A DNA stretch of 64,000 nucleotides from Micromonospora sp. CCTCC AA 2012012 (lineage in GTDB: Bacteria > Actinomycetota > Actinomycetes > Mycobacteriales > Micromonosporaceae). The position numbers were made by a program, and so were the translations under genes. The notes beneath the pieces were generated by a model. The model searched no databases. It was not told the origin of the DNA and saw nothing but the letters and a program-made list of their open reading frames with translations. This document shows positions 1-64,000 of this stretch, piece after piece; position 1 is the stretch's first letter; every line of letters starts with the position of its first letter. Location: contig NZ_CP159342.1 in NCBI RefSeq assembly GCF_040499845.1, forward strand, positions 2,170,001-2,234,000. The letters run 5' to 3'.

Positions 1-140
1 TTGCACCGATGTGTCGCGCCAGCGACACGTCGACGCAAGTCGCGCGTCAGGTCGGCGGCAAGTCCGGACCCGCACGCTTCGAGCTGTCCGGCGCGGCGCG
101 GTTGTCGAGCGGACGAGGCTTCCAGACAAGGAGTAGGGAT

Positions 141-1382
141 ATGACCAGGTCCAGGGCACTGCTCGGCATCGCCGGCACCGTCGTCGCGGTCGGTGCGGCG
201 CTGGCGCTGCACCCGGTAGCGAGCGCGGCCGGCGGCCTCCAGCCGGGTGCCGCGTACGGCTGGGGCGGCAACATGTTCGGCCAGGCCGGTTCCGGTGCGC
301 CGACGAACCAGTACAACACTCCGCGGCAGACGGTCCTTCCGGACGGCGTCGTGCAGGTGCAGAGCGGCGGGCGGGCCAGTTACGCCCGGTTCACCGACGG
401 GAGGCTGTTGTCCTGGGGATACAACATGAACGCCGCCCTCGGCAGCGGCTCGACGACGGTGATCACGCGGTACGCCCCGGCACCGGTCGTGGGCATCGGC
501 GGCACGGGCACGCTCACCGATGTCGTCGACGTCTCGGTGCACATGGAGAGCGCGATCGCCGCGGTGCTGGCCGACGGGACGGTGGTCGCCTGGGGTTCGA
601 ACGTGAACCGGCAGCTCGGCGACGGGTCGACAGCCAACGTCCGGGCCTACCCGGAGCGGGTGCTGACCGCGCCGGAGACCCCGCTGACCGGGGTGGTGGA
701 CGTCGAGTCCGGGTGGGAGGTGACGTACGCGTTGATGGCCGACGGCACTGTCACCGCCTGGGGTTCGGTGAAGTGTGACGGCACGCTGTCAGGCGTGACG
801 CAGTACGCGACCCCCGTGGCCGGGCTCACCGACATCCGGCAGATCGCGGTCGCCGGCGGGGTGGCCCTGTTCCGGCGGGGCGACGGCGCGGTGCTCTCCT
901 GCGGCGGCACCGGGCGTGCGCTCGGCCGGCCGTACGGCCCGGAGAACACGCCGACCTCCCCCTACACGCCAGCCCTGGTCACCAACCTCGGCCCGGGCAG
1001 CGACGTGGCAGACATCTCGATCAGTTCGGCGGTGACTGCCCTGACCGGGGACGGCCGGGTGTACCTGTGGGGCGAGAACACGCAGAACCAGCTCACCCCA
1101 CTGGGCGTGTCGGGCGGCCTGACGGTGCCGACCGAGCTGGCCCAGCCGGCCGGAGAGCCGAAGATCATCGATGTCGACAACGACAACTCGCCGATGACGT
1201 ACGCGGTGCGAGCCGACGGCTCGGTCCTGGTCTGGGGGTACAACCAGTACGGCATGGCCGGGATCGGGACGACCGCAGCCCTGGTGAACACCCCGACCGT
1301 GGTCACCCTGCCGGGTCGCACCTTCGCCAGCATCGCCGCCTCGAACTGGACGGTCCTGGCGGTCACCGTACCGGCGGCGTGA
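141..1382 (+). CDS. Secreted RCC1-repeat beta-propeller protein
   Basis: A 413-residue exported protein. The N-terminus (MTRSRALLG) begins a Sec signal peptide with a basic start, a hydrophobic core and a likely cleavage site after VASAA near residue 33. The rest consists of about six or seven RCC1-type blades, seen as recurring W-G motifs followed by a turn and a short G-x-G: GWGGNMFGQAGSG, SWGYNMNAALGSG, AWGSNVNRQLGDG, LWGENTQNQL and VWGYNQYGMAGIG. Such blades form a seven-bladed propeller; ligands of the secreted bacterial versions are unknown. The ATG at 141 is chosen because AAGGAG (128-133) lies seven bases upstream and it opens the signal peptide; the frame is open further upstream. 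Another secreted protein follows on the same strand. Confidence 0.85.
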   Translation: MTRSRALLGIAGTVVAVGAALALHPVASAAGGLQPGAAYGWGGNMFGQAGSGAPTNQYNTPRQTVLPDGVVQVQSGGRASYARFTDGRLLSWGYNMNAALGSGSTTVITRYAPAPVVGIGGTGTLTDVVDVSVHMESAIAAVLADGTVVAWGSNVNRQLGDGSTANVRAYPERVLTAPETPLTGVVDVESGWEVTYALMADGTVTAWGSVKCDGTLSGVTQYATPVAGLTDIRQIAVAGGVALFRRGDGAVLSCGGTGRALGRPYGPENTPTSPYTPALVTNLGPGSDVADISISSAVTALTGDGRVYLWGENTQNQLTPLGVSGGLTVPTELAQPAGEPKIIDVDNDNSPMTYAVRADGSVLVWGYNQYGMAGIGTTAALVNTPTVVTLPGRTFASIAASNWTVLAVTVPAA

Positions 1383-1565
1383 CCGTCGCCTGCCAGCGCG
1401 AAGCGCGTGAGACGCAGGGACCACAGCCGACCCTCCCGCCGCGCGGGCGACGTCGGTGCCGCAGCCGCACTCGCAGGGGGTACGCGAGGGCGCTGCGGCC
1501 CCGGCGGCACCCACCGTCCCAACGAGGAACCACCCAGGTGCACCGTCACACGAGGAGGACTGATC

Positions 1566-3017
1566 ATGCGTAGTTCCGTGCGCCGAGCCCTGGCGCCCGC
1601 CCTGGCGGCGCTGACCGGCGTGAGCGTGCTCGCGCCGCCGACGCCGGGATCCGCGGATCCCGGCGACCCGGACCCGTACGGCACCTTCGACAGCGCTTCC
1701 CGCATCGGTCACTCGGTCCGGGTGCGGGGCGTCGTTCACGACCCGGACGCCTCCGCCGCGATCACGGTGGCGATCACCGTGGATGGTCGGCTCGCCACCT
1801 ACGCGAGTACCGACAGCACCGGCGCGTTCGACACGACGACGGCCTCGTCGACCGTGCCGGGCGAGCACAATGTCTGCGCCGAGGCGTACAACCAGGGCGC
1901 CGGGGCGAACACGCGGCTCGGCTGCCTGGTCTACAGCGTGCCCGCGGCGGTCGGTACCCCGCAGGTGAGCCTTCGCGCCGTCAGCGCCACCGAGGTCGTC
2001 GTCGAGTGGACCCCGGCCGACGCCAACGCGTCGGGCTTCCGCGTCGAGCGCACCTTCGACGGCAGTTGGCACACGGTGGCCACGCTCGGCGGGGATGCCC
2101 GCAGCTGGACCGAGAGCGGCCTCGCCCCAGGTACTGCGGTCTGCGTGAACGTCGTCGCGGTCAACGACTTCTCCGAGCAGGGCGCGGCGGTCTGTGGCAC
2201 GTCCCTCAAGCCCTCGCTACCGCTCGTGTCGTACCCGCAGGTGCAGATCCGGTCGAACACCGAGACCACCATCACGATGCGGTGGACCGACTCGTCCATC
2301 GCGACCGGGTACCTGGTCGACGCGTACGACGGGGCGGACGAGGTCGCCGGCACCTTCGCGGAGCGCGTCGGCCCGGGGCCGTACGACGCCACACTCACCG
2401 GCCTGCGCCCGGGCCGGTTCTACCGACTGCACGTACGGCCGGTCCACCCGGAGCACGAGACCAGCTCGGGACCGTATCCGTACAGCATCGGCGAAGCGAC
2501 GCCGATGTACCCCGAGATCGTGAGTCTGGCGGTCGCCCCGTCCGCCGACGCGGGCTGCACCGTGGGCCGCCAGCTCGTGGCGCAGGCCCAGTACGCCGAG
2601 CGGCTCGAGATCCGCCGTGATGAGGTCGTGGTGGCCGCGTCAGAGGTCGGGCGGGCGGTGTACGACCTGCCGCCCGGGGACACCGCGACCTACACCGCGG
2701 TCGCCACCAACAAGGCCGGCACCGAGACCACCCGTCAGATCGCGGTCGGCCGGGACACGCGCGCGCCACTGGTCAAGGAACTCCAGGTGACGAACACCCG
2801 CCAGCGATCGCTCGGCATCTACCTCTACACGAGCGAGGACAACCAGCTGTTCCACCTGGGCTGGGTCGACAGCGGGAAGACCGCGACCATCACCGTTCCG
2901 CACGGCCTCGTCGGCGTGATCGTGGCGAAGGAGGACGTGAGGTCCGAGATCTCCTACACGATGGGCTATGCCGTGATGGGCCACTGTGGCGGAGCGGCCA
3001 CCCCGATAAAGATCTAG
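1566..3017 (+). CDS. Secreted fibronectin type III domain protein
   Basis: A 483-residue exported protein preceded by a strong GAGGAGG (1552-1558). Residues 1 to about 31 are a signal peptide ending near PGSADP. A beta-rich domain follows (about 35-125), then two FN3-like modules recognisable from the pattern 'sEVVVEWTPA ... FRVER ... ESGLAPGTAVCVNVVAVN' (about 128-220) and 'ETTITMRW ... YLVDAYDG ... LTGLRPGRFYRLHVRPV' (about 225-315). The C-terminal third is unassigned beta-rich sequence with a conserved-looking Cys near the end. FN3 modules usually act as spacers or adhesion surfaces in secreted actinomycete proteins. It lies 183 bp after the RCC1 protein; co-transcription is possible but not shown. 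Confidence 0.8.
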   Translation: MRSSVRRALAPALAALTGVSVLAPPTPGSADPGDPDPYGTFDSASRIGHSVRVRGVVHDPDASAAITVAITVDGRLATYASTDSTGAFDTTTASSTVPGEHNVCAEAYNQGAGANTRLGCLVYSVPAAVGTPQVSLRAVSATEVVVEWTPADANASGFRVERTFDGSWHTVATLGGDARSWTESGLAPGTAVCVNVVAVNDFSEQGAAVCGTSLKPSLPLVSYPQVQIRSNTETTITMRWTDSSIATGYLVDAYDGADEVAGTFAERVGPGPYDATLTGLRPGRFYRLHVRPVHPEHETSSGPYPYSIGEATPMYPEIVSLAVAPSADAGCTVGRQLVAQAQYAERLEIRRDEVVVAASEVGRAVYDLPPGDTATYTAVATNKAGTETTRQIAVGRDTRAPLVKELQVTNTRQRSLGIYLYTSEDNQLFHLGWVDSGKTATITVPHGLVGVIVAKEDVRSEISYTMGYAVMGHCGGAATPIKI

Positions 3018-3434
3018 GAACTGGAGGACGCTGGTCGCCCACCGGAAGCCGGACCGGCACGTCACGACACCCGGTGTTCATCCACTGCCGGCCGTCCCGA
3101 GGGTCTGCCGGCGCTACCAAGACCTTGATCGGCTCCGAAGCTGATCGTCCGGTGAACCGAAACGGGGCGCAGGTGCGCAGCAGGAGGACGGTGGCATTCG
3201 CGGCGACGCTGCTGATGCTGGTCGGGGGTCGCACGGCAGGCGATCCGCAGACGCGGCGCACGGGCGCACCGACCAGCGGCACGCTGCGGTTGGTCGCTCG
3301 TGTCGAAATGAGTGCGTAAGGCCCGGATCAGCGTGACCGGATGAGCCTGGAGGTGACCGCCGTTCCACTCCGGTCACCCCCACGCACAACCGAAATGAGC
3401 CCCGGGCCACTCCTAGTCTTGGTGGGAGGCTGGG
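3018..3434. other. Intergenic region before the sigma factor
   Basis: About 417 bp without a convincing gene. A short open frame from about 3170 encodes a hydrophobic stretch (VAFAATLLMLVGG) like the start of a signal peptide, but it has no clear ribosome site or recognisable mature part and may be a remnant. An inverted repeat lies at 3352-3378. Confidence 0.4.
3352..3378. promoter_or_regulatory. Inverted repeat upstream of the ECF sigma gene
   Basis: GGTGACCG (3352-3359) and CGGTCACC (3371-3378) form a perfect 8-bp stem with an 11-base loop, about 57 bases before the sigma factor start. It could be an operator or a terminator for upstream transcription; no T-run follows, so the role is open. 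Confidence 0.4.
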
Positions 3435-3941
3435 TTGCGGAGTGAACGAGAGTACGTCGAGTACGTGCATGCACGCACGCCATGGCTGCGACGGCTGGCG
3501 TACCGGCTGTGCGGGCAGTGGACAACTGCGGACGACCTGGTGCAGGAGTGCCTCGTCGCGCTGTACCGGCATTGGCGGAAGGCGTCGACAGCGGAGTCGG
3601 TCGACGCCTACGTACGAGCGATGCTGGTCCACGCCTACCTGGCCGAGCGAAAGCGATCCTGGACCCGCCGGGTCCGTCCCGTGGCCGACGTAACTGCGCC
3701 CCCGGTGACGCCGCTGGCCGGTGCCGAACACCGCGTCGACCTGCTGGCCGCGCTCACGAAACTGTCTCGCGGGCAGCGCGCGGTGCTGGTCCTGCGCTAC
3801 TGGGAGGACCTTGACGTCGCGCAGACCGCCGCGGCGCTGGGCTGCTCGACCGGCACCGTGAAGAGCCAGACCTCGTATGCCATCGCGGCGCTGCGCCGCC
3901 TGCTGCCGAACTACGTGCCTGGAGGGGTGGACACGCCATGA
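3435..3941 (+). CDS. SigE-family ECF RNA polymerase sigma factor
   Basis: A 168-residue sigma factor of the actinobacterial SigE-like ECF group. Region 2 is seen at about residues 10-50 (RRLAYRLCGQWTTADDLVQE) and region 4 at about 115-165 (LRYWEDLDVAQTAAALGCS, with helix-turn-helix GTVKSQTSYAIAALRRL). The TTG start at 3435 is preceded by GGGAGG (3424-3429), and no better in-frame start exists before region 2. The stop overlaps the ATG of the next gene (ATGA), so the two are translationally coupled. In this family the downstream coupled gene is often a membrane protein that modulates the sigma factor; that role is inferred here. Confidence 0.9.
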   Translation: MRSEREYVEYVHARTPWLRRLAYRLCGQWTTADDLVQECLVALYRHWRKASTAESVDAYVRAMLVHAYLAERKRSWTRRVRPVADVTAPPVTPLAGAEHRVDLLAALTKLSRGQRAVLVLRYWEDLDVAQTAAALGCSTGTVKSQTSYAIAALRRLLPNYVPGGVDTP

Positions 3942-5311
3942 GGGAACTGTTCGCCACCCTGCCGGACGATCCACCGCCGCTGCCGCCCGGATATCTGGAC
4001 ACCGTGCTCACCCGGGCCCGCCGCTCGGTCCGGCGCCACCGCATCGCCACCACCACGGTATGGGCAGCTTCCGTGCTCATCCTGGCCGCTCTGATCGTGC
4101 CCGGCGTTCCGCTCCCCGTCCGGCCGGCAGCCCCGGCAACCACGCCGAGCCTGCCAGACCGCTTCGCCGGGTACTCGGTGTTCACCAGCACCGTCACGTC
4201 GGCTCCGCCCGGCCGCGCGATTGCCCTCTACGGTTATGGCAGCGGCGAGACGTTCAACATGTTCCAGTCGTTGGTCGTCGGGGCCGACGGGGACACGTAC
4301 CGGCGGGTCGACGCCATGGACGAGCGTGACCGACCGTCGGCACTGCTCGCCCCGGACGGCACCCGCGTGCTACTCGGCGACGATCGCGGCGCGACCGGTG
4401 ACCTGGTCCTGATCGAGTTGGCCACGGGCAAGCGCCGGTCGATCCCGCTCGGAGGTCCGGTCGGCGTACGGCTGCTGGCCTGGTCACCCGACGGCCGTTA
4501 CGTCGCCTACAGCGCCGCCCCCCTCACCCGCTCCGGTGAGTTCGGCACCGGCAACGTCGTCGAGGCTGAGGTAGCCCGCACCGGCACGCTGCGGCTGCTC
4601 GATCTGTCGACCGGGGCCAGCACCGAGGTGCCGGCGATCAGGCCGGCGTGGACAGCGGCCTTCGCGGCGGACAGCCGCCGGCTCGCCGTACAGGTCGGTC
4701 AGACGGCTCACCTCGTCGCCCTCGACGGCCGTGAGCTCGGCAGTGTGGCAATCCCGACGGGACGCGAGCTGGCCGCCGAGGTCGGCTGGTCGCCGGACGG
4801 CACGTTCCTCGCCACCGTGCCATGGCTCTCGGACGGGCCGTTCACCGGCAACAGCGGCGGCGACACCGGTCATGGTGTCTTCCTGTGGAAGGTCGGCGAC
4901 GTTCAGTTCGTCCCCGTGGCCGGGGTCCGGACACCACCAGCACCGGTCTCGGACGTCGTACAACTACTCGGCTGGCGCTCGGCGAGCAGCGTGATCGTCG
5001 CGACCATCGACGACGCGGGTCACGCGTCGCTGTTGGAGGTGCAACTCGGTGCCGGCACACGGCGGACCCTGTCCGCCTTCGCCACCGGTCGAACCTGCGA
5101 GCTGGGCACCCAGAGCTGCCAGCTCTTCGACCTGCACCTCGCCTCCGGCCTGCTGTCCGACCTGACCGTCCGGAACGCTGGTCGCCCGCAGCGCGGCCCT
5201 CTCCCAACGATCGTGGACGCTCTCATCGGCGTCGTCATTCTCGGCGGTGCGCTCCTGCTCCGGTGGCGGATACGTCCGTCGACGCGCCGCCGACGCCCGA
5301 AAATGGAATAG
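3938..5311 (+). CDS. Membrane-anchored propeller-like protein, possible anti-sigma partner
   Basis: A 457-residue protein whose ATG overlaps the sigma factor stop. Residues 1-37 are cytosolic, with the proline-rich DPPPLPPGYLD and a basic RRSVRRHR. A transmembrane helix follows at about 40-60 (TVWAASVLILAALIVPG). The large outer domain has TolB/WD40-like blades, including LAWSPDGRYVAYSAA near residue 185 and VGWSPDGTFLATVP near 285. A second hydrophobic segment near the C-terminus (IVDALIGVVILGGALLL, about 425-445) ends in a basic tail. The short cytosolic N-terminus is where a sigma-binding element would sit, but no zinc-binding anti-sigma HxxxCxxC motif is present, so anti-sigma function rests on coupling alone. 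Confidence 0.75.
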   Translation: MRELFATLPDDPPPLPPGYLDTVLTRARRSVRRHRIATTTVWAASVLILAALIVPGVPLPVRPAAPATTPSLPDRFAGYSVFTSTVTSAPPGRAIALYGYGSGETFNMFQSLVVGADGDTYRRVDAMDERDRPSALLAPDGTRVLLGDDRGATGDLVLIELATGKRRSIPLGGPVGVRLLAWSPDGRYVAYSAAPLTRSGEFGTGNVVEAEVARTGTLRLLDLSTGASTEVPAIRPAWTAAFAADSRRLAVQVGQTAHLVALDGRELGSVAIPTGRELAAEVGWSPDGTFLATVPWLSDGPFTGNSGGDTGHGVFLWKVGDVQFVPVAGVRTPPAPVSDVVQLLGWRSASSVIVATIDDAGHASLLEVQLGAGTRRTLSAFATGRTCELGTQSCQLFDLHLASGLLSDLTVRNAGRPQRGPLPTIVDALIGVVILGGALLLRWRIRPSTRRRRPKME

Positions 5312-5416
5312 CCACCAACCGGTCCCCCGCCGACAAGACCGCAGAACGCTTGAACGCGTCCTGGCGACGACGGCTGGGATCCTGGCATCCCCGGATTCTG
5401 GGCCCGCGGGCCGCGG

Positions 5417-6133
5417 TCAGGCGGTGCTCGCGGGGCGCACGGCTGCGGCGACGCGACGATCAGCAGGTTCGTCGGTCTGCAGCAGGATGTTCAGCAGCTC
5501 CTCCGGTGCGTCGCGCATCAGGTTGTGGCCGCCGGCCACGGCGTGGGTCGTCCACGAGGGATCGTCGCGCAGTCGCTGATAGGTGGAGGTGAACGGGGAA
5601 GGGCCGTCCCATCCCGCCGCGTACACGTAGACCCTCCGCTGGATTCGCGCGGGGTCCGCGGTGAGCCGGAGCGGCTGCAGCACAGAGGCGATCGGATGAG
5701 GAGTGGCCCGCGCGTCGAAAAAGGGTAGCGTCCGTACCGCGTAGCCGCTTTCCACCACGTCCGCGTACCACTGGCGTTCCCGGTCGGTGACGAGGCTCCA
5801 ACAGGAGTCGTTGTGCTGCGGCACCATGGCATCCAGGTACACCAGAGCGTGGACGCGTTCGGGCATCCGGTCCGCGACGCCGGTGATCACCATCCCACCG
5901 TAACTGTGGCCGACCAGCACCGCGTCCTCGATCTTTTCCGCTTCCAGAACGCCGGTCACGTCCTGGATGTGGGTGTCGAGGTTGATCCCTCCGTGAAGCA
6001 GATGACTCCGCTCGCTGAGTCCCGTCAACGTCAACGGGTAGGCCCGGTGTCCCCGGCGGCGCGTCTGCTCGGCAAGCTCCTCGAAGCACCAACCGCCGTG
6101 ACACAGACCGGGAATGAAAACGAAGGTGACCAT
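5417..6133 (-). CDS. Alpha/beta hydrolase
   Basis: A 238-residue alpha/beta-hydrolase fold protein of the EstX/salicylate-esterase-like type. It begins MVTFVFIPGLCHGG, giving the oxyanion region, and carries the nucleophile elbow GHSYGG (about residue 80). A late GGHNLMRD supplies the likely catalytic His, and an acidic residue near the middle completes the triad. Start: ATG at 6133 with AAGGAG just upstream; the open frame extends further but has no initiation signal. It lies 70 bp after the MFS gene on the same strand and is probably co-transcribed with it under the TetR gene at 7468. A decayed relative of this gene is found at 58771-59040. Confidence 0.85.
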   Translation of the reverse strand: MVTFVFIPGLCHGGWCFEELAEQTRRRGHRAYPLTLTGLSERSHLLHGGINLDTHIQDVTGVLEAEKIEDAVLVGHSYGGMVITGVADRMPERVHALVYLDAMVPQHNDSCWSLVTDRERQWYADVVESGYAVRTLPFFDARATPHPIASVLQPLRLTADPARIQRRVYVYAAGWDGPSPFTSTYQRLRDDPSWTTHAVAGGHNLMRDAPEELLNILLQTDEPADRRVAAAVRPASTA

Positions 6134-6203
6134 CGCCGTACTCCTTCTGTCGCGTGGACTGTCTGCAGATCTGCCGGGTTGACAGCCGGCTCGTGCCTGA
6201 GCT

Positions 6204-7391
6204 TCAGCACCGGGGGGTGGCATCGGGCGCCCTGTCCTCGAGCGCTGGGCCGCCCGCTGGGGTTGCTCGCGCGGAACGCTGCGGACGCACGGTTGCGGCG
6301 ACGACGGCGGCTGTGCCGCAGAGGGTCGCGGTCCACGCCAGGGTGGCCGCGGCCGAGGTGCCGTCGGCGAGGACGCCGGCGATCCAGGGGCCGGCCGTCT
6401 GACCAGCAGCGAAGAGGACGGTAAAGGCCGAGAGTGTGCCGGTCCAGTCGGCCGGCGGGGTGGCGCTCTTGATGAGCGCGGTGACGGCGGCGGGAACGCC
6501 CATGAACGTCGCCCCGTAGATGATCGCGGAGGCGAGGATGACCGGTGGCCAGGGCGCCAGCAGGGCCAGTGCCGCCCCGACGCCCAGAGCGCCCAGCAAC
6601 GCGGCGAGGGCTCGGGTGCCGGGCCAGTTGGTGATGGGCCGGCTCCACAGTGCGGGTGCGGCCACGACGGCCAGCCCCAGCGCTGTCCAGATGAGCATGA
6701 CCTGTGCGACAGGTGTGTGCCGGTCGGCGAGGTACGCGGACAGGAAGGTGATGTAGGTGATGTAACCGGCGGCGAACAGCACGTATGCCACGGCGGTCCG
6801 GGACAGTGGACGTACCCGCGCCCGGCCGGCCGGGACCGCAGCGCCCTCTTCGTCCGTGCGCGCCGCGGTCCAGCTCACCAGGGTTGCCAGGCCGGCGGCC
6901 ATGCCCAGAACGACCCAGGCCACGCGCCAGTGCTGTCCCAGTGGCGGAACCGTCGCACCGCTGACGATGATGCCCAGCCCGGTGCCGGCGAAGTAGATGG
7001 TGATGGGCGCGGCCGACGAGGTGCGGATGGCGATGCGTGAGGCGATCACACCGCCGGCGATGAACACCACCGCCCCGGCCGCCCCGGCGCCGGCCCGGGC
7101 GATCAGCAGCACCGGGTACGCACTGCTGATCGCAGCGGCGGCCAGTGCCGTCGCGGTGAGGATCATCCCCAGCCGGAAGGCGGTCGCGATGCCCAGCCGG
7201 CGTACGACGGGGCCGGTCGCCAGTGCGCCGAGGAGGTAGCCGAGCCCGTTGGCTGCGCTCACGGTCCCGGCTTCGGCAAGGCTCCAGCCCAGGTCGTCGC
7301 GCATGGCGGGAAGCAGCAGCCCGTAGGCGAAGCGGGCGAGCCCGAGCGCCGAGGCGGTGCCGAGGGCGAGCCGCGCTGATGGTCCGAACAC
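6204..7391 (-). CDS. MFS transporter
   Basis: A 395-residue major facilitator with about 12 hydrophobic segments throughout. Features include the N-terminal ALGLARFAYGLLLPAMRDDLG, typical of YbfB/CynX-like MFS, and a loop 2-3 region GPVVRRLGIATAFRLG. The start is GTG at 7391 with GGAGGT (7395-7400) upstream. Substrate unknown. Divergent to a TetR gene with two palindromes between them, and followed by an alpha/beta hydrolase, so the likely job is efflux paired with modification of an ester or aromatic compound (inference). Confidence 0.88.
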   Translation of the reverse strand: MFGPSARLALGTASALGLARFAYGLLLPAMRDDLGWSLAEAGTVSAANGLGYLLGALATGPVVRRLGIATAFRLGMILTATALAAAAISSAYPVLLIARAGAGAAGAVVFIAGGVIASRIAIRTSSAAPITIYFAGTGLGIIVSGATVPPLGQHWRVAWVVLGMAAGLATLVSWTAARTDEEGAAVPAGRARVRPLSRTAVAYVLFAAGYITYITFLSAYLADRHTPVAQVMLIWTALGLAVVAAPALWSRPITNWPGTRALAALLGALGVGAALALLAPWPPVILASAIIYGATFMGVPAAVTALIKSATPPADWTGTLSAFTVLFAAGQTAGPWIAGVLADGTSAAATLAWTATLCGTAAVVAATVRPQRSARATPAGGPALEDRAPDATPRC

Positions 7392-7404
7392 TGCACCTCC
7401 AGTA

Positions 7405-7456
7405 CGAACCGATCGGTTCGATCAAGCATGCTAACAGTTGATCGAACCGATCGGTA
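7405..7456. promoter_or_regulatory. Nested TetR operator between MFS and TetR genes
   Basis: CGAACCGATCGGTTCG at 7405-7420 is a perfect 16-bp palindrome. A second copy, CGAACCGATCGGTA, starts at 7443 with a palindromic core ACCGATCGGT (7446-7455). The two are also arranged as a perfect 15-base inverted repeat (7411-7425 against 7438-7452) with a 12-base gap. The position between divergent starts (7391 and 7468) fits a repressor site acting on both genes. Confidence 0.75.
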
Positions 7457-7467
7457 TCATCTACGGC

Positions 7468-8088
7468 ATGCCGGTTACCAAGGGTTCGACGCTTGATCCG
7501 GCGCGCACCCGCGCCACCATCCTCGACGCGGCCACGGTCCTGCTGTACGAGCGTGGGCTCGACGGTGTCGGCGTCGCCGAGCTGTGCAGCAGCGTCGGAA
7601 TATCCAAGGAGACGCTCTACCGGCACTTCGGCACGAAGGACGGGCTCGTGCGCGAAGTCCTGGAAGCCCGCAGCGAACGGGTGTCACGCTGGCTGGCCGA
7701 CGCCGCCTCGGCCGCCGGGGATGACCCCGCAGCCCAGCTTGCTGCCGTGTTCGACGCCCTTCAGCAGTGGTACCAGCAGCCCGTCTTTCGCGGCTGCGCG
7801 ATGGTGAACGCAGCCGCCCAGCACCATGTCGAGGCGGTACGTTCGATCACCCGCCGCCACCTCGACCGCTACCTCGAACTCTTCACCGGCATCGCCACCC
7901 GCGCCGGAGCGGCAGATCCGGACGTGCTGGGCCGGCAGTTGCTCATGCTGGTCGAGGGGGCGACGGTCGTCGCCGACCACTGTGGCGCGGCCAGCACGGA
8001 CGGGCACGCCCGTCGCGCCGCGCTCACCCTCCTGGCCGCCGCCTCTCCCGCCGCATCGGCCCGGTCGAGTCGAGGAACCCCCACGTAG
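7468..8088 (+). CDS. TetR/AcrR family transcriptional regulator
   Basis: A 206-residue TetR regulator. The N-terminal helix-turn-helix lies at about residues 12-58: ARTRATILDAATVLLYERG, then VAELCSSVGISKETLYRHFGTKDGL. The rest is an all-helical ligand-binding domain with a TetR_C-like segment (WYQQPVFRGCAMVNAA). ATG at 7468 is preferred over an in-frame upstream ATG at 7438, which would lie inside the operator. It probably represses the divergent MFS/hydrolase pair and itself. The ligand is not predictable. Confidence 0.9.
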   Translation: MPVTKGSTLDPARTRATILDAATVLLYERGLDGVGVAELCSSVGISKETLYRHFGTKDGLVREVLEARSERVSRWLADAASAAGDDPAAQLAAVFDALQQWYQQPVFRGCAMVNAAAQHHVEAVRSITRRHLDRYLELFTGIATRAGAADPDVLGRQLLMLVEGATVVADHCGAASTDGHARRAALTLLAAASPAASARSSRGTPT

Positions 8089-8475
8089 CTGTTCTCGCGA
8101 CGGCCCAGGTCGACGACAGTGACGCCCCGGGGTGTGCCGGCGAACGGCAGACACGGGCCGGCCCTGACCTGTCGGCCGACGCCTCGCGTCGTGTCCGCCC
8201 AGGTGATCCCAAGTGGTTCACGTACTACCGTGGCCGTCGAAGGTCACCCGCAACGAGCTTGGCCCTTCGTCTGCCCGCATGCCAAACCGTCTCCCGTCTC
8301 GGTCGACCGCCCCCACGCGGCAGCCGCTGGCAGCCCTCGCCCGGGCCGGTTGCTCGCAGTCGCTGTCCAGGACGATGCGGCAGCGGGAAGCGCCGGTCCC
8401 GCCGGCAAGCACGAGCACTGCCGGGTCCTTGAGCAGGCGTACCGGGCCTGCGAGCGAGGTGAGTGGTGGTGGTGG
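8089..8475. other. Convergent intergenic region
   Basis: About 390 bp between convergent genes with no recognised gene. On the minus strand, 8418-8218 holds a 66-codon frame (GTG start, AAGGA eight bases upstream, LVLAGGTGASRCRIVLD). It has balanced composition and G/C-rich third positions, so a small protein is possible, but nothing about it is recognisable. Confidence 0.3.
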
Positions 8476-9624
<1,149 letters not shown>

Positions 9625-9664
9625 GGTGAACTCCTGATCGGTGGCTTCGGTTGTTGCCGGATGC

Positions 9665-10624
9665 TCAGCCGAGACCGCGGAGGCGCTCGGCAAGGGTGTC
9701 GCGGTAGAAGTCGATGAAACCGTCCGGATCGGGGCCGGCGTTCTGCAGCACCAGGTGGTCGAAGCCCGCGTCGACGTACTTCTGCACCGCCGCCACGTGG
9801 ACCTCCGGGTCGGGTCCGACCGCGAACTGTTGGCGGATGTCGTCCTCGGTGACGGTGCGGGAGGCGGCGTCGAAGTTGACCGGGTTCGGCAGCTCGCTCA
9901 TGACCTTCCACCCGGTCACCGCCCAGCGGCTGGTCTCCCACGCCGCCCGTACGGCCTGCTGCTCGTCGGCCGCCCACGCCACCGGCACCTCCGCGTAGCG
10001 CGGCCCGTCACCGCCGCCGCGCCGGTACGCCTCGACCAGGTCGGGCTTCGGCTCGGTGGCGAACAAGCCGTCGCCGTACTCGGCGGCGATGGCCGCGGAC
10101 ACCGGACCGCTGGCCGCGACGGCGATCACCGGCGGCTCGTCGGGCAGGTCGAACACCCGCGCGTCCTCCAACCGCAGGTGCTTTCCCTCGTACGATCGGT
10201 AGCCGCCCCGCCACAGCAGCCGGATGATCTCCAGCGCCTCCCGCAGCCGTTCGTGACGTCCTCGTACGCTCGGGAAACCCTGCCCGACGACGTGCTCGTT
10301 GAGCCGCTCCCCCGCGCCCACGCCGAGTGTGAAGCGCCCGTTCGAGACGATGGCCAGGGTGGCTGCGGCCTGCGCGATGATCGCCGGGTGGTAGCGCACG
10401 GTCGGGCAGGTCACCCCGGTAGCCAGGCCGATCCGCTCGGTCCGCGCGGCGATCGCGCCGAACACCGTCCAGGTGAACGACGAGTGCCCCTGCACGTCCA
10501 GCCAGGGGTGAAAGTGGTCGCTCATCTCGACGAAGTCGAAGCCGGCCTGCTCAGCCCGGACGGCCTGCTGGATCAGGTCGTGCGGCCCGAACCCCTCGCT
10601 GGACAGCTTGTAACCGATCTGCAT
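9665..10624 (-). CDS. F420-dependent LLM class oxidoreductase
   Basis: A 319-residue luciferase-like TIM-barrel enzyme beginning MQIGYKLSSEGFGPHDLIQ. The pattern EQAGFDFVEMSDHFHPW, GLATGVTCPTVRYHPA, GRFTLGVGAGERLNEH and GEKLR-like helix (LREALEIIRLLWRGG) is that of the G6PDH-like F420-binding branch of the family. F420 would be the hydride carrier; the substrate is unknown. Start: ATG at 10624 with GGGAAG upstream. It heads a two-gene operon with the zinc dehydrogenase 40 bp downstream, suggesting two successive redox steps or shared stress control (inference). Confidence 0.88.
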   Translation of the reverse strand: MQIGYKLSSEGFGPHDLIQQAVRAEQAGFDFVEMSDHFHPWLDVQGHSSFTWTVFGAIAARTERIGLATGVTCPTVRYHPAIIAQAAATLAIVSNGRFTLGVGAGERLNEHVVGQGFPSVRGRHERLREALEIIRLLWRGGYRSYEGKHLRLEDARVFDLPDEPPVIAVAASGPVSAAIAAEYGDGLFATEPKPDLVEAYRRGGGDGPRYAEVPVAWAADEQQAVRAAWETSRWAVTGWKVMSELPNPVNFDAASRTVTEDDIRQQFAVGPDPEVHVAAVQKYVDAGFDHLVLQNAGPDPDGFIDFYRDTLAERLRGLG

Positions 10625-11128
10625 GGCATCTTCCCGACACTGGCGGTGTGACCTTACTTGCCACTTTTCCACCCGGTCGGGGTGGAAACCGTCGGACTGG
10701 AGATATTTCCTGACCCGCCGCTCATCCGGGCCGGCAGAGGACGGCTCTGCCCTCGACCCCGATGGACGGCGCCATTGACCCCTCATCAAGCCTTTGACCG
10801 CGGTCCACCACCGGCCCTCGGCCACTCACGACCCAGTAGGGGCGAGCGCCGCACCCGTGCGCGACACCGGCCCGTGGCCGGGCTGCGGCGTGGCGTGCGG
10901 CGTCAGCGCTGACGCGTGCCGCGGTCGACCTCCCGGCCGGGATGCCTGCCCGCGCGGAAAGCAGGCTTCAGCCCTACCACCCCCGGGACGCGAGGTGCGA
11001 CTACCGGAGTGGGAAGGCCGGGGAGACCTGGCATCGAGTGCATGCGGGCGTATCTCGGCCCGGGGAACACGACCCGGATGAGCGCGTCACCTTCGAGTGG
11101 CGGCGGGCAGGCGTTGGCCCGCCCGGGG
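10625..11128. other. Intergenic region upstream of the F420 oxidoreductase
   Basis: About 504 bp. It must hold the promoter of the minus-strand F420 oxidoreductase operon and the 3' end of the metallophosphoesterase transcript. I see no gene, no strong palindrome and no convincing -10 box. Confidence 0.4.
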
Positions 11129-12304
11129 CTATCCCGCACGGAGGGTGAGCAGGGTGATCTCGCTCGGCGCGAAGATCCGGAACGGCGGACCCCAGAAACC
11201 GGTCCCCCGGCTCGTGTAGAGCTGGGTCCGGCCGTGCCGGCTGAGGCCCTGGACGACCGGCTGGTCGAGCCGGACCAGGTAGTGGAACGGCCACATCTGG
11301 CCGCCGTGGGTGTGCCCGGACAGCTGAAGGTCGACGCCGGCCTCCACCGCGTCGCCGATCTGCTTGGGTTGGTGCGCCAGCAGCAGCACGGGCAGCCGCG
11401 GGTCGGTGCCGGCGAGCGCCGCGGTGTGGTCGGCCCGGTGACCGGCGACGCCGGACGAGGCTGCCGTCACGTCGTCCACCCCGGCGACGACGAGTCGGGC
11501 GCCGTCCCGCTCCACCACGAGGTGCCGGTTGCGCAGCGGCTCCCAGCCGAGGGCCCGCATGTGCTCGACCCAGCCCTGCGCCTCGCCGTAGTACTCGTGG
11601 TTGCCCGTGACATAGACCCGGGCGAGCCGGGCCTGGACGGCACCGAGCGGCGCGGCCTGCGCACGGCGCTGGTCGACCGTGCCGTCGGCGATGTCGCCGG
11701 TGTGGCAGACGATGTCGGGGGCCAACCCGTTGACCACCTCGATGGTGCGGGCGGACCAGCGGGCCCGGTCGATCGGACCGTAGTGGGTGTCGGTCAGCAG
11801 CACCACCCGGACCCCGTCGAGGCCCGCACCCAGCCGGTCGACGGTCACCTCCACCCGCCGGACCCGGGGCACCCGCATCGCCTCGGCGTACCCCCAGACG
11901 GCCAGGACGACCGAGACGACCGCCGCGCCGACCGCCACCGCCCGGGACCGCACCGGATCGGCGACCCCCGCGGCGGCCAGCGGGAGCCGGGCCACGTTTC
12001 CGATCAGCGCCCAGACGAACAGGATCCAGACCAGGCCCAGGAGTGTGTCCCCCGCGCGGGCCGCCGCGTCCAGGCGCCGGCGGCCGTGTCCGAGATACAT
12101 CAGGGCGGGGAACGCGGCCAGCGCGACGACGAACACGCTCGTGCCGGCGGCCACCACCGGCGCCGGCCACCGCGCCGCCACCGTCAACGTCCACCACGGC
12201 AGGCCGAACAGCAACGCCAGGACCGCGACGAGCGTCGCCCCGGACATCAGCGGTCGCAGCGACCGCCGCGCCGGTCGCACCTGTACGGCATCGCCAGCAG
12301 CCAT
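11129..12304 (-). CDS. Membrane-bound metallophosphoesterase
   Basis: A 391-residue protein: four to five hydrophobic segments in the first 150 residues, then a calcineurin-like phosphoesterase domain. Metal-binding motifs are in order: LLTDTHYGP (DxH), HTGDIADG (GD), GNHEYYGE (GNHE), LLAHQPKQ (H) and SGHTHGGQMWP (GHTH). This is the YaeI/YkuE-like layout, whose members act on UDP-sugar lipid or phosphodiester substrates; the substrate here is unknown. Start: ATG at 12304 with GGGAGG upstream; the frame is open a further 19 codons without a better signal. Catalytic residues appear complete. Confidence 0.88.
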   Translation of the reverse strand: MAAGDAVQVRPARRSLRPLMSGATLVAVLALLFGLPWWTLTVAARWPAPVVAAGTSVFVVALAAFPALMYLGHGRRRLDAAARAGDTLLGLVWILFVWALIGNVARLPLAAAGVADPVRSRAVAVGAAVVSVVLAVWGYAEAMRVPRVRRVEVTVDRLGAGLDGVRVVLLTDTHYGPIDRARWSARTIEVVNGLAPDIVCHTGDIADGTVDQRRAQAAPLGAVQARLARVYVTGNHEYYGEAQGWVEHMRALGWEPLRNRHLVVERDGARLVVAGVDDVTAASSGVAGHRADHTAALAGTDPRLPVLLLAHQPKQIGDAVEAGVDLQLSGHTHGGQMWPFHYLVRLDQPVVQGLSRHGRTQLYTSRGTGFWGPPFRIFAPSEITLLTLRAG

Positions 12305-12403
12305 CGTCGTCCTCCCGTCGGGGTGCGTGCAGCATGACACGGTCCGGGGCGGATCGACCACGCCCGGAGGCCGGGACGGACCCGACCCGTTGACGATCGA
12401 TCC

Positions 12404-12982
12404 GTGCCCCGGCTCGAGTACGGTCGGCGGGTGGCGTACGACGTCCTGGCCGAGAGCCTGCGGCTGATCATGTCAGGGTTGCCGGACGGCCCCGTGCGGT
12501 TGAGTCGGCGCCGTCGTTTCGCGCCGGTCGCGGTGGACGTGGACGGCGATGTCGCCGCCACCCGGTTCCTACGCCGAGGCGTGGGCTGTTACTGGGACGA
12601 GACGCATCTGCTGGTCCTCGACAACCACGGGGCCTGGCGAACGCTCGGTGGCGGCGGATCGTCGGACGGCGAAGACCCCACTGCGGGGCAGTTCGAGCGG
12701 GCCCGGGACGACCTCGCGCCGTACCAGGTGGCGCTGAATGGGAGCGCCGGCGTCGTGCACGACGCCGATCCCCTGCTGCCGTGGGGCACGCGATGGGTGC
12801 ACGGGTCGGCCGTGCTCGTCGGCCATGGGGTCGCGGAACTGCATGTCAACGGCCGCCACCTACCCGTCCCGTACCACGGTCACCTGGTCGTGGTCTGGAG
12901 CTCTCGCCGGCCACCGACGATTACCGCACACGACGGCACCGGGCGCACGGTTGCCACCGCGACAGTGTCTCCTACGGAGTGA
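12404..12982 (+). CDS. Hypothetical protein
   Basis: A 192-residue protein I do not recognise. No signal peptide or membrane segment is seen. It is basic near the start (RLSRRRRF), then has a beta-like stretch (FAPVAVDVDGDVAATRFL), a central acidic glycine-rich segment (GGGGSSDGEDP), and a C-terminal beta-rich part with W-G-T-R-W and H-G-H-L-V-V-V-W. Third-position G/C and amino-acid balance support coding. The GTG start at 12404 has no strong ribosome site; GTG at 12431 is an alternative. It stands alone, divergent from the phosphoesterase. Confidence 0.6.
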   Translation: MPRLEYGRRVAYDVLAESLRLIMSGLPDGPVRLSRRRRFAPVAVDVDGDVAATRFLRRGVGCYWDETHLLVLDNHGAWRTLGGGGSSDGEDPTAGQFERARDDLAPYQVALNGSAGVVHDADPLLPWGTRWVHGSAVLVGHGVAELHVNGRHLPVPYHGHLVVVWSSRRPPTITAHDGTGRTVATATVSPTE

Positions 12983-13203
12983 TCGGCCGCCGGGGTACGC
13001 CCTGACACGTACGGACCGGACGTCCACGCACGGACATCGGACTCCGGCGATCCCTACGCCTGGCGGTGCTACCGCTGATCGCCGCACCGTTCCGCCAGTG
13101 ATGCCCGCTCCCCTGTCCGGGCTCGCTGTTACGTCTGGCGCGCCGCGAACGATGACAGTGGTATCGGCGCGCGCATGTCGGGGCCGGGGAGGGCAGGGAT
13201 GTC

Positions 13204-15000
13204 ATGGAGCTACGTGCCACGAAGAGTCGGGTGCCTCGTGGGGTGGCGCTCGCCGCGGCGACGCTGCTGGTGCTGGCGGTCGGCGGAGTGACTGCCGCCG
13301 AGGCGGCCACCCCGGGCGCCGGGACGGTGTCGTCGACCAGCCCGACGGCCGCCTGGACCGCCGGGCCGTTCGCGGTGCCCAACGCCACGGCGACGGCCGG
13401 AGCGCTGGCGTGCAACGCCGCCGCGCCCTGTGACGACTACGCGCTCACCGTCGACGTCCCGGCCGGCTACGACGCCGGCAACGACCTGAAGGTCAAGGTG
13501 AGCTGGGCCGACACCGCCGCCGACTTCGACGTCTACCTGTACGACAGCAGCGGCGCGGAGGTGGGCCAGGCGGCCTCGACGGCCGACCCGGAGACCCTGG
13601 TCGTGCCGCCGGTGGCCGGTCGGTACACGGTGCGGATCGTGCCGTTCGCCCCGCTGGGCGAGAGCTATTCGGCGACCGCCGAACTCGCGGCGAAGCCGGC
13701 CGCCCCGGCGCCCGGGCCGGTGGGTGCCGCCGCCTTCACCAACTATCCGGCGCCCGGGACGCTGCCGCGGGCGCACGACGCCGGAGAGCCGTCGATCGGG
13801 GTCAACTGGAAGACCGGCAAGGTCATGTACCAGGCGTACACCGACACGTACCGGGTCTCCTTCGACGACACGAAGTCCCCCGCCACGGCGGCGTGGGAGG
13901 ACAGGAGCGCGCACCTGCCCAAGTGCACGGCCAACGCCTCACTGGACCCGATCCTGTTCACCGACCACGACACGGGCCGCACGTTCGAGTCGCAACTGGC
14001 CGGCAAGACCTCGCTGATGTGCGTCACCGACGACGACGGCGAGACCTGGACCCCGTCGCAGGGCGGGGGCATCAACTCCGGGGTCGACCACCAGACCGTC
14101 GGCGGCGGCCGCTGGTCGCCCAACGGTGTCGGTGGCACCCCGCTCTATCCGAATGCCGTCTACTACTGCTCGCAGGACATCGCCGACGCGCTCTGCGCCA
14201 CCAGTCGCGACGGGGGGCTCACCTTCGGCCCGGCCGTGCCGATGTACACCCTGCTGGACTGCGGCGGCCTGCACGGGCACGTCAAGGTCTCCCCGAAGGA
14301 CGGCACGGTCTACGTACCCAACAAGGGCTGCGGCGGCAACCAGGCGGTCGCGGTCTCCGAGGACAACGGTCTGACCTGGCAGGTCCGCAAGGTGCCGACC
14401 AGCCTGCCGGCCGACACCGACCCGTCCGTGGGCATCGGCTCGGACGGCACGGTCTACTTCGGCTACCAGAACGCCGACGGCCACGCCCACGTCGCGGTCT
14501 CGCACGACAAGGGCCGCACCTGGGAGAGCGACCAGGATGTCGGCGCCGCCCTCGGCGTCAAGAATGTCGTCTTCCCGGCCGTCGTCGCCGGCGACCCCGA
14601 CCGGGCCGCGTTCGCCTTCCTCGGTACGACGACCGGCGGCAACTACCAGGACGCCACCACCTTCACCGGCGCGTGGCACCTGTACGTCACCGTCACCTAC
14701 GACGGCGGGCGCACCTGGTCGTTGACCGACGCGACGCCGAACGACGCGGTGCAGAAGGGTTCGATCTGCACCGGCGGCACCACCTGCGGCACCGACCGGA
14801 ACCTGCTCGACTTCATGGACGTCCAGCTCGACAAGCAGGGCCGTGTCCTCGTCGGGTACGCCGACGGATGCACCGGCGCCTGCGCCACCGGCGGCGCGCA
14901 GAACTTCGACGCGCTGGCCACCATCGCCCGGCAGAGCGGCGGGAAGTCGCTGTTCGCCGCCTCAGACCCGGTCATGACGGGGAAGGCGAAGAAGAAGTGA
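13204..15000 (+). CDS. Secreted sialidase-like BNR-repeat protein
   Basis: A 598-residue exported protein. The first 36 residues or so form a signal peptide ending near AEAATP. A pre-peptidase C-like beta domain follows (about 50-160: YALTVDVPAGYD ... VYLYDSSG). The main domain is a propeller with at least five Asp-boxes (SxDxGxTW): TDDDGETWTPS, SRDGGLTFGP, SEDNGLTWQV, SHDKGRTWES and TYDGGRTWSL. These belong to the exo-alpha-sialidase/BNR fold, but the arginine triad of true sialidases was not identified, so enzymatic activity is uncertain. It ends in a basic KAKKK. The stop overlaps the start of a lipoprotein gene (GTGA), so the two products are made together. Confidence 0.82.
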   Translation: MELRATKSRVPRGVALAAATLLVLAVGGVTAAEAATPGAGTVSSTSPTAAWTAGPFAVPNATATAGALACNAAAPCDDYALTVDVPAGYDAGNDLKVKVSWADTAADFDVYLYDSSGAEVGQAASTADPETLVVPPVAGRYTVRIVPFAPLGESYSATAELAAKPAAPAPGPVGAAAFTNYPAPGTLPRAHDAGEPSIGVNWKTGKVMYQAYTDTYRVSFDDTKSPATAAWEDRSAHLPKCTANASLDPILFTDHDTGRTFESQLAGKTSLMCVTDDDGETWTPSQGGGINSGVDHQTVGGGRWSPNGVGGTPLYPNAVYYCSQDIADALCATSRDGGLTFGPAVPMYTLLDCGGLHGHVKVSPKDGTVYVPNKGCGGNQAVAVSEDNGLTWQVRKVPTSLPADTDPSVGIGSDGTVYFGYQNADGHAHVAVSHDKGRTWESDQDVGAALGVKNVVFPAVVAGDPDRAAFAFLGTTTGGNYQDATTFTGAWHLYVTVTYDGGRTWSLTDATPNDAVQKGSICTGGTTCGTDRNLLDFMDVQLDKQGRVLVGYADGCTGACATGGAQNFDALATIARQSGGKSLFAASDPVMTGKAKKK

Positions 15001-15476
15001 TCCGCGTCCGAGCGGCTGCGCTCGTGCTGGCCGCCGCCGCAGCCCTCACCGGCTGCGGCGGCACCGCCGGGGATACGGACCTCGGCGATCCGGACGCGCC
15101 CGGCGCGGCGGCGCCCCGGGCCGAATCCCCGGCCGCCTCTCTCGTCTGCGCCGACGCGGCGACGGCCGTGCCGCGGCCCACCGCGCTCCCGCGCGAGGTT
15201 CCGCTGCCGTCCGACGCCGTGCTCACCGGCTCCGAGGAGCGGTCCGGCGGTCGCCTGGTGGTCACGGCGGTGACACCGGGTGACTTCCGCTCGACCCTCG
15301 CGTTCATGCAGCGGGCCTACCCGGCGGCCGGGCTGACCCTCAAGGAGGGTGAGGTCGAGGACCGCGACGCCGAGTCGAACTTCGCCGGCAAGGGCCTGAT
15401 CGGTCGCTGGACGCTGCGCGAGATACCGGACTGTGACGGCGACACCCTGGTCACCGTGCTCGTGGCGAGGCCCTGA
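14997..15476 (+). CDS. Small lipoprotein coupled to the sialidase-like gene
   Basis: A 159-residue lipoprotein. The GTG at 14997 overlaps the TGA of the upstream gene. It starts MIRVRAAALVLAAAAALTGC with a lipobox LTGC at residues 17-20, so the mature protein would be lipidated at Cys20. The linker is Ala/Pro-rich; the C-terminal 100 residues form a compact alpha/beta domain (AFMQRAYPAAGLTLKEGEVEDRDAE) with one late Cys. No family is recognised. Coupling suggests it works at the membrane with the secreted propeller protein, for example in binding or release of its ligand (inference). Confidence 0.78.
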   Translation: MIRVRAAALVLAAAAALTGCGGTAGDTDLGDPDAPGAAAPRAESPAASLVCADAATAVPRPTALPREVPLPSDAVLTGSEERSGGRLVVTAVTPGDFRSTLAFMQRAYPAAGLTLKEGEVEDRDAESNFAGKGLIGRWTLREIPDCDGDTLVTVLVARP

Positions 15477-15562
15477 CGGCGGATCGCTTCCTCTGGCTCG
15501 ACTCCGAATCAATGGCCGCTGTACGGCGATCGGGATGGGCGGGACCGGCACGGGATGCCCGC

Positions 15563-16171
15563 TCATGCGGTGGGGGCGTTGAGGACGCAGTCGACAGCCG
15601 TGTAGAGAGTGTCGGTTTCGGACTTCAGGATCGAGTCCTCGGCGGGCAGGGCGCGTTCGATGGAGAGCCCGTTGAGGACGGTGAGCAGGAACCTCACCCG
15701 GCGTGCGTGGTCTTCCCTGGGAAGCGCGCCTTCCTCAGCGAGAACCGTCAGCCAGTACTCGATACGGCGCCATCCTTCCCGCTCCAAGGCGAGATACGCC
15801 GCGCGCACCTCCTCGGTCGGTTCGGGTGCGATGAAGCTCTGGTGGACGTGTCCCCACGCCTCACGCGCCTGCTTCCCGACGCCGGCGGGGGCGAGCACGT
15901 GCCGGAGACAGGTGACCAGTCGATCCCGGGCGGGCAGGGATCGGTCGTGGATCGGGTCGTCCGGGAACATCTGGCCGTAGATTCTGGCGAGCACGGCGTC
16001 CTGCAGCGCGCGCTGGGTCGGAAAGTGGAACCTGAGCGAGCCCGTGCTCACCCCGGCTCGTGCCGCGACCGCACGCACGCTCAACCGCGCAGTCACATCC
16101 TCTGCGAGCATCGCCGCCGCAGCCGCGAGGACCCGTTCCCGTGAGCCGGTGCTGCTGTCGTCCCGTGTCAT
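15563..16171 (-). CDS. TetR/AcrR family transcriptional regulator
   Basis: A 202-residue regulator. The helix-turn-helix is at about residues 10-55: RERVLAAAAAMLAED, then VRAVAARAGVSTGSLRFHFPTQRAL. An all-helical ligand domain follows (LRHVLAPAGVGKQAREAW). Start: ATG at 16171 with AGGAGG upstream; the longer frame to 16201 would reach the operator. It is divergent from a two-gene membrane-protein/CPBP-protease unit, with two matching palindromes between them, so it most likely represses both directions. Confidence 0.9.
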   Translation of the reverse strand: MTRDDSSTGSRERVLAAAAAMLAEDVTARLSVRAVAARAGVSTGSLRFHFPTQRALQDAVLARIYGQMFPDDPIHDRSLPARDRLVTCLRHVLAPAGVGKQAREAWGHVHQSFIAPEPTEEVRAAYLALEREGWRRIEYWLTVLAEEGALPREDHARRVRFLLTVLNGLSIERALPAEDSILKSETDTLYTAVDCVLNAPTA

Positions 16172-16194
16172 CCGCCACCTCCTGACACATCGTA

Positions 16195-16236
16195 CTAGCA
16201 CGCTGTGCTAGCGTCGCCACTAGCACAGCGTGTTAG
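16195..16236. promoter_or_regulatory. Double TetR operator with opposite orientation
   Basis: Site 1 is CTAGCA-5-TGCTAG (16195-16211) with spacer CGCTG. Site 2 is CTAGCA-5-TGTTAG (16220-16236, one mismatch) with spacer CAGCG. Site 2 is thus the reverse complement of site 1, placed 25 bp away centre to centre. Both lie between the divergent starts at 16171 and 16270. Confidence 0.75.
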
Positions 16237-16269
16237 TAAGTAGCGACGATCGACGGCGAGCGAGGAAAC

Positions 16270-16920
16270 GTGATCGAGGACTGGCGGCAACGGCGGGCGG
16301 CCAAGCGCATCAAGAGCGGCGACGGGCGGGCACTGGCACCTTTCCGCTGGTGGCAGCTCCCCTTCCGCGCGCTGTTCCACCTCCCGCTGCCCCACGGGGA
16401 TGGCCGGCAGACGGTGTATGCCGTCGACATCCCACGCCGGACCGACCCGGACGGCGGCAAGGCGAGAGCGCACCTGTACGTCGACGGCGAACACCACGCC
16501 GAGTCCAAGCTCCCGGCAGCCTTCCCCGTCGCGGGTGGCACCATCGACGTGGCGGTCAGTGCATTCGGGCTCAAGCGCTGCCACTACGTCACCGCGGCCG
16601 GCGTGGAGCGCCGCCTCATTCCTGACCCGAAGTCCGCCGAAGGACGCCGTGCCCGCGTCACACGGGAGCACCCGACGCTGAGCCGCTCGATCAGTTTCCT
16701 CTCGGTGCTGATGCTCCTTGTCGGCGTGGGACTGAACCTGCTGCAACTCGCCGAACCGATCTCGAAGATCCCCCCGATCGCCGACAGCATCGGAGTTTTC
16801 GAATCGCCCGTTCGCCTCCCGATCTGGCTCAACTTCGCCCTCGCTGTGGGGGCCATGGTGGGGAGCACTGAGCGGGCACTCCGCCTGCGTTACAGCGCGC
16901 TCGACCACGCCGGGAAATAG
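16270..16920 (+). CDS. Membrane protein of the TetR/CPBP unit
   Basis: A 216-residue protein starting at GTG 16270 after GAGGA. The first 130 residues are soluble, with a beta-rich core that contains DIPRRTDPDGGKARAHLYVDG and FGLKRCHYVTAAGVERRL. Two membrane helices follow: ISFLSVLMLLVGVGLNLLQL (about 140-160) and PIWLNFALAVGAMVGST (about 185-202). I do not recognise the family. It is transcribed with the CPBP protease 21 bp downstream, so it may be the substrate, partner or anchor of that protease (inference). Confidence 0.75.
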   Translation: MIEDWRQRRAAKRIKSGDGRALAPFRWWQLPFRALFHLPLPHGDGRQTVYAVDIPRRTDPDGGKARAHLYVDGEHHAESKLPAAFPVAGGTIDVAVSAFGLKRCHYVTAAGVERRLIPDPKSAEGRRARVTREHPTLSRSISFLSVLMLLVGVGLNLLQLAEPISKIPPIADSIGVFESPVRLPIWLNFALAVGAMVGSTERALRLRYSALDHAGK

Positions 16921-16941
16921 CACTGTCCAGGGAAGGAAGCC

Positions 16942-17919
16942 ATGACCACTATCGACAAGCCGAACTCGCTACTCGTTTCGGGCGAGCCTCGCAATGGGCC
17001 GTCAGTTCCACCTGGGGTGGAGTACCACCGGGTACTCGCAGGCGACAAGCGCCGGATCGGTCGCGGCATTCTCGCAATCATCCTCCTGCTGGCAGGGCTC
17101 GTCGTCTTCCCGACGGTCATCGGCAGAGCGGTCGCGCTCATCGACCTACAGATGGGCAACACCCCGCCAATCCTGGGCGGCACCGACTACACGCCGCTCT
17201 ACCATGCCAGTTCGCTCTTCTCCCTCGGCCTGCTCATTCCGTGGAGCATGCTCATCCAGCGGTGGCTCTACGGCGTGCCCGGCGCGTCCCTGCACTCCGT
17301 GACGTCGCGGTTCCGCTTCGACCTGCTCGGCAAGTCGCTTCTCATATTCGGTCCCGCCTGGCTGGTGGTCAACGCTCTCGGAGCTCTCGCGCCCGTCGAG
17401 GAGGTCCCGTGGTCGCAGACCGACCTCATCGCCTTCTTCCTCGCCACGATCCTCCTCACCCCGCTCCAGTCGGCGGGCGAGGAATACGGCGTACGTGGGC
17501 TGATCTTCCGCGTGATCGGAAGCTGGACCCGCAGCTCACGGGCGGGACTGGTCGCCGGGGTGCTCGTCTCGAGCGTGCTGTTCACGGCCGTTCACGGCGC
17601 GACGGATCCGTACATCATCGTCTGGTACTTCGTGCTCTGGACCGGACTGGCCATCATCACCTGGCGCACGGGCGGACTTGAAATCGCGGTCATGCTTCAC
17701 GCCGTGCTCAACACGTTCTCCTTCATCCTTGCCACATCGCTACGGGTGGACCTCGGTAGCGCGTTGCAGGACCGTTCCGCCGGGGTCGGCACGCCGTACC
17801 AGCTCGTCCCTGCCTTCACCGTCATCGTCATCACCGCAATCATCTGGTGGCGCACCCGAAAGACAGGACCAGCACTCACCGCGGGCCATAGTCACGCACC
17901 GCGTCACACTCGGCCGTAA
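16942..17919 (+). CDS. CPBP family intramembrane metalloprotease
   Basis: A 325-residue membrane protein with about eight hydrophobic segments. The family signature is present: motif 1 EEYGVR (E-E-x3-R) near residue 177, motif 2 FTAVHGATD with the metal-ligand His near 215, and motif 3 MLHAVLNTF near 250. These are the conserved Glu/His/Asn residues of CAAX-protease/bacteriocin-processing (ABI) proteases. Many bacterial members act in bacteriocin immunity or maturation; the substrate here is unknown. ATG at 16942 follows GGAAGGAAG. It shares the unit with the 16270 gene under TetR control. A second CPBP protein is at 20756. Confidence 0.88.
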   Translation: MTTIDKPNSLLVSGEPRNGPSVPPGVEYHRVLAGDKRRIGRGILAIILLLAGLVVFPTVIGRAVALIDLQMGNTPPILGGTDYTPLYHASSLFSLGLLIPWSMLIQRWLYGVPGASLHSVTSRFRFDLLGKSLLIFGPAWLVVNALGALAPVEEVPWSQTDLIAFFLATILLTPLQSAGEEYGVRGLIFRVIGSWTRSSRAGLVAGVLVSSVLFTAVHGATDPYIIVWYFVLWTGLAIITWRTGGLEIAVMLHAVLNTFSFILATSLRVDLGSALQDRSAGVGTPYQLVPAFTVIVITAIIWWRTRKTGPALTAGHSHAPRHTRP

Positions 17920-18270
17920 GGTGACGTCACCGACAGATCTTTTCGAGGGCTGCCGTGTCCGCCGCCGACATTCGAAGAAGAATGTGACGTCATCGCTCCC
18001 TGGCTACATCCAGCCAAGCGCCGGGCAGCGCAATGCACATCGACCCTGCACGGCTCACCACCTCTCCGCTGATCCTCAGCGGGCGACCACCGCGATGCCC
18101 CGCTGCGACCACACCACGGGAGCACCACCATGCTGGGCAGGGTGGAGCGGCCGGAGCCAGCCTCAGCCTCGGAGCCGCCGCGGAGCGGACCCCGCTCCGC
18201 GGCGAACACGGCTGGCGGTGCGCGACCCGGCCGCCGGTTCACCGCCATTCGACAATGATGGATTGAGAGC
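17920..18270. promoter_or_regulatory. Intergenic region with two GTGACGTCA boxes
   Basis: About 350 bp with no gene. GGTGACGTCACC (17920-17931) is a perfect 12-bp palindrome directly after the protease stop. A second GTGACGTCA occurs at 17984-17992. The shared octamer TGACGTCA could be a regulator site for the SGNH hydrolase downstream; nothing else stands out. Confidence 0.4.
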
Positions 18271-19452
18271 ATGATGTCCTCCTGGATCACCACGCCGATC
18301 ACCACGGATCTCCTGCGCGGCGCGCTCGACGTGCAGCGCACCGCGCGCGGGGTGCTGCCGCACCGGCTGCCCGCCTGGGCCCGCGCCCAGTACACCGACG
18401 GGCAGCTCGCCATGGTGGAGGCGCAGCCCGCCGGCGTACGGCTGGCCTTCCGCACCCACGCGACCGCGGTCGAGCTGGACACGCTGCCCACCCGACACGC
18501 CTACCTCGGCCTGCCGGGCCGTCCCGACGGCGTCTACGACCTGCTCGTCGACGGTCACCTGACCGACCAGACCAGCGCCACCGGCGGCGACACGGTGATC
18601 ACCGACCTGAGCACCGGGACCACGCAGCGCCGGTCCGGTCCTCCCGGCACCGTCCGGTTCACCGGGCTGCCCGACCGGGAGAAGGACGTCGAGATCTGGC
18701 TGCCGCACCACGAGACCACCGAACTCGTCGCCCTGCGCACCGACGCCCCCGTCGCGCCCGTACCCGACCGGGGACGCCGGGTCTGGCTGCACCACGGCAG
18801 CTCCATCAGTCAGGGATCCAACGCCACCAGTCCCACCGCCACCTGGCCCGTCGTCGCCGCGTCCCTCGGCGGCGTCGACCTGGTCAACCTCGGCTTCGGC
18901 GGCAGCGCGCTGCTCGACCCGTTCACCGCCCGCACCATGCGCGACACCCCGGCCGACCTGATCAGCGTGAAGATCGGCATCAACCTGGTCAACGCCGACC
19001 TGATGCGGCTGCGCGCCTTCGTCCCGGCCGTGCACGGCTTCCTCGACACCATCCGGGAGGGCCATCCCACCACGCCGTTGCTGGTGGTCTCCCCGATCTA
19101 CTGCCCCATCCACGAGGACACCCCCGGCCCTGGCACGTTCGACCTTGCCGCCCTCGCCGCCACCGGCGAGGTGCGCTTCCGGGCCACCGGCGACCCGGCC
19201 GAGAAAGCGAGCGGGAAGCTCACCCTGCGTGTCATCCGGGACGAGTTGGCGCGGATCACCGCCCAGCGCGCTGCCGACGACCCGAACCTGCACCACCTCG
19301 ACGGCCTCGACCTCTACGGCGAAGCCGACTTCGCCGAGCTGCCGCTGCCCGACCAACTCCACCCGGACACCGCCACCCACCGGCGCATCGCCGCACGCTT
19401 CGCGAAGCGGACGTTCGACGCCGACGGCCCCTTCGCGGAACGCCGCTCCTGA
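18271..19452 (+). CDS. SGNH/GDSL-type hydrolase
   Basis: A 393-residue esterase-like protein without a signal peptide. The N-terminal 170 residues form a beta-rich accessory domain, as in SsfX3-type GDSL acyltransferases/esterases. The catalytic domain begins with [11 protein letters not shown] (block I, nucleophile Ser), followed by NLGFGGSAL (block II, Gly), KIGINLVN (block III, Asn) and [10 protein letters not shown] (block V, Asp and His). All four catalytic blocks are intact. Likely activity is ester hydrolysis on a carbohydrate or small molecule. Start ATG 18271, with a second in-frame ATG at 18274; the ribosome site is weak (TTGAGAGC). Confidence 0.85.
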
Positions 19453-19604
19453 TTCACCTGCGGTCGGTCCGCGCCGCGCCACGTATGTCCGATCGGCATG
19501 AATCCCGCGACTTCTGTCTTCGACCGCATGCCGGATCGCTGTCAGGGTCGAGTCTGTCCGACCGGCTGTCCGGCCGCCGGTCCACGCATCCACAAGGAGT
19601 GATC

Positions 19605-20510
19605 ATGGTTTTTGCGACACACCGCCTGGTGGCGATGGCGGCGTTGGTGTCCCTGGCCGCCTGCAGCCCCGCCGGTGCCGCCGAGCAGCCGACGCGGGAC
19701 AGCGAAGTGACGGCGACCGTGTCACCCGCACCCGACAGCGGGCACGCGTTCCGGCAGTTGGAGGAGAGGTTCGACGCGCGGCTGGGCGTCTACGCGATCG
19801 ACACCGGCAGCGGCCGCACGATGGGGTACCGGGCCGACGAACGGTTCGCGTACGCCTCGACGTTCAAGGCGTTGGCCGCCGCGGAGGTCCTCGACGAGAC
19901 CACAGACGCCGAGCTGGACCGGGTGGTGCGGTACTCCGCGGACGACCTGGTCACCTACTCGCCGGTCACCGAGCAGCACGTCGCCACGGGCATGTCGCTG
20001 CGCGCCATCGCGGACGCCGCCGTCCGGTACAGCGACAACACCGCCGGCAACCTGATGTTGCGTCAGCTCGGTGGACCGCAGAAGTTCGAGAAGGAACTGC
20101 GCGAGATCGGCGACAAGGTCACCGATCCGGCGCGCTACGAGACCGCGCTCAACGAGGCCAGGCCGGGAGACCGACGGGACACCAGCACGCCGCGGGCCCT
20201 GGCCCAGGACCTGCGGGCGTACGCCGTCGGCGACGCCCTCGAACCCGCGGACCGCGCCACCCTCAACGGTTGGCTGCGGGGCAACACCACCGGTGGCGAG
20301 CTGATCCGCGCCGGTGTGCCCGACGGGTGGGTCGTCGGGGACAAGACCGGCGCCGGCGGATACGGCACCCGCAACGACATCGCGGTGATCTGGCCGCCGG
20401 ACCGGGCGCCGATCGTCCTCGCGGTGCTGTCCAGCCGGGACGAGAAGGACGCCGGCTATGACAACGCCCTCATCGCCGAGGCGACGAAGGCGGTGCTGGC
20501 CGGCTGGTGA
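19605..20510 (+). CDS. Class A beta-lactamase (lipoprotein)
   Basis: A 301-residue serine beta-lactamase. Start ATG 19605 with AAGGAG nine to ten bases upstream. A lipobox LAAC ends the signal at about residue 20 ([11 protein letters not shown]), so it is probably membrane-tethered. All class A motifs are present: S-T-F-K (nucleophile Ser of the SxxK motif), YSDN (SDN loop), E-T-A-L-N (the omega-loop ExxLN) and KTGAGG (KTG). It should therefore hydrolyse penicillins and perhaps cephalosporins. It is followed by a CPBP protease gene and, convergently, by another beta-lactamase-fold protein, which makes a small beta-lactam-associated neighbourhood. Confidence 0.93.
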
Positions 20511-20755
20511 CCGGGTGACCGACACCCACTCGTCGCCGAGCGCCCGCACCGACGTGTCGGACACCGCAGGGCAGCGGCGATGCAGGCCAAGCCACGCATC
20601 GATTTCGCCCGGGCACCCACGGAACCGACCGGCTGAGCCACGCGACCCGTACGTCGAGACGTCCCGACGCGGTGGCGACGTCGTGTCACTGCCCGGCGGC
20701 CGCGTTGAGCGGTGCAACGGAATGTCCATCACCTTTGACGAAAGGTATCTCTCCG

Positions 20756-21718
20756 ATGAACGCCCCACGACCCGACGCTTCCTGGAAGACGACGGATCGC
20801 AGCCCTTCTGACGCAGGAAGCCCGCGACCGCGGGCACCGCAGCATTCGCCGCCGGCCGTCGATCCCTCCCGCCCGTTCGGCGCTCACCTGCGGATGGCCT
20901 GGTGGAAACCGCTCGTGGTCCTCGCCGTGCCGCCGCTGGTGATGCTGGTCCTCCAGGTGCTGTCCTGGCAGCTCGTGGGCGTCATCGAGGGCAGCGACGA
21001 CCCCATGTCCCCCACCATGACGCCGCTGAAGTCCCTGGGCATCAACCTCAGCATCGGCGCGTCGGGCGTCGTGGCGATCCTGCTCCTGGCGCGGACCGCC
21101 CGGGTGCCGTGGCGCAGCCTGATCAGCTCACCCCGGCCCTTCGACGCCCGCCGCCTGGGCACCTACCTGGTCGCAGCCGCGCTGCTGGTGGGTGCCGGGA
21201 TCGGGGTGACCGCGCTGGTCGCGCGCGACTCGACGCCCTGGGTCGGCTTCGGTGTCAGCGGCACGACGATCGCCCTGCTGATCGTCACCGTGCTGACCAC
21301 CCCGCTGCAGTCCGCCGGCGAGGAACTGTGGTGGCGCAGCGCCGTACTGCCCGCCGCCGCCTCATGGGTACGTGCGGTCCGGCCGGCCCTCGCCGTCGGG
21401 CTCGTCGTCTCCAGCCTCGGCTTCGCCACGCTCCACGGATCGAGCGACCCGTGGCTGTTCGGCTACTTCGCCTTCATCGGCCTCTGCACCGGCCTGATGG
21501 CGATCATCAGCCGCGGCATCGAGGCGCCGGTCGCCTTCCACGCCGCCAACAACGTCCTGTTCGGCATCGTCAACACGGTGCTGGCCGACGGCAAGCCCTA
21601 CGCGATCGACCGCTCCACCGACTCCGGAGACGCGTCCCTGCTGATCCTCGCAGCCGTCAACATCGCCATGGTGGCGCTGGTCTGGCTGCGCGAGCGGCAC
21701 GCCCGAACCACGAGCTAA
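20756..21718 (+). CDS. CPBP family intramembrane metalloprotease
   Basis: A 320-residue membrane protein with a proline-rich cytosolic head of about 45 residues, then seven to eight hydrophobic segments. Signature motifs: EELWWR (E-E-x3-R) near residue 188, FATLHGSSD with His near 225, and FHAANNVLFG near 262. This is the second CPBP/CAAX-type protease of the window and is not a close copy of the one at 16942. Start ATG 20756, with a rather distant AAAGG upstream. Its stop overlaps by four bases the stop of the convergent beta-lactamase-like gene. Confidence 0.87.
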   Translation: MNAPRPDASWKTTDRSPSDAGSPRPRAPQHSPPAVDPSRPFGAHLRMAWWKPLVVLAVPPLVMLVLQVLSWQLVGVIEGSDDPMSPTMTPLKSLGINLSIGASGVVAILLLARTARVPWRSLISSPRPFDARRLGTYLVAAALLVGAGIGVTALVARDSTPWVGFGVSGTTIALLIVTVLTTPLQSAGEELWWRSAVLPAAASWVRAVRPALAVGLVVSSLGFATLHGSSDPWLFGYFAFIGLCTGLMAIISRGIEAPVAFHAANNVLFGIVNTVLADGKPYAIDRSTDSGDASLLILAAVNIAMVALVWLRERHARTTS

Positions 21719-22635
21719 CCCCACCAGGGCAGGACGCCCGTCCGGAGATGGTCGTGCAGGGACCGGGCGACCTGCGCCATCGTCGCCTCACTACCGGGCT
21801 GGGCCACGGCGGGCACCCGCGAGGCGGTGAGCGCGGCGACCGCGTACGACTGCCCGTCCGCGTGCTCCACCACCCCCACCTCGTGACGCAGGTGCAGCAG
21901 CGTGCCGGTCTTCGACGACCAGCGGGACACGTCGGAGGTGAAGTCCGGGGCCAGCCGCTGCCGGTGCAGGTTGTCACCCATCAGGGCGCGTACCCGCGCG
22001 GCAACGGTCTCGTGGATCGTCGAGGGCCGCCAGAGTGCGTGCAGCAGGTCGACGAAGGCCCGGGCCGATCCGGCGTTGGCGCGGGTGACGTCGAGCTGGG
22101 CGACGGGGTGGCCCCGCCCAGGGGTGGTCGCGCCGATGGCGAGGGAATGGGCCAGGTGTACGTCCTCGGGGCCGAGACGTTCGGCGGGGGTGTCGGTGAG
22201 GTCCCCGACCCGATGCCGCACGGCGATGCCGTCGATGCGGAGTCGCCGCAGCTCGGCGGCGACCGCGGCCGGCGGGACGAGATCGAACAGGGCGTCGGCG
22301 GCGACGTTGTCGCTGATGCAGGTGCTCAGGTAGAGCAGGTCGTCCACCGCGATCCGCGCCGGGTGACGGAAGCGGCTCAGCCCGGTCGGGCCCGGTGTGG
22401 TGATCCGACTGGGCGGCACCTCGATCGGCGTCGCCGGGTCGAGTTCCCCGCGCGCGACCCGTTCCAGCACGGCGACCGCCAGCGGCACCTTCACCAGCGA
22501 CGCCGCCGGATACGGCGTGTCCGCGTCGAATCCGATCTCGGCGCCGGTGTCGAGGTTGCGGACCAGGTAGGCGCCGTGCAGCCCCGCCTCGTCGAGCAGG
22601 TCCTGGGCGTGGCGTACCACCGCGACGGCGCTCAT
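21715..22635 (-). CDS. Cytoplasmic class A beta-lactamase-like serine hydrolase
   Basis: A 306-residue protein with the serine beta-lactamase fold but no signal peptide. Motifs: S-L-V-K (SxxK, about residue 47), ISDN (SDN, about 110) and KTGTL (KTG, about 230). The omega loop lacks an ExxLN equivalent (it reads LGPEDVHLAHSLAIG), so the general base of true class A enzymes may be missing and efficient beta-lactam turnover is doubtful. The ATG overlaps the stop of the upstream LysR gene (ATGA), so enzyme and regulator are translationally coupled. It may be a penicillin-recognising or peptidase-like protein (inference). Confidence 0.8.
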   Translation of the reverse strand: MSAVAVVRHAQDLLDEAGLHGAYLVRNLDTGAEIGFDADTPYPAASLVKVPLAVAVLERVARGELDPATPIEVPPSRITTPGPTGLSRFRHPARIAVDDLLYLSTCISDNVAADALFDLVPPAAVAAELRRLRIDGIAVRHRVGDLTDTPAERLGPEDVHLAHSLAIGATTPGRGHPVAQLDVTRANAGSARAFVDLLHALWRPSTIHETVAARVRALMGDNLHRQRLAPDFTSDVSRWSSKTGTLLHLRHEVGVVEHADGQSYAVAALTASRVPAVAQPGSEATMAQVARSLHDHLRTGVLPWWG

Positions 22636-23564
22636 GTCGGGTCTCCGGTCGACGGGCTGCCGGTTGGCGCCTCTTCGGTCGGCCTCTCGTGACCGTCGGA
22701 GGCGCCCAGGCAGCGTGCGATGTCCGCGTACAGGACCGTGCTGAGCTGGTCGAGGTCCTCGCGTGTGCCGGTGGCGACGTCGTAGCCCCGTAGCAGCCGC
22801 AGGCCGGCGAGAGGACGCCAGTGCAGGTCGAACTCGTCGGCCTGTTGACGGGAGCAGAGCAGCAGGTCGGGAGAGCAGAGGGCCGCTGCCGCGGCGTCGA
22901 CCAGCGACGGCGCGACCGTCACCTGGGCCGGTGCCAGGCCGACCGCCTGGCCGGCGCGGGTCAGCGGGTCGCGCAGGTGAGCGACGTCGTCCTCGGGTTG
23001 GATCAGGATCCGCCGGCGTGCCTGGGTGCGGGCCCGGCCGCTGCGCAGCGTCTCCAGGAAGACCGTCGGCGCCGGAAAGGGGGTCCGGGCGGCCAGCCCG
23101 AGCGGCACCCGCCAGGACGCCTCGGCCTCCGGAACCGCCACGATCCCGGCACCGACCTCCAGGGTCCGGCAGAGCCGTTCACGCTCGGACGGGCCGGCGG
23201 TCCGTACCTCCAGGTGGATGCGCTGCCGCCGCGCCGCGACCACCAGAGCGGCGAGGCGGCGCGGCGGGCAGATCTCGGGTACGGCGACCTGCAGCGGGCG
23301 CAGCCGGGCCCGCTCGGCGTCGTCGCCCATGGCCTCGGCGAGGTCGACCAGGCGCCGGGCCGACGGCAGCATCTCCTGCCCGAACGACGTCAGCCGCACC
23401 GCGCGGGACGACCGGTCGAACAGTCGCGCCCCGAAGTGCTCCTCCAGGGCGGCGATCCGGCGACTGGCCACCGACTGAGGGATGCCCGCGGCGGCGGCCC
23501 CGGAGGTGAAGCTGCCGTGGCCGCTGACCGCGACGAAGGCCCGGCAGGCGGCGACCACATCCAC
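22632..23564 (-). CDS. LysR family transcriptional regulator
   Basis: A 310-residue LysR protein. The winged helix is at residues 1-65: VAACRAFVAVSGHGSFTSGAAAAGIPQSVASRRIAALEEHFG, then LFDRSSRAVRLTSFG. A periplasmic-binding-protein-like effector domain follows. Start is GTG at 23564. It is encoded just ahead of and coupled to the beta-lactamase-like gene, the opposite of the usual divergent LysR arrangement, so it may be autoregulated together with its partner. Confidence 0.87.
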   Translation of the reverse strand: MDVVAACRAFVAVSGHGSFTSGAAAAGIPQSVASRRIAALEEHFGARLFDRSSRAVRLTSFGQEMLPSARRLVDLAEAMGDDAERARLRPLQVAVPEICPPRRLAALVVAARRQRIHLEVRTAGPSERERLCRTLEVGAGIVAVPEAEASWRVPLGLAARTPFPAPTVFLETLRSGRARTQARRRILIQPEDDVAHLRDPLTRAGQAVGLAPAQVTVAPSLVDAAAAALCSPDLLLCSRQQADEFDLHWRPLAGLRLLRGYDVATGTREDLDQLSTVLYADIARCLGASDGHERPTEEAPTGSPSTGDPT

Positions 23565-23738
23565 CCACCGAACCTATCCCGAGCATGGGAACGAGCTGGC
23601 GCGGCACCCGCCCAGCATCGGGCCGGAGCCGGCCTGATGCTGGGCACGATGACACATCGTGACGCACGGTGTCAGGTGGCGAGACCGACGCGTGGCCGTG
23701 CGGGCCGCTGTCTCGATCTCGCGCCCGAGCAGGAGGCG

Positions 23739-24149
23739 TCACTGCGAAATTGCGGTGGCCTCCAGTTCGACGAGCACGTCAGGCTCGAAGAGGTAGTCCA
23801 CCCCGATCAGTGACGCCGGTGGGAGGGGCCAGGGCAGGCCGAGTTCCTCGACGACCGATTCGATCCCGGCCATGAACGGCCCGATCTTCTCGGGTGCCCA
23901 GTCGGTCACGTAGAAGGTCAGCCGGACCACGTCCTCGAATGAGGCGTTGGCTCCGGCGAGGGCCCGGCCGGTGTTGCGCAGCGCCTGCGCGACCTGCCCG
24001 GTCAGGTCGCCCGGCGCCACCGGTGTGCCGTCGCCCAGACGGGCGATCTGACCGCTGACGTGGATGTGACGCGACCCGGTGGCCACCGCCACGTGAGCGT
24101 AGGGCGTGTGCGGCTGGAGGCCGTCGGGGCTGAAGCGGGTGACAGGCAT
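23739..24149 (-). CDS. RidA family protein
   Basis: A 136-residue member of the YjgF/YER057c/UK114 family. Family features: SGQIARLGDG after the first strands, the pattern QVAQALRNTGRALAGANASFEDVVRLTFYVTD, and a C-terminal P-A-S-L-I-G-V-x-x-L-F near 115-125. The catalytic Arg of true RidA deaminases (in the P-A-R-x-x motif) is replaced by Ser here, so it probably belongs to a non-deaminase subgroup. ATG at 24149 has GAGGAG upstream. Divergent from an HxlR regulator, whose operator probably lies between them. Confidence 0.85.
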   Translation of the reverse strand: MPVTRFSPDGLQPHTPYAHVAVATGSRHIHVSGQIARLGDGTPVAPGDLTGQVAQALRNTGRALAGANASFEDVVRLTFYVTDWAPEKIGPFMAGIESVVEELGLPWPLPPASLIGVDYLFEPDVLVELEATAISQ

Positions 24150-24170
24150 CGTTTCTCCTCTGGTGAACCC

Positions 24171-24197
24171 AACTCGGTTTACCATTGATACCTAGTT
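24171..24197. promoter_or_regulatory. Candidate HxlR operator
   Basis: AACTCGGT (24171-24178) and ACCTAGTT (24190-24197) form an inverted repeat with one mismatch and an 11-base spacer. It lies between the divergent RidA (24149) and HxlR (24229) starts. Confidence 0.5.
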
Positions 24198-24228
24198 GCC
24201 GGAGGAAACTTCAAGGAGACCTGGTTTC

Positions 24229-24606
24229 ATGCGCGATACCACCACCGCCCGTGCCGAGGAGCTGCGTATCGACGCGCCGCACCGCGAGCTGCTCGACCAG
24301 GTGCTGGACAAGTGGTCACTCAGCGTTCTCAACGAACTGTGCGAGCGCCCGTGCCGGTTCAACGAGCTGCGCCGGGCGGTCCCGGCGGTGACACAGAAAT
24401 CGCTCACGGCCACGCTGCGACGACTGGAACGCAACGGGATCATCGAACGTCACGTCGTGGCGACCCGCCCGGTCGCCGTGGAGTACCGGATCACCCGGTT
24501 GGGAAAGACTCTGCGCGCCCCGGTCGACGCCCTCCTCGAGTGGGCCGACACCTACCTGCCGCAGATCGAACACGCCCGCAAGGCGTTCGACGCCGAGACC
24601 GAGTAA
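24229..24606 (+). CDS. HxlR family transcriptional regulator
   Basis: A 125-residue winged-helix regulator of the HxlR/MarR-like type. Hallmarks: LDKWSLSVLNELCERPCRFNELRRAVP (about 27-55), then TQKSLTATLRRLERNGIIERHV (about 58-80), and the wing RPVAVEYRITRLGKTL. No Cys is seen, so it is unlikely to be a thiol redox sensor. ATG at 24229 with AAGGAG ten bases upstream is preferred over the TTG at 24196, which would overlap the operator. Likely controls the divergent RidA gene. Confidence 0.88.
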   Translation: MRDTTTARAEELRIDAPHRELLDQVLDKWSLSVLNELCERPCRFNELRRAVPAVTQKSLTATLRRLERNGIIERHVVATRPVAVEYRITRLGKTLRAPVDALLEWADTYLPQIEHARKAFDAETE

Positions 24607-24680
24607 CGGGCGCGGAACCGCGGCGTAGAGCCGAAGTGGGACTGACATGCACCAAACTGCACAGAACGGGACGACAGCGT

Positions 24681-24712
24681 GCCGTCCGGAGCCGGTGGCG
24701 GCTCCGGACGGC
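24681..24712. terminator. Bidirectional terminator-like hairpin
   Basis: GCCGTCCGGAGCC (24681-24693) and GGCTCCGGACGGC (24700-24712) pair perfectly over 13 bp with a six-base loop. It sits between the convergent HxlR and SDR genes, so it can serve both. Confidence 0.75.
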
Positions 24713-24720
24713 GGGTCCGG

Positions 24721-25470
24721 TCAGACCTGGTTCGCGCCGCCGTCGACGTAGAGCTCGCCGCCGGTGATGAAGCTGCTCTGGTCGGAGGCGAGGAAGAGCA
24801 CCGCGTTGGCGATCTCCTCCGGCTCGCCCATCCGGCTCATCGGGACGGTGGAGGCGAGCATCTGCACCAGGCCCGCGGCCTCCTCGGGGCTGTTGGCCAG
24901 TCCGGTGACGCCAGGGGTCTCGGTCGGGCCCGGGATCACGGTGTTGACGCGAATCTTCCGGTCGGTCAGTTCGGCGGCCCAGGTGCGGCCGAAGGAGCGG
25001 ATGGCGGCCTTGGAGGCGGCGTACACGCCGAAGGCCGGGGCGCCCTTGGTGGCGGCGGTCGAACCGGCCAGAATGACCGATGCGCCGTCGTTGAGCACCG
25101 GCAGGGCCTTCTGCACGGTGAACAGCGTCCCGCGCACATTGCGGTCGAAGGTGTCGGTGTAGTGCTCCAGGCTGATCTTGCCCAGGGGTGCGAACTCGCC
25201 GCCACCGGCGTTGGCAAAGAGCACGTCCAGGCCGGCGCCGTGGGCGGTGATCGCGTCGATGACGCGGTCGAGGTCGTCGAGGTCGCTCACGTCGCTGCGG
25301 ATGCCCGTGGCGGCCGGGCCGATGGCCGCGACAGCCTCGTCCAGCTGCTGCTGGCGGCGTCCGGTGATGAAGACGTGCGCGCCCTCGGCGGCGAAGCGGC
25401 GAGCCGTGGCCAGTCCGATGCCGGAGGTGCCACCGGTGACGAGGGCGATCTTGCCATTGAGCTGTGCCAT
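24721..25470 (-). CDS. SDR family oxidoreductase
   Basis: A 249-residue classical short-chain dehydrogenase/reductase. The NAD(P) motif is TGGTSGIG (residues 12-19), ANAGG follows near residue 89, the catalytic Ser is in the VILAGS segment near 140, and YAASKAA (Tyr and Lys) lies near 152-156. ITGRRQQ after beta-2 suggests NADP preference. Start ATG 25470 with AAGGAG upstream. It follows the LLM oxidoreductase by 81 bp on the same strand and is probably regulated with it by the TetR gene at 26592. Confidence 0.92.
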   Translation of the reverse strand: MAQLNGKIALVTGGTSGIGLATARRFAAEGAHVFITGRRQQQLDEAVAAIGPAATGIRSDVSDLDDLDRVIDAITAHGAGLDVLFANAGGGEFAPLGKISLEHYTDTFDRNVRGTLFTVQKALPVLNDGASVILAGSTAATKGAPAFGVYAASKAAIRSFGRTWAAELTDRKIRVNTVIPGPTETPGVTGLANSPEEAAGLVQMLASTVPMSRMGEPEEIANAVLFLASDQSSFITGGELYVDGGANQV

Positions 25471-25551
25471 TGGTCGTACTCCTTGAACTCGATCGTGCGT
25501 GGGGTTCCGTGCGTCGCCGATCCGGTGTCGTACCGGGTCGGTCGGGGTTGG

Positions 25552-26460
25552 TCAGTGCGCGGTGCGCGCGGTGAAGCGGGGCAGGAGCGCGGCGAGTTCG
25601 CGCCACTGCCGCCGGGGCAGCCCCGCACCGTCGGTGTCGGGCCGCAGGACGTGCAGGGTGACGTGGTCCGCCCCGGCGTCCAGGTGGGCCTGGACGCGGT
25701 CGGCGACGGCGTCGAGGTCGCCCCAGGCGACCAGCGCGTCGACGAGCCGGTCGCTGCCTCCCGGGACGAGGTCCTCCTCGCCGAAGCCGAGGCGGGCGAG
25801 GTTGGCCCGGTAGGCGGGAAAGCCGATGAACATCCCGACCCCGGCGCGGGCGGCCGCCCGCGCCCGCTCGGGGTCGCGGTCCAGAACGACCGCCAGGTGC
25901 GGCGCGATGAGCGGTTCGTCGCCCACCCGCGCCCGCTGGTCGGCCGAGTGCTGGGGTGTCACCAGGAAGGGATGCCATCCCGAGGTCCGCGTGGCGGCCA
26001 GATCGACCATCCTCGGCCCCAGCGCACCCAACAGGCGCCGCTCGGCGGCGATGGGTCGGGGCGCGGCGTCGAGGCCGTCGAGGAACCGAGCCATGGACAC
26101 CGTCGGCTTGCCGTAGTCCTGCCCCGCGCTGGCGGCGGAGTGGGCGTTGCTCACTCCCAGTCCCAGCGCGGCGCGCGGCCCGTACGCCGCGTCCAGTGCG
26201 GCCCACCGGTCGCCGAGTACGGCCGGGTCCTGGCCCCACATGGAGAGCACGCCGAGCGTCACGGTGGCGTGGGGCGCGGCGTCCAGCAGGTGCTCGACGT
26301 CGTCGACCGCCCCCGGGCCGTCCAGCCCCGGGATCCAGAGCGCGGGGAAGCCGAGCTGGTCCAGCTCAGCGGCGGCCTCCCGGACCTCGGGCCGGGCGGC
26401 TCCGCGTAGCTCCATGCTCCAGATGCCGATCGCGCCGATCGTCCGCTTCAAGCTCTCCAT
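25552..26460 (-). CDS. LLM class flavin/F420-dependent oxidoreductase
   Basis: A 302-residue luciferase-like enzyme starting MESLKRTIGAIGIWS. Typical elements: AAAELDQLGFPALWIPG, TVTLGVLSMWGQDPA, RAALGLGVSNAHSA and the C-terminal DAVADRVQAHLDAGADHVTLHVL. It resembles the probable-F420 branch (TIGR03620-like), so F420 or FMN is the likely cofactor; the substrate is unknown. The start with GGAGGG directly upstream is preferred over two in-frame ATGs further out. Divergent from a TetR gene with two palindromes between; likely co-transcribed with the SDR. Confidence 0.87.
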   Translation of the reverse strand: MESLKRTIGAIGIWSMELRGAARPEVREAAAELDQLGFPALWIPGLDGPGAVDDVEHLLDAAPHATVTLGVLSMWGQDPAVLGDRWAALDAAYGPRAALGLGVSNAHSAASAGQDYGKPTVSMARFLDGLDAAPRPIAAERRLLGALGPRMVDLAATRTSGWHPFLVTPQHSADQRARVGDEPLIAPHLAVVLDRDPERARAAARAGVGMFIGFPAYRANLARLGFGEEDLVPGGSDRLVDALVAWGDLDAVADRVQAHLDAGADHVTLHVLRPDTDGAGLPRRQWRELAALLPRFTARTAH

Positions 26461-26480
26461 CTCGACCCCCTCCATGCTTC

Positions 26481-26551
26481 TGTACCTGTCGGTACATAAC
26501 AAGCTAGCAGGCGCCACCGGCATTCCCCGGATTTCTGTACCGATCGGTTCC
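26481..26551. promoter_or_regulatory. TetR operator pair between LLM and TetR genes
   Basis: TGTACC-4-GGTACA at 26481-26496 is an exact palindrome with spacer TGTC. A second half-conserved site, TGTACCGATCGGTTCC, is at 26536-26551, 55 bp away. Both lie between the divergent starts at 26460 and 26592. Confidence 0.7.
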
Positions 26552-26591
26552 AGCCGGCGGTAGCCTTGGCGGCTGGAAGGTGGTGGACGAG

Positions 26592-27209
26592 ATGACCCAG
26601 ATCGGACGGCCGCGCGAATTCGACGCGGACCAGGCCCTGGATCGCGCGATGGAGGTGTTCTGGCGGCACGGCTACGAGGGAGCGTCGCTGGCCGACCTGA
26701 CCGCGGCCATGGGCATCAACAAGCCGAGCCTCTACGCCGCATTCGGCAACAAGGAGGGCCTGTTCCGCAAGGTCGTCGCCCGCTACGCGGACGTGGAGAT
26801 GGCGTACGCCCGCAGCGCTCTCGACCAGCCTACGGCGCGGGAGGTGGCGGCGGCGTTGCTTCGCGACAACGTGGTGGCGCTGACCCGCCCCGACCGGCCG
26901 GCCGGATGCCTCTCCGTCCAGGGCGGCACCGCCTGCGGTGCCGGGAACGCGACGATCTCCGAATTCCTCGCCGCCAGCCGACTGGCTGGCGAGCAGGCCA
27001 TCGCCGCTCGCTTCGCCCGCGCCGTCGACGAAGGAGACCTGCCGGCCGACGCCGACCCCACCGCGCTGGCCCGCTTCCTGAGCGTCGTCACCGAGGGGCA
27101 CGCCGTGCACGCCGCGGCGGGCGCTCACCGCGGCCAACTGGAGGAGTCCGCCGATATCGCGTTGCTCGCCTTCACCGCGGCGGCCTATCCCGGTGGCACC
27201 GCCCGGTGA
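26592..27209 (+). CDS. TetR/AcrR family transcriptional regulator
   Basis: A 205-residue regulator beginning MTQIGRPREFDADQALDRA, a motif shared by many TetR proteins controlling oxidoreductases. HTH: VFWRHGYEGASLADLTAAMGINKPSLYAAFGNKEGLF (about 17-54). The C-terminal part has RPAGCLSVQGGTACG, a Cys pair also seen in relatives and possibly ligand- or redox-relevant (inference). ATG 26592 has GGAAGG twelve bases upstream; GTG at 26583 is an alternative. Probably represses the LLM-SDR operon. Confidence 0.88.
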   Translation: MTQIGRPREFDADQALDRAMEVFWRHGYEGASLADLTAAMGINKPSLYAAFGNKEGLFRKVVARYADVEMAYARSALDQPTAREVAAALLRDNVVALTRPDRPAGCLSVQGGTACGAGNATISEFLAASRLAGEQAIAARFARAVDEGDLPADADPTALARFLSVVTEGHAVHAAAGAHRGQLEESADIALLAFTAAAYPGGTAR

Positions 27210-27360
27210 TCGGCGCGGCGCTCGGTGCGGGCGTCCTGCCGGCGTGCAGGATGTGGCGTGTTGGGCGCACGACACCCCCGCGCAGGCGCAGCTCGGCCGG
27301 CGGCACGCAGTTATCGCTGCGCACCTGCGTCCGAAGGGCGCTGCGGAGGCCGATCTCGGC

Positions 27361-27468
27361 TCAGCGCCCCAACACTGAGACGACCGTCATGTTGGCGGTG
27401 CCAACGCCGCCGATCTGCAGGGCCACCGCCGTCAGCCCGAGGATGAAGCCAAGAACGCGCCTGATCAT
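27361..27468 (-). CDS. Possible 35-residue membrane peptide
   Basis: A short frame just downstream of the hydrolase gene on the same strand: MIRRVLGFILGLTAVALQIG, then a Gly/Thr/Val-rich tail to VLGR. It has two basic residues and one hydrophobic helix, and all its third positions fit the local bias. No clear ribosome site precedes it; it would depend on read-through or coupling from the gene ending at 27489. Tentative. Confidence 0.3.
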   Translation of the reverse strand: MIRRVLGFILGLTAVALQIGGVGTANMTVVSVLGR

Positions 27469-27488
27469 CGGCTGACGCGGGTGCTTCT

Positions 27489-28214
27489 TCAGGACGGCTC
27501 GGCGACGCCGTGTACCGCCTCCATGATGGACTGGGCGACCTCGCCGGGCTGGGACACCGCCATCGCGTGAGAGGCGCCGGCGATGTCCCGAACGCCGCGG
27601 GCACCGGCGCGTTCGGCCATGAAGCGGTGCGCGGCGACCGGGATGTTGCGGTCCGCGTCGCCGAAGACGAACCAGGTGGGCAACGACCGCCACGGCGGCG
27701 TGGCCGTCGAGAGGCCCTCGCCGAGCGCCTGCTCGGTCACCGGCCGCTGCGTCCGGGCCATCAGGGCCGCGAGGTCGTCGGGTACGTCCGCGGCGAACTG
27801 GGAGTGAAACGCGTCCTGCCTGATCGCCACCTCGTTACCGCCGGTGGCCACCGGATAGGAGACGAGGGTGTCGGCGAGCGTGCTGCCGGGGAACTTCCCG
27901 GACAGCGTCAGCGCCGACTCCCCCGTGTGCGGGCAGAACGCGTTGACGTAGACCAGGGCACGCACCGCCGACTCGCCCGCCGCCGCCTCCGTGATCACCA
28001 TGCCGCCGTACGAGTGACCGACGAGCACGACCGGACCACCGATCCCGCGTACCACGTCCCGCACGTACGCGGCGTCCCCGGTGACGCTGCGCAGCGGGTT
28101 GGCGGCGGCAACCACGGAGTAGCCGGGACCGAGCCGCTCGATCACACCGTTCCAGCTCGCCGACTCGGCGAACGCGCCGTGAACGAGGACAAGGGTGAGC
28201 TCCTGATCTGACAC
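27489..28214 (-). CDS. Alpha/beta hydrolase
   Basis: A 241-residue alpha/beta hydrolase of the same broad EstX-like family as 5417-6133. It opens LVLVHGAFAESASW (oxyanion HG), has the elbow GHSYGG near residue 85, a VFGDADRNIP segment (acidic triad member) near 195 and GASHAM (His) near 223. The start is GTG 28214 with AAGGAG upstream. Adjacent to, but separated by 127 bp from, the quinone-oxidoreductase-like gene on the same strand. Confidence 0.87.
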   Translation of the reverse strand: MSDQELTLVLVHGAFAESASWNGVIERLGPGYSVVAAANPLRSVTGDAAYVRDVVRGIGGPVVLVGHSYGGMVITEAAAGESAVRALVYVNAFCPHTGESALTLSGKFPGSTLADTLVSYPVATGGNEVAIRQDAFHSQFAADVPDDLAALMARTQRPVTEQALGEGLSTATPPWRSLPTWFVFGDADRNIPVAAHRFMAERAGARGVRDIAGASHAMAVSQPGEVAQSIMEAVHGVAEPS

Positions 28215-28341
28215 GACGACCGCTCCTTAGCCTCACTCCGCTCGCCCTGCAGCGGGGCGGGCTGATTACCCGTCCGGTGGCGGTGAAACCTCCACCACCC
28301 CGGCGGTAGGGCCTTCTCGGCGAGCACCCCGTTTCCTGGCC

Positions 28342-29334
28342 TCAGCCCTGAGCTTCGACGTCGATGACGATCTTTCCCTGTGCGGTGCCGCCGGCGACGT
28401 GGGCGTACGCGTCGGTCACGGTGTCGAGGGTGAAGCGACGGGGGTCCAGGCGTGGTCGCAGGCCGCCGGCGTCGGCGAGTTCGGCGGCCTGACGCAGGAT
28501 CTCGCCGTGGTGCTCACGACCGGCCCCGGTCAGCATCGGCAGCAGGGTGAACACCCCGGAGTAGGTCGCACCCCGAAACGACAGCGGCGCCAAGGAATGC
28601 GTCCCCCAGCCCAGGGCACTGACCACGTGCCCCTGATAAGTACGCACGGCTGCGAACGATGCGTCCAGGGTGGCGCCGCCGACGTTGTCGGCCACCACGT
28701 CGAACCCCTCGCCCCCGGTGTACCTCTCGACGTACTCCGTCACACCCATCGCCGTGTAGTCGATCGGAACCGCCCCCAGGCTCTCGATCACCGACAGACT
28801 CGCCGGACCTCCGGTGGCGTACACCTGCGCGCCCCGCGCCCGCGCCAGTTGCACGCCCACGTGTCCCACACCGCCCGCGCCGCCGTGCACCAGCACCTTC
28901 TGCCCCGCACGAACTCCGGCCCGGTCGACCAGCCCCTCCCAGGAGGTGATGACCGCCAACGGCAGCGCCGCCGCCTCCCGCATGGACAGCGCAGCGGGCT
29001 TGGGCCCCAGCAACCGGGCGTCGACCGCCGCGTACTCCGCCAGCGACCCCTGCAGCTCACCCACCCCACCGGTCAGCCCGTACACCTCATCACCCGCCGC
29101 GAAGCCGGTGACCCCCGCACCCACCTCCACGACGACCCCGGCCAGGTCCAGGCCCAGGACCGCCGGGGGCCGAACACGGGCGTGCGCCGCCTTCCCCGCC
29201 TGAATCTTGGTGTCCAGCGGGTTGACACCACTGGCCACCACGCGCACCAACACCTCACCGGCACCCGCACTCGGCCGGGCGAGCTCCTCGATCCGCAGCG
29301 GCGCACCGAACTCCCTCAGCACGACAGCACGCAC
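28342..29334 (-). CDS. Zinc-independent MDR oxidoreductase (quinone oxidoreductase-like)
   Basis: A 330-residue medium-chain dehydrogenase/reductase. It lacks the zinc ligands of alcohol dehydrogenases. Markers: VVASGVNPLDTKIQAG, PAVLGLDLAGVVVEVG, GDEVYGLTGG, LVHGGAGGVGHVGVQLARARGAQVYATG (the AxxGGVG nucleotide motif) and DNVGGATLD. This is the QOR/NADPH-dependent enone-reductase branch. The GTG at 29334 has AAAGGG ten bases upstream; GTG 29343 is also possible but would be too close to it. Neighbours are all stress or detoxification redox genes. Confidence 0.85.
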   Translation of the reverse strand: MRAVVLREFGAPLRIEELARPSAGAGEVLVRVVASGVNPLDTKIQAGKAAHARVRPPAVLGLDLAGVVVEVGAGVTGFAAGDEVYGLTGGVGELQGSLAEYAAVDARLLGPKPAALSMREAAALPLAVITSWEGLVDRAGVRAGQKVLVHGGAGGVGHVGVQLARARGAQVYATGGPASLSVIESLGAVPIDYTAMGVTEYVERYTGGEGFDVVADNVGGATLDASFAAVRTYQGHVVSALGWGTHSLAPLSFRGATYSGVFTLLPMLTGAGREHHGEILRQAAELADAGGLRPRLDPRRFTLDTVTDAYAHVAGGTAQGKIVIDVEAQG

Positions 29335-29548
29335 GACAATCACACCCTTTCACCATCATTCGGCCATAAAGCAGCTCTGAACTGGAACACCGCCCGGCGA
29401 CCTCACGGCGGCGCAGGACGGGGAGGGAGCCGGCGCGGGCCGGCACCCCGGTTCGTCTGCCGTCGGGCCGGCCGTGACCGGGCCTCGGGCGGCCCGAACA
29501 AGGAGGCGAGCAGCCGGCGGGCACAGCGCGGGCCGGGCCCCGAGCTGC

Positions 29549-30514
29549 TCAGCGGGACGTCAGGACCTGCTCGGCGTACGCCCAGAGCCGGTCGGCGGCG
29601 GCCGGGTCCACGGCGTGCTCGGCCACCCCCGTCATGGCCTCCGGGCCGCCCGGTACGACCTCCGCCTCCTGGTTGTCCTCGAAGTAGCGGCCGGTGACTC
29701 CGGCCAGCAGTGGCGAGGCGGCCAGCAGCACAGAGGTCGCCGCGCCGTGGGCGGCGTCCTTGTAGTGGTCCGGCACCGTCCGGTTGCCCGCCTCGTCGAT
29801 CGTCACCCCGAACGCGCGCAACGTGTCGTCGTCGAGGTGTCGTTGCAGGTTCGTCATGACGTAGCCGGGGTTGGCGGCGTTGGCGGTGATCCCGTCCGCG
29901 GCCCAGTGCCGGGCGATACCGACGACGAGCAGGACGTCGGCGGTCTTCGACTGGAAGTACGCCGTCCACGGGTCGTACGGCTGCCGCTCGAACTGCGGGT
30001 CGTCGAAGTCGACGGCCCGGCGCAGCTGCGCCCCGGAGCTGACCGCCACCACCCGGCCGGCGCCGGCACGGAGGTTCCCGCGCAGGCCGCGGGCGAGCGC
30101 GAAGTGGCCGAGGTAGTTGATGGCCAGGTGGAGTTCCCAGCCTTCCGCGGTGAGCTGCCGGTCCGGGAGCGCCATGACGCCGGCGTTGGCCACCAGGGCG
30201 TGCAGGGGGCCCTCCCAGGAGGCGAGGAACGCGTCGACCGACGACAGGTCGGCGAGGTCGAGGGCGGCCGACCGGACGCGGCCCGGGCCGGGCCCGGCGA
30301 ACTCCTCGACGAGAGCGTCGGCACCCCCGGGATCGCGGGTGGCGACGGTCACCTCGGCGCCGGCGCCGGCCAGGGCACGTACCGTTTCCGCCCCGATACC
30401 CGAGGCCCCGCCGGTGACGATCATGCGGTGCCCGGTGAGGTCGATACCGTCGAGGACCTCCGCGGCGGTCGCCCGGGCCGTGAACGGGGTGGTCAGAGGT
30501 GCGGTGACTGTCAT
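29549..30514 (-). CDS. SDR family oxidoreductase (retinol-dehydrogenase-like)
   Basis: A 321-residue short-chain dehydrogenase with a 30-residue head (TTPFTARATAAEVLDGIDLTG), then IVTGGASGIGAETVRAL (NADP motif), VANAGVMALP, SSGAQLR (Ser) and YFQSKTADVLL (Tyr/Lys of YxxxK, with Y-F-Q-S-K). The long C-terminal part GRYFEDNQEAEVVP is typical of the WWOX/light-dependent-protochlorophyllide-like subgroup. A clear paralogue with the same head is at 55713-56660. Divergent from an AraC gene 83 bp away, which probably controls it. No strong ribosome site precedes the ATG. Confidence 0.9.
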   Translation of the reverse strand: MTVTAPLTTPFTARATAAEVLDGIDLTGHRMIVTGGASGIGAETVRALAGAGAEVTVATRDPGGADALVEEFAGPGPGRVRSAALDLADLSSVDAFLASWEGPLHALVANAGVMALPDRQLTAEGWELHLAINYLGHFALARGLRGNLRAGAGRVVAVSSGAQLRRAVDFDDPQFERQPYDPWTAYFQSKTADVLLVVGIARHWAADGITANAANPGYVMTNLQRHLDDDTLRAFGVTIDEAGNRTVPDHYKDAAHGAATSVLLAASPLLAGVTGRYFEDNQEAEVVPGGPEAMTGVAEHAVDPAAADRLWAYAEQVLTSR

Positions 30515-30597
30515 GATGGCAACGCTAGGAACGTCCCGGCCGGACCGACCAGCTCAAGCGTCCGCCGCTCTTTCGTGAACGTCCGAGGGAGGTGCGG

Positions 30598-31512
30598 ATG
30601 GACCCGCTGGAGGATGTGCTGGCGCTGCTCGACGCGACGAGCCAGGTGTCGGCGGGGCTCGCGGCGGGCGGACGGTGGGCGGTGCGCTTCCCGCCGCCGG
30701 CCGGGGCCAAGTTCAACGCCGTCCGGCGCGGTTCCTGCTGGCTGCGGGTCGACGACGTGCCGGATCCCGTCCACCTCGGTGAGGGTGACTGCTTCCTGTT
30801 GACCCGGCCCGTGGCGTTCACGCTGGCCAGCGACCCGCATCTGCCGGGCGAACCGGCGCACCCGATCTTCGCCGCGGCCGGCGGCGACGTCGCGCACGCC
30901 GGTGAAGGCGACGACGTCTTCCTCGTCGGCGCCGCGTTCACCTTCACCGAACGGGCCCGCGCCCTGCTATTGGACACGCTGCCGCCGCTCATCCACGTGC
31001 CCGCCGGGACCCCGGAGGCCGGTGCCGTCCGGTGGGCCCTCGACGAACTGGACGCCGAGCTGCGCGGCAGACCGCTGGGAGCCACCCTGGTCGCGGAGCG
31101 GCTCGCCATCGTCATGCTGGTCCGGATGCTGCGCCTGCACCTCGCCCGCGACCCCGTGCCCCCCGGCTGGCTGGCCGGGCTCGCCGACCCGACGGTCGCC
31201 GCCGCGTTGCGGGCGATGCACGCCCGGCCGGCCCACCCGTGGACGGTGGCGGAGCTGGCCGGCGTCGTCGCCGTCTCCCGGTCGACCCTCGCGTCCCGGT
31301 TCAAGGACGCGGTCGGCAAGGGCCCGCTCGAATACCTCACGGAGTGGCGGATCGAACTCGCGGCGGACCGGCTCCGCCGGGGCGACGACACCGTGGCCGC
31401 CATCGCCCGCGCCGTCGGCTACAGCTCGGAGAGCGCACTGAGCGTCGCGTTCAAGCGGACCACCGGCCACTCACCGCGCGCGTACCGGAGCCGGCTCGCC
31501 CGGGCACGCTGA
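30598..31512 (+). CDS. AraC family transcriptional regulator
   Basis: A 304-residue regulator. The N-terminal cupin_6-like ligand domain (about 1-180) starts MDPLEDVLALLDATSQVS and includes CWLRVDDVPDPVHLGEGDCFLL. The double HTH of AraC is at about 205-300: WTVAELAGVVAVSRSTLASRFKDAVGKGPLEYL, then RLRRGDDTVAAIARAVGYSSESALSVAFKRTTGHSP. ATG 30598 is six bases after GAGGGAGG. Divergent from the SDR gene; relatives in this arrangement activate or repress the neighbouring SDR. Confidence 0.92.
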   Translation: MDPLEDVLALLDATSQVSAGLAAGGRWAVRFPPPAGAKFNAVRRGSCWLRVDDVPDPVHLGEGDCFLLTRPVAFTLASDPHLPGEPAHPIFAAAGGDVAHAGEGDDVFLVGAAFTFTERARALLLDTLPPLIHVPAGTPEAGAVRWALDELDAELRGRPLGATLVAERLAIVMLVRMLRLHLARDPVPPGWLAGLADPTVAAALRAMHARPAHPWTVAELAGVVAVSRSTLASRFKDAVGKGPLEYLTEWRIELAADRLRRGDDTVAAIARAVGYSSESALSVAFKRTTGHSPRAYRSRLARAR

Positions 31513-31743
31513 CCCTCATGTTGTGGCTGGCTAGGAAGGGGACGATCTGGACCGACCCAGGAGACCGGTGCGGCTCCGCTACTCGCGTCGCGGCGAGACG
31601 ACGGCCGCGGCTCCGCCGCCACGGCGACCCGGCTTCGCCACCGCCACCACCCGCCGGCCGCCCAGGAACTCTCTGCCGGTGGCGGCGCTGATCTCCCTCG
31701 TCGGCGCGCCGAGCCGCGTTCGCTTACTGCCGTTGGATCCTCC

Positions 31744-32997
31744 TTACCGGCCTCGGTGCGCCCGGTGGACCTCCTGTCGGGCGTACAGCGGCCACCCGGT
31801 CGGGTCGGCCCGCATTTCGGTGAGCAGCTCCGGCCGGCACTCGGCGAGCCGCCGGACCTGTCCGTCGTGCAGCCAGCGCACCAGCCACCCGGCGGTCGCG
31901 GTGGCCGTGCTTCCGTGCCGCCAGCTCACGGTCATCCTGATCCGAACGTCCTCGGCCAGCCGGACGGTGTGCATCGCCCCTGCCGGGATCATGGTGGCGC
32001 TGGTGAGGGCCACCGCCCCGCCGTCCTCCAGGATCCGACGGCCGCTCGGCCCGTTGAGCGCGGTGAACCGGATCCGCGGTTCGAAGCCGGCCGCTCGGCA
32101 CAGCGACACCACGGACTGGTGGTTGCGGGTGCCGGCCGGCCCGGTGAGCCAGTCGAGGTCGGCCAGTTCCCGCAGGCTGATTGTGGCGCGACCGTGACCG
32201 ACGTCGCGGGGCAGCAGCACGTACGCCGGGTCCTCGAACGCCACCGTGCTGTCCCAGCCCGCCGGCACCGCCAGGCTGACCAGGGGAAGGTCGGCGTACA
32301 CACAGATGTCGGCGGCGAGCATCGCGGAAGCCCAGCCGGGGCCGGGGATGTCGACGATGTGCTGCCGGACGTCGACCAGAGCGTCGTCGCGGAGCGCGTC
32401 GACCAGCCCGCTGAAGCCGAACTCGCTGGCCAACTGCAGGGTGCCGGGCGGCGCCGGTTGGTCTCCGCGACCGATGACCGGCGAGACCACCGTGGCCAGG
32501 ACACGCAGGTGCGGGAGCAGTTCGACCAGGAGCGGGGTGGGCCGCACGCCGTCCTGCGTCCGGTCGAACAGGGCGGCCCGCCACCGCCGTTCGATCCGCG
32601 CCACCAGAGCACTCACCGACGGTTGCGGCAAACCCAGTTGGCGGGCCGCACCGCCGATCGACCCGGTCGCGGCGACCACGTCGACCACCTGGGCGTGCCG
32701 GACGGAGACGGAGTCGACGCCGATGAGCCCGGCGATCGTGTCGCACGCGGTGACGGCCCGCCCCACCGCGTGCAGCCCCGCCTGCCCGCGCTCGGACAGC
32801 CGGTAGCCCCGCCCGGTCCGGCACAACCAGCCGGCCTCGTTCACGCCGACCAGCTGGCTCAGTCGCCTGCGCACCTGGGACTCACTGACACCCGACCGGG
32901 CCGCGAGGTCCCCCACGTCGGCACCGTCGGCCACCCCCAGCAACAGCCGAAGATCCCGCGCATCCACGATCTCTGATCGTAGGACATTGCCCAGCAC
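31744..32997 (-). CDS. LysR-type regulator with an extra N-terminal winged helix
   Basis: A 417-residue protein, about 110 residues longer than a normal LysR. Residues about 10-85 form a separate helix-turn-helix with a wing (LLLGVADGADVGDLAARSG, VSESQVRRRLSQLVG, CRTGRGYRLSERG). Residues about 100-165 are a LysR HTH (AATGSIGGAARQLGLPQPS, VSALVARIERRW, LFDRTQDGVRPT). The remaining 250 residues look like the LysR effector domain. It may therefore touch DNA through two different modules. GTG 32997 has no clear ribosome site; GTG 32967 is possible. No divergent partner: its neighbour 78 bp upstream is a secreted protein on the same strand. Confidence 0.8.
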   Translation of the reverse strand: MLGNVLRSEIVDARDLRLLLGVADGADVGDLAARSGVSESQVRRRLSQLVGVNEAGWLCRTGRGYRLSERGQAGLHAVGRAVTACDTIAGLIGVDSVSVRHAQVVDVVAATGSIGGAARQLGLPQPSVSALVARIERRWRAALFDRTQDGVRPTPLLVELLPHLRVLATVVSPVIGRGDQPAPPGTLQLASEFGFSGLVDALRDDALVDVRQHIVDIPGPGWASAMLAADICVYADLPLVSLAVPAGWDSTVAFEDPAYVLLPRDVGHGRATISLRELADLDWLTGPAGTRNHQSVVSLCRAAGFEPRIRFTALNGPSGRRILEDGGAVALTSATMIPAGAMHTVRLAEDVRIRMTVSWRHGSTATATAGWLVRWLHDGQVRRLAECRPELLTEMRADPTGWPLYARQEVHRAHRGR

Positions 32998-33075
32998 GGT
33001 AAGGATCGGTCGTGGAGCCGCTGGCAGCCCGCTGCCCGGCGCGGGGCCGGGCAGCGGTCGGTGCGGAGCCGATGG

Positions 33076-34323
33076 TCAGCAGGAGCCGGAGAGGTGGGCG
33101 CTGCCGGCACCGGCCGCCCAGGTGCAGCCACCGCGGTACATCAGCATGCTGAACGGAAGACGAAGCGTACGGCGCTCGGCGTTCCAGACCGCCCGGAAGG
33201 ACACCTGCGGGTTGAGGGTGATACCGAGATTCGCCGCCGCCTGGGTGATACCCAGGTTGAGGGTCGTGCCGATCTGTCCGGCCAGTTCCAGACTTGCCGG
33301 CTGCCAGCCCTGCGGGGCCTGGAGTTCGACGTACCGGTTGCAGTGGGCCATGTTCTGGTCCCGGGTGCACTGGGCGGCGCCGACGCTGTTCAGCGTCCAG
33401 CCGTTGATGCCGGCCGCGGTGACGTTGTAGGTGCCGGTGGTCAGGAGCCGACCGTCACTGGCCATGCAGACACCGGTCCAGGTCATGGTGACCCGTACGA
33501 CACCCGTGCGGAGGAGCGCCCGCCAGCCGTCGGCGCGGTAACCCTCGGGGTTCGTCGTGGAGGTGCGGTTACGACTCTGGAGCGTACCGGAGGTGCAGCC
33601 GCCGTCACTCTTGGCGAACGGCCCGGAGCTGGAGACCAGCGTCTCCACCTTCCGGTTGTTGGCCACGGCCGGGTCGGCACTCGAGGAGTACGCCTGCGCG
33701 ACCAGGTTCGTGGCCTTCAAACCCGTCCCGATCGGGGTCTTGACCTGCATGACGACCCGCTGCTGGATGCCGGGTGCCAGGTTACCGACCGTCCACGTCG
33801 TTCCACTGAACGTGCCGGCGGTAGGCGTCGCCGACATCACCGTCAGGCCGTTCAGGGTCAACGGCACCCGGACCTGCTGGGCCGTGGTGGTCGTCGAGAG
33901 GTTCTTGACGTACCCGTTCACGCGGTAGGTGCCTCCGTTGAGGACACCCGGCCCGGCCACGCCGGGACTGACCACGTCGAACATGAAAGCGACGTCGGCG
34001 CTCGACCCGTAGCCCGGCGGGTTCGGGACGGCGCTGTCGATGCACGACACGCTCATCGTGTCCTGCGGTGAGCCGAGCGGCTCGTCCTGGGTGTCCGTGA
34101 GGCACCTCTCCGGCCACAAGTTGAGGTAGTAGTCGGCCCACGCGGCGCACTGGCTGGTAGGGGTGTACCTCGTGGTCTCGGTACCGGCCGCCCCACCGTC
34201 CTGGCACAGGAACGTGGTCGAGGCGGCGCGGGCCGGACCGGCGACGACCAATCCGGAGACGAACGTGAACAGCGCGACGACAGCGGCGCCGATGGCGGTA
34301 CGTCTTCTTGATCGCTGGAGCAT
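33076..34323 (-). CDS. Secreted protein with DUF11-like beta domain
   Basis: A 415-residue exported protein. The signal peptide spans residues 1 to about 33 (basic MLQRSRRRTAIG, hydrophobic AAVVALFTFVSGLVV, AxA at ARAAS). A beta-sandwich of the DUF11/NEW3 type is suggested at about 95-230 (NGYVKNLSTTTTAQQVRVPLTL, TWTVGNLAPGIQQRVVMQV). The C-terminal 180 residues have six Cys, probably in disulfides, and end in a Cys. Specific function unknown; cell-surface or secreted adhesion-like role inferred from the fold only. ATG 34323 with AAAGGG upstream. Confidence 0.78.
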   Translation of the reverse strand: MLQRSRRRTAIGAAVVALFTFVSGLVVAGPARAASTTFLCQDGGAAGTETTRYTPTSQCAAWADYYLNLWPERCLTDTQDEPLGSPQDTMSVSCIDSAVPNPPGYGSSADVAFMFDVVSPGVAGPGVLNGGTYRVNGYVKNLSTTTTAQQVRVPLTLNGLTVMSATPTAGTFSGTTWTVGNLAPGIQQRVVMQVKTPIGTGLKATNLVAQAYSSSADPAVANNRKVETLVSSSGPFAKSDGGCTSGTLQSRNRTSTTNPEGYRADGWRALLRTGVVRVTMTWTGVCMASDGRLLTTGTYNVTAAGINGWTLNSVGAAQCTRDQNMAHCNRYVELQAPQGWQPASLELAGQIGTTLNLGITQAAANLGITLNPQVSFRAVWNAERRTLRLPFSMLMYRGGCTWAAGAGSAHLSGSC

Positions 34324-34947
34324 GGACTGCCCTTTCCGGGAATGGACCTGCAGACGATCGCCGTACACATCGAACGGGATCTGGAGACAGCTGAGATGTC
34401 ACCACACGCCGTGGCGGACGGGTAATACCAGACGTGGCGGGAGGCCATACCAACCTGGCGTGTCTCTATGAGACGTTGGGGCGCGTCATCGCCCCTTGCG
34501 CGACGAGGGTGCAATTGTTGAGCCGGCCGGGGCGTCACGCGAGCGTCGACGCCATGGCTGCCGGACGTTTCGACGTCGGCAATGCGACCGCGGCGGTGTC
34601 GATCGCGCCCTCGCCGCTGATATCGGCATCGGCGCGTCCCTGCCCTCGTAGATCACCATGGATGGCAGCGGGCCCAGGTCGTCGCGGCCAAGGGGCCGCC
34701 GAGATCATCCGCAGCCCCACGGCCCGGCATGAACGTACGATCAAGTCTCGACACGCCGGTGTCAGGGAGGTGCCGGAGGCGCTTTACCGGATGGCGCCCG
34801 AGCCTGGTGCGGTGCGGAAGTGCTCACCTGGATCTGGCCCCACCGGTAAGCGGCGTGTCCAGGCTCTGCCGTCCGGCCGCTTGAGCCGTATGGCGACGGT
34901 GGGAGCCGAATGGTTGGGCATCACCGCCAGGGGTCGGCGGTTCCTTA
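34324..34947. other. Intergenic region, no gene recognised
   Basis: About 620 bp. Promoter of the secreted protein must lie at its left end. A plus-strand frame runs through (e.g. EALYRMAPEPGAV) but its composition is Arg/Pro-rich and unlike a protein. It borders the IS-remnant area and may be decayed sequence. Confidence 0.35.
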
Positions 34948-35910
34948 CTAGTCGGTTGTCGTGCTCACCGCCGCCCCGCCCACACCCTGCCGCCGACTGC
35001 GGACATGTGTCGCATGGTATTCGGGATTGTTGGCAGCCGCCGCCTTCCAGTAACTGCGGATCATCTGGCGGCAGATCGTGGTCGATATTTCCTGCGGAAC
35101 GCTGCCCGGACGGCTGACGAGCAGAATGGTACGCATCACCGGCTCGACAAGTGGACGCTGCACCATCAGGGTGCTCGGACTGTTGATCGGAGAGCCCAGG
35201 GTGACGCACCCCTCCCCCGCGACGAGGACTTCGATGGCGTAGCTGTCGGTGGCTGAGTATGGTGCGTAGGGTTCGAAGCCAGCTGCCCGACATGCCATCA
35301 CCACCAGTTGACGGAGCCGGGTGCCCGGCGGCCGCAACAGCCAAGGGTCGCCGGCCAGGTCACGGAGCGAGACAACGGGGGCCGCGGCGAGCCGATGGGT
35401 GCGGGGTAGGACCACCCAGACCGGCTCCCGCAGCAGGACGGTGCATGCCAACCCGGTGAGATCCAGCGGGGCAGCATCGAAGTCGTACACCTGCGCGCAG
35501 TGCCGGTTGCCGTAGCGAACCTCGAGGACACTGCTCTCGGACAGGTCGATGGTGATGTCGTACTTGAACTCAGGGTGGGTCTCGCGCAGCCGGGTCAGGA
35601 TCCGGGCGAGGGACGGCGCCTCGGCACTGAGCCGCAGCAGAGTTCGATTTGGCCGGCCCATCGACTGCTCCACCTCGGTGACGGCGCTCACCGCCCGAAC
35701 GGCCATCGGGAGCAGGCGGTGGCCGTCGTCGGTGAGCGTGACACGGCGGCCGGTCCGGTCGAACAGCCGGACCCGCAGTTGTCGCTCCAGTCGTTGGATC
35801 TGGCCGGACACCGCAGGTTGGGTCATGCCGAGCCGCTCGGCAGCCCGGCTGAAGCCCCCTGCCTCGACCACCGCCAGGAACACCGCAAGCTGCCGGCTCT
35901 CGACACTCAT
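34948..35910 (-). CDS. LysR family transcriptional regulator
   Basis: A 320-residue LysR protein. HTH at residues 1-60: RQLAVFLAVVEAGGFSRAAERLGMTQPAVSGQIQRLERQLRV, then LFDRTGRRVTLTDDG. The effector domain follows (LARILTRLRETHPEFKYDITIDLSES; VVLPRTHRLA). ATG 35910 has GAGGAG upstream; the frame is open further but runs into the IS3 remnant, which lies 46 bp upstream. The C-terminus carries a basic tail. No linked target is obvious; the original neighbour may have been displaced by the insertion sequences. Confidence 0.88.
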   Translation of the reverse strand: MSVESRQLAVFLAVVEAGGFSRAAERLGMTQPAVSGQIQRLERQLRVRLFDRTGRRVTLTDDGHRLLPMAVRAVSAVTEVEQSMGRPNRTLLRLSAEAPSLARILTRLRETHPEFKYDITIDLSESSVLEVRYGNRHCAQVYDFDAAPLDLTGLACTVLLREPVWVVLPRTHRLAAAPVVSLRDLAGDPWLLRPPGTRLRQLVVMACRAAGFEPYAPYSATDSYAIEVLVAGEGCVTLGSPINSPSTLMVQRPLVEPVMRTILLVSRPGSVPQEISTTICRQMIRSYWKAAAANNPEYHATHVRSRRQGVGGAAVSTTTD

Positions 35911-35956
35911 GGCATGACACTCCTCGGTGAGGTTCACCGGCTTGCAGGAGGGTTGA

Positions 35957-36210
35957 TTATCTGGTGCCGGTGGGTTCAGGCTGAACGATAGTTGGCTCGT
36001 CGTGCTGTGCCCGGTGGGTGTGCCAGGCGGTTTCGTGCTCGTCTGGGGTTCGCCAGCCGAGATCTTTCTGGATGCGGCGGGTGTTCTGACAGCCGTCGAT
36101 GTAGGTGAAGATCGCGTTCTCGGCTTCGTCCCGGGTCCGCCAGGAGTTGCGGTAGACCAGTTCGACCTTCCACGTTGGCCAGAAGTTCTCCATGAACGCG
36201 TTGACGCTCC
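35957..36210 (-). pseudogene. IS3-family transposase (OrfB) C-terminal fragment
   Basis: About 85 codons of the 3' end of an IS3-group transposase: FMENFWPTWKVELVYRNSW, then RTRDEAENAIFTYIDG, NTRRIQKDLGWRTPDEHE and the terminal PTGTR before the stop. This is the tail of the rve integrase core after the DDE glutamate region (normally ESFF-TLKxELV). Everything upstream is missing; the frame is cut at about 36210, where an IS110-type fragment begins. Non-functional. Confidence 0.85.
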
Positions 36211-36566
36211 TGTAGCTCTCAAGTAAGGATCGCGATCGCGCGGAGAGGGCGGAGCAGGGCCCAGATCTCGCGGGCGAGGAGTCGTTTCAGGCAGCGAATG
36301 ATGTCGGCTCTGGTCTTACTTCGGCTGTGCGCCGGGCGACGTAGGCGCGGGTGGGTTCGTGGTGCTGCATGCGGACGACGACGGCACGGGAGAGCGCTGC
36401 GTTGGCTTGGCGATGGCCGCCGCGGTTGAGCCTGTGCCGGTTGGTCATGCCGGGGGATGCGGGGATCGGTGCGACGCCGCTGAGCAGCGCCCAGGCCGGC
36501 TCTGAGCGGGACCCGGTCGATGTTGACACCGGGGACGATGAGAACTTGAACGTCGCGCCTGCCTAG
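36211..36566 (-). pseudogene. IS110-family transposase C-terminal fragment, frameshifted
   Basis: The minus strand encodes the end of an IS110-type transposase (Transposase_20 part): SEPAWALLSGVAPIPASPG, then NRHRLNRGGHRQANAAL, RAYVARRTAE and, in another frame, KTRADIIRCLKRLLAREIW to a stop at 36219-36221. One base is missing between RRTAE and KTRAD (about 36310), and another shift lies near 36505, upstream of which DVQVLIVPGVNIDR continues in a different frame. The rest of the gene is gone. It directly abuts the IS3 fragment. Confidence 0.8.
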
Positions 36567-36707
36567 CCCCGGGGTACCGACACCCGCAGCCCCTCACCCC
36601 TGATGACGTGCTATAGAGATCAACCTTTGTCCAAGGTGAGCAGCAGAACCCATCCGCCTGCCGAACAAGGCCCGAGCCGGCAGACCAGGCGGCGGCCACC
36701 GTGGCAG

Positions 36708-36713
36708 TATAGT
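36708..36713 (+). promoter_or_regulatory. Candidate -10 box of secreted protein A
   Basis: TATAGT in an unusually A-rich stretch (AGTAAAAAATAATG follows), about 115 bases before the ATG at 36829. The same place upstream of the paralogue has TATAAG (37789-37794). No matching -35 element is conserved. Confidence 0.5.
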
Positions 36714-36782
36714 AAAAAATAATGGCGTTACAAGGATATGCTATTTCCCTACCGCCGGGCAGGCGAGTGACAATCGGACTGA

Positions 36783-36807
36783 CCATCAGCGCCGACATGG
36801 ATGATGG
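36783..36807 (+). promoter_or_regulatory. Conserved leader hairpin of secreted protein A
   Basis: CCATCA (36783-36788) pairs with TGATGG (36802-36807), ending about 22 bases before the start codon. The identical stem occurs at 37863-37887 before the paralogue, with the surrounding leader nearly unchanged, so the structure appears maintained. Confidence 0.5.
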
Positions 36808-36828
36808 CGAGCCCGAAAGAGGTAGTAG

Positions 36829-37482
36829 ATGCCATTCCCCGCATCAAGAGTGGTTATCAGCAATCACGCAAAACGTGTTTTCGCAGCCATCCTAGCCGCG
36901 GTTGCCGCGATCGCTGGGGTCATCGCTCCCGTCTCCCCGGCCTCCGCCGAAGTTGGTGCGCCGACCTGCGCCCACTGGGTGTTTCCCACGCACTGCGTCA
37001 CCTACCTGCGTGGCGACAGCCCGGACCTGAGGGTCGGCGACATCACCAGCTGGGCCACCCTCGGCGACAAGGTCGACTACTGGACCTCGGCCGCATCCGT
37101 ACCGCCTGCCATCAACAAAATCTCCGTCGCCGGCAACTCGCAGTCCTGCACCTACAAGTCGACCAGCTCGGGCATCTCCACGGCCAAGCCGATCAAGGTC
37201 ACCCAGATCGACACGTTTTCCTTCAGCACTGTGGGCTTCGGGTTCTCTTTCACTTCGGCAGGCACCGCGACTGTCACGGCGAACGCGACCAAAACCGAGT
37301 TCTCCATCACCACCGTCGCCACGAACGCCGGTTGCACCAGCGCCTCATATGCCCTGACCTTCATCCCGGACGGGATCGGCTACATCTACCGTTTGACGCA
37401 CCGAGTCAGCACCACGTACGACTGGGGCAACGGAAAGACCGTCACGAACGGCACCCTGGACGACACCAGCCTGCGAACCTGA
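36829..37482 (+). CDS. Secreted protein A of a duplicated pair
   Basis: A 217-residue exported protein with no family I can name. The signal peptide covers residues 1 to about 40 (VVISNHAKRVFAAILAAVA, cleavage after SPASA). The mature part is about 177 residues, beta-rich, with four Cys (around 47, 56, 107 and 169), probably two disulfides. The middle (about 123-165) is a long Ser/Thr-rich alternation of polar and aromatic residues (TFSFSTVGFGFSFTSAGTA, then TVTANATKTEFSITTVATN), followed by YIYRLTHRV and YDWGNGKTVTN. ATG 36829 with GAAAGAGG upstream. Nearly identical protein B lies 426 bp downstream with duplicated flanks. Confidence 0.85.
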   Translation: MPFPASRVVISNHAKRVFAAILAAVAAIAGVIAPVSPASAEVGAPTCAHWVFPTHCVTYLRGDSPDLRVGDITSWATLGDKVDYWTSAASVPPAINKISVAGNSQSCTYKSTSSGISTAKPIKVTQIDTFSFSTVGFGFSFTSAGTATVTANATKTEFSITTVATNAGCTSASYALTFIPDGIGYIYRLTHRVSTTYDWGNGKTVTNGTLDDTSLRT

Positions 37483-37517
37483 GCTGGGGCGTAGCCACAC
37501 TCCACAGTCGACCGGAT

Positions 37518-37541
37518 CGGGACGCCCACGCGGGCGTCCCG
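37518..37541 (+). terminator. Terminator hairpin after secreted protein A
   Basis: CGGGACGCCC (37518-37527) and GGGCGTCCCG (37532-37541) pair perfectly over 10 bp with loop ACGC. A very similar hairpin follows protein B at the same distance, so the terminator was part of the duplicated unit. Confidence 0.75.
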
Positions 37542-37788
37542 ACGCCTCTGCGGTTTCGGCGGCGCGCGCCGGTGACGCAATCTCAGCGCACGAACGAATC
37601 GGCACACCAGCGGGATGTCGACCTCGACGGAGCCGCTGTCCGGCGCCGCCAGAAAGATCGAGAACTGCCGGCCCGCCGCTCGCGTCGTCCACACCACCGC
37701 CAGGCCAGCGCCAGAACCAGCCACCGGGCCGACAAGTTCTCATCGAGCCCTGATCAAGATCCCCGACCCGAATGTCGCGGCATCGCGG

Positions 37789-37887
37789 TATAAGAAAAAG
37801 TGATCGCGTCACAAGTAGATGGTATTTCTCTAACTCCGGGAAGCAGGCAACAATTATTCCGACCATCAGCGCCGACAGGGATGATGG
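37789..37887 (+). promoter_or_regulatory. Duplicated promoter and leader of secreted protein B
   Basis: TATAAG (37789-37794) corresponds to TATAGT upstream of protein A; the following 115 bases align with that leader almost throughout, including GACCATCAGCGCCGACA and ATGATGGCGAG. The CCATCA/TGATGG stem is at 37863-37868 and 37882-37887. Confidence 0.55.
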
Positions 37888-37908
37888 CGAGACCGAGAGA
37901 GGTAGCGA

Positions 37909-38577
37909 ATGCCTTTTCCCGCACCAAGAGTGGTCATCAGCAGTCACGCAAAACGTGTTTTCGCAGCCATCCTAGCGGCAGTTGCGGCGATCGCCGGGGT
38001 TGTCGCTCCCGCATCCGCCGCCTCTGCCGAGGTGAGCACTCCCAGCTGCGCCTACTGGGTCATCCCCACTCACTGCACCACCTACCTGCGTGGTAACAGC
38101 CCGGATCTGAAAGTCGGAAACATCACCAGCTGGGCGACCCTCGGCGACAAGGTGGAGTACTGGGCCCAGCCCAGCCCGACGCCACCCTTCATCACCAAAA
38201 TCTTCGTCGCCGGAAACTCGCAGTCCTGCACCTACAAGTCGACCAGTACCGGCGCAATCTCCACAGCCAGGCCGGTGAAGGTCACCCAGACCGACACCTT
38301 CACCTTCAACACTGTGGGCTTCGGATTCTCGTTCAACTCGGCAGGCACCGCGACTGTGACGGCGAACGCGACCAAAACCGAGTTCTCCATCACCACCGTC
38401 GCTACGAATGCCCCGTGCACCAGCCCCTCATATGCCCTGACCTTCATCCCGGACGGGGTCGGCTACATCTACCGTTTGACGCACCGAGTCTTCACCACGT
38501 ACGACTGGGGCGGCGGAAAGACCGTCACGAACAGCACCGTGGACGACACCAGCCTACGGATCACCGGCGGGTACTGA
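37909..38577 (+). CDS. Secreted protein B of a duplicated pair
   Basis: A 222-residue paralogue of protein A, same length and layout: signal peptide to about residue 40 (ASAASA), four Cys at matching positions, the Ser/Thr-rich alternating segment (TFTFNTVGFGFSFNSAGTA) and YIYRLTHRVFTTYDWGGG. By eye about three quarters of residues are identical, most divergence lying just after residue 80 (YWAQPSPTPPFITK against YWTSAASVPPAINK). It has one extra residue in the STSTGA loop and a longer C-terminus (ITGGY). ATG 37909 with GAGAGG upstream. Function unknown; secreted effector or structural role inferred. Confidence 0.85.
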   Translation: MPFPAPRVVISSHAKRVFAAILAAVAAIAGVVAPASAASAEVSTPSCAYWVIPTHCTTYLRGNSPDLKVGNITSWATLGDKVEYWAQPSPTPPFITKIFVAGNSQSCTYKSTSTGAISTARPVKVTQTDTFTFNTVGFGFSFNSAGTATVTANATKTEFSITTVATNAPCTSPSYALTFIPDGVGYIYRLTHRVFTTYDWGGGKTVTNSTVDDTSLRITGGY

Positions 38578-38602
38578 ACGCCAGTAACACTGCGCGGTCG
38601 AC

Positions 38603-38636
38603 CGGGTCGGGATGTCCAGACGGGCGTCCCGACCCG
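38603..38636 (+). terminator. Terminator hairpin after secreted protein B
   Basis: CGGGTCGGGATGTCC (38603-38617) pairs with GGGCGTCCCGACCCG (38622-38636) through a 15-bp stem with two G-U wobbles and a four-base loop. It is homologous to the hairpin after protein A. Confidence 0.75.
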
Positions 38637-38874
38637 GCGAGGGCGCTACTCCTACGCTGTGAGCGGTGATCGCTGAAACGGATCGGGCCCTACCTGCGAG
38701 CGGCACCGGGCATCTTCCGCAGCTGGTCGAACGTCTGCCCACCGGGGAAGGTGTTCTCGCTGGGTCGGGACGGCACCATCCTCGTCGTCCGCGCCACCGA
38801 CGGGCGGCGCTGAACATGCTCGCTCCGGCCGGGCGCCGACACTGCCGGTTCCCGCAGATGAGGTAGCGCCTCGG

Positions 38875-39066
38875 TCACCGGGTGGCCGAGGCGCACCAGT
38901 GCCAGCGACGCCGCTCGGCCAGCGCGGGAGGTACAGCGACGAGTTCCGGCACGGCGTCGCCGGCGTGTGGGCCCCAGGTGCTGAGCACGTCGGCGAGGTG
39001 CGGGTGCTCGACGAGGCGACGGCGGACGGCGTCAAGCGCATCGGGTGGTGCCCGCACCCCCGACAT
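38875..39066 (-). pseudogene. Possible HEAT-repeat protein fragment
   Basis: A 63-codon frame with convincing protein-like composition: DALDAVRRRLVEHPHLADV, LSTWGPHAGDAVPELVAVP, LAERRRWHWC. The helix-turn-helix pattern with W-G-P-H-A and A-V-P-E-L resembles HEAT-repeat proteins of actinomycetes, which are far longer. It has no ribosome site, so I read it as the end of a larger lost gene. Confidence 0.35.
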
Positions 39067-39100
39067 CCTGCCGGACCGTCCTTACCCGACAGATACGGGT

Positions 39101-39106
39101 TATAAG
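39101..39106 (+). promoter_or_regulatory. Candidate -10 box of the small secreted protein
   Basis: TATAAG, 75 bases before the start at 39182, matches the -10 candidate of protein B (TATAAG) and sits in a comparably AT-rich leader. Confidence 0.4.
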
Positions 39107-39181
39107 ACGTCCTACGTCGAATTGAAGCGATCGCTACGCGCAAATGAAATGGCTCCTTGTCTCCTATGTGGATGACCTGCC

Positions 39182-39463
39182 ATGATGTTTTGCATGAAGC
39201 CTTCTGGACGATCTCTGGCAGCCTTGGCCGCAATAGCCGCCGGGACGCTCGCCACGCTGCTCGCGCCCGCAACCGCGCAGGCGATCACGTACCACTCGCG
39301 CTGGATCGGGCCCTTCACCGACTACGCGACCTGCCAGACGCAGAGCGCCGATGCAAATAGCCCGTCCACCAACGAATACGCCACCGACTGCTCCTACCAG
39401 GCATCAGGCATTTCCGGCCGCGGGCCAGGTTATTACTACCTCTACACCTACACTCTCGACTGA
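39182..39463 (+). CDS. Small secreted protein
   Basis: A 93-residue exported protein. The signal peptide runs to about residue 34 (SLAALAAIAAGTLATLLAP, ATAQA site). The mature 59 residues begin ITYHSRWIGPFTDYATCQ, contain two Cys that can form one disulfide and end in an aromatic GYYYLYTYTLD. Similar tiny secreted proteins occur in actinomycetes, but the function is unknown. Starts: ATG 39182, 39185 or 39194 (MKPSG); none has a clear ribosome site, and 39194 would give the most usual signal length. Confidence 0.7.
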   Translation: MMFCMKPSGRSLAALAAIAAGTLATLLAPATAQAITYHSRWIGPFTDYATCQTQSADANSPSTNEYATDCSYQASGISGRGPGYYYLYTYTLD

Positions 39464-40007
39464 CAGCGGGATGTGCCAGCCGGGTCGCCCGTCGGCCACG
39501 CCGACCGCGACGGCCCGGTCGGCGTCACCACCGGTGACGGACGCCGCCGCATGCACCCGGCCACTCGAACCTGCGTACGGACGGATTGCCGCCCCGCACC
39601 GGTAGCCACCGACCGACGTCCCGGAGCACCCCGCCGCGTCCCACCGGAGCCACCCCGGTCCATCGGCTCCTGAGCATCCACCGAGCCACCACGCCCCAGA
39701 CGTAGACACGAAAAAGCCCACGACCCAGTGGGCTTTACCAGTTCAAGGCTTTGATCAGCTCAGCAGCTGAGCTGCGCCGCCTCGTAGGCAGCTGACGTAG
39801 CCGCAGGTCATCCACCCGAGCCGGAGGTACCGGCGTACGCCGTGCCGGGTGACCGACGAATCATCTACACGCGCGGGTGGTAGGGGCCAAGAACAGTTCG
39901 TGCGTGAACCGGAGTGAGCAAGAGCGTGCCGCTGAAGCTTCGCCGGCTTCATCGCACCGATCCTCCCGGCTGCGCGGCAGCCAGGAGGATCGGTCGTGCG
40001 TGCGCGG
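39464..40007. other. Intergenic region with an isolated minus-strand terminator
   Basis: About 545 bp. The first 240 bp are Arg/Pro-rich in all frames and show nothing. The terminator at 39713-39736 faces the minus strand, and upstream of it AGCTCAGC-A-GCTGAGCT (39757-39773) is a perfect palindrome. A minus-strand frame ends at 39755 (RRYLRLGWMTCGYVSCLRGG). See findings. Confidence 0.45.
39713..39736 (-). terminator. Strong minus-strand intrinsic terminator
   Basis: On the minus strand AAAGCCCAC, six-base loop TGGGTC, GTGGGCTTT, followed by further T (the plus strand has AAAAA at 39711-39715). A 9-bp perfect stem plus U-run is rare in this GC-rich window and implies a minus-strand transcript ending here. 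Confidence 0.8.
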
Positions 40008-40454
40008 TCAGTCGGTGCTGGAGCGGGTCAGCGCCACGCCGAGGCCCAGCATGCCAACACCGAGGCCCAGGTGCAGCCAGTTGTCCGCGGTGTTGAGCGG
40101 CACGAAGTTGGCGGCGCTGTCGCTGCCGACGACAAGGCCGTAGAGCCACAGCACGAGGTAGATCGCGCCACCGCCCACCAGGTAGGCGCGGGCACCGGCG
40201 ACGGAGCGGGCCAGCAGCAGCCCGGCAACGCCGAAGAGCAGGTGCACCACGTTGTGCAGGACGGACACCTGGAACAGCCCGAGCAGCTTCGCCTCGGAGT
40301 GATGCCCGGCGAACATGAGGCTGTGGTAGTCGCTGGTGATGCCCGGGACGAATCCGAGCACCCCCACCAGCAGGAAGACCGCGCCAACCACCTGCGCGAC
40401 GAGACGCACCGGCTGCCGAGCGGTTGTCGCTACGGCATGTGAGTTGCTGGCCAT
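40008..40454 (-). CDS. DUF4383 membrane protein
   Basis: A 148-residue four-helix membrane protein. Segments: AQVVGAVFLLVGVLGFVPG, VLHNVVHLLFGVAGLLLA, YLVGGGAIYLVLWLYGLV and NWLHLGLGVGMLGLGVAL. The HNVVHLLFG and ADNWLHLGLG motifs are those of the DUF4383 family, common in actinobacteria and often stress-associated; function unknown. ATG 40454 with GGAGG upstream. Confidence 0.9.
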   Translation of the reverse strand: MASNSHAVATTARQPVRLVAQVVGAVFLLVGVLGFVPGITSDYHSLMFAGHHSEAKLLGLFQVSVLHNVVHLLFGVAGLLLARSVAGARAYLVGGGAIYLVLWLYGLVVGSDSAANFVPLNTADNWLHLGLGVGMLGLGVALTRSSTD

Positions 40455-40912
40455 GATGTCAACCTCCGAGGGAAATTCCGTACCAACCAGGGCGGACGAC
40501 GCCTGCCACCGCCAGATTCAGTGAGGATTCGGAGACGGCTCGGCTTCGGATCGCCGTCGAACAGAGAATCCTTCGTAGCTGCAGAATGTGAACCCTCGCC
40601 GCCCGCCTACAGGTCGTCGACTTGGTCGAGGTCGAAGGGCCAGGACGACTGCAGACCGGACAGACACAGGGACACCCACCCCTGCCAGCGTGGATCCTCG
40701 TACCGCTCCGCCTCGACGCCGGCCGCGTGGTGGCAGCGGCATCATGACGGTGCGCCAACAGACTGCGGCACTCACTCAGATCAGCGCCCCTTCGACCGAA
40801 GACGTCTGGTAGGCACCGCTCACGTTGGGTGCGCTTACTCTTGACGAAGCGGCGGAGCCAGTCGTCGGACGACCGGCGGAGCCGCATCCCGGGACGCCAA
40901 TAGGCATAGATC
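40455..40912. other. Intergenic region upstream of DUF4383
   Basis: About 458 bp. It holds the promoter side of the DUF4383 gene (right of 40454) and the downstream end of the sortase gene. No protein-like frame, palindrome or RNA gene recognised. Confidence 0.4.
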
Positions 40913-41599
40913 CTACGCGGGGTGGGCGTGCGCGAGGCGGGCGTAGACGATGACGTTGTCGCGGTAGTGCCCGGTCGTGTCGTCGAATTCACCGCCGCAG
41001 GTGATGAGCCGCAGCGCGGCGTGGTCGGTCGGCCCGTACACCTCATCCGTCGGAAATCGGTCCTTCGGATACTGCTGGACCTTCGTCACGGTGAACATCG
41101 CTACGCTGCCGTCTTCCCGTGCGACTGAGATGCCGTCGCCGATGTGCAGCCGGCTGAGCTCGAAGAAGCTACCGCGTTTGCCCTTCCAGTTCACGTGTCC
41201 GGCGAGTACGGCTGGGCCGAGAGCGCCGGGGGCCGGCGCCTTGGTGAACCAGCCGACGTCGGTGGCACTGTCGGGTACCTGCATCGCGCCGTCGGCCTGC
41301 AGACCGAGGCTGACCGTCGCGGCGGTGATCTTCAACGACGGGATCGACACCCGCGTGGGGGGTGAGCTGGCCATCAGCGGTCCGGTGGTCAGCTCCCCTG
41401 CTCGGGTCACGGGCTCCGATGGCGAATTGGTCGGGGCGGCCGCCGCGTTCATGACGGCCGGGGGCGACTCGCCCTCATGGCCGGTGACCGCGAAGCCGAT
41501 GGCGGCGATCCCGGTGAGGGCGAGGATGCCGGCCGCCGCCACGAGCGTGAGACGCTCCCGACGGCGGCCGGCCGGCACGTGAATGTCGCCGGTACCCAT
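40913..41599 (-). CDS. Class F sortase
   Basis: A 228-residue membrane-anchored transpeptidase. An N-terminal helix (LTLVAAAGILALTGIAAIGFAV, about 15-37) precedes a Thr/Ser/Pro linker and a sortase beta-barrel. Catalytic residues are visible: His in VLAGHVNW (about 133), Cys in RLITCGGEF (about 198) and Arg in HYRDNVIVYARL (about 212). ATG 41599 with GAGG upstream. It lies 15 bp downstream of the CHRD protein gene, a pairing often seen in actinomycetes. No canonical LPxTG substrate is encoded in the window. Confidence 0.9.
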   Translation of the reverse strand: MGTGDIHVPAGRRRERLTLVAAAGILALTGIAAIGFAVTGHEGESPPAVMNAAAAPTNSPSEPVTRAGELTTGPLMASSPPTRVSIPSLKITAATVSLGLQADGAMQVPDSATDVGWFTKAPAPGALGPAVLAGHVNWKGKRGSFFELSRLHIGDGISVAREDGSVAMFTVTKVQQYPKDRFPTDEVYGPTDHAALRLITCGGEFDDTTGHYRDNVIVYARLAHAHPA

Positions 41600-41614
41600 G
41601 TGACGTACCTCGTT

Positions 41615-42409
41615 TCAGCGCGCGCCGGCGAACCGGCGTCGCGCCGCCACCACCGCGCCCGCGGCCCCTAGCAGGGCGAGGCCGCCGACGCCGAACAGGA
41701 CCCCTGGCGAGGTGCTGTCGGTGGTGCTGCCGTCGCCGGTGGCCACACCGCCAGCGGGGACAGAACCGGCGGCAGCGCCGCTGACCATCCCACACGTCGC
41801 CGGGTCGGTGGCCTCGGCGGGAATGCCGTTGACACCGACCGACTTGGCGAAGGTCGATTCACCGAGGGCTTCCATGTCGTACTTGCCGTTCTTGTTCGCG
41901 TCGATGCCGTGCTGCACGACGTGCAGGTCCTTGAGGTGCTCGATCGTTCCCTTCGGCAGCTCGGTGGCCGTGAACGTGCGCTCGTAGGTGAGGTCACCCT
42001 TCGCGTCGGCCTTCGGCATCCGATCCACCGCCAGCCCGCTCGCCTTCGTCGTGTCACCGGTGGTGGTCAGGGAGATGAAGATGTCGCCGTACATCTTCAA
42101 GCCCTCCTCGGTACTGACGTAGCCGTTGCCGTTGGCGTCGGCGGACTTGTCCGGGCAGTGGAAGTCCATCCCGGTGACCGCGCCGTGGATGTGCTGCGCG
42201 TGCGGCGAGTTCGGCGTCATGCCCTTCGAGCGGATCATCACCTTCAGGTCGCCGCTGTCGGTCGCCGTCAGCGTCGCGGTGCCGGTCGCGCCGGTCTCGT
42301 TGAGGTCCAGCAGCTTCACCTGCACGCTCTCATCGGCGTGAGCGACGCCCGGGAAGGCGAGGACGAGCGCCGTGGCGGGCAGGGCGAGCAGGGCTCTAGA
42401 CAGTCTCAC
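41615..42409 (-). CDS. Secreted CHRD-domain protein with C-terminal anchor helix
   Basis: A 264-residue surface protein. Signal peptide to about residue 25 (ALPATALVLAFPGVAHA). A CHRD-like beta domain follows (ATLTATDSGDLKVMIRSKG, HAQHIHGAVTGMDFHCP) with His-rich metal-binding-like residues, as in chordin and SOD-like families. The C-terminus has a Ser/Thr/Gly linker, a membrane helix (VLFGVGGLALLGAAGAVVA) and the basic tail ARRRFAGAR, i.e. a sortase-type sorting layout, yet no L-P-x-T-G or L-A-x-T-G precedes the helix. GTG 42409 after GGAGACG. Transcribed with the sortase. Confidence 0.85.
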   Translation of the reverse strand: MRLSRALLALPATALVLAFPGVAHADESVQVKLLDLNETGATGTATLTATDSGDLKVMIRSKGMTPNSPHAQHIHGAVTGMDFHCPDKSADANGNGYVSTEEGLKMYGDIFISLTTTGDTTKASGLAVDRMPKADAKGDLTYERTFTATELPKGTIEHLKDLHVVQHGIDANKNGKYDMEALGESTFAKSVGVNGIPAEATDPATCGMVSGAAAGSVPAGGVATGDGSTTDSTSPGVLFGVGGLALLGAAGAVVAARRRFAGAR

Positions 42410-42515
42410 AACACGTCTCCATTCGCTGACCCCGGCTCATGCGCCGGGGCGTCGTACGGGATTCGGTGCCGCTGTCGGTGCGGATGGGCGCGACATCCGC
42501 CCTCACTGGTAGCGA

Positions 42516-44216
42516 TCAGTCCGTGGTGCGGAAGCTCGCGGCGGCGAGGCGGGCGACGGGCTCACCGGCGGACCACTCGGCGTCGGGGGTGACCCAGCTC
42601 AGCTCGTACGGCCGACCTGGCGTGGCGCCGTTGACCAGCAGCCGGCGGGCGTGTCGCCGCTGCCCGTCCGGGCCGTCCCAGGTGAATTCCCACTCCGCCG
42701 CCCCGCCGGGACGGATCACCGGCCCGATACTGACCTTTTCGTAGCCGGGCAGCGCGCCGGTCCGCGTGAGCCGATCCGCCTCAGCGCGCCAGAAACCGCT
42801 CGGATCACGCTGCGGAGTGCGACCGAGGTCCACGGCCAACACCCGCTCACCCCGGGGATCGGACAAGCACACCACGCCGCCGTCGGTGAAGCGCATCCAC
42901 CCTTCGGGCAACCCGAGGGTGAAACCGGCCTCGTCGAGGTACGAGAACCAGCCCGGCGGCAACGCCTGGTGCCCCTCCGGGTCCTCTGACGCGGACGATA
43001 TCGGCGTGGGCACCGACGCCGCGGACGTCAGGCACGGCACGCCGGGGACCTGCGGCGCACCCGCGACGGCCGTCGCGGGTGCGGCCTCGCCGCCGGCTTG
43101 TCCCTTGGACGGCACGACAACGTCGTAGAGGCCACCCAGGCTCACGCGCACGCCTACCGCGCCGGCCCCGAGCACCCCGGCGAGAGAAAGCACTGCGACA
43201 GCGAACGTTGCGGCGGTGCGCCGCCCGATGCGCTCTCGGCGCACCGTCCTCGATTGCACGCCAGCGCCGCCGGACGGCAGGACCTGTGTCAGCGCACCGC
43301 CGGTATCCGAAAGCTTCTCGGCGGTGTCGACTCCAGGCAGCCGGTGTGTAATGCCCGAAGCGTCGGCGTCCGCCGGCGCCACGCCGCGGCGAACGACTTG
43401 GGGCGCGGTGGCGGCCCGGCCGGCAATCTTCCGCAGCCGCCGCGCCGCTTCCGCGGCGGTCATGCGGCGACGTGCGTCCCGCTCCAACAGTCCGGCGATG
43501 ACAGGAGCGAGCGGACCGGCCCTGCGCATCCGGTCCGGCGGTTCGGTGGCCAGCGCCAGCAGCGTCTCCACGATCGTGCGCCCCTGATACGGCGGGCGGC
43601 CCTCCACCGCCGCGTACAGGGTGGCGCCCAGCGCCCACAGGTCCGTCGCCGGCGACGACACACCGTCACGGACCCGCTCCGGAGCGACGTATTGCGGTGC
43701 TGCGGTGATCCCCCAGGACTGGCTCACTGCTGCGGCGCCCTCGACGGCCGCGACGCCGAAGTCGCTGAGCAGCGCCCGACCGTCGTCGGCGATCAGCACA
43801 TTGCGCGGGGTCACGTCCCGGTGCAGCACGCCCACCCGGTGCGCTGCCCGCAACGCCTCCACCAACTCCACGCCGAGGCAGGCGACCGTCCGCACCGGCA
43901 ACGGACCGTCATCGGTCAGCACCCGGTGCAACGACCGCGATGGCACGTGCTGCATCACGATCCACGGGCGGTCCTCCACGGTGATCACGTCGTAGACGCG
44001 CACCACGTGGGGATGATCCAGCCGCGCCGCCGCCTGGGCCTCTCGCAACACGCGCCGGTGCAGGTCGGCCAGCTCGGACTCGCTCAGCCCGACCCGGAAC
44101 AGCATCTCCTTGACCGCCACGTCCCGGTCCAGCAACTCGTCACGGGCCAGCCACACCCGCCCCATCCCGCCCTGCCCGATACACCGCAGCAGGCGATATC
44201 GCCCCACCCGCCGCAC
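42516..44216 (-). CDS. Serine/threonine protein kinase (Pkn-like)
   Basis: A 566-residue transmembrane kinase. The catalytic domain is at about 7-270: glycine loop IGQGGMGRVW, VAVKEML (ATP Lys), HRDVTPRNVLI (catalytic loop), LSDFGVA (DFG), YVAPERV (P+1) and DLWALGATLYAAVEG. It is basic and proline/threonine-rich until a membrane helix at about 330-350 (TFAVAVLSLAGVLGAGAVGV). The extracellular part (about 380-566) has no PASTA repeats; it contains GWFSYLDEAGFTLGLPEGW and ends WVTPDAEWSAGEP. GTG 44216 lies five bases after GGAGG; more upstream GTG 44233 is an alternative. Confidence 0.92.
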   Translation of the reverse strand: MRRVGRYRLLRCIGQGGMGRVWLARDELLDRDVAVKEMLFRVGLSESELADLHRRVLREAQAAARLDHPHVVRVYDVITVEDRPWIVMQHVPSRSLHRVLTDDGPLPVRTVACLGVELVEALRAAHRVGVLHRDVTPRNVLIADDGRALLSDFGVAAVEGAAAVSQSWGITAAPQYVAPERVRDGVSSPATDLWALGATLYAAVEGRPPYQGRTIVETLLALATEPPDRMRRAGPLAPVIAGLLERDARRRMTAAEAARRLRKIAGRAATAPQVVRRGVAPADADASGITHRLPGVDTAEKLSDTGGALTQVLPSGGAGVQSRTVRRERIGRRTAATFAVAVLSLAGVLGAGAVGVRVSLGGLYDVVVPSKGQAGGEAAPATAVAGAPQVPGVPCLTSAASVPTPISSASEDPEGHQALPPGWFSYLDEAGFTLGLPEGWMRFTDGGVVCLSDPRGERVLAVDLGRTPQRDPSGFWRAEADRLTRTGALPGYEKVSIGPVIRPGGAAEWEFTWDGPDGQRRHARRLLVNGATPGRPYELSWVTPDAEWSAGEPVARLAAASFRTTD

Positions 44217-44886
44217 AGACTCCTCCGCCACACCGGTGCTTCGGAGCCGACCGCACAGCGGATGGGCCGGACCGGCTCGGCTTGCTGGCGGCCCACCCGA
44301 CGCACTCAGTCGACCCAGTTGCTGCGCCTCAGCGCGGTGCTCGGCCGAGGTGACGCCCAGCGCATCAGCATCCACCGCAGCGCGCGAGTATCCACCGCCA
44401 CCGCCAATGGCGCCGACGCCTGACAACGGCTGACCGGCAGTCGCGTCGGCACCGCAAGTGATGAGCAACGGTGGTGGTGCCCAGCGGCGGTACGTGCATT
44501 CAGGCAGGCGGATACGGCCGCTCCGCCAGCAACCGGGTCACACGCACCGTGTTCGACGCAAGCGTCCTAGTCGCGGCGCCGGTGGGTGCGGGCTTGGGTC
44601 CGGCGTCGGCGTAGTCGATCCTGCCCATTGCCGCACCGACCCAGTAGGTCGACAAAGAGGCGGCCACGGCGAACCCGACGGCGTTGAGAGCCCGCACCAT
44701 CTCGCCTACGCGGCACGGCCGCACAGGTCCTCCCCACCCTCGTCGCCGCAGCCTTCGAGGAAACCGACAACACCTGACCCAGACAACCCATCGGGACGTG
44801 ATCCCTGTGCGGGTATCGCCTCGGCCTCCCGCAGACGCACGCGTCTATCATGGAGCTTCGAGGCAGAGCGCTGGAGGGAGATCGTC
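44217..44886. other. Divergent intergenic region
   Basis: About 670 bp between the kinase and the methyltransferase. The left part is in an open frame with the kinase but Arg/Ser/Pro-rich, and lies upstream of its ribosome site. A tentative minus-strand small membrane protein is listed at 44500-44700. Nothing else is recognised. Confidence 0.35.
44500..44700 (-). CDS. Tentative 66-residue membrane protein
   Basis: ATG 44700 after a weak AGGCGAG. It reads MVRALNAVGFAVAASLSTYW, giving one membrane helix, then GAAMGRIDYADAGPKPAP and a basic tail. It could be the N-terminal remnant of a longer membrane protein (DUF3995-like start, not secure). No partner. Confidence 0.25.
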   Translation of the reverse strand: MVRALNAVGFAVAASLSTYWVGAAMGRIDYADAGPKPAPTGAATRTLASNTVRVTRLLAERPYPPA

Positions 44887-45711
44887 GTGTCGGGTAGCGG
44901 CACCCACACCGAAGAGGTCGGCCCGCCGACCATCGACGGCACCGCTCCTCACTCCGCCCGCATCTACGACTGGTGGCTCGGCGGCAAGGACAACTTCGCG
45001 GTCGACCGAGCGGTGGGCGAAGCCATGATCAGCGCGATCCCGACGCTGCGGCAGATGGCGTCGGAGAACCGTCGATTCGTCCACCGGGTGGCCCGGCACC
45101 TCGTCGCCGAGGCGGGTATCCGCCAGTTCCTCGACATCGGCACCGGCATTCCCACCCAGCCCAACCTGCACGAGATCGCCCAGTCGATCGCACCGGACAC
45201 CCGGGTCGTCTACGTCGACAACGATCCCATCGTGCTGGCCCACGCACGCGCTCTGATGATCAGCACGAAAGAGGGACGCAGCAGCTACATACACGCCGAC
45301 CTCCGCCAGCCGGAAGCGATCCTGCGGGACGCCACGCTCCTCGACACCCTCGACCTCACCCGGCCGGTGGCACTCACTCTCATCGCCGTACTGATGTTGC
45401 TCCGCGATGACGACGACCCTGTCGGCACGCTGCAGATCCTGATGGACGCGCTGCCGTCGGGCAGCTACCTGGCGATCACCCACCCCACCCAGGACTTCAA
45501 CCCCGAAGAGATGAGCACCGCCGTGGCGGCGGCCACCCGCGGGGGCATGACGCTCGTGCCCCGCACGCGCGCCGAGGTGGAACAGTTCTTCGCCGGCTGG
45601 GAGCTCATCGAACCGGGCTTGGCCCCGGTAATGGCCTGGCGACCCGACAGCGGCGCCCCCACCGACCCGTACGCCGCCTACTACTGGGCTGGAGTGGCTC
45701 GCAAGCCGTGA
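44887..45711 (+). CDS. SAM-dependent methyltransferase, DUF574 family
   Basis: A 274-residue methyltransferase of the actinobacterial DUF574/Methyltransf_19 family. Signature: ARIYDWWLGGKDNFAVDR near residue 25, then FLDIGTGIPTQPNLHEIAQ (SAM motif I, about 80), VVYVDNDPIVLAHA (motif II) and RPVALTLIAVLMLL (about 160). Members are extremely numerous in Streptomyces and Micromonospora and have no assigned substrate. GTG 44887 with GGAGGGAG seven bases upstream is clearly the start; the longer frame has no initiation signal. Confidence 0.92.
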   Translation: MSGSGTHTEEVGPPTIDGTAPHSARIYDWWLGGKDNFAVDRAVGEAMISAIPTLRQMASENRRFVHRVARHLVAEAGIRQFLDIGTGIPTQPNLHEIAQSIAPDTRVVYVDNDPIVLAHARALMISTKEGRSSYIHADLRQPEAILRDATLLDTLDLTRPVALTLIAVLMLLRDDDDPVGTLQILMDALPSGSYLAITHPTQDFNPEEMSTAVAAATRGGMTLVPRTRAEVEQFFAGWELIEPGLAPVMAWRPDSGAPTDPYAAYYWAGVARKP

Positions 45712-45813
45712 CGACCCCGCGCCCCGCGCGGCCCTCCCTCGGGGTGTGACCCGCAGCTGTGCGACAGGCAGGATGGCCGAGCACGCCTACCGGCGCTGGG
45801 CGATGGTCAGGAC

Positions 45814-47436
45814 TCACCAAAGAGCACCCTGACGGCGCCGTGAATGCCGCAGGCGGACGAGGATCCGGGCACCGGCATGGAGCAACCACCCCAGCCAGGC
45901 CACCATGCCCGCACAGACGGCCACGAAGGCCGGCACCGCAACGAGGTCCGACAGCGGCATCGCCGAGGGAGGTAGAACCGCGGCCAACGCGATGGCGAGA
46001 AACTCCACCAGCGTGGCCAAAGTCAGCGGCACGAGCAACAGCCCGAGCGCGACATTCTGCCGTTGGGGACGCAGGATGATCCGGCGACGCGACCAGGCGG
46101 CGTAACCGACGAACCCCGCCAGCGCGATGCTGCCCACGACCGCGCGGCTCGCCCAAGGCGCCGGCGGATCGACGCTGAGCAGCAACGGCGCCACCGCGAA
46201 GAGTGCGCCGGCACGGGCCAGGCGCATCGCCCAGCGGCCGGCATAGGACGCCTCACGGTGCACGGCGAGCAGATCTGTGTTGGCTTGTTGCGCAGATGTT
46301 GCCGCCGCCGAGCCCGGGACACCTACCGACCGAACGCCCGCTGGCGAAACACCCTGCGGGAACATGCCCGGCCCGGTCGCGGACGGCGGACCCGCGACCT
46401 TGCGGTCAGCGATAACGATCACCGCTCCGCTGACCATCAGCGCGAGGAAGTGCGTCACCACCATGCCAGCCATGGCGACCGACGGCGGCCGGTCCGGATC
46501 CTGGCGCAGCCCGGCGACAACCAGCAAGGTCGCGGTCAGCACGCACAGCACGAGTCCGAACAGCCGCCCCCGAGCCCGAACATCCGCGCGCAGGACGTAG
46601 GTGGCGTAGGCCCGCGCACCCGGGGACAGGGCGCGCCAAGTCCGAGCGGCCCACAGCAACCACAGCGAGGGCGGCAGCAGCGCCAGCACCCACATCCACG
46701 GAAGCCCTGCGAACATGCCGACGAAGCCGGCGGTCCACACCGACATGAGCGCCCAACCACCGAAGCCGCCGATGAGCAGGCGATCCAGTTCCGTACGGGC
46801 GGCACGGTTGGTCGGTTCCACCGCCATGACCGCGCTGATGTGCCCTGCGGCCGCAGACAGCCGTCCTCGGGTAACGGCGATGCGACCGAGCCCGGTAACT
46901 GCGGCGTTGTGCTCCGGATCAAGCGCCAACACCCGGCGGTAGGACCGTTTGGCAAGCAGGTTCCAACCGATCGATTGGAACATCAGCGCCTGGATGTAGT
47001 GCGGCCCGGCCGACTCCGGAGCCAGCGCCACCGCCCGCGCGCTCGCCCGGAACGCCCGGCGTGACTGCCCGAGATCAAGCGAGGCGAGCGACAGCGCCGC
47101 ATACCCACGCCAGTCCTCGGGCTCCAGACGGACCGCCTCCAGCGCGCTGGCTCGTGCAGCCGCGGGATCCCCCACACCGAGCTGGGCGAACGCGAGCAGC
47201 AGGTGACCTTCGAATCCTCCGGGGGCAACCGCAACAGCCCGCGCTGCCGCTTCCTGCATGGCGACGAATCCGTCCTGCGCCTGATAGGAACGGGCTAGCA
47301 CGTACAGCGCATCGACATTGTCCGGATCGTCAGCCAGCACGGCAGCGACCTCCCGCCGCGCGGCGTCGACCCGGCCGACCTCCAACAGCGCGCTGGCCCG
47401 GGCCACACCAGCATCGGACACCGACTGCCCCGTCAT
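45814..47436 (-). CDS. TPR-repeat multi-pass membrane protein
   Basis: A 540-residue protein. The first 235 residues hold about six tetratricopeptide repeats (e.g. NVDALYVLARSYQAQDGFV, DWRGYAALSLASLDLGQSR, NAAVTGLGRIAVTRGRLS). Then come about eight membrane helices (VWTAGFVGMFAGLPWMWVLAL; LFGLVLCVLTATLLVVAGL; GMVVTHFLALMVSGAVIVI), with a cytosolic linker between about 380 and 420, and a basic tail. The TPR part is probably cytosolic and binds a partner. ATG 47436 is used; no strong ribosome site is visible. It stands alone, convergent with the methyltransferase. Confidence 0.8.
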   Translation of the reverse strand: MTGQSVSDAGVARASALLEVGRVDAARREVAAVLADDPDNVDALYVLARSYQAQDGFVAMQEAAARAVAVAPGGFEGHLLLAFAQLGVGDPAAARASALEAVRLEPEDWRGYAALSLASLDLGQSRRAFRASARAVALAPESAGPHYIQALMFQSIGWNLLAKRSYRRVLALDPEHNAAVTGLGRIAVTRGRLSAAAGHISAVMAVEPTNRAARTELDRLLIGGFGGWALMSVWTAGFVGMFAGLPWMWVLALLPPSLWLLWAARTWRALSPGARAYATYVLRADVRARGRLFGLVLCVLTATLLVVAGLRQDPDRPPSVAMAGMVVTHFLALMVSGAVIVIADRKVAGPPSATGPGMFPQGVSPAGVRSVGVPGSAAATSAQQANTDLLAVHREASYAGRWAMRLARAGALFAVAPLLLSVDPPAPWASRAVVGSIALAGFVGYAAWSRRRIILRPQRQNVALGLLLVPLTLATLVEFLAIALAAVLPPSAMPLSDLVAVPAFVAVCAGMVAWLGWLLHAGARILVRLRHSRRRQGALW

Positions 47437-48105
47437 CGGCCCACTGTAAGACCAGGGGGCAGCGCTGCCGGAAGTACGGTCTGAGGCCACCAGCGACCCC
47501 CAACCCCACAGCGCGGAGCAACGCCCCTCGACCACTTCGGCTCAACCCGGCGGCGCAGTTCGGGCGAAGTGTCAGGTGGCGGCGGACGCCGGGGAAGCAG
47601 CGACGACCGGGACGGTCAGCGAGGCGGCCAGCAGCCGGCGGCGGCGCGGGATCCGCGAGTGGCGGCCTGGACCCGCTGGCGCAGTTGTTCGAGGACGGTG
47701 AGCGCGGGGTGGGCGGTCGCGGCGGACGGCGCCACCACGACCAGCGGCGCCATCAGCAGAACAGCGAGAAGTGCAGCCTCAACATGGATGTCTCACCGTG
47801 AGTCGGTCGGGCATACTTGCCCCACGCCAGAGGATCCAGAGATGTCTCTCTATGGCCTGAGCAGCCTGCCGACAAGACTCCGAGATGCCGCCGCGGCTCA
47901 CCTCGCCGGGCACCACAAGGGCTCCCAGCCTCCCCGGACGGCGAGGCTGGTAGGTCTGGCGACTGCCCGACGAGGAGATCCGCTGAAGCCAGCATGCCGT
48001 TGACCCCGCTGTCACCCGCAGGGGGAAGAATGCCAGGGGTCAGGTACCGGTTGGGGGAACCCTGATCTCGCCGCGCAGTCGGGGTAACCACTGACATTCA
48101 GGCGT
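47437..48105. other. Intergenic region, no gene recognised
   Basis: About 670 bp. Short frames exist on both strands (e.g. plus-strand MSLYGLSSLPTRLRDAAAA from 47842 after AGAGG), but none has consistent support. No strong hairpin found. Confidence 0.35.
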
Positions 48106-48447
48106 GTGAAGATCACCCCCGTGCTCACCCCGTCAACATTCCCCCCTGTCCCCGTCGTGTGGTTCTTTGTGCTTTTCGGCATCACTGGCATAGCTCTAGG
48201 CATCGGAATAATCGTCACGCGACGTGTCCCGTGGCTACTTCAGGAGGGCCACGTCTTCAAGAGCCGACAGTCGCCACCCCGACCGACTCGTACAGGCGGC
48301 TCCGTCGCCCTGGGCGGTGGCGCCGTCGTCCTGTATACGTCAGCGTGGTTTCCATCGGTGCCGCATCCGGTCGCAGTAGCGCTGACCGCAGCGTCTCTTG
48401 TCACCGGTGCGGCCGGCGTGGCCTGGAAGAGGTTTGTGAATCGCTAG
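48106..48447 (+). CDS. Small membrane protein
   Basis: A 113-residue protein with an N-terminal helix (VVWFFVLFGITGIALGIGIIV, about 17-37), a basic cytosolic loop (RRVPWLLQEGHVFKSRQ, PPRPTRTGG) and a second hydrophobic hairpin (GSVALGGGAVVLYTSAWF, VAVALTAASLVTGAAGVAW). I do not recognise the family. The GTG at 48106 has no ribosome site, so it may be leaderless; MKITP reads as a natural start. Confidence 0.6.
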   Translation: MKITPVLTPSTFPPVPVVWFFVLFGITGIALGIGIIVTRRVPWLLQEGHVFKSRQSPPRPTRTGGSVALGGGAVVLYTSAWFPSVPHPVAVALTAASLVTGAAGVAWKRFVNR

Positions 48448-48967
48448 CAGCCAAGTCGGCTAGCTATCCGCGATCTTCGTCCGATCAGGGCTTCCGTCGC
48501 GGCCTGGGTAGCTGCGCGTACTCCCCGGCCAGCCAGGCGGTCAGCTCCTCCGCGTCAGACACGGTGCACCCGCGGAATCCGGACGACGCGCGGATCTCCG
48601 CCCGGTGCCGCTTGATCATGCGCCCGGACCACTCGCAAAGCCCAGCGAGCGCGGATCAAGCCCAACTGCTCCGCTGACTTCACCGCGTCCGCGGGCAACT
48701 CCGCCCGGCTCGCGACATCGGTCTCGCCGCCGAAGACGGTTCCGTGTCGGCGATCCTGCGAGCGCTGCAACCCACCCTGGCCCTCGAAGCCGCCGGTCCG
48801 CTGCCGCAGACCACGCACGGCTCGACCACCGTCGGGGTGCTGGCCGCCGCCGAAGCAGCGGTGTCCGCCGCGCCGCGCCGGTCTCGCCGAGGTGGACGCC
48901 GATGCGTCACCGGACGGCTGCGCAGACGGCATTTCATATTCATGATCTTCCCTGTACCGTGCGGCTC
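48448..48967. other. Intergenic region with a transposase-like scrap
   Basis: About 520 bp. It contains the minus-strand scrap at 48485-48619. A plus-strand stretch (about 48710-48890) reads GLAAEDGSVSAILRALQPT and AAGPLPQTTHGSTTVGVLA, protein-like but without start or recognised family. The promoter of the 48968 gene lies at the right end. Confidence 0.35.
48485..48619 (-). pseudogene. Possible Tn3-type (DUF4158) transposase scrap
   Basis: A 44-residue frame, MIKRHRAEIRASSGFRG, then CTVSDAEELTAWLAGEYAQ and the stop. It matches my recollection of the H-R-x-x-I-R-x-x-x-G-F-R ... L-x-x-W-L pattern in the N-terminal DUF4158 region of Tn3-like transposases, which are near 1000 residues. Short, so tentative. 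Confidence 0.4.
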
Positions 48968-50377
48968 ATGTCAGTACGAATCCGCCACGGAGCGCCAGGG
49001 ATCCTGGCCGCGCTCCTGCTGGCGTTCACGCCCGCCCTCGTCGCGCCGGCCACCCCCGCCACCGCGGCAACCACCGTGCACCGGGTCCTGTTCGACAACA
49101 GCAAGGCCGAGACGGCCGGCAACGCCGACTGGATCATCAGCACCAGCCAACCGGACCCGCTGAACCAGAACGCCAGCCCCACCACCGAGACCTCCTGGAC
49201 CGGAGCGATCTCGGCCTGGGGTGTGGCCCTGCAGCGCACCGGCCGCTACAGCCTCAAGACCCTGCCGTCGGGCAGCACCATCAGCTACGGCGGCGGCGGC
49301 AGCCTCGACCTCGCCAACTTCGACGAGTTCGTGATGCCGGAGCCCAACTCGCCGCTGAGCGCCGCGGAGAAGACCGCCATCATGAAGTTCGTCCAGAACG
49401 GCGGCGGCTTCTTCCTCGTCGTCGACCACACGGTCAGCGACCGGAACAACGACGGCTGGGACTCGGTCCGCATCGCCAACGACCTGTTCAGCAACAACGG
49501 GGTGGACAACACCGACCCGTTCGGCATCAGCGTGGACGTCAACAACATCGCCAACGAGAACCCGAAGGCGATCAGCGACGCCACAGATCCGGTGCTGCAC
49601 GGCCCGTTCGGCACGGTCACCGGCAGCATCATCCGCAACGGCAGCACACAGACCCTGCACCCGGCCGACAACCCGTCGGTCAAGGGCCTGGTCTACCGGG
49701 TCGGCTACAGCGGCAACACCGGCGCCGAGTTCTCCGTCGCCTCGTTCGGCTCCGGCCGGGTGGCGGTCTGGGGCGACAGCTCCCCGGTCGACGACGGCAC
49801 CGGCCAGTCCGGCAACACCCTCTACAACGGGTGGAACGACCCCGCCGGCACCGACGCGGCGCTCGCCCTGAACGCCACCGAGTGGCTCGCAGGCGGCGGC
49901 TCGGGCGGCGGCACCGGTGGCTGCACCGCCGCCCAACTCCTCGGCAACCCGGGCTTCGAGACCGGCAGCGCCGCGCCGTGGACCGCCTCCACCGGCGTGG
50001 TCTCCAACTCCACCAGCGAGCCGCCGCACGGCGGCAGCTGGGACACCTGGCTCGACGGGTACGGCTCCGCCACCACCGACTCGATCAGCCAGTCGGTCAC
50101 CATCCCTGCCGGCTGCGCGTCGGCCACCCTGTCGTACTGGCTGCACATCGACACGGCCGAGACGGGCAGCACCGCGTACGACAAGCTGACCGTGACGGTG
50201 AACGGCACCACCGTGGCGAGCTGGTCGAACGTCAACGCCGCGGCCGGCTACACGCAGCGCAGCGTGAACCTCTCCGGCTACCTCGGCCAGACCGTCACGG
50301 TGAAGTTCACCGGCACCGAGGACAGCACGCTGCAGACCTCGTTCGTCCTGGACGACACCGCGCTCACCGTGAGCTGA
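48968..50377 (+). CDS. Secreted two-domain protein with C-terminal carbohydrate-binding-like module
   Basis: A 469-residue exported protein. Signal peptide to about residue 34 (ILAALLLAFTPALVAP, TAAT). The first domain (about 37-310) has the look of a class I glutamine amidotransferase-like/ThuA-like fold: VHRVLFDNSKAETAG, FDEFVMPEPNSPLSAAEKT, FVQNGGGFFLVVDH and RVAVWGDSSPVDDG. A Gly-rich linker (GGGSGGGTGG) leads to a jelly-roll module (about 325-469: NPGFETGSAAPWTAST, FVLDDTALTVS) like CBM or DUF642-type domains. Probably acts on or binds extracellular polysaccharide (inference). ATG 48968 has no strong ribosome site. Confidence 0.75.
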   Translation: MSVRIRHGAPGILAALLLAFTPALVAPATPATAATTVHRVLFDNSKAETAGNADWIISTSQPDPLNQNASPTTETSWTGAISAWGVALQRTGRYSLKTLPSGSTISYGGGGSLDLANFDEFVMPEPNSPLSAAEKTAIMKFVQNGGGFFLVVDHTVSDRNNDGWDSVRIANDLFSNNGVDNTDPFGISVDVNNIANENPKAISDATDPVLHGPFGTVTGSIIRNGSTQTLHPADNPSVKGLVYRVGYSGNTGAEFSVASFGSGRVAVWGDSSPVDDGTGQSGNTLYNGWNDPAGTDAALALNATEWLAGGGSGGGTGGCTAAQLLGNPGFETGSAAPWTASTGVVSNSTSEPPHGGSWDTWLDGYGSATTDSISQSVTIPAGCASATLSYWLHIDTAETGSTAYDKLTVTVNGTTVASWSNVNAAAGYTQRSVNLSGYLGQTVTVKFTGTEDSTLQTSFVLDDTALTVS

Positions 50378-50717
50378 GCGAAGGCCGGGCGCCGTCGTCG
50401 GCCCACTCCCCGTCGGCGGCGCCAACCAGTTCGACCAGCATCTCCCGTCCGGTCGAGATCCACATCCCGCCGACATCGGGCCCGGACGTTGCGTCCGGCA
50501 TTCCTCCGTCCGCTCGGCTGGACCGGGTCGATGCCGGGCCGTCGCGGACGCATACGTCGAGAGCTGTGATGTCGACCCCGTCAGCACACCGCCATGGATC
50601 TCCTGGCGAGACCCGCATCGGGCGGCCGGGCGCGTGCCACGTCGTGACACCGTCGTCGGGGCCTTCTCGCGTCCAACCGGCGGAGAGCTCGATCGACCAA
50701 CCATCGCCCAGGCACAT
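50364..50717 (-). CDS. Hypothetical protein
   Basis: A 117-residue minus-strand frame with convincing composition and codon bias: MCLGDGWSIELSAGWTREGP, VTTWHAPGRPMRVSPGDPW, TSGPDVGGMWISTGREML, ending ARPSLSSR. No signal or membrane helix; rich in Asp and Trp. It overlaps the end of the convergent secreted-protein gene by 14 bases. GTG 50723 is an alternative start; no clear ribosome site. Family not recognised. It fills most of the gap 50378-50850, where nothing else is seen. Confidence 0.5.
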   Translation of the reverse strand: MCLGDGWSIELSAGWTREGPDDGVTTWHAPGRPMRVSPGDPWRCADGVDITALDVCVRDGPASTRSSRADGGMPDATSGPDVGGMWISTGREMLVELVGAADGEWADDGARPSLSSR

Positions 50718-50850
50718 CCGCACGCCCAGGTGCGACCTACGGCTGGCGTTCCTGGATCGGCCACCACTCCCTCGCCTGCCCATGCACGTCGCTCCACAGG
50801 AACTTGACGGTCCCTCGCCCGCCTGCCAGGAGCGATCCGTTCTCGCCCCC

Positions 50851-51534
50851 TCAGCCGGCTGATGGCGGAGCACGGCGGCTGATCCGCCGGATGAACCGAA
50901 AATGGTACAAGCCAGCGCTCGTGACGGCGTAGAACACGGGCGGGAGAAGGAAGATGGCGAGACCGACCAGCGGCGTCACCAGGTAACCGAGCACCCCCGC
51001 GAGTGCGTACAGGAGTACCCCCGCGAGGGCCCGGATCCGCTCGATGCGGAAGAACTCGTGCCGGACCTGCTCCTTCAGCAGGTCCGGGCGGCGGGCCAGG
51101 TAGTGGTAGAACGCCAGCCACGTCGCGCACAGCGACGCGCCGATCAGCGCGTAGAAGGCGATGGCCACACGCTGGTCCGCCTTGTCGTGCTCCTGCAGGG
51201 CGTGCGACACGACGATGGTCGGAAACGGCAGCAGCGCCGTGGTGAACAGCACCAACAGGTTCATCCAGTGCAGGCCGCGATCGGTCTGCTGGATGCGGTT
51301 GAACGCTGCCTTGTGGTTGAGCCAGACGACCGCCACGTACGAGTAGGACGCAAGATACGCGACGTATGCCGGCCACTGACCGAGCAGTCCGGACAGGAGG
51401 TGGCCGGGCGGGACGTCCGGCGGCCGGAGATCCAGGACCAGCAGCGTGATGATGATCGCGAAGATGGCGTCGCTGAACGCCACGGCACGGCTGGTGTCCG
51501 ACCGGGTGCCCGGGTCGGTGTCTGGCCCACTCAC
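50851..51534 (-). CDS. TMEM175-family (DUF1211) channel-like protein
   Basis: A 227-residue six-helix membrane protein. The family signature is in helix 1: RAVAFSDAIFAIIITLLVLDL (FSD and the filter-like I-x-x-T-L-L). Further helices include YVAYLASYSYVAVVWLNHKA, LLVLFTTALLPFPTIVV, AFYALIGASLCATWLAF and AGVLLYALAGVLGYLV. Bacterial TMEM175 proteins conduct K+. The start is GTG 51534 after a weak GGTAGG. Confidence 0.88.
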   Translation of the reverse strand: MSGPDTDPGTRSDTSRAVAFSDAIFAIIITLLVLDLRPPDVPPGHLLSGLLGQWPAYVAYLASYSYVAVVWLNHKAAFNRIQQTDRGLHWMNLLVLFTTALLPFPTIVVSHALQEHDKADQRVAIAFYALIGASLCATWLAFYHYLARRPDLLKEQVRHEFFRIERIRALAGVLLYALAGVLGYLVTPLVGLAIFLLPPVFYAVTSAGLYHFRFIRRISRRAPPSAG

Positions 51535-51671
51535 CGAGCGGACCTACCCGGGGTCGTCCGCGCCAAACACCGTCGGTCACCCTCCGCCTGCAATACGAAT
51601 CAGTACGGCCGACGGCTGCCGACAGACGCCGCATCCGGCCACCGCGCGGCGACCGGATGCGGGTGGAGCCG

Positions 51672-52847
51672 TCAGGGTTTGAGGACGACCTTCTCGCAGT
51701 GGTCCTGCTTGTTCTTGAAGATGTCGAAGCCGCGTTCGGCCTCGTCGAGCGGCAGCCTGTGGGTGATGACCCGGGTCGGGTCGATCTCGCCGCGTTCGAT
51801 GCGTTGCAGCAACGGCTTCATGTAGCGCTGGACGTGGCACTGCCCGGTGCGCAGGGTCAGTGACCGGTTCATCCAGGCGCCGGCGGGGAACTTGTCGAGG
51901 AAGCCGCCGTACACGCCGATCACCGACACGATCCCGCCGCTGCGGCACGACATGATCGCCTGCCGCAGCGCGTGGGGGCGTTCGGTCTCCGACCGGACGG
52001 CCTGCTTGATGCGGTCGTAGGCGTGGATGTGCGCGGCGCCGTGGCTGGCCTCCATACCGACCGCGTCGATGCACTTGTCCGGTCCCCGCCCGCCGGTCAG
52101 CTCCAGCAGCCGGGACCGGACGTCGACCTCGTCGAAGTTGATCGTGGTGTGGCCCGCCCGTTCCGCCATCTGCAACCGGTACGGCTCCTTGTCGATGGCG
52201 ATGACCTTCGCGGCACCGAGCACCCGGGCGCTGTCCATGGCGAACTGGCCGACCGGGCCGGCACCCCACACCGACACCACGTCGGTGGACTGGATGTCGC
52301 ACATCTCGGCACCCATGTAGCCGGTGGGCAGGATGTCGGAGAGGAACAGCACCTGCTCGTCGCTCAGGTCCGATTCGATCTTCAGCGGGCCGACGTCGGC
52401 GAACGGCACGCGCGCGTACTGGGCCTGACCGCCCGCGAAGCCGCCCGTCAGATGCGAGTAGCCGAAGATCCCGGCGACCGGATGACCGAACATCTTCTCC
52501 GCGATCCCGGCGTTGGGGTTGGAGTTCTCGCAGCAGGAGTACAGCTCGGCGGCGCAGGCGCCGCACCCGCCGCAGGCGATCGGGAACGGCACGACGACGC
52601 GGTCGCCGACTCGCAGCTTGTCCGCGGCCACTCCTGAGCCGACCTCGATCACCTCGCCCATGAACTCGTGGCCCATGATGTCGCCGTCCTCCATGGTGGG
52701 CACGTACCCGTCGACCAGGTGCAGGTCGGAGCCGCAGATCGCGGTGGAGGTGATCTTGACGATCGCGTCGCGGTTGTTGAGGATCTTCGGGTCCGGTACG
52801 TCACGAACCTTGACCTTGTTGCGGCCCGCCCAGGTGTTCGCCCTCAC
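51672..52847 (-). CDS. Zinc-dependent alcohol dehydrogenase
   Basis: A 391-residue zinc MDR dehydrogenase of the formaldehyde-dehydrogenase-like group. Catalytic zinc: [13 protein letters not shown] and GHEFMGEV. Structural zinc: [15 protein letters not shown]. Nucleotide fold: [17 protein letters not shown], with [12 protein letters not shown] after beta-2. It is not a close copy of the 8476 enzyme. The GTG at 52847 follows AGGGAG and overlaps the TGA of the upstream SRPBCC gene by four bases (GTGA), so the two are translationally coupled. Confidence 0.9.
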
Positions 52848-53842
52848 GCGTCCGCTCCCTTCTCGATTTCGGCATCCGACAGCGGTTGCGCCGGACGCTG
52901 CGGGAACTCCTTGCGGGCCCGCTTGCCCCACGGGGCGCCGTCGGACCGGACCACCTCGCCGGTCTCCAGCACCTGCTTGAGCCGCCGCAGGTCGTCGTCG
53001 AGCTGCTGGTGGGGTTCCTCGCCGAAGTACCTCGCGACCGCCTTGCCGACCGCGCCGCCCGGAATGTCGTAGGTCAGGACGACGTGCACCTCGGTGCTGG
53101 CACCGTCCGGTGCGGGCACGAACCAGACCGTGCCGGCGTTCGGCACATCCGCGTTCCGGGCCGACCGCCACGCGATCTTCTCCCCGGTGACCTCGTCGAC
53201 GATCTCGGCGTCCCACTCGACGTTCTTGCCGAAGGGAGCGGTGGCGGCCCAGTGGCTCGTACGGTCACCGGTGGTGCGGACCTCCTGGAGATGAGCCATG
53301 AACGTCGGGAGATTGCCCAGATCACGCCAGAACGCGTAGACCTCCGACGGGGGTTTGCGGACGGTTGTCGTGGCTGTCAGCTCCATGGGTCCTCCTTTGT
53401 GGGTACCCCGCACCGCCGGCACGGAGCCGCGCTCCTTCGCCCGAGTGGCCTGCACGGCGGTCAGTACGTCCAGCACCGTGATCCCGAGGACGGCACCGGT
53501 GACACCAAGGAGCCGCCGCCGGCGGCGGCCGCCCCGACGAGCGATGGCCACTCCGAGCGAGGCCAGGTCCACCGCGTCGCCCACGACGCGGGTCCACGTC
53601 CAGACGTTCTTCCGCCGGCTCGTCAGGAGCCCGGCCGCGTGCACCAACTCCCGCGCCCCGACGAGCGGCACCACCGCCCGAGACGTCGAGGAGTCGTCGA
53701 CGCCACTGATCCGGCGCACCGTGTCCGGCGCCGCCAGCTGTGCCACGCCCAGACCGAGACTCATCCAGCCGAGCCCGCGCCCCCTCCGCTGCACCTCTTC
53801 CTGCCGTGCTTTCGCTTCCTCTCGAACAGCCAGTCGAGTCAC
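52844..53842 (-). CDS. SRPBCC-domain protein with N-terminal membrane region
   Basis: A 332-residue fusion. Residues about 25-150 form a DUF4267-like membrane region ([47 protein letters not shown]). Residues about 160-300 are an SRPBCC/polyketide-cyclase-like domain: [53 protein letters not shown]. The charged C-terminus ends [11 protein letters not shown] 53842 with GGAGG six bases upstream is preferred; ATG 53857 is possible. SRPBCC domains bind hydrophobic ligands; coupling to the dehydrogenase suggests ligand delivery (inference). Confidence 0.82.
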
Positions 53843-54123
53843 GGGTAGCCTCCGCATCCGGGCAGACCTTGCGAGGTCCCGATCATGGCGATCGGGGCCG
53901 CGCACTGGTAAGGCCTGCATACCCGCCGAAGACCACCTGAACCGCCAATGGACCGCTGACACTGCAGCCTCGGCCGGCTCAATAGGGCGCGCGGAGGGGC
54001 ATATCGTCACTGCCGCCGCCGGCGGCCGAGAGCTGACTGCCATGGCTGAGCCGATCCGTGGTGGGTGCTCCGGCGGTTCAGTCGCGACTCGGGCCTGCGT
54101 CCGGCCAGCCGCCGACGGTGGGG

Positions 54124-55227
54124 CTACCCGTCCCTCTCGTCCCGCCAGCCGCCGGGTTCCGGGTGGTAGCCGTAAGCGGCGGCCCGCACCGTCTCCTCGT
54201 TCTCCAGCCCGGAGCCGATCGCGCCGCCGACGGTGGCGAGCGACGTGGTGATCCAGGCGAGCGTCAGGTAGTCGGTGAAGTCGACCGGCCGCTGCAAGGT
54301 CTGCTGCAGCACGGACGTGTCGATCAGCAGCGCCCCGACGAGCACCGTTCCAGCGAACAGGACCAGGTAGGAGACCGCCGTGGCCAGGGTGAGGGTGAGG
54401 GTCGTCCCCAGGTTGAACAGCCGAGCCAGCTCCCGCGGTGTCTCGCCGTCCGGTTTCTCCCACAGGTCGTGGGCGACGATCAGCCAGGTCACCAACGCGG
54501 TCAGCCCCAGTAACATGATCACGGCGAGCCGAAGTCCGCCGAGGGCATCGCCCATCTGCCAGATGGTGTCCGTGGTGAGCGCGAACGCGGCCGTGCCGAA
54601 GGCGCCGACCAGCAGCTTGGACAGGCCCAGCAGGGCACGTCCGGGTCGGTTGGCCCGGACCATGCCGACCAACAGCCGCACCCGGCCGATCAGCGGTGAC
54701 CCGAGGTAGCCCACCTCCCCGGCCTCACCGACCACCCTGTGGACGGCCGTGATCCGGCCTACCATCTCGGCCGGCACCCAACCCGCCGCCGGTACCCGCT
54801 GGTCGGAGGCGTCGGTGAGGAGTCGGCTCACCATGTCCGGCACGGCCCCGCGGGTTGCTCGCAGCTGCTGCAGTCCCAGCGCGGGCAGGGAGAGCATCGC
54901 AACCCGGCGCCGCGCGGAGGTCTGCGCGACCAGCGGCACCCCCTCGGTGTGCAGCGGCAGGTCGGTCAGGCAGATCGCGACGTCCCACCGGTCGTCGGTG
55001 CGCCGTTGGGCAACGTCGTCGAGCAGCGCCTCAACGCCACCGTCGCGGCGCGGCGCCACCTCACCCCACCCTTCCAGAACGGTCCACCGCACGTTCGCGT
55101 CCACCCGCGCGGAGAGTCGGGCGGCCAGTTCGGCGGTAAGCCGCGCGGCCACCCGGGCCGGGTGGTCGGGCGGGGTCGCCAACAGTCCGACGACGATCTC
55201 TCGGCGGTGCTCTTCGCTGTGGGTCAT
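54124..55227 (-). CDS. Membrane protein with cytosolic N-terminal domain
   Basis: A 367-residue protein. Residues 1-190 are soluble alpha/beta (REIVVGLLATPPDHPARVA, WDVAICLTDLPLHTEGVPL, VAMLSLPALGLQ). Then about four to five membrane helices: KLLVGAFGTAAFALTTDT, LAVIMLLGLTALVTWLIV, TLTLATAVSYLVLFAGTVL and DYLTLAWITTSLATVGGA. The C-terminus is cytosolic and charged (DERDG). Family not recognised with certainty; actinobacterial homologues are annotated only as membrane proteins. ATG 55227. Confidence 0.78.
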   Translation of the reverse strand: MTHSEEHRREIVVGLLATPPDHPARVAARLTAELAARLSARVDANVRWTVLEGWGEVAPRRDGGVEALLDDVAQRRTDDRWDVAICLTDLPLHTEGVPLVAQTSARRRVAMLSLPALGLQQLRATRGAVPDMVSRLLTDASDQRVPAAGWVPAEMVGRITAVHRVVGEAGEVGYLGSPLIGRVRLLVGMVRANRPGRALLGLSKLLVGAFGTAAFALTTDTIWQMGDALGGLRLAVIMLLGLTALVTWLIVAHDLWEKPDGETPRELARLFNLGTTLTLTLATAVSYLVLFAGTVLVGALLIDTSVLQQTLQRPVDFTDYLTLAWITTSLATVGGAIGSGLENEETVRAAAYGYHPEPGGWRDERDG

Positions 55228-55712
55228 CGGTGGTCCTCACCTGTAGCCGGGCTCGTCGCCGTCCACCGCCACCAGTGGGCCTGTCAGGAGCCCTCGACGG
55301 TCGTCACGGCGCTCCCTCCGGTCTCGGCAGGGAGGTCTCTCGCCACTCTCGGCCGGCGCAACGGCCACGACGGAGCTGGCGCCAAGCGCGACCGAGTCGG
55401 CCACCCCACCCTAGGCGAGGGCGGAGACCGCTGCCCACCGATGGACGACCGGTCCCCGGGCGCGCACACCGCCATGACCGAACCGGTGGCGTAGCTTCGC
55501 CTGTCGTCGGGCCGGCGTGAGTTCCGGACACGAGGTCGGAGCAGGCGACCTGTCTTCCCTCTCGTTCCGGCGCAGCTGATCCGCCGTCTCCGTGCCGCAC
55601 CGCTCACCCGTTTGACGCTTCGGCACGTGGTGAACCATGACCCGGTCCGAGGGGGTGGGCCGAGGATCGGGGCCACCGACGACGGGCTCCTACCGGTCCG
55701 CATGCCGGGCGG
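55228..55712. other. Intergenic region, no gene recognised
   Basis: About 485 bp between minus-strand genes. It contains the promoter side of the 54124-55227 gene and the 3' flank of the SDR gene. Frames are Arg/Pro-rich shadows; no palindrome stood out. Confidence 0.4.
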
Positions 55713-56660
55713 TCATCGGGTCCCGCCCGACTTCCTCGCACCGGTCGCCATCAGGTCCGACGCGACGTTCCAGAGCCGCTCGGCGTTGCCCGGGTCGACC
55801 GCGTACGCCGCGACGCCGGCGTAGTCGGCGGGTCGCTCGGTGACCACCGGCGCCTCGGTGCAGTCCTCGAAGTAGCGGCCACCCACGCCGTCGAGCAACG
55901 GGGACGCGGCGAGCAGCACCGAGGTCGCGGCCCCCTGCTGCGGCGTCTTGTGCATCTCCTTCGGGGACTTCAACCCGCCGGTGTGCCTCTGCAGGCCGGT
56001 GGCGATCGCACCCGGGTTCAGCGCGTTGGACAAGATGCCCTCGCCGGACCAGCGGCGGGTCACCTCGACGGCCAGCAACGCCTCGGCGCTCTTGGACTGC
56101 CCGTACGCCAGCAACGGGTCGTACGGCCGGAACGCGAAGTGCAGGTCGTCGAAGACGACCGGGGAGAAGAGGTTGCCGCTGGAGCTGACCGACACCACCC
56201 GCGCGCCACCGGCCGCGGCGAGCGCGTCGTGCAGGCCGACGGTCAGCGCGAAGTGGCCCATGAAGTTGGTGGCGAACTGCATCTCCCAGCCCTCGGCGGT
56301 GCGTTCCAGCTCGGGCAGTGCCATGATCCCCGCGTTGTTGACCAGGATGTCCAGCGGCTGGTCCCAGCCGGCGACGAACCCACGTACCGAACCCTGGTCG
56401 GCGAGGTCCAGCTCACGGACGGTGACCCGGTCCGCGCCGATGCCGGCCGCGATGTCGGCCGCGGCCCGCTCGCCCGCCGCGACCCGGCGTACCCCGAGGA
56501 CCACCTGGGCGCCGGCGGCGGCCAACGTCCGGGCGGTCTCCACGCCGATGCCGGCGGCGCCGCCGGTGACGATGGCCCGCTTGCCGGTCAGGTCCACCCC
56601 GGCGATGACCTCGTCGGCGGTCGAGGCGAACCCGAAGGGGGTGGTGATCCGCTCTGCCAT
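55713..56660 (-). CDS. SDR family oxidoreductase (paralogue of 29549-30514)
   Basis: A 315-residue short-chain dehydrogenase. It starts MAERITTPFGFASTADEVIAG, the same head as the SDR at 29549. Motifs: IVTGGAAGIGVETARTL, VNNAGIMALPE, SVSSSGNL (Ser) and YGQSKSAEALL (Tyr/Lys). The C-terminal GGRYFEDCTEAPVV matches the paralogue's GRYFEDNQEAEVV. ATG 56660 with GGGAGC upstream. Unlike its paralogue it has no AraC neighbour. Confidence 0.9.
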   Translation of the reverse strand: MAERITTPFGFASTADEVIAGVDLTGKRAIVTGGAAGIGVETARTLAAAGAQVVLGVRRVAAGERAAADIAAGIGADRVTVRELDLADQGSVRGFVAGWDQPLDILVNNAGIMALPELERTAEGWEMQFATNFMGHFALTVGLHDALAAAGGARVVSVSSSGNLFSPVVFDDLHFAFRPYDPLLAYGQSKSAEALLAVEVTRRWSGEGILSNALNPGAIATGLQRHTGGLKSPKEMHKTPQQGAATSVLLAASPLLDGVGGRYFEDCTEAPVVTERPADYAGVAAYAVDPGNAERLWNVASDLMATGARKSGGTR

Positions 56661-56847
56661 GGCTGCTCCCAACACTCGGATGCGCTTACGACACACACTG
56701 TCATCCGCTCGACGAGTGACAGCCGGGTTCCCGGTTCTCCTGGTGGGATGCGCCACCCGTCGGCGCTCGTACGACGAGCGGGTGGGTACGGCGCGGCGGC
56801 CCTGGCACTGCACCGCCGCGCCGATCGCCCCGGCTGAGCCGCGCTCG

Positions 56848-57264
56848 TCACCGAGTGCAGGAGCCGCTGTCGAGGTGGAAGTACCTGGTGTTCGCCCAGC
56901 GGGAGAGCTTGACGCCGACGACGATGCCGGCGATCGTGACCACGGCAGGGAGGTAGCCGCCGGCCACCTGGATGATCGGGATCGCCGGGCAGCCGCCCGA
57001 GAGCGCCCACCCGGTGCCGAACAGCACCGCGCCGGGAATCACGCCCGCGTGCAGACGCCCCGCCGTACGACGGACCCGCAGCACCGCGAACGCCACCACG
57101 ATGATCGCGACGGCCCCGGCGAAGGCCAGGAACATGCGCAGATCCTGGAAGGTGAACATCCGGTTGAGCTCGGCGTAGTCGCCGAAGCCGAGGTTCGCGA
57201 CCGTGTAGCCGAGGGCCAGCCCGGTGATGATGTTGGCGACGAGCAGGGCGCCTCGGGTACGCAT
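56848..57264 (-). CDS. YeeE/YedE-type sulfur transporter, small half (DUF6691-like)
   Basis: A 138-residue membrane protein with four helices (ALLVANIITGLALGYTVANLG; MFLAFAGAVAIIVVAFAVL; GAVLFGTGWALSGGCPAIP; VTIAGIVVGVKL). The motif SGGCPAIP carries the conserved Cys of the YeeE/YedE family, whose Cys residues relay thiosulfate or other sulfur species across the membrane. ATG 57264 with GGAAGG upstream; it overlaps by one base the TGA of the larger half (TGATG). Last gene of a three-gene operon. Confidence 0.88.
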   Translation of the reverse strand: MRTRGALLVANIITGLALGYTVANLGFGDYAELNRMFTFQDLRMFLAFAGAVAIIVVAFAVLRVRRTAGRLHAGVIPGAVLFGTGWALSGGCPAIPIIQVAGGYLPAVVTIAGIVVGVKLSRWANTRYFHLDSGSCTR

Positions 57265-57911
57265 CAGATCACCTTCCACAGCAGGAACGACACGAGGACG
57301 GCGGTGCCGAAGAACACCGCGGTCGCGACGAGGCTGACCGGTTGCAGCCGACCGCAGCCGTTGAGGCCGTGACCGCTGCTGCAGCCTCCGGCCAGGCGGG
57401 TGCCGAAGCCGACGAGCACGCCGCCGACGAACAACGCGGCGACCATGCCGACCGGATCATCGGTCACGACCTGCCGGAAGCCGTCGCCCATGTCGAGGCG
57501 CAGCTGGAACCGTCCCGAGACGACCGCCGCCACCCAGCCGCCGAGGAAGATCGACAGCAGCAGGGCGGCCTGGCTGAGCAACGGCGCCGGCAAGAGGCCG
57601 GCCGTCGACGGTGCCGACGCCGGAGCGTCGGGCTGCACCGGCCGCGCCACCGGGTGCGGGTTCCGCCCACCGGCCGGTGCGGGCGCGGCGGTGCCGAACT
57701 GAGCGACGGTGGCCGCGGCGAGTGCCTCGACGAGGACCTGGTCGTCGGTGACCCGGGCGTTGAGGCGTTCCACCCGGCGTTCGGTGCGCCAGTGCAGGAC
57801 GCGGTCCCACGCGCCGGAGACTCCGAAGCTCCGATCGGTGGTGACGGCATAGTTGACGGTGGTGAGGGCGAGTCCGGCAGCCCCCGCCCACCAGGGCCAG
57901 TAGTCGCTCAT
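57264..57911 (-). CDS. YeeE/YedE-type sulfur transporter, large half
   Basis: A 215-residue membrane protein. After a first helix (YWPWWAGAAGLALTTVNYAV) comes a cytosolic linker of about 75 residues rich in Ala/Pro, then helices AALLLSIFLGGWVAAVVSG, MVAALFVGGVLVGFGTRLA and VSLVATAVFFGTAVLVSFL. The family motif AGGCSSGHGLNGCGRLQ contains two Cys, including the one expected to carry sulfur. Its ATG overlaps the stop of the Cys-rich protein gene (ATGA), and its stop overlaps the start of the small half. Confidence 0.88.
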   Translation of the reverse strand: MSDYWPWWAGAAGLALTTVNYAVTTDRSFGVSGAWDRVLHWRTERRVERLNARVTDDQVLVEALAAATVAQFGTAAPAPAGGRNPHPVARPVQPDAPASAPSTAGLLPAPLLSQAALLLSIFLGGWVAAVVSGRFQLRLDMGDGFRQVVTDDPVGMVAALFVGGVLVGFGTRLAGGCSSGHGLNGCGRLQPVSLVATAVFFGTAVLVSFLLWKVI

Positions 57912-58540
57912 GCGGGACTTGAGATCCAATCTGCGAGTCGGGTCCACCACCGGCGTCGCCGGGGCGCCGTGCGGAATCCTGCGGTCTGCGGGTGAGGCGG
58001 GACCGGTGCCGGTGACCCTGGTCCCTGCCGGCGGGGATCCCCGGGCCGAGGTGCAGCGCCCCAGGCAGGCGGTGGCGCCGGAGGGTGCCCGGTTGACGGT
58101 GCCGGTGGCGGTGGCGGTGGCGGGGGCTCGAACCGCGACGGGGTGACCCGCTCCGGCCGTCCCCCGCCGAACTCGCCGACCCGCGGGATGCCCCTGAGAT
58201 GCAGGGCGTCCGCCCCGTTCGGCAGCAGCGTGATCGGCACCAGCTCACCCGACCGGGACAACCGGTACCGGGCACACTCCTGCCAGCCGTTGGCACTGTC
58301 GCAGTAGTGGTCGCGCCAGGCACTCAGACTGGCGTTGAGCAGCGGGAAGATCGGACAGTTCCGGGTGTGCAGGCAGCCCATGTCAGTCCCGGGCGGCCGG
58401 CGTCCGGCCGTGGTCGGGGACGGCTGCCGGACGGGGTGGCCTGCTGCTGCCTGCGCCCGCCGCAGCCACGGGCTCGTCGGCGCGTCGGTGGGCACGGTGC
58501 TCGTCGACGGCCGCGCCGGGTTTCCGGATGGTTGACACAC
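57908..58540 (-). CDS. Cys-rich soluble protein at the head of the YeeE/YedE operon
   Basis: A 210-residue protein with no signal peptide or membrane helix. The Ser/Pro/Thr-rich first 50 residues lead to a Cys domain: Cys56, Cys62, Cys80, Cys89 (C-x5-C-x17-C-x8-C), within GCLHTRNCPIFPLLNASL and YCDSANGWQECARYRLSR. Then LVPITLLPNGAD and a long Pro/Arg tail with a run of eight prolines (about 150-157), ending WTRLADWISSPA. The four Cys could bind an Fe-S cluster or zinc. I recall this CP-x-FP-x-LNAS motif in uncharacterised actinomycete proteins. GTG 58540 after AAGGGAG. Coupled to the transporter, so a sulfur relay or sensor role is inferred. Confidence 0.7.
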   Translation of the reverse strand: MCQPSGNPARPSTSTVPTDAPTSPWLRRAQAAAGHPVRQPSPTTAGRRPPGTDMGCLHTRNCPIFPLLNASLSAWRDHYCDSANGWQECARYRLSRSGELVPITLLPNGADALHLRGIPRVGEFGGGRPERVTPSRFEPPPPPPPPAPSTGHPPAPPPAWGAAPRPGDPRRQGPGSPAPVPPHPQTAGFRTAPRRRRWWTRLADWISSPA

Positions 58541-58770
58541 GATGCTCCCTTGAGGTGTGACAGCACTCGTGAAGAAGATCGTCGGCCGGGCGCGAAATGC
58601 AACAGCGACGGTGGTCGATGCTTCTGGCGTGACGGGTGCGGCGCCCCGACCGGCCGGGGGGCGGACGGTCACCATGGGACGCGGGCGTCGACCGGCTCGA
58701 CCCGACGCAGCACGGGACGCGACGGCATCGTCCGGCACTTGCCGCCCAAACCGCTGCCCAGGAAGGCGAC

Positions 58771-59040
58771 GGACGAGAGCGCGGTGCGCCGCTGGACCGC
58801 CGATGTTCGAGGTCGGTAGGAGCGGGATGCCAATCGCCTCACTGCCCCAGCCACGCCGGTTCGCCGGGGGCCTCGGGCACGTCGAGCGCCGACACCACGT
58901 GTACACCACCGGCTGGGCGGCCGGCCCCCGTTCACCACGACCTACCAGAAGCTGAGTGGCGACCCCGGTGGGACCACGCACGACCTGCCCGGCGGGCACG
59001 ACCTCCTGCGCGACGACCCGGACGAGCTGGCGGCGATCCG
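58771..59040 (+). pseudogene. Alpha/beta hydrolase C-terminal fragment, frameshifted
   Basis: Read in successive frames this is the last third of an EstX-like hydrolase: DESAVRRWTA (from about 58774), then MPIASLPQPRRF, HVYTTGWAAGP (about 58897-58930) and, after a frameshift, PFTTTYQKLSGDP, PGGHDLLRDDPDELAAI. The intact gene at 5417 has the parallel HPIASVLQPLRL, YVYAAGWDGPSPFTSTYQRL and GGHNLMRDAPEEL. At least two frameshifts and loss of the first two thirds make it non-functional. Confidence 0.75.
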
Positions 59041-59153
59041 TGACCGCGCCGCCTCCCAAGGACGGATCCGGGGCGGAGCTGGGCACCCCTGCCCGGGACC
59101 CTGCGCACGTCGCGGGTCCCGGGCGCGGGTACGCGTCCGCCGGGTTCGGACCG

Positions 59154-59172
59154 CCGGGGCCTCCTGCCCCGG
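59154..59172 (-). terminator. Terminator-like hairpin after the serine hydrolase
   Basis: CCGGGGC (59154-59160) and GCCCCGG (59166-59172) pair perfectly with loop CTCCT, 20 bases past the stop of the minus-strand gene. Confidence 0.5.
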
Positions 59173-59192
59173 GCCGGAGCCGAACGTGCCGC

Positions 59193-60872
59193 TCAGACCC
59201 GGGTGATGCGGACGGCGTCGGCGACCACGTAGCCCGTCCCCGAGGCCCAGCGGCTCACGCCGACCTTGTTGGCGTCACCGGCCGTGAGGGTGAAGGTCCC
59301 CAGCGAGCGCCACGCTCCGCCGTTGCTCCGCTGGTCCACGTAGACGCTCTTGCTGCCCGTGGAGGTCGCCACGAGGTACGGGGTGGCCGCGTTGTTCCCG
59401 CTTGACGCCGGGTACCAGACCTCGACCCGGTAGGTGCCGGTCTCCGGGATGTTCACCTTGTACCAGGCGACGTCGCTGGCGGCGACCGGCCGGGCTCGGC
59501 GGTAGCTGGTGCCGTACCGGCCGGCGAGCGTCGAGGCGACGGCCCAGGTGGTGCTCGCGGTGAACCGCCCGGACGTGGTGTTGTCCACGACGGTGCTCCA
59601 CGGGCCGAAGTACGTCGACCAGAGGTTGTTCGTCGGCCAGCTGGTCACCTTGCCGGCGGCGGTCCACAGGGCGCTGTCGATGTCAGCGTACGAGAGCCCG
59701 GACGGGTCGTCGCGCTGGTTGAACAGCACCGCCCAACTCATCCCCTGGTAGCTCTTCACGAGCAGGCTGTACGTGCCGGGGAGGCTTCCGGTGTGCCAGA
59801 GGTTGTACTTCGTGCCGGTGCTGGTGCTGAACGGGCGTACCGCCCAGCCCAGGCCGTAGTACCAGCCGCTGTCATTGACACCGGTCGCGGGCACCGCCGT
59901 CACCTTGGCCAGCGACGTGCTGGTGAGCAGGCCGCCGGCCCCGTCGAGCATGGTGGACCAGCGAACCAGGTCGACCGCCGAGGCGAGCCATCCACCGTTG
60001 GCGTCGTGCAGGTTCATGCTGAAGGTGCCGTACGGCGACGGGACAATCGTTCCCGAGTTGTCCAGGGCCGTCGGTCCGCTGTACTGCGACCGGTAGCTCA
60101 CTTCACTGGCGAGCCGCGCGACGGAACTCCCGTGGGTCATCCGGGTGATGCCCAGCGGCGCCAGGAGCTTCTGCTTGACGTACGTCTCGTAGGGCAGGCC
60201 GGTGACCTTCTCGATGACCCGACCGGCGAGGAAGTAGCCGTAGTTGCTGTACGACACGGTGCTGCCGGGGTCGTGCTGCAACGGCTGGCCGGACATGTAC
60301 CGCAGGATGTCCTCCCGGCGCAGCTCCATGGGCACGCCCAGCGCCTGCGCGATGACGGCATCCCCGGCGAGCGGGTCGAACGTGAGGTTGCGGTCCCAGC
60401 CGCCGAGGTGTTGGAGCAGCCGCCGCAGGGTCACCTGCGACAGCCTCGGGTCCACGGACTGCCCGGCCGGTGGGATGAAGCTCAGCAACGAGGTGATCGG
60501 ATCGTCGAGGCCGACCAGCCCGTCCTGCACCAGCCGGAGGATCGCGGTCGCCGTGAGGGACTTGGTGAGGCTGGCGATCCGGAACAGCGACGTCGGTTGG
60601 ACCGTCTCCGTCGAGTTGTTGGCGTAGCCCCGGGCCAGCACCAGCCGGCCGTTGTACGTCACCGCGAGCTGCCCGGCGGTGATCCCCCGCGCCTGCATGA
60701 AGGTCATCATCGTGTCGTCGAAACTGCTCAACGCGGACACCGGCGTGCCGGTGGTGACCCATCCCGCGGCGTGTGCCGGTGTACCGAGCAGGGTCCCTGC
60801 TCCGGCCACCCCGGCACCCGTCGCGCCGACGAGCTTGCCGAACGTCCTCCTGCTGACCGAGCTCCGTGCCAT
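59193..60872 (-). CDS. Tat-exported serine hydrolase (beta-lactamase family) with golvesin-like domain
   Basis: A 559-residue exported protein. The signal has a twin-arginine motif (SRRTFGKLVG) and a cleavage site near PAHAAG. The catalytic domain (about 45-400) has SLTK (SxxK nucleophile, about residue 98), YSNYGY (YxN) and WHTGSLPG (HTG), as in class C/esterase-type penicillin-recognising proteins. The C-terminal 120 residues form a golvesin C-terminal-like beta domain (ASTTWAVASTLAGRYGTSY, YRVEVWYPASSG, VVADAVRITRV), typical of secreted actinomycete enzymes. ATG 60872 with GGGAGG upstream. Role: cell-wall peptidase or esterase (inference). Confidence 0.88.
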   Translation of the reverse strand: MARSSVSRRTFGKLVGATGAGVAGAGTLLGTPAHAAGWVTTGTPVSALSSFDDTMMTFMQARGITAGQLAVTYNGRLVLARGYANNSTETVQPTSLFRIASLTKSLTATAILRLVQDGLVGLDDPITSLLSFIPPAGQSVDPRLSQVTLRRLLQHLGGWDRNLTFDPLAGDAVIAQALGVPMELRREDILRYMSGQPLQHDPGSTVSYSNYGYFLAGRVIEKVTGLPYETYVKQKLLAPLGITRMTHGSSVARLASEVSYRSQYSGPTALDNSGTIVPSPYGTFSMNLHDANGGWLASAVDLVRWSTMLDGAGGLLTSTSLAKVTAVPATGVNDSGWYYGLGWAVRPFSTSTGTKYNLWHTGSLPGTYSLLVKSYQGMSWAVLFNQRDDPSGLSYADIDSALWTAAGKVTSWPTNNLWSTYFGPWSTVVDNTTSGRFTASTTWAVASTLAGRYGTSYRRARPVAASDVAWYKVNIPETGTYRVEVWYPASSGNNAATPYLVATSTGSKSVYVDQRSNGGAWRSLGTFTLTAGDANKVGVSRWASGTGYVVADAVRITRV

Positions 60873-61198
60873 GTGTCCGCCTCCCGTTGATCAACCAGGC
60901 GGACCCTACTGGAGCTGATCCGAAATGGACAGTTTCCGAGGTTACGTGCCGTGAGCACGCGCCGCCGCCGTACCCTCGGCCGCCGTCGGGGCGGGCAGCC
61001 TGTCGCGTGCCGGGCGCCGCCGGTGATCGCCGGGATCGACCGCCCCGCATGCCGCAGTCGACGCCTGACCGCGGCGACAGCCCAGTGGCGTACGCGATGT
61101 CGGCGGCCAGCCGGGCGTCCAGCACCACGACGGCCAGGCGCGGAGGCGACGATGGCGGGCGGCGTTCGTTCGACATCGCGGCCGTCCGGCGGCGGAAA
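60873..61198. other. Intergenic region upstream of the serine hydrolase
   Basis: About 326 bp: promoter of the serine hydrolase and 3' flank of the MarR gene. One minus-strand stretch (LAVVVLDARLAADIAYATG) looks protein-like but has no frame support beyond 30 codons. Confidence 0.35.
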
Positions 61199-61690
61199 CT
61201 AGGGACGTACCCCCCGGGTCAGCGTCGCCAGCAGGCGCTCGAGCGCCCGGCGGTCGGTCTCGGACAGGTCGCGGAGGATGGCCGCCTCGTTGGCCAGATG
61301 CTGCTCGATGAGGCGGTCGGTCAACGCGACGCCGGCCGGGGTCAGCCCCACCACCCTGCCCCGGGCGTCGCTGTCGGAGACCGCCCGCGAGACGAGGTCC
61401 CGGGCGACGAGACGGTCCACCCGCTTGGTCACCGCCCCGGTGGTGACGAGCATCCGTTGGCTCAACTGCCCGGGCGTGAGCGTGTACGGCGTGCCTTCCC
61501 GGCGCAGTGCCGCGAGCACGTCGAACTCGCCGTTGCCCAGCTCCGCCTCGGCGAACGGCGGCCGCAGAGCCGCGTCGAACGCCTCGGCCAGCCACTGGAT
61601 CCGCCCGATGATCAGCAACGGGTCGGGATCGAGGTCAGGACGTTCACGACGCCACTGGGCGACGATGCCGGCGATGCGGTCCTCATTCAC
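61199..61690 (-). CDS. MarR family transcriptional regulator
   Basis: A 163-residue winged-helix regulator. Helices AQWRRERPDLDPDPLLIIGR and FAEAELGNGEFDVLAALRRE precede the HTH LTPGQLSQRMLVTTGAVTKRVDRLVARDLV (about 73-102). The wing is RAVSDSDARGRVVGLT. A C-terminal dimerisation helix follows. GTG 61690. Divergent from the Rv2466c-like gene; two 17-bp direct repeats lie between the starts and are the likely binding sites. Confidence 0.9.
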   Translation of the reverse strand: MNEDRIAGIVAQWRRERPDLDPDPLLIIGRIQWLAEAFDAALRPPFAEAELGNGEFDVLAALRREGTPYTLTPGQLSQRMLVTTGAVTKRVDRLVARDLVSRAVSDSDARGRVVGLTPAGVALTDRLIEQHLANEAAILRDLSETDRRALERLLATLTRGVRP

Positions 61691-61703
61691 GCTTGCACTT
61701 TAC

Positions 61704-61741
61704 CTTCCGTGGAAGATAACTTCTCTTCCGTGGAAGATAAC
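61704..61741. promoter_or_regulatory. Two 17-bp direct repeats, probable MarR operator
   Basis: CTTCCGTGGAAGATAAC occurs at 61704-61720 and again identically at 61725-61741, 21 bp apart (two helical turns). Each contains the inverted repeat CTTCC-GT-GGAAG. The second copy covers the likely start codon of the nitroreductase-like gene (61730). Confidence 0.75.
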
Positions 61742-62356
61742 CTTGATCGTACGTCGGTCCCGCTGGTGACGGCCTACGTGGACCCGTCCTGCCCGTTCGC
61801 CTGGATCACCTCCCGCTGGCTCATGGAGGTCGGCCGGCTGCGTCCGATCGACCTGCGGTTCGACGTGATGAGCCTCGCGGTCCTCAACGAGGACCGCGAG
61901 CTGGAGCCCTGGTACCGCGCCTTCAACGATCGGGCGTGGGGGCCGGCGCGGGTCTGCGTGGCGGCCGCCGTGCACCACGGCCCGGCGGCCCTCGCCCGCC
62001 TCTACCGGGCGCTCGGCCGCCGCATCCACGACGAGGGCGACAAGGACTTCGGCACCGTCGTGCCGGCGGCGCTGGCCGAAGCCGGCCTGCCCGCCGACCT
62101 CGCTGACGCCGCCCACCGCAGCGACTTCGACCCGCAGATGCGGGCCGGCACCACCAAGGCCCGGCACCTCGTCGGCGAGGAGCTCGGCACCCCGACCGTC
62201 GTGGTCGACGGCGTGGCCTTCTTCGGCCCCGTGCTCACCTCCATCCCCCGCGGTGAGGAAGCCCTCCGGGTCTTCGACGGAGCCCGCCTGCTCGCCGGCT
62301 GCCGGGCGTTCTCCGAACTCAAGCGGGCCCGGGCCGAGGGGCTCAGCTTCGCCTAG
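61730..62356 (+). CDS. Rv2466c-like DsbA-fold protein (mycothiol-dependent nitroreductase family)
   Basis: A 208-residue thioredoxin-fold protein closely resembling Rv2466c of Mycobacterium tuberculosis: DPSCPFAWITSRWLMEV, FDVMSLAVLNEDRELEPWY, GTPTVVVDGVAFFGPVL and IPRGEEALRVFDGA. In Rv2466c the active site is C-P-W-C; here Cys21 is kept but the second Cys is Ala (C-P-F-A), so a monothiol, mycothiol-dependent mechanism is expected. GTG 61730 gives a length like Rv2466c; GTG 61709 is an alternative. Neither has a good ribosome site, so the message may be leaderless. Likely repressed by the divergent MarR. Confidence 0.87.
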   Translation: MEDNLDRTSVPLVTAYVDPSCPFAWITSRWLMEVGRLRPIDLRFDVMSLAVLNEDRELEPWYRAFNDRAWGPARVCVAAAVHHGPAALARLYRALGRRIHDEGDKDFGTVVPAALAEAGLPADLADAAHRSDFDPQMRAGTTKARHLVGEELGTPTVVVDGVAFFGPVLTSIPRGEEALRVFDGARLLAGCRAFSELKRARAEGLSFA

Positions 62357-62417
62357 CCCGGCCGCACCGCCGTCCCCACCGCCGGCAACCGGTCGGACCC
62401 CAGCCAGACCCGGTCCG

Positions 62418-63017
62418 TCACACCACCGCACCGCCGGTACCCGCGATCCCCGTGACGATCGCCGTCACCTGCTCCTGCACCGTGGTCCGTTCGCCGACCA
62501 GCACTCGTACGGTCGGCTCACCGACGTGCGGTGGCTCGAGGGCGGCAAGCTGGCTCGCCAGCAACGAGGTGGGCATGAAATGCCCGGTCCGGTTCGCGAC
62601 CCGGTGCACCAGCACAGCCCACGGCACGTCCAGGAACGCGAACACCACCTCGGGGCGCCCGGCCGAGAGCCGGTCCCGGTAGACCCGCCGCAGTGCCGAG
62701 CAGGCCACCACACCGCCCTGACCGGTCGCCCGCCACTGGTCGATCAGCGTGCCGATCGCGTCCAGCCACGGCCACCGGTCGGTGTCGGTGAGTGGCTGGC
62801 CGGCCGACATCTTCGCCACGTTCCGCGGCGGGTGGAAGGCGTCACCGTCGGCGAACGGCAGGCCGAGCGTCCCCGCGAGCGCCGCCCCGACGACAGACTT
62901 GCCGCTGCCGGATACCCCGGCCAGGATCACGACCCGGGACCTGGCGAGGACCGGGTCGGATCCGGCCGGGTCCACACCGGCGGCCGCAGCGGGTCGCAGA
63001 CTCGACGGGCCGCTCAT
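62418..63017 (-). CDS. gntK: Gluconokinase
   Basis: A 199-residue small P-loop kinase. The first 26 residues are an extra Pro/Ala-rich stretch; then ILAGVSGSGKSVVGAALAG (P-loop), LPFADGDAFHPPRNVAKM, GQPLTDTDRWPWLDAI and VVACSALRRVYRDRL, and later RTGHFMPTSLLASQLAALEPP. These are the hallmarks of GntK-type gluconokinases, which phosphorylate D-gluconate to 6-phosphogluconate in the cytosol. ATG 63017 with GGAGAG upstream; it overlaps the stop of the isomerase gene (TGATG), so the operon is tightly coupled. Confidence 0.92.
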   Translation of the reverse strand: MSGPSSLRPAAAAGVDPAGSDPVLARSRVVILAGVSGSGKSVVGAALAGTLGLPFADGDAFHPPRNVAKMSAGQPLTDTDRWPWLDAIGTLIDQWRATGQGGVVACSALRRVYRDRLSAGRPEVVFAFLDVPWAVLVHRVANRTGHFMPTSLLASQLAALEPPHVGEPTVRVLVGERTTVQEQVTAIVTGIAGTGGAVV

Positions 63018-63877
63018 CACTCTCCGCGCCCGGTGCTCCGCCGATCCAGTTCCCGCAGGTACGACAGGTTGTCCCGGGTCCGCTCGGCGAGCGGCGTCAC
63101 GGTGGAGAAGTCCTCCACCGTGATCCACCCGTCGTACCCGAACCGGCGCAGCGCGACCAGGTACGCCTCGATGTCGCCCTGCCCCTCGCGCAGCGGCACC
63201 CACTCGGCCGACCAGCGCGGGCCGCCGTCCGGCCGGGAGCCCGTCACCATCCAGGCGACGTTCTTGACGTGCACGTGAGCGAGGTACGGGCCGAGCAGTT
63301 GGAAGGCTGCCAGCGGATCCTCGAAGCCCTCGATCATGAGGTTGCCGATGTCGTGGATCACGCCGACGTGCTGCGGGTCGAGCCCGTCGAGCAGCCGTAC
63401 CGCCGCCGAGGCGGACGCGGCGATCGTCCCGTGGTGCAGCTCGACCAGCGCGGTCACCCCGTGCTCGGCGGCCCGGTCGGCGACCCGGGCCAGGTCCCGA
63501 CGGGTGGCGTCGAACAGTTCCCGGTAGTCGCCGCCGGTCAGGGCCGGCATGGTGACCCGCACCCGTTCGGCGCCGAGCGTGGCCGTCGCGGCGAGCATGC
63601 GTTCGACGTTGGCGTGATCCGACGCCGGCACGTAGCCGCCGAGCCCGGACATCGCCAGGCCGGCGGCGCGGGTGATCTCCGCGATCCGGAGCAGCTCGTA
63701 CTCCAGGCCGGTGAGGGGGAAGGTGGCCCGGTTGCCGGCCCAGAACCCGGGCGGCTCGGCCGGCTTCTGGTCGGTGATCCGCCATTCGACACCGTCCCAG
63801 CCCTGCGCCGCGAGCTGAGCGACCGTCTCCTCCGGCGTCCAGTCGGGGGTGGAGGCGGTGAAGACCGAATACCTCAT
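63017..63877 (-). CDS. Sugar phosphate isomerase/epimerase (TIM barrel)
   Basis: A 286-residue AP-endonuclease-2-like TIM barrel. Elements: QGWDGVEWRITD near residue 26, MSGLGGYVPASDHANVERM, VELHHGTIAASASA (metal ligand Glu), GVIHDIGNLMIEGFED, LAHVHVKNVAW and TVEDFSTVTPLAER. These give the metal-binding Glu, Asp/His and His residues of xylose-isomerase-like sugar epimerases. The ATG overlaps the stop of the upstream gene (ATGA). With gluconokinase downstream, it probably serves uptake and conversion of a sugar acid. Confidence 0.88.
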   Translation of the reverse strand: MRYSVFTASTPDWTPEETVAQLAAQGWDGVEWRITDQKPAEPPGFWAGNRATFPLTGLEYELLRIAEITRAAGLAMSGLGGYVPASDHANVERMLAATATLGAERVRVTMPALTGGDYRELFDATRRDLARVADRAAEHGVTALVELHHGTIAASASAAVRLLDGLDPQHVGVIHDIGNLMIEGFEDPLAAFQLLGPYLAHVHVKNVAWMVTGSRPDGGPRWSAEWVPLREGQGDIEAYLVALRRFGYDGWITVEDFSTVTPLAERTRDNLSYLRELDRRSTGRGE

Positions 63878-64000
63878 CGGGTGGCCCGCGCCGGGACGAG
63901 GGCCGCCGCGGTGGCCGTCTTCTCCAACTCGACGAGGACGTCGTCGAACTCACCGTCGAGCACGGCCCGGATCCGCACCGGGCGGTGCAGGTGGGCCGAG
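63874..64000 (-). CDS. C-terminal end of an upstream operon gene (partial)
   Basis: The last 41 codons of a gene entering from beyond the window: HRPVRIRAVLDGEFDDVLV, then ELEKTATAAALVPARATR and TGA. Helical and acidic/basic mixed; the family cannot be told from this piece. The stop overlaps the isomerase start (ATGA), so it belongs to the same sugar operon. Confidence 0.7.
   Translation of the reverse strand, partial: SAHLHRPVRIRAVLDGEFDDVLVELEKTATAAALVPARATR

Follow-up and report, generated by a model that had tools for sequence, protein, structure and literature searches.

RESULTS

A tandem unit encoding a secreted four-Cys protein

The window analyzed here, the whole 64,000-nucleotide stretch from Micromonospora sp. 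CCTCC AA 2012012 (2170001-2234000 of a single-contig genome of 6.73 Mb), contains two adjacent genes, A and B (Table 1). As the first-pass annotation had stated, both products carry four Cys (residues 47/56/107/169 in A and 47/56/107/170 in B). Each also has a signal peptide, as judged by eye. The tandem duplication of a whole unit that it had described was recovered by repeat search as four blocks in matched register, namely, 36770-37069/37850-38149 (83% identical), 37110-37173/38190-38253 (91%), 37174-37473/38257-38556 (91%), and 37497-37543/38587-38633 (83%), with an offset of 1080 to 1090 nt. The shared parts comprise ∼120 bases of upstream sequence, one hairpin ahead of the ribosome site, and another at the terminator, and the flanks align as claimed at the TATAGT/TATAAG box, the CCATCA-N13-TGATGG stem, and the terminator hairpin; a spacer of ∼230 bases between the units is not common to both. 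The two genes are clear duplicates, but "near-identical" was too strong a description, since protein identity is only 82%, with 39 replacement and 33 silent differences in 217 aligned codons. The unit is indeed AT-richer, with a gene GC of 0.62 to 0.63 versus ∼0.70 for most of the window, and the IS remnants said to lie beside it were confirmed as two Pfam fragments. The data support duplication of a transcription unit whose secreted four-Cys product has no assignable family.

Table 1. Coordinates of features in and around the tandem unit (positions in the window)
Feature	Position	Strand	Details
LysR-type regulator	34948..35910	-	320 aa; PF00126 4.4e-26, PF03466 2.3e-22, both above cut-off
Transposase remnant, rve_2 integrase core fragment	35957..36193	-	Pfam PF13333 4.1e-8; between LysR and A
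IS110-type transposase remnant, Transposase_20 fragment	36287..36529	-	Pfam PF02371 5.4e-6
43-bp promoter block of A	36708..36750	+	TATA-N8-T.AT..C....CA-N10-ATTTCYCT; T-N11-A box 36710-36722
Leader hairpin of A	36783..36807	+	CCATCA-N13-TGATGG; z -2.40; 21 nt ahead of start codon
Secreted protein A gene	36829..37482	+	ORF, 217 aa
Terminator-like hairpin after A	37517..37542	+	RNA fold z -3.07; without T run
43-bp promoter block of B	37789..37831	+	T-N11-A box 37791-37803
Leader hairpin of B	37863..37887	+	Stem as in A; RNA fold z -2.34
Secreted protein B gene	37909..38577	+	ORF, 222 aa
Terminator-like hairpin after B	38602..38637	+	RNA fold z -4.65; 0/200 shuffles fold as well

A LysR-type partner gene

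The first-pass annotation had treated the unit as free-standing and omitted the neighboring LysR gene, whose product has an N-terminal HTH_1 and a C-terminal LysR_substrate domain by Pfam. A third secreted copy, C, 41% identical to B, was found in the same genome at 708.6 to 709.2 kb, 1.5 Mb from A/B and convergent with an adjoining LysR gene. This C-side LysR is the nearest paralogue of the A/B-side LysR in the genome (52%, 317 bits), the next best of 15 other LysR matches reaching 33% and 90 bits. Because the nearest LysR paralogue adjoins copy C, sequence relationships tie the window LysR to the A/B unit. At the A/B-type locus of Micromonospora sp. R77, the LysR gene is divergent and its product shares 93% identity with the window LysR, and at 4/4 loci read a LysR gene adjoins the secreted gene. 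In the window, remnants of transposases intervene between LysR and A, and upstream similarity to the R77 LysR gene extends only to about 35930, which suggests that the window LysR may be mis-expressed; it may also have lost its own promoter. At the R77 C locus (L006 2106-3138), the C-side LysR frame is open for 552 codons, running beyond the end of its counterpart and antisense to C.

Occurrence in genomes and sequence collections

Among 160 genomes of the genus, the secreted protein (E ≤ 0.001) was detected in 2 and the LysR subfamily (E ≤ 1e-60) in the same 2, the present genome and R77. Linkage and co-occurrence of the two genes were thereby observed. Each carrier has two loci, one A/B type and one C type, although co-occurrence at the C locus counts as one event because the two genomes are close relatives there. 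In 354 genomes of the family, full-length secreted relatives were again confined to these carriers; of the eight genomes with a match to the secreted protein, six gave short N-terminal ones (E 4.7e-6 to 7.2e-4) that were read as signal-peptide likeness and dropped, as was a match at E 0.718 in the present genome. Only two other LysR matches at E ≤ 1e-30, at 32%, were found in the family. The secreted profile matched the present genome only among 394 class genomes, as did the LysR profile (E ≤ 1e-65) among 368 order genomes, both samples being even draws from larger groups; R77 gave no match in either sample and was evidently not drawn. The genome searches scored the best few candidates per genome (e.g., 6 to 8).

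Scoring in the wide protein searches was confined to the candidates with the most words in common, 7999 for the secreted protein and 7996 for LysR. In the collection of 5.8 billion proteins, six secreted relatives were found among the best 7999 candidates by common words, three of them on the contig of the present genome. LysR relatives at E ≤ 1e-30 were P0007 (96%), P0008 (64%), and P0009 (55%, from a Pseudonocardia MAG), the last two on contigs of just 2.4 and 1.7 kb. Since the longest contig given for the secreted P0003 and for the LysR-type P0007 has the same length, 82264 bases, a further lineage, represented by a metagenome contig, probably carries LysR and secreted gene together. The plasmid protein search gave no secreted relative. 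Pattern stretches numbered 11 in viral contigs and 18 in genome contigs, a set from which the present genome may be left out, and none was confirmed in either.

Apparent relocation of the cassette

The C locus is syntenic between the present genome and R77, with 91 to 92% DNA identity over ∼16.5 kb. The place of the A/B cassette is not; when the window was compared with 18 kb around the R77 A/B copy, matches were limited to LysR (89% DNA identity), the secreted unit (75%), and a stretch of ∼89 bases. That stretch (34763-34848 in the window and L030 11323-11411 in R77; 83%, inverted) lies beyond the cassette, to one side of it in the present genome and to the other in R77. Values of dS were higher in the cassette (0.37 for LysR and 0.53 for the secreted gene) than at the C locus (0.20). 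GC3 was lower on the A/B side (0.80 to 0.82 across both secreted genes and LysR) than on the C side (0.94 in C and 0.91 in LysR), with GC3 alone being weak evidence, as the other window genes range from 0.77 to 0.93. From these comparisons, the module and its private control sequence seem to have changed genome sites together.

Copy C lies between genes which we take to be dedA and acnA, the names being assigned by eye. The dedA neighbor is present in 100 of 160 genus genomes (E ≤ 1e-50). At 24 of 30 dedA loci examined, acnA lies 206 to 1247 bases from dedA, compared with ∼2100 at the C locus of the present genome, and at 4 of the 30 no acnA was within reach. Because copy C occurs at the dedA-acnA site only in the two carriers, it looks as though the cassette was inserted at the C site too, or else was widely lost. 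No recombinase gene able to move the cassette was seen. The first-pass annotation had proposed a search for further copies flanked by mobile elements; copies were found in R77, with a probable pair in the metagenome, but the window transposase remnants had no match at the R77 copy. The LysR-to-gene interval there consists of ∼430 bases of unlike sequence, with no BLAST match to the rve_2 stretch.

A shared 43-bp block and hairpins

When the upstream regions of A, B, the R77 A/B copy, C, and the R77 C copy were aligned on their TATA, 17/60 columns were identical; the next best of 110 offsets gave 11 columns, and 17 was reached in 1/20000 permutations. On inspection of the alignment, the block of each of the five genes showed the T-N11-A spacing of a LysR box at the same place. 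At ≤3 mismatches, the block occurs at five places in the two genomes (three in the present genome and two in R77), all before these genes and none before the LysR genes themselves, while a control with the reversed pattern gave no places in either genome. As the block was derived from the same five genes with a TATA anchor picked by eye, zero mismatches there are by construction, and what the scan shows is that neither genome has a further match. An unanchored comparison of upstream regions across the two lineages (A/B and C) gave no significant similarity; the best pair, which lay in another register, was equaled in 17/200 shuffles, and the other five pairs were equaled in 113 to 200 of 200. 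T-N11-A alone is a weak motif. In published accounts, LysR systems usually combine a T-N11-A box with a divergent regulator (PMC8407307), the classical box often lies at about -65 with an activation site nearer the promoter (PMC8407307, PMC7837296), and sites vary (PMC7837296).

The CCATCA/TGATGG leader stem reported for A and B is present in both and also in the R77 copy (fold z -1.80). The C-lineage leaders have a hairpin of other sequence at a near-equal distance from the start codon (19 versus 21 nt, by eye), and the leader hairpin was set aside as a LysR site on that ground. Since the z-scores are modest overall (-1.67 to -2.40), a regulatory RNA is just a suggestive lead. A known riboswitch in the leaders was not supported by Rfam, which gave on 36500-38800 three sub-threshold chance matches in the 5' coding part of B and none on the leaders. 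In both C-type leaders (L003 2124-2184 and L006 1402-1462), GACC/GGACC is predicted to pair with GGTC/GGTCC at the ribosome site, a fold that could mask that site. The terminator-like hairpins after A and B align, in agreement with the shared terminator sequence claimed earlier, and the R77 copy has one too (z -4.03); those of A and B lack a T run and were not listed by the consensus terminator scan.

Divergence and selection

For A versus B, dN was 0.106 and dS 0.336 (dN/dS 0.32). The other secreted pairs gave dN/dS values of 0.45 (A/R77), 0.43 (B/R77), and 0.50 (C pair), rising to 0.59 to 0.80 between the A/B and C lineages. For LysR, the A/B-side pair gave 0.11 and the C-side pair 0.27 (337 aligned codons of the 552-codon R77 frame used), and comparison between sides gave 0.42. 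With LysR at 0.11 and 0.27 and secreted pairs at 0.32 to 0.50 within lineages, the secreted protein evolves faster than its regulator. The clustering of A/B differences at about residues 80 to 95 noted earlier is present, though modest: 9 replacements in 15 codons were equaled by 76/5000 permutations and 10 in 20 codons by 190/5000. The diversifying loop read into it was not borne out. In codons 81 to 100, dN was 0.409 and dS 0.556, and no pairwise comparison exceeded a dN/dS of 1, so diversifying selection was rejected on dN/dS. A run of 48 codons without silent A/B differences, reached in 23/5000 permutations, suggests gene conversion in the 3' part.

Family searches and predicted fold

The profile searches bore out the earlier failure to assign the protein. 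At E up to 1, Pfam listed no family for B and no leukocidin family, and A matched DUF1573 under the cut-off (E 0.043). The best results elsewhere were OS_HP2 in NCBIfam (E 0.0032; 17.8 bits, with the cut-off at 100), weak PHROGs matches (best E 0.0069, covering the N-terminal half of P0004), one weak PADLOC match (0.035), and two weak matches in PDB sequences (0.21 and 1.4). The four Cys are invariant across the alignment of six sequences. The AlphaFold model of mature B is all-beta (pLDDT 72.8). Foldseek ranked domains of collagen-binding adhesins and modules of cohesin type highest for it (E 2.8e-3 to 1e-2), with soft TM-scores on the query of 0.24 to 0.36. For the C model, the top Foldseek match was the MspA porin family, and the top VIA rows for both models were the leukocidin/alpha-hemolysin class. 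In the open-licence PMC literature, no paper describing the secreted-protein family was recognized, and none was found for the R77 locus tag or strain name.

DISCUSSION

Proposed module and competing readings

The locus is best described as a two-part module, here with its secreted gene doubled, of a LysR-type regulator and a secreted four-Cys beta-rich protein. It is rarely found, apparently mobile, and most likely LysR controlled. From the sequences we infer export, LysR binding, activation, a cue, disulfide pairing, and an extracellular target, and a module acting in this way is considered probable with moderate confidence. LysR would sense a small-molecule cue, bind the 43-bp block through the T-N11-A box at the 5' end, and activate transcription from a weak core promoter located at the opposite (3') end. 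Under the LysR-box model, transcription would start near 36780, which would place the hairpin at the extreme 5' end of a short mRNA, just before the ribosome site, with the GC-rich hairpin at the other end. A and B would be exported by the Sec route, cleaved after an AxA site, and disulfide bonded, and would have an extracellular role, most likely at the surface of a competitor or predator. Counting against LysR control are the convergent rather than divergent order of LysR and C at the C locus, the transposase debris next to the window LysR, the lack of the block before the LysR genes, and the nonsignificant unanchored comparison.

The regulatory half of this proposal competes with an ordinary constitutive gene in which TATAGT/TATAAG is the -10 box of a 115-base leader, as the first-pass annotation had it, and the LysR neighbor is incidental. 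Both boxes do look -10-like, and the TATA stands 120 to 122 nt ahead of the start codon in 5/5 genes. However, a sigma-70 scan of 36600-38700 gave no plus-strand promoter, its sole match being on the minus strand at 36733-36706; the box opens the 43-bp block with LysR-box spacing, and conservation runs ∼35 bp further downstream to ATTTCYCT. LysR is moreover present at every locus read and probably also in the metagenome contig. The block is accordingly graded as more likely a LysR target than a plain -10, and the constitutive reading appears quite improbable. The module resembles known LysR-type regulons in its HTH_1 plus LysR_substrate regulator, its divergent target in R77, and the T-N11-A box upstream of the target. 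Points of difference are a secreted neighboring target that belongs to no known family, a regulator subfamily detected at very few sites, and a block restricted to these genes across the two scanned genomes.

What the secreted protein does is a separate matter. A non-lytic binder (a beta-sandwich adhesin, inhibitor, or carbohydrate binder) that LysR would cause to be released on contact with a substrate or surface is quite possible, if tentative. The adhesin- and cohesin-like rows of the B model, the signal peptide, the conserved Cys, and the lack of a catalytic motif visible on inspection are consistent with it, but the TM-scores are equally soft here, and no Pfam binding module rose above the cut-off (PKD_6 on P0004 at E 0.13). 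The C termini (DDTSLRT in A and RITGGY in B) also lack an LPXTG-type wall anchor, and it is in this, as well as in being a single small domain with four Cys, that the protein departs from the MSCRAMM collagen adhesin domains seen as weak rows for the B model. The other reading, which we regard as somewhat unlikely, is a small pore-forming or porin-like protein that assembles into a ring and inserts a beta hairpin into a membrane, with A and B as possible partner subunits. Leukocidin and MspA are grouped as one fold class, and tandem gene pairs are known among leukocidin-class pore formers. The MspA family (PF09203) shares with the secreted protein the predicted all-beta fold and a similar mature length, besides the Foldseek match of the C model, while likeness to the leukocidins lies in the VIA rows. 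At the sequence level, PF09203 matched none of A, B, P0003, P0004, and P0005 at E up to 1, its profile found one place elsewhere in the present genome, under the cut-off and with an internal stop, and hhalign against MspA gave E 0.33 and a probability of 0.2 over 14 columns (reversed control, E 0.54). The protein is ∼100 residues shorter than leukocidins and has no sequence match to them, and in a test for an amphipathic stem hairpin, alternation was not above shuffles in A, B, and R77. No mycomembrane is expected in Micromonospora. The fullest version of the proposal, a mobile LysR-plus-effector cassette with a private promoter that encodes a new disulfide-stapled MspA/leukocidin-like pore family in a non-mycomembrane host, with A and B as diverging partner subunits, is judged unlikely.

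The six secreted-protein sequences found have no family name, yet a likely regulator and promoter are defined for them. A regulator-effector pair relocating with its own box would be a case for orphan secreted proteins being acquired with their control intact; were the fold lead true, the MspA/leukocidin class would be widened to a non-mycolate actinomycete.

Neighboring genes

Several genes around the cassettes were recorded as separate observations. The region 31744-34371 pairs a LysR gene with a probably secreted protein, similar to the A/B module next door: at 31747-32997 lies another LysR-type gene, whose product shows additional HTH likeness at the N terminus, and it adjoins a gene for a probably secreted DUF11 protein (33079-34368). 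Downstream of the tandem unit, the product of 39182-39463 (93 aa) is probably secreted and matches no Pfam family; GC3 there is low (0.77). In R77, a LysR-type gene with two HTH_1 stretches (L030 7284-8618) directly adjoins the A/B cassette.
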